DNA of 20,130 bases from a virus: the IMG/VR virus record IMGVR_UViG_3300034198_013131, positions 1 through 20,130 of that record. One strand, given 5' to 3'. Positions within the stretch are counted from its first letter, which is position 1. Each line of letters starts with the position of its first letter. The position numbers and the translations under genes were made by a program. Positions 1-20,130 of the stretch are shown piece by piece. The notes below the pieces were generated by a model. It saw only the letters and a list, made by a program, of their open reading frames with translations, was not told where the DNA came from and did not search any database.

Positions 1-2
1 CT

Positions 3-293
3 TGCAGATTAAAAATCGGAAAACTATCATTATTTGAAAATGAAAAGTACGATGTTTTGAAATTTTCTGTACAATCTTCTGATATGAGAGCAATTAATAA
101 GCAATGTACAGAAAAGTTAGAATGTACCAATAAATTCTCAAATTATAAAATTCATATAACCATAGCATATATACTTCCCGGAAGAGGTATAAATTATTTA
201 AAACTTAAGACCCCCTTAATTGGAAAAAATTGTATTTCTAATAAATTTATTTTTAACAACCAGAATAATGAAAAGGTATGGATAACAGTATAG
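3..293 (+). CDS. 2H phosphoesterase-like domain protein, 3' end only
   Basis: The reading frame is open to the left edge of the window, so the 5' part is missing; a TTG at 57 could be taken as a start but the residues before it (LSLFENEKYDVL) look coding. The visible 96 residues contain HITIAYILPG at about residue 53 of the fragment, an H-x-T motif typical of the second catalytic half of 2H phosphoesterases (2'-5' RNA ligase/cyclic phosphodiesterase superfamily). The pattern of YDVLKF, a Tyr-Lys-x-HITIAY strand, Pro-Gly-x-Gly and a closing strand of the WITV type resembles, from memory, 2H-like domains found in phage proteins, sometimes fused to larger proteins. The first H-x-T motif must lie outside the window if present. 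It ends with TAG, a rare stop here, four bases from the convergent GIY-YIG gene. Function of the whole protein cannot be told. Confidence 0.6.
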   Translation, partial: CRLKIGKLSLFENEKYDVLKFSVQSSDMRAINKQCTEKLECTNKFSNYKIHITIAYILPGRGINYLKLKTPLIGKNCISNKFIFNNQNNEKVWITV

Positions 294-297
294 AAAA

Positions 298-1167
298 TCA
301 AGTCTCGGAAGTTGGTGAAATATATCTTTCGTATATTACTTTTGCGCCAGTATCATCTCTACTAATTTTATTTCTATTTCTAGGTCTTTGGATGCGTTCC
401 AGAATTTCATTTACTGCTTCAGCACATGAAAGCTTTTTGTAAGAGAACCACATACCCCTATGACTGATAATGCGTTTACTTGCTACGTGTGATATGGAAC
501 AAATACTAGTTATGTCCAACGCTTTACCACATTCTTTTGCGCTTGACCATTCTCCTATAAATTCTCCTTTCATGGTATAAACATATACAGTTTTCTTCCT
601 ATAGTCTCCATTTTTAGGAAAAATGTTATAATCTTTCAGAATAGTGAATGTCATCTTATGTGATATCCCTAATAATTTGGAAGTTAGATATACATTTTTA
701 TTTTTAGCATATAATTCCAATACAGAAGCTTCGTAAGGAATTCTTCTTAGTCTTTTTGTAATATTGGTTCTTTCAGTTACTTCGGGATCTACTTTATGTC
801 CCAGACATGAAGTCGCTAATGGTTTAGTGTTGTATCCATTTGAACATGAATCATATTTGGTAATGAAGAAGTCTTCTCTAATCAAACAATCTACAGGAGC
901 GCACTCTTCCATAATCGTGAAAATCATATTATCTCCGCCATATTTATTGTATGCGTGCTGTAATTTTTTAGAATAATGTTTATTATCTTTCAATAACTTG
1001 AAATGACTGTTCCATCTGGTTTTTATTCCGTAATGTCCAGATTTTTCAGCTATTCTGCCAGATGATCCGATATAGTATTTATTGGACTTCGAATTCTGGA
1101 AATGTATGCCGTATACTCCTGTAATTTTTGGGCATTCCGATATATTTTGTAATGTGTAACAACGCAC
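298..1167 (-). CDS. GIY-YIG homing endonuclease with NUMOD1-like C-terminus
   Basis: A DNA endonuclease of the GIY-YIG family, probably a free-standing homing endonuclease that spreads by cutting alleles lacking it. Residues 17-21 (GVYGI) and 32-35 (YIGS) are the GIY and YIG strands. Arg51 followed by W-x-x-H and the acidic residue in IREDFFI (Glu98) fit the catalytic Arg and metal-binding Glu. Residues about 143-184 look like a helix-turn-helix, and 193-243 (VYVYTMKGEFIGEWSSAKEC and the following WFSYK) match the NUMOD1/IENR1 DNA-binding repeat seen in phage GIY-YIG and HNH enzymes. The start is GTG; no in-frame ATG lies upstream before a stop. TAAATA sits five bases before this GTG. The gene points against its left neighbour and lies 43 bases downstream of the 2H-phosphoesterase gene on the same strand. 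No split gene is visible around it. Confidence 0.88.
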   Translation of the reverse strand: MRCYTLQNISECPKITGVYGIHFQNSKSNKYYIGSSGRIAEKSGHYGIKTRWNSHFKLLKDNKHYSKKLQHAYNKYGGDNMIFTIMEECAPVDCLIREDFFITKYDSCSNGYNTKPLATSCLGHKVDPEVTERTNITKRLRRIPYEASVLELYAKNKNVYLTSKLLGISHKMTFTILKDYNIFPKNGDYRKKTVYVYTMKGEFIGEWSSAKECGKALDITSICSISHVASKRIISHRGMWFSYKKLSCAEAVNEILERIQRPRNRNKISRDDTGAKVIYERYISPTSET

Positions 1168-1172
1168 ATTAC

Positions 1173-1178
1173 TATTTA
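1173..1178 (-). promoter_or_regulatory. TAAATA box upstream of the GIY-YIG gene
   Basis: TAAATA lies exactly five bases before the GTG start. The same box at 5-6 bases occurs before three other minus-strand genes (starts 5095, 14033, 19181). It resembles the 3' part of the T4 late promoter TATAAATA. This is inferred from position only; the hexamer is not rare in AT-rich DNA. Confidence 0.35.
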
Positions 1179-1210
1179 GTAATTAATCGATATTTTAGTG
1201 AATATGCAAT

Positions 1211-1636
1211 TCACTTGTAGAAAATGTAAGGCTGAACTTTATTTTTTGTATTACTCAAAGTTATATGTGCATTTTTGGCTTGATCAATTTCCAGATAATT
1301 GCAAATATTATCGATTTCTAAACTTTTTACCATCATATAGAAATTCATGAAGTTTTTGGTTCGTCCTCCGATTCGGATATCAGGATCATACTCAAAATTA
1401 ATAATTCTATTTTTGTAAAATTGTCGGAGAAATTTGGCTTTTTCCTCGGAAAGGTTTCCATGAATTTTAGGGAGAAATAAAGAAATGTGTGCTCCATGTG
1501 CAGGAGTGTGGGAAAACATTCGAAATTCTTTATCAATTAGAGATTTATAGAATAGAATGAAATCCAGAGAGACGGAAATCCGAACAACGTCCGATTTTAC
1601 CTCCAAAATTCCTTGTGATTTTAGCCATCTATTCAT
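1211..1636 (-). CDS. small 2H phosphoesterase, candidate Acb1-like anti-CBASS nuclease
   Basis: This 141-residue protein has two histidine motifs in the arrangement of the 2H phosphoesterase superfamily: HIS (His50-Ile-Ser52, in GAHISLFLP) and HIT (His124-Ile-Thr126, in NAHITLSN), 74 residues apart, each at the end of a predicted beta strand. Superfamily members cut or form 2'-5' or 2',3'-cyclic phosphate linkages. The small single-domain size and motif spacing are like phage Acb1, which degrades the cyclic nucleotide messengers of CBASS immunity, but other members (RNA 2',3'-cyclic phosphodiesterases, 2'-5' RNA ligases) are possible and no family-specific residue decides it. The ATG overlaps the upstream gene's TGA as ATGA (1633-1636), so it is probably translated by coupling. 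It lies among accessory genes, a fitting place for a counter-defence gene. Confidence 0.62.
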   Translation of the reverse strand: MNRWLKSQGILEVKSDVVRISVSLDFILFYKSLIDKEFRMFSHTPAHGAHISLFLPKIHGNLSEEKAKFLRQFYKNRIINFEYDPDIRIGGRTKNFMNFYMMVKSLEIDNICNYLEIDQAKNAHITLSNTKNKVQPYIFYK

Positions 1637-1950
1637 AGGGAATAAAATCCTAGATATAATGTATGTCGAACATTCGTATTATATTCCGATGTAGAATATT
1701 CAGGGGTTATTTTTTGGTAAACAACCGAATATCCCTGATAAGGAAAAGATCCTGCTGAATCAATTGAATTATATTCTTCTTCCGTGACCGTAATATATTT
1801 TTCGAATTTGACGGGGTTTGATAAGGAGATTCCTCTTGGATCTGAATAAATTCTCGTAGTAGAAATCCACCGAGTTCCGTCAAAATGATCAATTTCGGTA
1901 TAGTCCCATCTGTAGGAAATTTTTAAATATTTTTCAAGAAGTTCTTTCAT
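1633..1950 (-). CDS. hypothetical protein, 105 aa
   Basis: I do not recognise this protein. It is acidic, rich in Tyr, Ser and Thr, with an N-terminal helix (MKELLEKYLK) followed by what looks like beta-rich sequence. The start is set at the ATG at 1950 and not at the in-frame TTG at 1983: that TTG is the first part of TTGACA, a -35 box with a TATGTT -10 box 16 bases further on, leaving the ATG five bases beyond it. It ends in an ATGA overlap with the 2H-phosphoesterase gene, so the two form a small operon and may share a role. It diverges from the metallophosphoesterase gene. Confidence 0.68.
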   Translation of the reverse strand: MKELLEKYLKISYRWDYTEIDHFDGTRWISTTRIYSDPRGISLSNPVKFEKYITVTEEEYNSIDSAGSFPYQGYSVVYQKITPEYSTSEYNTNVRHTLYLGFYSL

Positions 1951-1955
1951 AATTG

Positions 1956-1983
1956 AACATACTGGATTTTCAGAATTTGTCAA
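1956..1983 (-). promoter_or_regulatory. promoter for the 1950 gene
   Basis: TTGACA (1983-1978), 16-base spacer, TATGTT (1961-1956), then five bases and ATG. Transcription would be expected to begin at about the start codon, giving a leaderless message. The facing promoter for the gene at 2032 has its -35 box only 12 bases away (1996-2001), so the two polymerase sites nearly abut. Confidence 0.6.
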
Positions 1984-1995
1984 GTTTAAAAATGC

Positions 1996-2023
1996 TTGAC
2001 ATCAGAGTTTTCCGTTGTATATT
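1996..2023 (+). promoter_or_regulatory. promoter for the metallophosphoesterase gene
   Basis: TTGACA (1996-2001), 16-base spacer, TATATT (2018-2023), then eight bases to the ATG at 2032. A start point about seven bases past the -10 box leaves almost no leader. The -10 box runs on as TATATTTT, close to the TAnnTTTG box of Bacteroidota vegetative promoters. Confidence 0.65.
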
Positions 2024-2031
2024 TTACTTAA

Positions 2032-2814
2032 ATGATTACAAAACCATTTAAAATTAAACGAAAAGATTATAGTAATATTTACTATTTGGCAGATGCTCAC
2101 GAGTCCCATAATCGAAATTGGTTATATGAGCCTAGAGGATTTAATAACATTCAAGATCATGACGAATGGATTCTGAATCAACTATATTCTTTATCCTCTG
2201 ATGATCTTCTTATTAATCTGGGAGATTTTACTTTAAATTCTACAGTTGAACAAACATTGGAAATTCTGAATAATATTAAAGCAAAACATTGGAAAGTTTG
2301 GGGAAACCATGCTTCGTATACTTCTAAGATTTATTTTAAACATTTGGATAAGTTTTGGAAGAATTATGATATGGAAGAATTTTCTCCTGAAGATGATTTG
2401 ACTAATCGGAGAATTTCCGTATATCCTCTGAGCATTTCAACCAATCCTGATATTAACAATCTCTCAGAAGATGAATATCCAAATTTAGAAGATCCTACGA
2501 TTAAAAATTCTAAATGTAAATTGACATTCTTCGGAGAATCTATTCTATTCAATATTGATAATAATTCTTTCTTTGCTAAACATATGGTTTCGGGGGTATG
2601 GCCCAGATACAACAAGGATACTCCTACAATGCATCTTCATGGCCATTCCCATGGATCATATCACGGTTCTCAACCGAATGATCTAAATAGTGGAAAACGG
2701 TTGGATGTGGGAATTGATAATGCCATTAAATATAATGGAACCTGTTTTTTCAAATATGAAGAAGTTCTGGAAATTATGAAGCATAAGAATTTCCATAAAG
2801 TTGACCATCATTGA
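2032..2814 (+). CDS. calcineurin-like metallophosphoesterase
   Basis: A binuclear metal phosphoesterase of the calcineurin-like superfamily, 260 residues. All metal-ligand motifs are present in order: Asp21-Ala-His23 (LADAHESHN), Gly64-Asp65 (NLGDFT), Gly91-Asn92-His93 (WGNHAS), His184 (AKHMVSG) and a terminal His203-Gly-His205 (HLHGHSHGS). The RGF-NNIQDHDEW stretch after motif I matches a phage and bacterial subgroup in which a similar Pro-Phe-x-x-x-x-x-x-Met-Asp segment occurs. Substrate is unknown; related phage enzymes are described as phosphatases or phosphodiesterases. Residues 113-165 are an insert of acidic character. It has its own promoter-like site and heads a plus-strand cluster; the next gene starts one base after its TGA. 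Confidence 0.88.
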   Translation: MITKPFKIKRKDYSNIYYLADAHESHNRNWLYEPRGFNNIQDHDEWILNQLYSLSSDDLLINLGDFTLNSTVEQTLEILNNIKAKHWKVWGNHASYTSKIYFKHLDKFWKNYDMEEFSPEDDLTNRRISVYPLSISTNPDINNLSEDEYPNLEDPTIKNSKCKLTFFGESILFNIDNNSFFAKHMVSGVWPRYNKDTPTMHLHGHSHGSYHGSQPNDLNSGKRLDVGIDNAIKYNGTCFFKYEEVLEIMKHKNFHKVDHH

Positions 2815-2815
2815 T

Positions 2816-3052
2816 ATGAATTATTTTAATCTAAAAAGAAAAAAGAAACTTCCTAATAGAAAATTGGATTTGTTTTTATCCCAACTTCAACAACTTTGTA
2901 AAAAACATAAAAAGATGATGGTGAAAACAAATAAAGACAATTTTATCGTAGAACTGTATGATGATAAGATTTTCAAAAAAACTTTGACAAAGGTTCAGGA
3001 TGATACTACTTTAGAAATGGAAGAAGAACCCGAAACTGCCACAAATGAATAA
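2816..3052 (+). CDS. hypothetical protein, 78 aa
   Basis: Not recognised. The N-terminal third is strongly basic (KRKKKLPNRK), followed by a helical stretch and an acidic tail (MEEEPETATNE). The start at 2816 is preferred over an in-frame TTG at 2801 because it is ATG and lies one base after the previous stop. Its end overlaps the next gene by eight bases (ATGAATAA at 3045-3052), so the two are probably translationally coupled. The split charge pattern could suit nucleic-acid or protein binding, but no motif supports a role. Confidence 0.7.
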   Translation: MNYFNLKRKKKLPNRKLDLFLSQLQQLCKKHKKMMVKTNKDNFIVELYDDKIFKKTLTKVQDDTTLEMEEEPETATNE

Positions 3053-3521
3053 ATTATTAAAATTTAGAATTTGGGATAATATTTATCATTTTTATATGAT
3101 ATATGAACCTAAGATATTTCAATATAGATTTCCGACTAATATAGAAAATATTAATAGTTCATACTCTGAACCGCATAATAGATATTTTTCTTTAGACGAA
3201 TGTATTGTATCTGAAAGGTTCCTTGTGGAACAATTTACTACTAGAGTATGTGACGATTATAAAGATTTATATGTAGGAGATGTAGTTAATTTTTATAAAA
3301 ATGAAAAGAAATTCATGGGAGTTGTGGTATATTCGGAATATTATGCAGGATTTGGGATCAGTTATATTGATGATGGATATCCATCTGTAGTAAGTTTGGC
3401 CGATCCATTTGTTTGTTTTTCGTCAGTGAAAATTATAGGAAATGTCAACGAAAATCTAGAATTACTTGCTACGGATTTGAGAGATGTTATTATTCTAAAT
3501 AAATTAGATGAGCATGAATAA
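3045..3521 (+). CDS. YopX-family protein
   Basis: Resembles the YopX family of small phage and prophage proteins of unknown function. The N-terminus LKFRIWDN matches the family's KFRxWD opening. The middle has DYKDLYVGDVVNF, corresponding to the family's D-x-x-G-x-x-I-Y-x-G-D-I-V, and the end has KIIGNVNENLELL, corresponding to I-G-N-x-x-E-N-P-E-L-L. Length of 158 residues is typical. It overlaps both neighbours by the same eight-base ATGAATAA arrangement (3045-3052 and 3514-3521). YopX proteins are common in accessory phage regions and their biochemistry is not established. Confidence 0.82.
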   Translation: MNKLLKFRIWDNIYHFYMIYEPKIFQYRFPTNIENINSSYSEPHNRYFSLDECIVSERFLVEQFTTRVCDDYKDLYVGDVVNFYKNEKKFMGVVVYSEYYAGFGISYIDDGYPSVVSLADPFVCFSSVKIIGNVNENLELLATDLRDVIILNKLDEHE

Positions 3522-3765
3522 AAATCAGGTCTTGTCAAAACGTTGTCCAAATTGTCTAACTGAAGATCCTCGGACATCTGTGACCGAACGACAATCTCAG
3601 GAAATTAATGGAAAATGTGGTTTATTGGAAGTGGATTTATTAAAATGTGGTAATTGTTGATTTCGTATAATCCCCGATAAAAGTGTAAATGCTAAACTTC
3701 GACAAATAGGAAAATCGGAATTCATTCAAGTATATCGAAAACATTTGACACAAACTAAATCTTAG
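3514..3765 (+). pseudogene. zinc-ribbon protein interrupted by an in-frame TGA
   Basis: From the ATG at 3514 the frame reads a zinc ribbon: CPNC at residues 11-14 and CGNC at 45-48. Directly after the last Cys comes TGA (3658-3660), and the same frame then continues for 34 residues (FRIIPDKSVNAKLRQIGKSE and on) to a TAG at 3763. The continuation looks coding. Position 49 in such ribbons is commonly Gly, so GGA to TGA by one base change is the simplest origin; TGG to TGA is the alternative. TGA acts as a true stop elsewhere in the window, so general recoding is unlikely. Options are a nonsense mutation, a sequencing error, programmed readthrough, or a 48-residue protein that still holds all four Cys. 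It is coupled to the YopX gene through ATGAATAA, and the -35 box of the next promoter lies in its last codons. Confidence 0.6.
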
Positions 3766-3773
3766 TATATATT
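3745..3773 (+). promoter_or_regulatory. promoter for the P-loop NTPase gene
   Basis: TTGACA (3745-3750), 17-base spacer, TATATT (3768-3773), eight bases to the ATG at 3782. A consensus-quality site. The predicted start point is within two or three bases of the ATG, so the message would be leaderless or nearly so. Confidence 0.68.
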
Positions 3774-3781
3774 ATATCATT

Positions 3782-4465
3782 ATGCGCATCAGTTTCATAG
3801 GAACCCAAAATGTCGGCAAGTCATCAGTTATTCAGGAATTTATTAAAAAATATCCTATGTTCAAACTTCCCGAAAAATCATATCGGGATGTTATTAAAGA
3901 ACAAAATCTGGATATCAATGAAAACGGGACATTGGAGTCTCAGAAGATCATCAGAGACGTTCTGGTTGATATGGCACTGGAGAATGCCGGTAAGACGCAT
4001 ACGGTGCATGACAGGACCGTTCTGGACAATCTGGCATATACTCTATGGCTGGGAGAATACGACAAGCTGGAAGGCACTGATGATGAGATTAGTGATTTTA
4101 TTGCAACTACCATTCTCTTGGTGAAAGAATCGATGAAGTTCTACGACATTATTTTCTGGATTCCGATCAATCCTAATATTCCTTTGGTTGCTAAAGAAAA
4201 TCGTTCCTTGAATTTGGAATATCGGCAGGAGATTGATAATATTTTTGACGGATTTTATGAACACTATAAATCCAATTCAGGACTTCTCTTTGATAAGGAA
4301 GATCAACCTTGTGTAATTAAACTGGAAGGCGAATTGCAGCAACGTATGGATACTATTGCTATGTATATTGCAGATGATGGAGGATTGGTGGAGACAGAAA
4401 GATCCGCCATTGCCGATTTGGAAACTGCATGGGAAGAAGAACAATTGCGCAGACAAGTTCGATAA
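3782..4465 (+). CDS. P-loop NTPase, AAA_28/NadR-like kinase fold
   Basis: A 227-residue nucleotide-binding protein. Residues 7-15 (GTQNVGKSS) form a Walker A loop right after the first beta strand. VHDRTVLDNLAY (75-86) matches the D-R-[TS]-x-x-D-x-x-A-Y element of NadR/thymidylate-kinase-like P-loop kinases, where it binds the acceptor, and FWIPINP (about 125-131) is the next core strand. This class includes phage nucleoside and nucleotide kinases and NadR-type ribosylnicotinamide kinases; the sequence does not say which substrate. The C-terminal 30 residues are a charged helix. Bases about 3940-4080 are visibly richer in G and C than the surroundings, with codons such as CTG and GCC, which may mark a different origin. 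It has its own promoter and is convergent with the gene ending at 4493. Confidence 0.78.
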   Translation: MRISFIGTQNVGKSSVIQEFIKKYPMFKLPEKSYRDVIKEQNLDINENGTLESQKIIRDVLVDMALENAGKTHTVHDRTVLDNLAYTLWLGEYDKLEGTDDEISDFIATTILLVKESMKFYDIIFWIPINPNIPLVAKENRSLNLEYRQEIDNIFDGFYEHYKSNSGLLFDKEDQPCVIKLEGELQQRMDTIAMYIADDGGLVETERSAIADLETAWEEEQLRRQVR

Positions 4466-4492
4466 TAATATTTTAAGTTTTACTTTTGAGAA

Positions 4493-5095
4493 TCAATTAA
4501 TTGTTATTGGATTAGTAAGTTTTAGAAAATATGTATTTATTAATCCAATTCCCACATATCCGGGAATATTCGTGAAATCTTGAATTATATTTTTAAATTG
4601 CGCAATGTTTTGAACATTATTAAAGGTCTTCAGTAATAGAATATGATCTTTTAATCTGTAATTGTTTAATTGTTTTTCATCTTCATAATCTTGAATTTTT
4701 TCTTTGAATGATTTTATCATATAGTCTTCTTCAGAATTAGGAGATTCTGCAAATCTTTTTCTGTATGATCTTTCAGAATTTTGTGTGTCAACAATACGTT
4801 TTTTGTCTTCCGAAATATCTTTAGCTAAAAGTATTTTTATACCTTTCAATACAGTCTCTTCTCCATTGTTTTTAACAAGTTCATGCAAACTGGCAGTCAT
4901 ACTTGATATATTGTTCGGTGTATTTTTTAAATTAAACTCTACGCTATAAGAATTAGGTGCTATCATACTTGCCCTAGAGGGCGACTGTGCATTAGCTGCC
5001 ATAGAAGATCCTAACAAAGCCGCTGATGCCGCTGCATTTCTTAAAAAATGCTTTTCTAAGAACAAATTCACATAATTATCGAATTGATGGGTCAT
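4493..5095 (-). CDS. hypothetical protein with a signal-peptide-like N-terminal segment
   Basis: Not recognised; 200 residues. Residues about 18-38 (FLRNAAASAALLGSSMAANA) form an Ala-rich hydrophobic stretch after a basic residue and before ANA-QS, which looks like a signal peptide with an A-x-A cleavage site, although the region before it is unusually long. The remainder is charged and helical, with a likely coiled-coil or helical-bundle section at 100-150. If exported it would act in the host envelope or at lysis; the segment could instead be a plain Ala-rich helix. It is the only minus-strand gene in this part, lies between two plus-strand clusters, and has TAAATA five bases upstream of its ATG. 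Confidence 0.65.
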   Translation of the reverse strand: MTHQFDNYVNLFLEKHFLRNAAASAALLGSSMAANAQSPSRASMIAPNSYSVEFNLKNTPNNISSMTASLHELVKNNGEETVLKGIKILLAKDISEDKKRIVDTQNSERSYRKRFAESPNSEEDYMIKSFKEKIQDYEDEKQLNNYRLKDHILLLKTFNNVQNIAQFKNIIQDFTNIPGYVGIGLINTYFLKLTNPITIN

Positions 5096-5113
5096 AAATA
5101 TATTTACTAATTT
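5084..5113 (+). promoter_or_regulatory. weak promoter for the PD-(D/E)XK-like gene
   Basis: TTGATG (5084-5089), 18-base spacer, TAATTT (5108-5113), eight bases to the ATG at 5122. It fits the same layout as the other plus-strand sites but both boxes are weaker. It overlaps the start of the divergent gene at 5095, so the two would compete. Confidence 0.42.
5101..5106 (-). promoter_or_regulatory. TAAATA box upstream of the 5095 gene
   Basis: TAAATA with five bases to the ATG at 5095. One of four such boxes before minus-strand starts. It suggests this gene belongs to the same, perhaps late, expression class as the structural operon. Confidence 0.35.
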
Positions 5114-5121
5114 ACAACACT

Positions 5122-5664
5122 ATGTATGATATAATACTTTTAAATAGGAACAAATTGGATATCTGTTTTAATTTTGCTAAAAATTGTAGCATCGGAGGCA
5201 AATCTCAAATAAGAAGTTTGGATGATCGGAAGAAAAATCTATTATTCGATAATTTTATTGGACAACTCGGAACCCTCGCAGGTTGTATTTTTTTATTAGG
5301 AGAAGATCAAGGATTATTAGAATATATCAAAGCTAGAAATCAAGCTGATAAGAATCCGTTCGTTGGAGATGGTGGAAAGGATTTACTGGATTATAATTTA
5401 GATATTAAATGTTCTTATATGAGAAATTCAAAAAATCCAGAAACCTATAATTTTTTAATTCGTCCACGAGAACGACATAAAGATTGGGTGTATCTTCAGA
5501 CTTTGGCTCAGAAAAATTCCAATAAAGAATTTATAGTTCATATTGCTGGATGGTTATCCGATAACGATCTTCCTGAATTCCCCGAATCGTCAGGAATATT
5601 TTCTGGGGCATATCGATTGCCCGTAACTAAAATGAAAAAATTCCCTATACTCTTTAAAAATTAA
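5122..5664 (+). CDS. PD-(D/E)XK nuclease-like protein, 180 aa
   Basis: Likely a member of the restriction-endonuclease-like fold, by motif and not by family match. NFIGQLGTLAGCIFLLG (44-60) resembles the first helix that usually carries a Glu in these enzymes (here Gln48/Thr51, with no acidic residue). GDGGKDLLDYNLDIKCS (82-98) gives Asp83/Asp87 and then Asp94-Ile-Lys96, the D...(D/E)xK core with a D-I-K signature. YNFLIRPRERHKDWVYL and the closing FIVHIAGWLSDND resemble the later strands and helix of phage nucleases in this fold. If active it would cut DNA; a role in host DNA degradation, recombination or defence evasion cannot be separated. It has a weak promoter of its own and is followed four bases later by the next gene. 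Confidence 0.6.
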   Translation: MYDIILLNRNKLDICFNFAKNCSIGGKSQIRSLDDRKKNLLFDNFIGQLGTLAGCIFLLGEDQGLLEYIKARNQADKNPFVGDGGKDLLDYNLDIKCSYMRNSKNPETYNFLIRPRERHKDWVYLQTLAQKNSNKEFIVHIAGWLSDNDLPEFPESSGIFSGAYRLPVTKMKKFPILFKN

Positions 5665-5668
5665 AATT

Positions 5669-5944
5669 ATGAATATTGAAAATTCGTTAGAAGATGAATT
5701 ACCTAAAGATTGTTCACATTGCAAATTTCTGAAAAATGTAGGAATTACTTTATTGGATGCCAAATGGCTTGATCCTGCATGTCATAAAGGATGTAGCAGT
5801 TTAATCTTGAAAGATGAAATCAAAAAATTGAAAAATATTATAATGGAACTTGACCATCGGATACATTCAAGTTATGATTGGAATGCCGATCCTGATAATA
5901 TGACATTAATAACTGGTGAGGTATTATTATCAATAGACAAATAA
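5669..5944 (+). CDS. hypothetical Cys-containing small protein, 91 aa
   Basis: Not recognised. Four cysteines in two pairs (Cys15-x-x-Cys18 and Cys38-x-x-x-Cys42) with His17 and His39 nearby could bind a zinc ion; the second half is a charged helix (LKDEIKKLKNIIMELDHRI). The ATG follows the upstream stop as TAA-AATT-ATG-AAT. The same thirteen bases (TAAAATTATGAAT) link this gene to the next one at 5942, so both junctions appear to use one coupling arrangement. Confidence 0.68.
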   Translation: MNIENSLEDELPKDCSHCKFLKNVGITLLDAKWLDPACHKGCSSLILKDEIKKLKNIIMELDHRIHSSYDWNADPDNMTLITGEVLLSIDK

Positions 5945-5963
5945 AATTATGAATAAAATTATG
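5940..5963 (+). repeat. tandem 12-bp repeat carrying two in-frame start codons
   Basis: Two perfect copies of AATAAAATTATG (5940-5951 and 5952-5963). Each ends in an ATG in the same frame, so the downstream protein begins MNKIMNKNK with two equally placed starts. The first copy overlaps the stop of the upstream gene. It looks like a slippage duplication of a translation start. Confidence 0.8.
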
Positions 5964-6785
5964 AATAAAAATAAAATAGGATATATTCGACCATATGACG
6001 GAGAACTCTTTACTGAAAATATTGACGGAACATATTCGATAGATCGTCTTAGACAAGAATTGCCAAATTCTTTATTGAATTCGTATTCTGCGGAAACTCT
6101 GGCAGATTCTGGATTTGAAAAAATTGATATGAGTAGTGTCGGAGTTCCTGAAAAACCGAATTTGAAAATCGTAGCATTCCGGGATGATACAAATAACGAT
6201 CTTTATACTTTAAATCGCGACGGAGTGACCTTTGGTTATCAATGGTTAAAATCCAGAGGAGTTCCTAGTTTAGAATGGGATGAAAATGAGATGTTTGCTA
6301 GACATTTCATCCCAATCTATCAAAATCCTTATTACATTGATTCTAATGGTAAAATTCTATGGGATAATGTAGAGGTTAAAAAGGCAGAGGTCAATCTACA
6401 TTCTACGATGGATGCCAAGGTTTGGACGGATGAATTTTGTAAAACTTATGAAAAGTTATACAATCAGAAGATTGATGAAGAATGGATTTATGGTTGGATG
6501 TGTAATGCCATCGGTTGTGGATATGATCATCACGGTTGGAAACGGGACAAGGAGTATATTTATATCTTAAAAACTAGAGGCGGTGATATTTTGAAGGTAT
6601 TCCATTACGAACCTTCTGAAAAAGATATTAAAGAAGAATATGTTAAGCATTATCCTGAAAATCTAGTAGGTAATGATTACAAGATTTTTGATTATGTTAG
6701 GCTATATCGATGGTCTAGAGTTTATGGACTTATGGAAATGAGTGGGCCTAAATCTGATACATTATATGAATGGAAAGGAAATTGA
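5949..6785 (+). CDS. hypothetical protein with a phage W-x-x-E-F/Gly-Tyr-Asp domain
   Basis: 278 residues; no overall family recognised. Residues about 155-195 (TMDAKVWTDEFC, then WIYGWMCNAIGCGYDHH) match a small domain common in phage proteins of unknown function, usually written as M-D-x-x-x-W-x-x-E-F followed by G-W-x-x-N-A-I-x-x-G-Y-D. Here it is embedded in a longer protein: the N-terminal 130 residues look like mixed alpha-beta sequence and the last 80 are rich in Tyr, Trp and charged residues. Two starts are possible, 5949 or 5961, because the start region is duplicated. It ends with TGA, and the next gene begins three bases later in the same frame. Confidence 0.7.
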   Translation: MNKIMNKNKIGYIRPYDGELFTENIDGTYSIDRLRQELPNSLLNSYSAETLADSGFEKIDMSSVGVPEKPNLKIVAFRDDTNNDLYTLNRDGVTFGYQWLKSRGVPSLEWDENEMFARHFIPIYQNPYYIDSNGKILWDNVEVKKAEVNLHSTMDAKVWTDEFCKTYEKLYNQKIDEEWIYGWMCNAIGCGYDHHGWKRDKEYIYILKTRGGDILKVFHYEPSEKDIKEEYVKHYPENLVGNDYKIFDYVRLYRWSRVYGLMEMSGPKSDTLYEWKGN

Positions 6786-6788
6786 TAT

Positions 6789-7106
6789 ATGAATAATACT
6801 TTAGATGATGATTGGTTTGAGGCAGATCCTGCTGTAGTAGTAACTCTACTAGACGCCGTAACTGGTGATATTCGGGTTGTTGAAGGAATCCGAGAATTTG
6901 AATGGGTTGAGAATAATCTTTCTTGCGATTGTAATAGATCAACATTTTTTGACAATTGGGGAGAATCAAATACTTGTGTTGCTATCAGATATATTATAAT
7001 TGATGTAGTATATGATAATCCTGATATGTTATATAACTACAAGACGTATCAATTTAATCAAGATTATCCTAAATATTTGTTGGAAAAATATATGGATATT
7101 GAGTAA
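6789..7106 (+). CDS. hypothetical acidic protein, 105 aa
   Basis: Function unknown. The sequence VTLLDAVTGDIRVVEGIREF followed by WVENNLSCDCNRSTFF resembles, from memory, a widespread small phage protein type with an N-W-x-C-D-C-N-R core. The C-terminal part is rich in Tyr and Asp. The ATG is in the same reading frame as the upstream gene, separated from its TGA by a single codon, so stop readthrough would fuse the two. Separate genes are the simpler reading, since the start is a good ATG and each half looks complete. Confidence 0.68.
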   Translation: MNNTLDDDWFEADPAVVVTLLDAVTGDIRVVEGIREFEWVENNLSCDCNRSTFFDNWGESNTCVAIRYIIIDVVYDNPDMLYNYKTYQFNQDYPKYLLEKYMDIE

Positions 7107-7116
7107 ATATAGATGT

Positions 7117-7305
7117 ATGAAAATTCTAGACAAAAACTCTGTAAAGCTCAGGTGTAAAACTGGGAGTTGTTGCCCGATCATTAAAAAAGTGGAAGAAAAT
7201 CACTTTGAAGTGACTGATGATTATAACGGCAAGGTTCAATTGACCAAAGATCAGTTGATCATGTTTAAAGAGGCCATTACCTATTTTGAAGATACCTCAG
7301 TCTAA
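7117..7305 (+). CDS. hypothetical protein, 62 aa
   Basis: Begins MKILDKNSVKLRCKTGSCCPII. The frame is open further left, but that part lies inside the previous gene and reads as low-quality hydrophobic sequence, so the ATG at 7117, ten bases after the previous stop, is preferred. A C-x-x-x-x-C-C cluster sits near the N-terminus and the C-terminal half (KVQLTKDQLIMFKEAITYF) is a strand followed by a helix. Small proteins of this style recur in phage accessory regions; no function is known to me. Confidence 0.7.
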   Translation: MKILDKNSVKLRCKTGSCCPIIKKVEENHFEVTDDYNGKVQLTKDQLIMFKEAITYFEDTSV

Positions 7306-7331
7306 TATAAAATTATTACAAAAATTTGCTT

Positions 7332-7967
7332 ATGAGTATACCAGATTATTTAAAAGAATTAAGTAAAATATATAAACCAACTTCAATATTAGATATTGGG
7401 GCACATTATGGCGAATTTTCAAAATTTTGCAAGTCACTTTGGACAGATGTGAACTTATTGATGCTAGAGGGTAATGCTGAATGCGAATCCGTTTTAGTGC
7501 AATTGCCATTTGATTATCGTATTGTTCTTTTAAGTGATACTAATAAAGAAGTCACTTTACATTTAAATCCCAAAAATTTAAGTTGCACAGGAACATCTTA
7601 TTACAAAGAAAGGACGAGACATTACAAAGAGAGTGTAAAAATAATTAAAAACACTTATACTTTGGATGAAGTCGTAGAAGATATTGATAAGACGTATGAT
7701 ATAATTAAGATTGATACTCAGGGATCTGAATTGGATATTGTAAAAGGTGGGTTGAAAACAGTTCAGAATTGTTCTTATTTGATAATGGAGGTTTCTACTC
7801 TTCAATACAATGAGGGTAGTCCTTTATTCGATGAAATAATTGAATACATGAATAACATTGGATTTTCTGATTATGAAATTATTGAAGAACATATTTGGAG
7901 AGATCCAAACGAAAATGAATTTGAATATGGTAAAATCTTTCAAGTAGATGTTGTTTTTAAAAAATAA
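7332..7967 (+). CDS. FkbM-type SAM-dependent methyltransferase
   Basis: A 211-residue class I methyltransferase of the FkbM family, which O-methylates sugars and small molecules. Motif I is LDIGAHYGEF (20-29), Glu46 is placed to bind the S-adenosylmethionine ribose, and YDIIKIDTQGSELDIVKGG (122-140) is the FkbM signature in which I-K-I-D-x-Q-G-x-E-x-x-x-L/I-x-G-G follows strand 4. The start is the ATG at 7332; a TTG six bases earlier is in frame but unlikely. FkbM enzymes are usual partners of glycosyltransferases in glycan clusters, so it may modify the sugars added by the enzymes encoded at 9830-12048. It is the last gene before the bidirectional terminator. Confidence 0.9.
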   Translation: MSIPDYLKELSKIYKPTSILDIGAHYGEFSKFCKSLWTDVNLLMLEGNAECESVLVQLPFDYRIVLLSDTNKEVTLHLNPKNLSCTGTSYYKERTRHYKESVKIIKNTYTLDEVVEDIDKTYDIIKIDTQGSELDIVKGGLKTVQNCSYLIMEVSTLQYNEGSPLFDEIIEYMNNIGFSDYEIIEEHIWRDPNENEFEYGKIFQVDVVFKK

Positions 7968-8005
7968 AACAGATTTTCTCGTTTTTGAATTATTTATTAA
8001 AACAT

Positions 8006-8048
8006 AAACAAAAAACTCGCTATATCTAATATAGCGAGTTTTTTGTTT
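8006..8048. terminator. bidirectional rho-independent terminator
   Basis: A perfect inverted repeat: two 20-base arms (8006-8025 and 8029-8048) around the three-base loop CTA. The core CTCGCTATAT/ATATAGCGAG is flanked by six A on one side and six T on the other, so each strand ends in a T run after a stable stem. It sits between the convergent FkbM and PhoH genes and should stop both transcripts. Confidence 0.95.
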
Positions 8049-8056
8049 TTATTCTA

Positions 8057-8782
8057 TTATGTATTGATTAGCTTTTTGTAATCGCTGTATCGTTTAGATA
8101 CAAATTTAACAAACTTGCTTCTCATCACTAAATCAGGATCTTTCATTTCATAATATGAGATTCCGTTATTACGACTCTCTTGATCATTGAATAAGTTTAC
8201 AAGTTTCTCAAATTCGTGTTGTTGGTTTTTGGGTAAATCGCATTGATCGGAATCTGCTACCATAAATAATTTAGAAGTTTCTTCCAATCGAGTCATAACC
8301 AAGGTGGATTCTGCTAAGGTCCAATTCTGACACTCATCGCCAATAATCACCGCATCTTTCAAGCTTCTTCCTCGAAGAAAAGATAAAGGAACAACTTCAA
8401 TGGTTTTTGTATCTAAGAATTGTGTAATTTCTGAAGGATTCAGCAACTTATTTAAGGAATCTAATAATGGAAACGAATACTGTAAAATCTTGTCTGCAAC
8501 ATCGCCAGGAAGCAAGCCGATCTTTGTTCCTGCTGATTCTACGGCACTTCTCACGTAATAGATTTTTTTATACTTACCTTCCTGCAATAACGTCAAGGCT
8601 GCATATGTGGACATGATAGTTTTTCCACATCCTGCTAATGCATCAATAATAACACATGAAGTGTTTCTATTAAGCATTTTATCTATAATTTCTTTCTGTG
8701 TGTTATTCCAAACAAATGGTTGGGCGATTAGAAAAGAATTTTTCATCTTCTCTCTTATTTTTCCTACACGGTTATTAGCCAT
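8057..8782 (-). CDS. phoH: PhoH-like ATPase
   Basis: A 241-residue PhoH-family P-loop protein, related to superfamily 1 helicases and to the phosphate-starvation protein PhoH. Walker A is LAGCGKT (49-55), and IIGDECQNWT (146-155) is the Walker B/DExxQ-N element that identifies PhoH. YYVRSAVESAGTKIGLLPGD (75-94) is the strongly conserved segment between them, where many PhoH proteins have R-P-x-V-x-x-G-x-x-x-G-F-L-P-G. PhoH is common in T4-like phages; its role in infection is uncertain, with RNA or nucleotide metabolism proposed. It is the last gene of the minus-strand operon, ten bases after the gp4-like gene, and is followed by the terminator. Confidence 0.95.
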   Translation of the reverse strand: MANNRVGKIREKMKNSFLIAQPFVWNNTQKEIIDKMLNRNTSCVIIDALAGCGKTIMSTYAALTLLQEGKYKKIYYVRSAVESAGTKIGLLPGDVADKILQYSFPLLDSLNKLLNPSEITQFLDTKTIEVVPLSFLRGRSLKDAVIIGDECQNWTLAESTLVMTRLEETSKLFMVADSDQCDLPKNQQHEFEKLVNLFNDQESRNNGISYYEMKDPDLVMRSKFVKFVSKRYSDYKKLINT

Positions 8783-8792
8783 AAAAAATTTA

Positions 8793-9278
8793 TTAAGTTG
8801 TTAAAATTGTATCAATGTTCTTCTCGGTGATAATGATAAATTGTATATCACGATTCTTAGTTCTCTTCTGTTCTACACACCATTGTCTAGCAGCATCCCA
8901 TTTGTTTGTATTATTTAGGAAAGCCACGGATTCATACATGACCGTGCTCTTCTTTTTATTGCCGTGTTCCGTAGGAGGAAGGGTTTGTTTATGTGGTTTT
9001 ATTTCCACGATATATTCCTTTATAACTTCTCCGAGTTTTATCTTGAAGTAAAAATCCACAAAATATCGGGCTATCCGTTGTTCAGATGATTTAAAATACG
9101 GAATGACTACTTTTTCACTGCTCCATTCCAGTATATTATCATTCTTATCCAGAACATTCATCATTTTCATCTCCAATCCAGAACGATATTCAGGAGGGGT
9201 CTTATTGAGGCATTTGGCCTTGTTTACTGGCTTATACAAGCCTTGCTTGAACTCACGATAGGTCCGCTTTGGTTTCAT
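8793..9278 (-). CDS. T4 gp4-like head-completion nuclease (TnsA-like fold)
   Basis: 161 residues matching the T4 gene 4 (50/65) head-completion protein and the N-terminal nuclease fold of TnsA. The order of motifs fits: YRSGLEMKMMNVLD (31-44, catalytic Glu36), EWSSEKVVIPYF (51-62), RYFVDFYFK (71-79, catalytic Asp75), YIVEIKPHKQTLPP (89-102, with Glu92-x-Lys94 and Gln98), then an aromatic/Trp-containing helix (NTNKWDAARQWC) and a last strand FIIITEKN. In T4 this protein is added to the filled head before tail joining and has nuclease-fold residues; its exact action is not settled. The ATG overlaps the TGA of the membrane-protein gene (ATGA, 9275-9278). It places this operon among virion assembly genes. 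Confidence 0.9.
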   Translation of the reverse strand: MKPKRTYREFKQGLYKPVNKAKCLNKTPPEYRSGLEMKMMNVLDKNDNILEWSSEKVVIPYFKSSEQRIARYFVDFYFKIKLGEVIKEYIVEIKPHKQTLPPTEHGNKKKSTVMYESVAFLNNTNKWDAARQWCVEQKRTKNRDIQFIIITEKNIDTILTT

Positions 9279-9478
9279 TCCAGAGAATTGATTTTAATGG
9301 TTTGAGCTTCGACAGTATCTTTCAATTTGTTAATTTTGTCAACTTGATAGAAGTGTGAAATGATCATACCAATTGTAGAATAAAAGAATTCACTAGGAAC
9401 AACTCCTGCAAAAAATCCGCCAATAATGGATAGAATCACAATTAATGCAATAATGTTTTTGGTGGTATTTTTAGTCAT
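9275..9478 (-). CDS. small membrane protein, 67 aa
   Basis: One clear transmembrane helix at about 8-27 (NIIALIVILSIIGGFFAG), a second weaker hydrophobic stretch at 31-43, and a C-terminal charged coiled-coil-like segment (DKINKLKDTVEAQTIKINSL). The start at 9478 is chosen because its ATG overlaps the stop of the upstream gene as ATGACTAA; an in-frame ATG at 9496 would overlap more. Size and layout would suit a holin, spanin or phage membrane accessory protein, but no family is recognised and no lysin gene is visible nearby. Confidence 0.68.
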   Translation of the reverse strand: MTKNTTKNIIALIVILSIIGGFFAGVVPSEFFYSTIGMIISHFYQVDKINKLKDTVEAQTIKINSLE

Positions 9479-9818
9479 TTTTGGTAAGGGCTTCATTCAA
9501 TTTCTTAAGAGCACCGTCTAGTTCCGCAAGAGATTGCTGTAGGGAAACTTCTGAAAGAGTCCCTGCTACTGGAGTTACAGGAGTTACTCCGATATATTTG
9601 CCATACTTTTCGATAAGTTCTTTTACTTTAGTGAGAACTTCAATAATCTTAGGAATGTAGTTTTCTAAAAGAAGTCCTAATTTAGTATCACCTAGTTGCG
9701 TCTCGATAAATGCCAGAGACTGTAAAGTTTTGACAATGGCAACATAAGATACGTTTACCACATCTTTAATTTTGGCAAGGTTTTTAGCAAGAAAGAAAGC
9801 GGCGAAAAAGTTTTTCAT
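9471..9818 (-). CDS. helical hypothetical protein, 115 aa
   Basis: Not recognised. It begins with a short amphipathic or hydrophobic helix (MKNFFAAFFLAKNLAK), continues with two further helices up to about residue 74, then a Val/Thr/Pro linker (VTPVTPVAG) and a final Leu-rich helix. No Cys or catalytic motif. It is followed by the small membrane protein through an eight-base overlap (ATGACTAA, 9471-9478), so the two products probably work together, perhaps at a membrane. Confidence 0.68.
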   Translation of the reverse strand: MKNFFAAFFLAKNLAKIKDVVNVSYVAIVKTLQSLAFIETQLGDTKLGLLLENYIPKIIEVLTKVKELIEKYGKYIGVTPVTPVAGTLSEVSLQQSLAELDGALKKLNEALTKND

Positions 9819-9829
9819 AACAGATATAC

Positions 9830-11014
9830 TTACAAATTAATGAGATGCTTTTCAAAAACATATATACTTTTTTTAAACCAGAAAAAGTCTTCTTCGCATA
9901 GATTTCTGAACTTTTCTGTTAAATCATGATTTAACCCAAACCCTTTAGCATTAAGTTTTTCGATTACATAATCTGAATTTTGTTCATTGATGTGTCGGGT
10001 CCCTCCTTGGTTAGGTATTGCCCATGACAAAACCAGTCTGTTGTTGCACGCTGAAGTTATACTATTAAGTATAATGTGTTCAAATTGAGAAGGAATATGT
10101 TCTATAACTTCTATGGACATGACATTTCCCGGTGTATCTATAACTAAAGGACATATTAGATCAAATTCTTTGATTTTATCAAAGTTGGACAATTCGGTTA
10201 TTCCCGGAGTTCCTTCAAATCCCTGAACTGTGAACCCCTGCGTTTCTAAATATTGAATATACTTTCCTAATCCGCATCCAAAATCGTAGACAGGAAATTC
10301 TTTATCAAAGTAATTTTCCAGTAGAGTTGCCAACGAATTGCTGTAAAAATTATCACCGTTTTGTTCCTGTTTATTGAATATACACGATCTATTCAGAAAA
10401 TTATAATTTGTTCCGGGCCATGAACATATTGTATGAAATCTTCCTTCATGAATGGAGGAGTTGTCTCCGAGGTGTTGTATGAAGCTGGGACATGATGCTA
10501 AAAAGTGTTTAAATCCGTAACAAATCCCCCATTCTTTAATACGCATGTCATGCAATCCCACCAATGTAGTTGTTTCCAGAGATTGTATTAAAGAATTTAT
10601 ACGGTTTTTGTGTATACAATATCCTTGAGTCCCGTAAAACCTTTCTATCGGATATTTCCAGGCTATAATCGACTGACGGGTTTCTACATAATTGGTTGAT
10701 AACGAATATAGCGGAACGTTCTCGTCATAACACAAATTCAGCCATGCATCTACTGATTCCAGAAAATTATTAATTACATCAACATCATCTTCCAAAAATA
10801 TTGTCCATTCGGTATTCTGTTTTTGAGCTTCTTTTAAACATCTCAGGGAATTTTCGTTACATCCTCCTTTATCTAGGGTAGAATCGTTGAATATGGCGAA
10901 ATAACCCAGTAGTGGACTGTGGAAAACTCCAGATCTTGCCAAGTTTGCTATGGTATTATTTAAATAGTTTTTTTGACTTCTATTTACGGTAGGTATGACT
11001 ATACTATATTTCAT
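9830..11014 (-). CDS. fusion of GT-A glycosyltransferase and SAM methyltransferase
   Basis: 394 residues in two parts. Residues 1 to about 225 look like a GT-A glycosyltransferase: MKYSIVIPTVNR start, FNDSTLDKGG (42-51) and FLEDDVDV (73-80), where E-D-D-V-D stands in the place of the DxD nucleotide-sugar motif, plus later HDMRIKEWGI (155-164). Residues about 238-394 are a class I methyltransferase: VYDFGCGLGKYI (242-253) is motif I, Glu267 follows strand 2, IEVIEHIP (301-308) is the motif after strand 4, and LVLSWAIPNQGGTRHINEQN (327-346) is typical of the catalytic side in sugar and quinone methyltransferases. One enzyme could thus add a sugar and methylate the same glycan. It is five bases downstream of the GT-B gene inside the structural operon, implying virion glycosylation. 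Confidence 0.82.
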   Translation of the reverse strand: MKYSIVIPTVNRSQKNYLNNTIANLARSGVFHSPLLGYFAIFNDSTLDKGGCNENSLRCLKEAQKQNTEWTIFLEDDVDVINNFLESVDAWLNLCYDENVPLYSLSTNYVETRQSIIAWKYPIERFYGTQGYCIHKNRINSLIQSLETTTLVGLHDMRIKEWGICYGFKHFLASCPSFIQHLGDNSSIHEGRFHTICSWPGTNYNFLNRSCIFNKQEQNGDNFYSNSLATLLENYFDKEFPVYDFGCGLGKYIQYLETQGFTVQGFEGTPGITELSNFDKIKEFDLICPLVIDTPGNVMSIEVIEHIPSQFEHIILNSITSACNNRLVLSWAIPNQGGTRHINEQNSDYVIEKLNAKGFGLNHDLTEKFRNLCEEDFFWFKKSIYVFEKHLINL

Positions 11015-11019
11015 AGGTG

Positions 11020-12048
11020 TTATAAAGTCTCTTGGATTTTATTAGTTATGGTAGAAAATGACAGATGATTATTTTGGGGAAGATTATGCACGAACGAATC
11101 GTAGGAGTTAATTACATTGTAGATTTTATCCACAGCATCCGTCTCGTCTGGATCTGCCCAATAACCTTTGAAGAAATCATTACTAACTGGAACTAAAGTA
11201 TAATCAACTAACAAATTTTCATTTGTTATGAAATCCAGATTTCCGGAATATTTTGTGCAGATAGGCACAGTTTTTAACTCTATTGCTTCTGCTATAGTCA
11301 ATCCAAAACCTTCACTTCTATGTAATGATAGAATGATGTGGCATTGGGCTATCAATTTAAACAGATCATCGTTTATCATGTAACTGTCGTCAATAGTTAC
11401 ATGATAAGATTTTGTTATATTTTTAATAACTTGTTTTTCAGAATCAGATACTGAAGTAGTTTTTAATATTATTTCTATGTCTGGATATCTCTGTTTAATT
11501 GTGTTAGCAACTCGAAGATTTCCGTGAAGATTTTTTCGATGCACATTTGACGATACGTTCCCCATTATTAAAATAGTGAATTTTTGTTTTTTTGTGTAGT
11601 TGGAGGTTTTGGAGGGTATGGGATGATGAATTATTTTAACTTTTTTGTCCGATATATATTGAGAAAATGTATTTTTACAATATTGACTAGATGTCCAAAT
11701 TTCGTCAAACTCTTTTAAAATTTCTACATCTTTATCATGTAATTCACTACTTTCCCAAACAAAATAACCTATTTTTTTAAAGTTTTTAGGACTCTTAATG
11801 GGTTTTGTAGAAGATTTTAATGCATGATAGTGGTGAAATGTGGTATGGATGTATTTTATATCATGATCTATTTTTCCTATAAATTGAGGAAATTTATATA
11901 CATAGAATTTGGAATTAGTAATACTCTTACCCAAGTCAAATACATCAGGATTGGAGAATTGTTGAAAACACTCCACATATCTTCGGAACACTTCTCCTAA
12001 TGAAGTTGTGTTATTGGCGAGTCCGGCTAAAATGATAGAATCTTTCAT
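11020..12048 (-). CDS. GT-B glycosyltransferase, GT4-like
   Basis: 342 residues with the two-domain GT-B pattern. IGYFVWESSELHDKDVEIL (93-111) and FDEIWTSSQYCKNTF (114-128) are in the first half. ILIMGNVSSNVHRKNL (159-174) opens the second Rossmann domain. SLHRSEGFGLTIAEA (241-255) contains the E-x7-E pair Glu246/Glu254 that binds the donor nucleotide sugar in family GT4 enzymes, followed by PICTKYSGNLDFI. The Y-x-x-W-E-S/T-S opening is like GT4 enzymes found in other phages and in rhamnan clusters. The ATG overlaps the stop of the 65-residue gene as ATGA (12045-12048), so it is translated together with virion genes. Donor and acceptor cannot be predicted. Confidence 0.9.
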   Translation of the reverse strand: MKDSIILAGLANNTTSLGEVFRRYVECFQQFSNPDVFDLGKSITNSKFYVYKFPQFIGKIDHDIKYIHTTFHHYHALKSSTKPIKSPKNFKKIGYFVWESSELHDKDVEILKEFDEIWTSSQYCKNTFSQYISDKKVKIIHHPIPSKTSNYTKKQKFTILIMGNVSSNVHRKNLHGNLRVANTIKQRYPDIEIILKTTSVSDSEKQVIKNITKSYHVTIDDSYMINDDLFKLIAQCHIILSLHRSEGFGLTIAEAIELKTVPICTKYSGNLDFITNENLLVDYTLVPVSNDFFKGYWADPDETDAVDKIYNVINSYDSFVHNLPQNNHLSFSTITNKIQETL

Positions 12049-12242
12049 TCACAAGTTTGGTCAGAAGATACTCCGATAATACTATAGATGTCAGAAACAG
12101 GATTTAACATAGTATATTCGCTAAAATTAGTGTCTAATGGTGCTCGTTTTACCAGAAATTTTTTAATGACACCATTAACAGTTATATCAATATAATTGCC
12201 GTTATATGCATTGAATGCATTGTCGTTACTTTTTAAATTCAT
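12045..12242 (-). CDS. hypothetical protein, 65 aa, coupled to structural genes
   Basis: Not recognised. Short, mostly beta-strand-like sequence (NYIDITVNGVIKKFLVKRA in the middle) ending in SSDQTCE. It is joined by ATGA overlaps on both sides (12239-12242 and 12045-12048), between a structural gene and the GT-B glycosyltransferase gene. It may be a small tail or baseplate component or the acceptor of glycosylation; neither is shown by sequence. Confidence 0.68.
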   Translation of the reverse strand: MNLKSNDNAFNAYNGNYIDITVNGVIKKFLVKRAPLDTNFSEYTMLNPVSDIYSIIGVSSDQTCE

Positions 12243-13333
12243 GATAATAAATTGGACAGCATATCATATCCCTCTTCTTCAGGAATATCAACTAATATAG
12301 GAGCAGAAAAACTAAGGGATTCTCCGTAGGGGACTGCACTCAGACATTCTGTCAAAATGTATTTAGTTCCGACAAAACAGTAGTGTTTATCGGCGTATAG
12401 CTCATTTAAATTCACAGGATCATAGCAATCACTACAAATGGTATTGTTGCAAAATTCTATGTGTGTGTATGGATAATAGGTCCAACGACCATTGATGATT
12501 TTATAATAAAAATTGCCTCCGTTAGTTACGGAAATATCTTTTAGTTCGAATTTTTTAAGAACCTCTTTAGGGATATTAGCCAACTCTTTATATTTTTCAT
12601 AAGTTTTATAAACTATTTGATATTGGTATACGTATGATACGAATGCGCGTAAATCTGCTTCCCGAAAAGTGTCTAATATGTTGGAGTAAAATATGTTGGA
12701 TATTCTGTTGTAGGATACATAGTTTTCATAATTGGTTATATCTTTAATAGAATCTATGATAAAACTCGTTTTGTTGTTCTTCTTTAGGAAAAAATTGATT
12801 AATGCTAAAATGGCATTTAGTTGGTTTTCCAAACCAAGGAATGAATAGACCTCTTTTACTGTAGTGTTATAGTTCAAGGCCAATCCTTCTACTGTATAAG
12901 GATCGAATTCCGCCAAACGATATCCTTTCAGCATTTCATCGTTATAATTCTTACATAAAAAATCACATCTAAGGATTTGTTCCGGGGCAAATCCTTGAGG
13001 ATCAAAATTTTCATTTAACCAATTCTCAATTTCTAAATAATTTGCAGCACAATTGAAAGTCTTGTTATAAACAATCATGATAGGTTCCTGCCAATAACCT
13101 TTTGTCGCATAAACCAAACTGGAAGCGTTTCTCCAATTTGCGGAACTGGTGTTAATCGTAGTGTAAAGATTTGTTAAATCGGAAGATAATGAAGACATGA
13201 TAGTCAACACACTATTCCATTTTTCCTTTTCCAGAAATAGATTATCCAGACGAATATTCAATTCGTTCATATTGGAATTAATTTTATATAACCCATTTCC
13301 TAAATATTCGTAATCTGAAATAGACTTAATCAT
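12239..13333 (-). CDS. phage structural protein with S-A-x-W motif, 364 aa
   Basis: Likely a tail or baseplate protein. Its N-terminal 110 residues align with those of the next gene upstream: NLYTTINTSSANWRNASSL here against NLYNIVNTNSAKWIDTINT there, and YWQEPIMIVYNKTFN against IWLKPISLIYPYPFN. The T-x-N-x-x-S-A-x-W repeat is one I associate with virion proteins of large phages. The middle (about 120-250) is helical; the C-terminal part has three clustered Cys (FCNNTICSDCYDP, around 289-301) and beta-rich sequence. It overlaps the upstream gene by ATGATTAA and the downstream gene by ATGA. The exact virion position is unknown. Confidence 0.72.
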   Translation of the reverse strand: MIKSISDYEYLGNGLYKINSNMNELNIRLDNLFLEKEKWNSVLTIMSSLSSDLTNLYTTINTSSANWRNASSLVYATKGYWQEPIMIVYNKTFNCAANYLEIENWLNENFDPQGFAPEQILRCDFLCKNYNDEMLKGYRLAEFDPYTVEGLALNYNTTVKEVYSFLGLENQLNAILALINFFLKKNNKTSFIIDSIKDITNYENYVSYNRISNIFYSNILDTFREADLRAFVSYVYQYQIVYKTYEKYKELANIPKEVLKKFELKDISVTNGGNFYYKIINGRWTYYPYTHIEFCNNTICSDCYDPVNLNELYADKHYCFVGTKYILTECLSAVPYGESLSFSAPILVDIPEEEGYDMLSNLLS

Positions 13334-14033
13334 TGTTGTATAATGCTGAATCGTAAATCCAAGAACTTCCTGTAGAATTTACTACAAATTTAAGACCAGT
13401 GATTATGCTAATAAATTGATCAGTTACTGAAAGATCAAGCCTTTGATTTCCGCAATCTACATTAACATTTTTCACTCCTCCTCGATTTCCTGCTCCAATA
13501 CAATTTACTGAATAGGAAACTTGCACGGTCTTAATTCCTAAATTCTTCTCTTGTGAAAATATTTTATTGATCTGAGAATATTGCGGAGTGAAAATGAACA
13601 ATTCTTGTCCTGCAATAAAATTGATGCAAGTCTCGGTATTGACGGGAAGAGATGCATTAACCCATGCAGTGACATCATTAATGATATTTTCTTCAGAACC
13701 TTCTACATTGAAAGGATATGGATAAATTAAAGAAATTGGTTTTAACCAAATGGCTGAAAGATTTTTGACAGTATTGTAGGTATTTTGCCAACAGGAAATA
13801 TTCAAATCTACTGTATTGATGGTATCGATCCATTTTGCACTATTAGTATTGACTATGTTATAGAGGTTATTCCATAGATTTCTAGCACTAAATTCAAAAT
13901 TACAAGTGTATACATCCAATGCATTAAAATTGTAATTAATAGAAGATAAGGAATCGCCGATATTTTCCGTATCTGTGATAGGGAATACTATTTGATTATC
14001 CGTAACTTTACATATTTCTCTGAAATAATTCAT
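13326..14033 (-). CDS. phage structural protein with S-A-x-W motifs, 235 aa
   Basis: Paralogue of the neighbouring 364-residue protein in its N-terminal half. It has repeated segments of the W-x-x-x-Y-x-x-V-x-x-x-S-A-x-W kind: LWNNLYNIVNTNSAKW and CWQNTYNTVKNLSAIW, about 26 residues apart. The C-terminal 70 residues contain strand-rich sequence with CIGAGNRGGVKNVNVDCGNQ, perhaps a disulphide or a glycine-rich receptor-binding or assembly part. A tail fibre, baseplate or head-fibre protein is likely. TAAATA lies six bases before the ATG, which itself is nine bases past the stop of the 1712-residue gene; a separate late promoter may therefore start here. Confidence 0.72.
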   Translation of the reverse strand: MNYFREICKVTDNQIVFPITDTENIGDSLSSINYNFNALDVYTCNFEFSARNLWNNLYNIVNTNSAKWIDTINTVDLNISCWQNTYNTVKNLSAIWLKPISLIYPYPFNVEGSEENIINDVTAWVNASLPVNTETCINFIAGQELFIFTPQYSQINKIFSQEKNLGIKTVQVSYSVNCIGAGNRGGVKNVNVDCGNQRLDLSVTDQFISIITGLKFVVNSTGSSWIYDSALYNND

Positions 14034-14039
14034 TAGAAC

Positions 14040-14045
14040 TATTTA
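14040..14045 (-). promoter_or_regulatory. TAAATA box upstream of the 14033 gene
   Basis: TAAATA, six bases before ATG. It also contains the TAA stop of the 1712-residue gene, so the match could come from the stop codon context. Same spacing as the box before 19181. Confidence 0.3.
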
Positions 14046-17000
14046 GCATGATGATAAGCAATTGGCAAATATCAAATCAGGAGTTGAACAGCATATTTCA
14101 GTAGCTTCCCAAGTGCTGGGATGTCCACATTTGGAATTTAACTCAGTGGATTCCCAAGTTAAAGGGAAATAACTATTACTCTGTGTCTGTTCGAAGTTCC
14201 AACATATCTGCGAATGGTTCCCACCAAGTCCTTCTCTAATATGACACCACGAGGTAATCGAACTCAATGCAGTGCTTCCCGCAATATTGGAACTTTTCAG
14301 TTCGTTCCAAGAGATTGGGGTCTTATTTGATGAAGGACGTTGCACACTGTCTATATAATGATAATTCCATCTCCATTTAATGGATGATTCTGAAGAATAA
14401 TTGAATATTACATCCAGATTATTTTTCAATTGAACACAGCTATCATAAAGAGATTCAAAAGAACGATTGATAGTATCGTATAATACTGGTTCGTTTTTCC
14501 CGACGATTATTGATGTGGCAGAAATGGGAGGAGGCGTATATGATGAGCTGTATTGATTTAACACCGTATCGTATCCGCTCATATCAAGTTGTAAATTCTT
14601 TATTATTCTGGAATTCAATAAACGTATATTATCGTAAAGTTTTTGAAAAGAATCATTATAGATATAATCTGTAACAAATTCATATTCATCTACGTATATA
14701 GAATCCAGAGGAAATCCTGCAAGGGTTTCATTAGTGTTGATCAAATGATCAATTTCAATAAAATCTACAAATTTAATAATATAAGTGGGGAATATTAGAT
14801 ATCCGTGATATTTGTCAAATATTACATCTGAGATGTTATCAGAGTATTTTTTAGAGGTAATGAATGTTCCGTTTGTGGAATATTTTGACACTTCATTTTT
14901 GGATATTGTATAGAATATGCCGTTATGTATTTTGTTAAATATCGCATTAGTGTTTACGGATATTACTTCTTTAGCGTTTCCGTAATTATCCATGACATAT
15001 ACTCCGTTTTCAGTAGACGTTAAGAATAGATTATGTGCATAGTCTATATTATTAGGATTTTCAATAGATATGTTACGAATCCAATTTAAATTTTTGTTAT
15101 AAACTTTAATAAAGTTGGAATCCTTATCCACGATATATAAATTCTTTTCAGAATCCAAGCAGAAATCTGTGGGATTGTTAAGTTTTGTTCTATCAGATTT
15201 TTCTCCAAAACCTCCCCAATAATGGGTTAATTTGATATTGGTGGAAGAATTGATGTCAAAATCACATATCAACATCAACCGTTTGTCATTATCAAGAATA
15301 TACAGTCTTTTTAAATCTGAATCATAATGTAATTTTATAGGATTTTCTAAAATTTCTCCGTCACTAATTCTAGAGATTCGCTGTAAAAATACTGGAGTGT
15401 TTCCTAATTGATATATTTCAATATAGGAGTTATTAATAATGATTAATTTGTCGTCAACAATTTGACTGCATTTTATGTTGGAAAATGGAGTGTTGGAGAT
15501 TCCTGTAGTAGAAGAGTTTGTATGCCATTGGAAATTTCCTAATTTCGACCCTAAAAATCCTCCATATGCTTTGGGGAAATTTAAGTTATTAATGTTTGTC
15601 ATAGCACTTAAATATGCGATGTTAGTATATAATTTTTCCAAACTTCTGTTTATATTATTAGCATATTGCCAATCATTAGCAGCTACTTGTATATTTTCCA
15701 GTGAATAAGGGAGATTTATAGGTTTATTAAATTCTCGAATAATAGATTCGTCGTAATGTTCCAATTCAGTCTTTACGAATACTAATTTATCCCAAGATTG
15801 AACTCGGGTTTCTCCATTAGCTAATATACCAGTAAGTGAAGGAGATTTTGCTCCATCAGAGAGGTAAAAGGTTGATAAAATCGGAGACACGGTAGTCTGG
15901 ATATTACCTTCCCCATTATCAAATATGAATGAGATGAATCCATAATCTGCATTGTCAAATGTCAAATTCGAATTGTTGTAAAAAATGGCAGGTTCAGTGG
16001 CAGACAGTATATTTTTTGAAGTATATAGATTGAGTAGAGGACCGTTGTATGCTGTTAGATATACTGTATTTGAGATTATTGATTGTTGTGAAGAACAATA
16101 ATCATAACCGTCAATCGTTACGTCTACATTTCCTGATAGATATACAGCTAATGGATTGAATGAATTTTCGGAAATGTTAAAATCTGAATTTTCTGTTCCA
16201 AAAATTAAGATTTTAGAAAATGAATCCCAATAATTTTCAATAGGTTTAATTTGAACGGCATTATGTCCACTTATTACAACATTAAAGGTATAGTTATTGA
16301 TTGAAGTTCCGGGATGAATTGCGGTTCCTTCAATATTAGGCATAGTGGAATATCTTACGGTATCTACTAAGGTATTGGTAGATGTCAGACTTATGTTAGA
16401 TATAGGGAAGTCTAAAAATCTTACGGCTTCTTTATATTTGTTTATTCCATTGGACGATACGCTATTATAAATGGTTACTGGATCATATTCAGAGAAAGCG
16501 AAATTATATGCAGAAATAGATATGGTATTATCATCGGAAATATTGTCGAATGTGATTGGAATGCTAATTTTATTATTGTTAGATTCTGCTATTTTATTCC
16601 CTATTCTCCATATGTATTTGTCAAATCCTCCAAAAGTGGAAAGATTGAATATTTCGGTATGACAAGGTTTATAGGCGGACATACCATCAGATTCTGTATA
16701 ATTGTCAAACGTTAGAGTAGTTTTGGGATAGGTATATTTATTGGATGGAAAGCCGATATAATCTAATGGGCGAACAGATGATAAATTGTAAAAGCACATC
16801 CTATCAGAAAAATTATACGACTCGAAATTTCCCTCAATTGGTTTTGCGCTTATTCCTAATAAAGTAACACATGCCGAAATAGTGTTTAAATTCAGATTAA
16901 ATAGTTCTCCTGTTCCTGTATTGATTGAACCGTCACTTTTAATAGATTTCCATTGTAGGTTTGACGGATTTACTATTAGTTTAGGATGAAATGCTGACAA

Positions 17001-19181
17001 AGATACAATTCCACCACTTGTATATATTACATTGGTATAGGTTTCACTGTTGTATATTTTATTATCCAATGATTTTTTTGCATTGATGGTGAGATAATAA
17101 CCGTCAGGATATTGTCTCACAGTAAATATCTTAGTTGCATTTAAATTGAGATCATTTCTAAACAAATTGCAGGATACGTTAAAAACAATCCGTTTAGGAT
17201 TCCCAGACACAGGAGATGCCGAAAATACTGGATTAATTAAAGCATATTGATCAGTGCTACCATAAATGGTGGATTCTCTAATTTCTTTAAAATCATGGGC
17301 AAAGAATTGTAGATTCCCTCTACTATCATTGGCAGTTTCATTCCAAATAATATTTGCGTCGGTAGGAACCCTGTAGGTATAGCCGTTACGAACGCATAGT
17401 GCACTGAGAGTCCCGTAATTGAGTTGATCGTCATCCGATACTCCTCCAACCAATCGAAGACTCATGTCGCCTGCAACCGAACTCGGAGGAAACCAAAAAG
17501 TGGATGCCGACAAGTCATATTCTTCCGAATATAAGGTAATTTCAGTTTTATCCACTCCTAGATTTGAAATAGTAGCGAAATAATCGGGTGAAACTAATGT
17601 GTTTGATGGAATAATGTCACCATTTAGATTTTTGAATATAATATTTTCCGGGGGATTTGCAGACCATTTAATTTTATAATCTTCGGAAGGTGTCGGAAAT
17701 ATTACGACATCCGAGGTAGCGGAAGATTCCGTAATATCCTTAAGAGACAAATTCATAAAAATTTTATCCTTGTTAAGAAGAAATGTGGTTTCTACATTTT
17801 CTTCAAATAAAGAATCGAATATTGATTTAAGTTGAATCTTGACGGTGTGTTTATTTCCGTTTCCGTCATTGATGAATCTCGTTTTTCTGTTAGCAGGAAA
17901 CCATTGGTTGTTGCCGTAAAGAATGCCTGGATATGCTGGATCAAATGAACTTAATGATATATCACCAGTTGTTTCAATGAATCTTTTTTGTAGTAAATTA
18001 TCAACTACTGGCATCGCAAAAGAATTTTGGTAATAATTATCAACCATCACGGTGTTTACATCTACGGAAGAAATTGTAGAAGTAGTTACATAAGATGATG
18101 GTTGGAATGATACTGTTAATAGATCTTGGGTATTGTCGGAAAATTGATAATTGAACAGATAAACGGGATAGTTTGCAAAAGTCACCGGATTGACACTGAC
18201 ATTATAATTATTAGTGGCTAAACTAGTGAAAACAATTCCTGCATTGACTGGAGAAGAAGTTTCATATGACATAGTTATATTGTCATATTTGTTGATAAAT
18301 AAAGGAGCATTAAATGTGATTGTAACATTTCCTCCTGTTTCATTCATTGCTGCTCCATTGGATGCAGTATATGGATATGGAATGCCTAGTGCACATAATG
18401 TTTCGCTGGAAAGGCATGTTAAATATGTTAGTCCTGCGCTTACAGTGTTGACCCTATTATTAGTATAGGTATCGTTGAAAAAACTCAAAGTAAATATTTG
18501 GTTTTCTTTATCAGGAATTACCGTTTTATCAATGACTACTGGAATATCTATTTGAAAACTATTTGGAATAATATTTGGTCCAAGGATCGAAGAATTGAAT
18601 GTGCTGAAGTAGTTAGCATTTTGTGAATATACGTATTTTTTTCGAGTTCTGGACGTATATGCCCGTTGCTTAGTGGTAGTAATTAAGGTATCATCGAAGT
18701 TTACATTTGAAAATCCATTACGTTTAATAAATTTCCTAAATTGGGGGGTTTTATATTCTCCTTCAAAAGCAGTGGCACTGACAACCCCAATATCCACGGA
18801 AATATTATAATCATTGTTCTTAGTAATCCTCGGATAAGGATGTGCAGGCCATACAGTAAGTCCCGAAAGTCCCCCTAAAAGGGTAAGATAGAGATATTCT
18901 CTGTCGCTGAATACGTCCCATTTAAACGGGGTAAATTCTGTAGGATTTACGAAGTTGGTCGGAAATCTTGCACTAATGGAACCGCCAGCAGTATTGTTGC
19001 TGACTAATGTGTATTCTGGAGTCTGTTTGAAATTAATTTTATTATCTAATGTGTTGTAATAAAAATACTTGAACCGAACACCTAAACGTGCATTGCTTAT
19101 AGGATTAGTGATTTCATTAAAATAAATTTTAATTTCCTCATTTGGATAATAATTAGTAATTTCTATTCCAGATAGTAACAT
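14043..19181 (-). CDS. giant virion protein with NHL-like propeller, 1712 aa
   Basis: A very long Asn/Ser/Thr/Tyr-rich beta protein, probably a tail-fibre, baseplate or adhesion component. Residues 1 to about 1150 look like a chain of beta-sandwich domains; around 840-900 (TFGGFDKYIWRIGNKIAES) one resembles a PKD-like fold. Residues about 1235-1476 form an NHL-type beta-propeller, with blade sequences such as KLHYDSDLKRLYILDNDKRL, DFCLDSEKNLYIVDKDSNFI and NGVYVMDNYGNAKEV. Three related 20-residue motifs flank it: INRSLEKLYTNIAYL (about 1175), YNDSFQKLYDNIRLL (about 1510) and INRSFESLYDSCVQL (about 1575). The last 70 residues are rich in Trp and Cys with a short repeat (TWESTE, TWEATE). No signal peptide or protease domain is seen. 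It heads the minus-strand operon and is preceded by TAAATA. Confidence 0.85.
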   Translation of the reverse strand: MLLSGIEITNYYPNEEIKIYFNEITNPISNARLGVRFKYFYYNTLDNKINFKQTPEYTLVSNNTAGGSISARFPTNFVNPTEFTPFKWDVFSDREYLYLTLLGGLSGLTVWPAHPYPRITKNNDYNISVDIGVVSATAFEGEYKTPQFRKFIKRNGFSNVNFDDTLITTTKQRAYTSRTRKKYVYSQNANYFSTFNSSILGPNIIPNSFQIDIPVVIDKTVIPDKENQIFTLSFFNDTYTNNRVNTVSAGLTYLTCLSSETLCALGIPYPYTASNGAAMNETGGNVTITFNAPLFINKYDNITMSYETSSPVNAGIVFTSLATNNYNVSVNPVTFANYPVYLFNYQFSDNTQDLLTVSFQPSSYVTTSTISSVDVNTVMVDNYYQNSFAMPVVDNLLQKRFIETTGDISLSSFDPAYPGILYGNNQWFPANRKTRFINDGNGNKHTVKIQLKSIFDSLFEENVETTFLLNKDKIFMNLSLKDITESSATSDVVIFPTPSEDYKIKWSANPPENIIFKNLNGDIIPSNTLVSPDYFATISNLGVDKTEITLYSEEYDLSASTFWFPPSSVAGDMSLRLVGGVSDDDQLNYGTLSALCVRNGYTYRVPTDANIIWNETANDSRGNLQFFAHDFKEIRESTIYGSTDQYALINPVFSASPVSGNPKRIVFNVSCNLFRNDLNLNATKIFTVRQYPDGYYLTINAKKSLDNKIYNSETYTNVIYTSGGIVSLSAFHPKLIVNPSNLQWKSIKSDGSINTGTGELFNLNLNTISACVTLLGISAKPIEGNFESYNFSDRMCFYNLSSVRPLDYIGFPSNKYTYPKTTLTFDNYTESDGMSAYKPCHTEIFNLSTFGGFDKYIWRIGNKIAESNNNKISIPITFDNISDDNTISISAYNFAFSEYDPVTIYNSVSSNGINKYKEAVRFLDFPISNISLTSTNTLVDTVRYSTMPNIEGTAIHPGTSINNYTFNVVISGHNAVQIKPIENYWDSFSKILIFGTENSDFNISENSFNPLAVYLSGNVDVTIDGYDYCSSQQSIISNTVYLTAYNGPLLNLYTSKNILSATEPAIFYNNSNLTFDNADYGFISFIFDNGEGNIQTTVSPILSTFYLSDGAKSPSLTGILANGETRVQSWDKLVFVKTELEHYDESIIREFNKPINLPYSLENIQVAANDWQYANNINRSLEKLYTNIAYLSAMTNINNLNFPKAYGGFLGSKLGNFQWHTNSSTTGISNTPFSNIKCSQIVDDKLIIINNSYIEIYQLGNTPVFLQRISRISDGEILENPIKLHYDSDLKRLYILDNDKRLMLICDFDINSSTNIKLTHYWGGFGEKSDRTKLNNPTDFCLDSEKNLYIVDKDSNFIKVYNKNLNWIRNISIENPNNIDYAHNLFLTSTENGVYVMDNYGNAKEVISVNTNAIFNKIHNGIFYTISKNEVSKYSTNGTFITSKKYSDNISDVIFDKYHGYLIFPTYIIKFVDFIEIDHLINTNETLAGFPLDSIYVDEYEFVTDYIYNDSFQKLYDNIRLLNSRIIKNLQLDMSGYDTVLNQYSSSYTPPPISATSIIVGKNEPVLYDTINRSFESLYDSCVQLKNNLDVIFNYSSESSIKWRWNYHYIDSVQRPSSNKTPISWNELKSSNIAGSTALSSITSWCHIREGLGGNHSQICWNFEQTQSNSYFPLTWESTELNSKCGHPSTWEATEICCSTPDLIFANCLSSC

Positions 19182-19187
19182 TGATAA

Positions 19188-19193
19188 TATTTA
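19188..19193 (-). promoter_or_regulatory. TAAATA late-promoter-like box before the giant virion gene
   Basis: AATAAATA ends six bases before the ATG of the 1712-residue gene, one base different from the T4 late promoter TATAAATA. Being the first gene of the structural operon and opposite a divergent plus-strand gene, this is where a late promoter is expected. There is no -35 box of the TTGACA kind at the right distance. Confidence 0.48.
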
Positions 19194-19222
19194 TTGCAAT
19201 AATTAGGTTCTTGTAGTAAATT
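19194..19222 (+). promoter_or_regulatory. promoter for the 19228 membrane-protein gene
   Basis: TTGCAA (19194-19199), 17-base spacer, TAAATT (19217-19222), five bases to the ATG. It matches the layout of the other plus-strand sites and predicts a leaderless transcript. Confidence 0.5.
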
Positions 19223-19227
19223 ATAAG

Positions 19228-19479
19228 ATGAGATTTGACATCACTCAACAGTGGATTTTCTGGATATGTTTTTCAATTTATTCCATTTATGGGTTTTGTG
19301 AATGGCAGAGGTATTTTCGTGCATGTATACTCAATGATAAATTGCCCTTCGAGGGTTCATTTTTTAAAATTATTGCAATGTCTATAATTTCTGGAGGAAT
19401 TACGACGATTATTACTTTCGGTGCATTTATCTGGACTGTGGTTGCGGAAATCTGGAAATTTTTCAGAAAAAATCATTGA
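19228..19479 (+). CDS. two-helix membrane protein, 83 aa
   Basis: Two hydrophobic segments, about residues 8-25 (QWIFWICFSIYSIYGFCEW) and 47-72 (IIAMSIISGGITTIITFGAF and on), joined by a basic loop (RYFRACILNDKLPFEG), with a basic C-terminus (KFFRKNH). It is likely an inner-membrane protein; size and layout are holin-like but no family is recognised. A run of six A near the end (19468-19472 region) precedes a second open frame: deleting one A would extend the protein by about 43 residues, see the hidden-ORF entry. Confidence 0.68.
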   Translation: MRFDITQQWIFWICFSIYSIYGFCEWQRYFRACILNDKLPFEGSFFKIIAMSIISGGITTIITFGAFIWTVVAEIWKFFRKNH

Positions 19480-19597
19480 CATTCAGAAAATTTGGGGTAG
19501 TTTGTATGAGCACCAACACGGCTTTCCTGCTGTGAGGGAGTGCCGTGGTATGGGTGGTCATAAAATTGTAGATCTTCGAGAATGGACAGAAACTTAA
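19421..19597 (+). other. hidden ORF in shifted frame, possible frameshift extension
   Basis: An open frame with no ATG until late (GTG at 19421, TTG at 19442 as possible starts) overlaps the end of the membrane-protein gene and runs to TAA at 19595. After the overlap it reads EKIIDIQKIWGSLYEHQHGF and then PAVRECRGMGGHKIVDLREW, which looks like a real globular sequence and not a random frame. The bases 19508-19560 are richer in G and C than anything nearby. A one-base deletion in the A run at about 19467-19472 would fuse it to the membrane protein. It could be a programmed frameshift product, a broken gene, a small ORF with an unusual start, or a structured RNA: CACGGC (19520-19525 region) can pair with GCCGTG about 25 bases later. 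Confidence 0.38.
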
Positions 19598-19605
19598 ATT
19601 TTTTC

Positions 19606-19634
19606 TTGACTTAATCAATCGTCCAGATTATATT
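19606..19634 (+). promoter_or_regulatory. promoter for the 55-aa gene and IF-1 operon
   Basis: TTGACT (19606-19611), 17-base spacer, TATATT (19629-19634), only five bases to the ATG at 19640. A start point seven bases past the box would fall on or inside the ATG, so this message would be leaderless or the first gene begins later. It drives the small operon carrying the IF-1 homologue. Confidence 0.65.
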
Positions 19635-19639
19635 GTAGT

Positions 19640-19807
19640 ATGAATGAACTGACTATTGAAGATTTCGCGTTTAAAGTGATTGATGCATCTGTAGACAATG
19701 CGGGAAACTTTGCAAAATTTAAGTTATTTTGGAAATGTTATGATAAATTAAAGGAATCTCAGGTGGATGAATTTTTAAATAAATTGAAAACTGAACTATT
19801 AAAATAA
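19640..19807 (+). CDS. hypothetical protein, 55 aa
   Basis: Begins MNELTIEDFAFKVIDASVDN and ends in a charged helix (ESQVDEFLNKLKTELLK). Two or three helices with an aromatic core (FAKFKLFWKCYDKL) are likely. Not recognised. The gene lies directly under a good promoter and three bases before the ATG of the IF-1 homologue, so both should be on one transcript. Confidence 0.65.
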   Translation: MNELTIEDFAFKVIDASVDNAGNFAKFKLFWKCYDKLKESQVDEFLNKLKTELLK

Positions 19808-19810
19808 TTT

Positions 19811-20044
19811 ATGAAAAATGACCACAAAGCAAAAGAATCTATGCTCCAGACCACTGGAATCATTGATAAAATTTTGCCAAATGCTCAGTATAATGTAAAA
19901 ATTCCCCAAACAGGAAATGTCGTCCTTTGTTATGTTTGTGGAAAGATGAGCAAACGATATACCAAACTTGCAGTAGGAGACTCTGTAAAATTTGAGATGT
20001 CAGTATATGATACGAAAAAAGGACGCATTACTCAACGCTTATAA
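19811..20044 (+). CDS. infA: translation initiation factor IF-1 homologue
   Basis: A 77-residue single OB-fold protein that aligns over its length with bacterial IF-1, which binds the ribosomal A site during initiation. Matching elements in order: AKES (7-10) as in the IF-1 N-terminus, GIIDKILPNAQYNVKI (16-31) against G-T-V-x-E-x-L-P-N-x-x-F-x-V, then VVLCYVCGKMSKRYTKLAVGD (38-58) with the G-K-M-x-K-x-Y and G-D elements, and YDTKKGRITQR (66-76) against Y-D-L-S-K-G-R-I-x-x-R. The basic GKM-S-K-R-Y loop, which contacts 16S rRNA in IF-1, is kept. The N-terminus is a few residues longer (MKNDHKAKES); a start at residue 11 is also possible. It sits in a promoter-driven phage operon, between two hypothetical genes, not in the bacterial ribosomal-protein context. 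It may adjust host initiation toward phage messages. Confidence 0.92.
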   Translation: MKNDHKAKESMLQTTGIIDKILPNAQYNVKIPQTGNVVLCYVCGKMSKRYTKLAVGDSVKFEMSVYDTKKGRITQRL

Positions 20045-20048
20045 AAAT

Positions 20049-20130
20049 ATGGCACTATTTCTAGATGAACAGACTTTAAAAGATTTGGGGTTTTCTGTAA
20101 AAACTATAGATTATGATATTAATGATAATA
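20049..20130 (+). CDS. start of an unidentified gene, cut by the window
   Basis: ATG four bases after the IF-1 stop opens MALFLDEQTLKDLGFSVKTI and stays open to the window's edge. Only 27 residues are visible, too few to identify. It is probably in the same transcript as the IF-1 homologue. Confidence 0.6.
   Translation, partial: MALFLDEQTLKDLGFSVKTIDYDINDN

Follow-up and report, generated by a model that had tools for sequence, protein, structure and literature searches.

Translation initiation factor IF-1 has been reported in huge phages, where it was proposed to redirect host translation (PMC7162821), and it is a core gene of the Jug phages (PMC12363816). Phage IF-1 appears in lists of translation genes, although no functional test was found in the literature searched, and at least 500 stretches in IMG/VR encode IF-1 relatives. 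In the open-access literature searched, we found no report of leaderless T4-like phages, and the same holds for a gene-expression layout in which T4-related phages would place promoters directly against start codons. Here, we analyzed a stretch of 20,130 bases from an IMG/VR virus record (hereafter, the window), in which an infA-like gene at positions 19811-20044 on the plus strand encodes a 77-residue IF-1. Phage IF-1 itself is already known; the new part is the lineage that carries it, an Arg-to-Ser change in the protein and promoters that abut start codons.

The gene was confirmed as a genuine member of the IF-1 family by profile matches and a modeled fold. The first-pass annotation had described an IF-1 reading frame with the motifs AKES, G-K-M-x-K-x-Y and KGRI-x-x-R, all of which were present, as AKES, GKMSKRY and KGRITQR, in the 77-residue protein encoded at exactly 19811-20044 (+). 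It had also proposed a profile search, a structure prediction and a phylogeny as checks. The profile search exceeded the curated cut-offs of Pfam PF01176 (55.4 bits, cut-off 30.2, E-value 4.7e-15) and of the NCBIfam infA equivalog TIGR00008 (68.3 bits, cut-off 61.15, E-value 4e-19), while the RsgA_N Pfam match stayed under its own cut-off. The protein also matched phrog_30201 (62.3 bits); this family, labelled "unknown function" in PHROG, matched the IF-1 of a related contig (G017) as well, so phrog_30201 is an IF-1 family. An AlphaFold model built from an alignment of 59 sequences had a mean pLDDT of 84.7 and a pTM of 0.71, and its best PDB matches were solved IF-1 structures. In particular, all of the top 13 matches were IF-1, with TM-scores of up to 0.93 and an rmsd of approximately 1 Å, and eIF1A and RsgA ranked below them. 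These best matches included 4ql5 (E-value 5.8e-8), chain 9fco_I of the E. coli 30S-IF1-IF3 complex (TM-scores of 0.85/0.93) and 1hr0_W, which is IF1 bound to the 30S subunit.

Comparison of the residues revealed that the positions invariant in the 59 aligned IF-1s (L, G, G-D, S, Y-D, G-R and R) were kept in the window protein, which was approximately 36-46% identical to the bacterial IF-1s fetched and carried a one-residue insertion ahead of the LCY strand. The residue straight after G-K-M/L in the rRNA-binding loop was Arg in all 28 bacterial IF-1s aligned and Lys or Arg in all 30 other phage IF-1s. The window IF-1 lacks a basic residue at this position and has Ser, as do its two relatives from contigs G017 and G021 (3/3 lineage members, with the loop motif GKM-S-K-R/K-Y/F); K48 and R49, which adjoin this Ser in the window IF-1, are basic. 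The basic residue is a conserved IF-1 feature that is not known to be essential, and the presence of Ser there does not outweigh the equivalog match. A Ser at an otherwise Arg/Lys position could, however, alter the 30S binding of the phage IF-1.

Single-sequence scans of IMG/VR with IF-1, the PhoH-like ATPase (8057-8782, minus strand; Pfam and PHROG profile matches) and a 1712-residue orphan protein (14043-19181, minus strand) revealed no relatives. The lineage was found with two-row alignments and with the T4-type gp4 head closure/completion protein (8793-9278, minus strand; phrog_218 at 142 bits, with cyanophage and T4-like tblastn matches), which was used as the phage marker. The gp4 scan gave a contig (L182) with ten genes in common with the window, and the two-row alignments gave contigs of up to 135,915 bases. 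The window genes, including the orphan, whose relatives were found only in this phage lineage, were approximately 26-71% identical to their counterparts. A PF01176 match was present in five of the 17 lineage contigs, of which four (G015, G016, G017 and G020) appear to be near-copies and G021 is independent; the search detected no IF-1 in the other 12, and all of these contigs are fragments. The window IF-1 was 48-51% identical to the two independent relatives (G017 and G021), and the three proteins formed one clade with a support of 99/95, which argues for a maintained function. The tree otherwise resolved little because IF-1 is very short: an earlier tree without the lineage members put the window protein on a branch of length 3.8 with its placement unresolved, and their inclusion fixed its sister group, though not its origin.

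The relatives also carry tRNA arrays. Contig G017 (136 kb) encodes 28 tRNAs, and G029 has 25 tRNAs in approximately 11 kb, beginning at the point that corresponds to the IF-1 end of the window, which therefore probably ends shortly before a similar array. Among the initiation proteins IF-1, IF3 and bS21, IF-1 was the sole one detected. Since extra fMet-tRNA favors leaderless mRNA (PMC9031893), an initiator tRNA was sought among the phage tRNA-Met genes, which showed no clear initiator hallmarks by eye. TAG recoding was ruled out, as the relatives use TAG as a stop codon. Additionally, G017 (L241-L247) encodes a nicotinamide phosphoribosyltransferase, an NAD synthetase and a ribonucleotide reductase, with RNA-ligase matches, and a gene near its IF-1 showed a weak QueC match.

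IF-1 had been described as lying under its own promoter, and this held in part. A sigma70-type promoter, TTGACT-N17-TATATT (19606-19634, plus strand), is indeed present upstream and is predicted to be leaderless, but it ends 5 nt before the ATG at 19640 of a 55-residue ORF (19640-19807, plus strand), which IF-1 follows as second cistron after a gap of 3 nt. The first cistron had no relative by tblastn in the contigs compared. The unit is divergent from the 1712-residue gene, and IF-1 lies 0.63 kb from that gene in the window and approximately 1.4 kb from it in G021. The G021 IF-1 gene directly carries TAAATA-CTTTT-ATG, and that of G017 lies directly behind tRNA-Val, -Arg and -Leu, where maturation of the tRNA would give the message a short 5' end.

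Similar arrangements were found elsewhere in the window. On the plus strand, TTGACA-N16-TATATT (1996-2023) and TTGACA-N17-TATATT (3745-3773) each end 8 nt before an ATG, at 2032 for a phosphoesterase and at 3782 for a thymidylate-kinase-like (AAA_28) protein. On the minus strand, TTGACA-N16-TATGTT (1956-1983) ends 5 nt before the ATG at 1950; the TTG start of the gene called at 1633-1983 (minus strand) is probably this promoter's -35 TTGACA, and the true start is probably the ATG at 1950. Four minus-strand genes instead have a T4-late-like TAAATA box: at 19188-19193, 6 nt before the ATG at 19181 of the 1712-residue gene; at 14040-14045, 6 nt before the ATG at 14033; at 5101-5106, 5 nt before the ATG at 5095; and at 1173-1178, 5 nt before the GTG at 1167 of a homing endonuclease. 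The first two arrangements recur close before the homologous genes of G017, at 87420 and 92650, respectively. The -10 hexamers of promoters normally lie 6-7 nt ahead of the transcription start, and the predicted 5' ends would thus fall on the start codons. We also found SD-like motifs before only approximately 7% of the window genes and, in a further count, before 4% of starts, compared with 46-52% in T4 by similar counts, which bears out the earlier claim that the messages lack Shine-Dalgarno sequences.

We consider it probable, judging from sequence and model, that the gene at 19811-20044 is a working, diverged IF-1 of an uncultivated T4-related phage lineage that supplements or replaces host IF-1 within a translation package. 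The phage IF-1 would bind host ribosomes at the 30S A site, in the manner of cellular IF-1, and would add to or stand in for host IF-1 during infection. Together with the many phage tRNAs, it may form a package that sustains initiation on SD-less, largely leaderless phage messages; a preference of the protein for phage messages would be a speculative further step. According to a review (PMC9031893), both IF1 and IF2 promote leaderless translation in vitro, and IF1 strongly stimulates 70S scanning, whereas IF3 at higher levels inhibits leaderless translation. This accords with a phage in which IF-1 was found but neither IF3 nor bS21 was detected. The compact IF-1 lineage, the tRNA arrays, the leaderless signature and the lack of a detected IF3 or bS21 provide a concrete system for asking why a phage would carry IF-1.

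A more specialized role is possible, but we regard it as rather unlikely. The phage IF-1, with the host's other factors, would then steer initiation to AUGs at the 5' terminus at the expense of host messages, within a translation program based on leaderless mRNA. In the same tentative vein, the early-type and late-type units of the T4-related lineage might be largely leaderless, with the modified IF-1 and the large tRNA arrays making host ribosomes prefer 5'-terminal AUGs. The strong leaderless signature across the lineage and the lineage-specific Arg-to-Ser change beside the rRNA-binding loop are consistent with this role, as is the detection of IF-1 without IF3 or bS21, given that IF3 opposes leaderless initiation (PMC9031893). 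However, Lak and Phosso have IF-1 without such promoters, DAC19 shows no clear peak of them, and the available fragments of more distant gp4 relatives have the TAAATA/ATG layout with no IF-1 detected, so the causal link is put forward as a hypothesis. Several IF-1 phages are leadered, and IF-1 and the leaderless layout are not coupled in general. Moreover, a host that is itself SD-independent could account for the pattern, which may then merely mirror that of the host.

The leaderless appearance could itself be an artefact of wrong starts or of chance matches in AT-rich DNA, with real leaders arising from other promoters; the genome is approximately 31% GC, which would favor such matches, but the counts make this explanation improbable. 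We counted promoters that agree with TTGACA/TATAAT at 10 or more of the 12 positions, have a spacer of 16-17 and end 5-8 nt before an ATG, and found them at 9 of 47 curated starts in the window and L182, whereas a Markov simulation gave a mean of 0.09 and a maximum of 2 in 2000 runs. A TAAATA box lay 5-7 nt upstream of six more of these 47 starts (simulated mean 0.33, maximum 3). The TAAATA pattern had been noticed without recourse to six other lineage contigs, of which at least two (G023 and G024) look like near-copies. In these six, the box lay 5-7 nt before the ATG at 47 of 370 starts, with approximately one expected; the first-start gaps numbered 17, 11 and 19 at 5, 6 and 7 nt, where 0.31 would be expected for each gap. 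These peaks were sharp, with almost nothing elsewhere, and several of the genes align with homologues from residue 1 or 2. In contrast, a peak of this kind was absent from T4, the cyanophage S-WAM2, Lak and Phosso, and DAC19 (23% GC) was diffuse with no clear peak. The suggestion that the messages appear leaderless was upheld statistically as a prediction, with -10 elements 5-8 nt before start codons, no SD and a similar layout in relatives, and a leaderless architecture is strongly predicted for the lineage. As a separate observation, the more distant gp4 contigs (L183-L203, many of which may be near-copies) had TAAATA peaks 5 and 7 nt before the ATG (28 and 17 of 265 starts) and SD-like motifs at 26%. 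A BLAST-level search with T4 gp55 gave no homologue and is uninformative at that sensitivity.

It is very unlikely that this protein is a derivative of IF-1 turned decoy or inhibitor, which would sit in the 30S A site or on some RNA target with less than full IF-1 activity and stop host initiation, or that it is an RNA chaperone or antiterminator. Its diverged sequence and the Ser at an otherwise basic position would suit such a function; nevertheless, it passes the infA equivalog cut-off and keeps the other invariant positions and the fold.

Host infA does occur in "phage" records (Acinetobacter phage MD-2021a), but the chance that the window is bacterial chromosome and its IF-1 the host's own is negligible and this reading is refuted by the phage relatives, as the DNA is an IMG/VR virus record whose gp4, PhoH-like and 1712-residue genes are common to lineage contigs, some with IF-1, and whose IF-1 is only approximately 36-46% identical to the bacterial ones fetched. 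The phage origin asserted in the first-pass annotation thus stands. A contig of 20 kb and a largest relative fragment of 136 kb do not establish a very large phage. Among T4-type structural genes, gp4 and a tail tube protein (phrog_45) were detected, and a gp23 model matched one relative over 39 positions only. Further window genes encode a GIY-YIG homing endonuclease, a thymidylate-kinase-like ATPase, glycosyltransferases and an FkbM methyltransferase. Rfam had no match within the window. Between convergent genes, positions 8006-8048 form a strong hairpin of 20 bp that is followed by a T-rich tail on either strand and is likely a bidirectional terminator. Several other IF-1 records labelled as phage were excluded because they are probably bacterial chromosome: L004 (CAKLQH020000005.1), deposited as an Acinetobacter phage, was assigned here to a bacterial chromosome by annotation (leuBCD, truA and infA), and the unannotated records OR846589 and OR844994 are, by inference, probably alike.

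A Bacteroidota host had also been implied, and our results do not establish it. The Bacteroidota promoter type is TAnnTTTG, unlike the TTGACA/TATATT promoters of the window. In the proposed phylogeny, the window IF-1 fell outside Bacteroidota, although the grouping was not formally rejected (AU p=0.12). Transcripts of F. johnsoniae are reported to be mostly leadered (PMC6847099).

Compared with bacterial IF-1 (infA, PF01176/TIGR00008), the window IF-1 has a similar length, the same OB fold and invariant positions and a similar region around the rRNA-binding loop; it differs in the Ser for Arg after GKM, the one-residue insertion, its phage origin and the tRNA neighbors in relatives. A large IMG/VR phage IF-1 clade (L023-L101, "LCY" type) has the same insertion and an LC(Y) motif; the insertion and LC are also present in L117, an IF-1 from a member of the Prevotellaceae. 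In part of this clade TAAATA peaks 4-6 nt before the ATG, but its members have no other gene in common with the window, and any single clade with the window lineage would be tentative. Conserved neighboring genes, whose families recur at 40-46 loci, accompany IF-1 in this clade, as do radical-SAM genes. In Bacteroides phage DAC19_4, a protein annotated as hypothetical (L008:627-932, QIG63495.1) is IF-1-like with an N-terminal extension of approximately 30 residues. The IF-1s of huge phages (Lak, those of Al-Shayeb 2020 in PMC7162821, the Jug phages of PMC12363816, and Phosso) are likewise phage-encoded, but they belong to another phage lineage and are approximately 37-44% identical to that of the window, whose lineage has a T4-related gp4; Lak and Phosso are without its leaderless-type promoters. 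Finally, T4 late promoters (TATAAATA) have the TAAATA core in common with the lineage boxes, but in T4 the core lies 9-39 nt before the ATG with a cluster at 24-28 nt, whereas the peak in the window lineage is at 5-7 nt.
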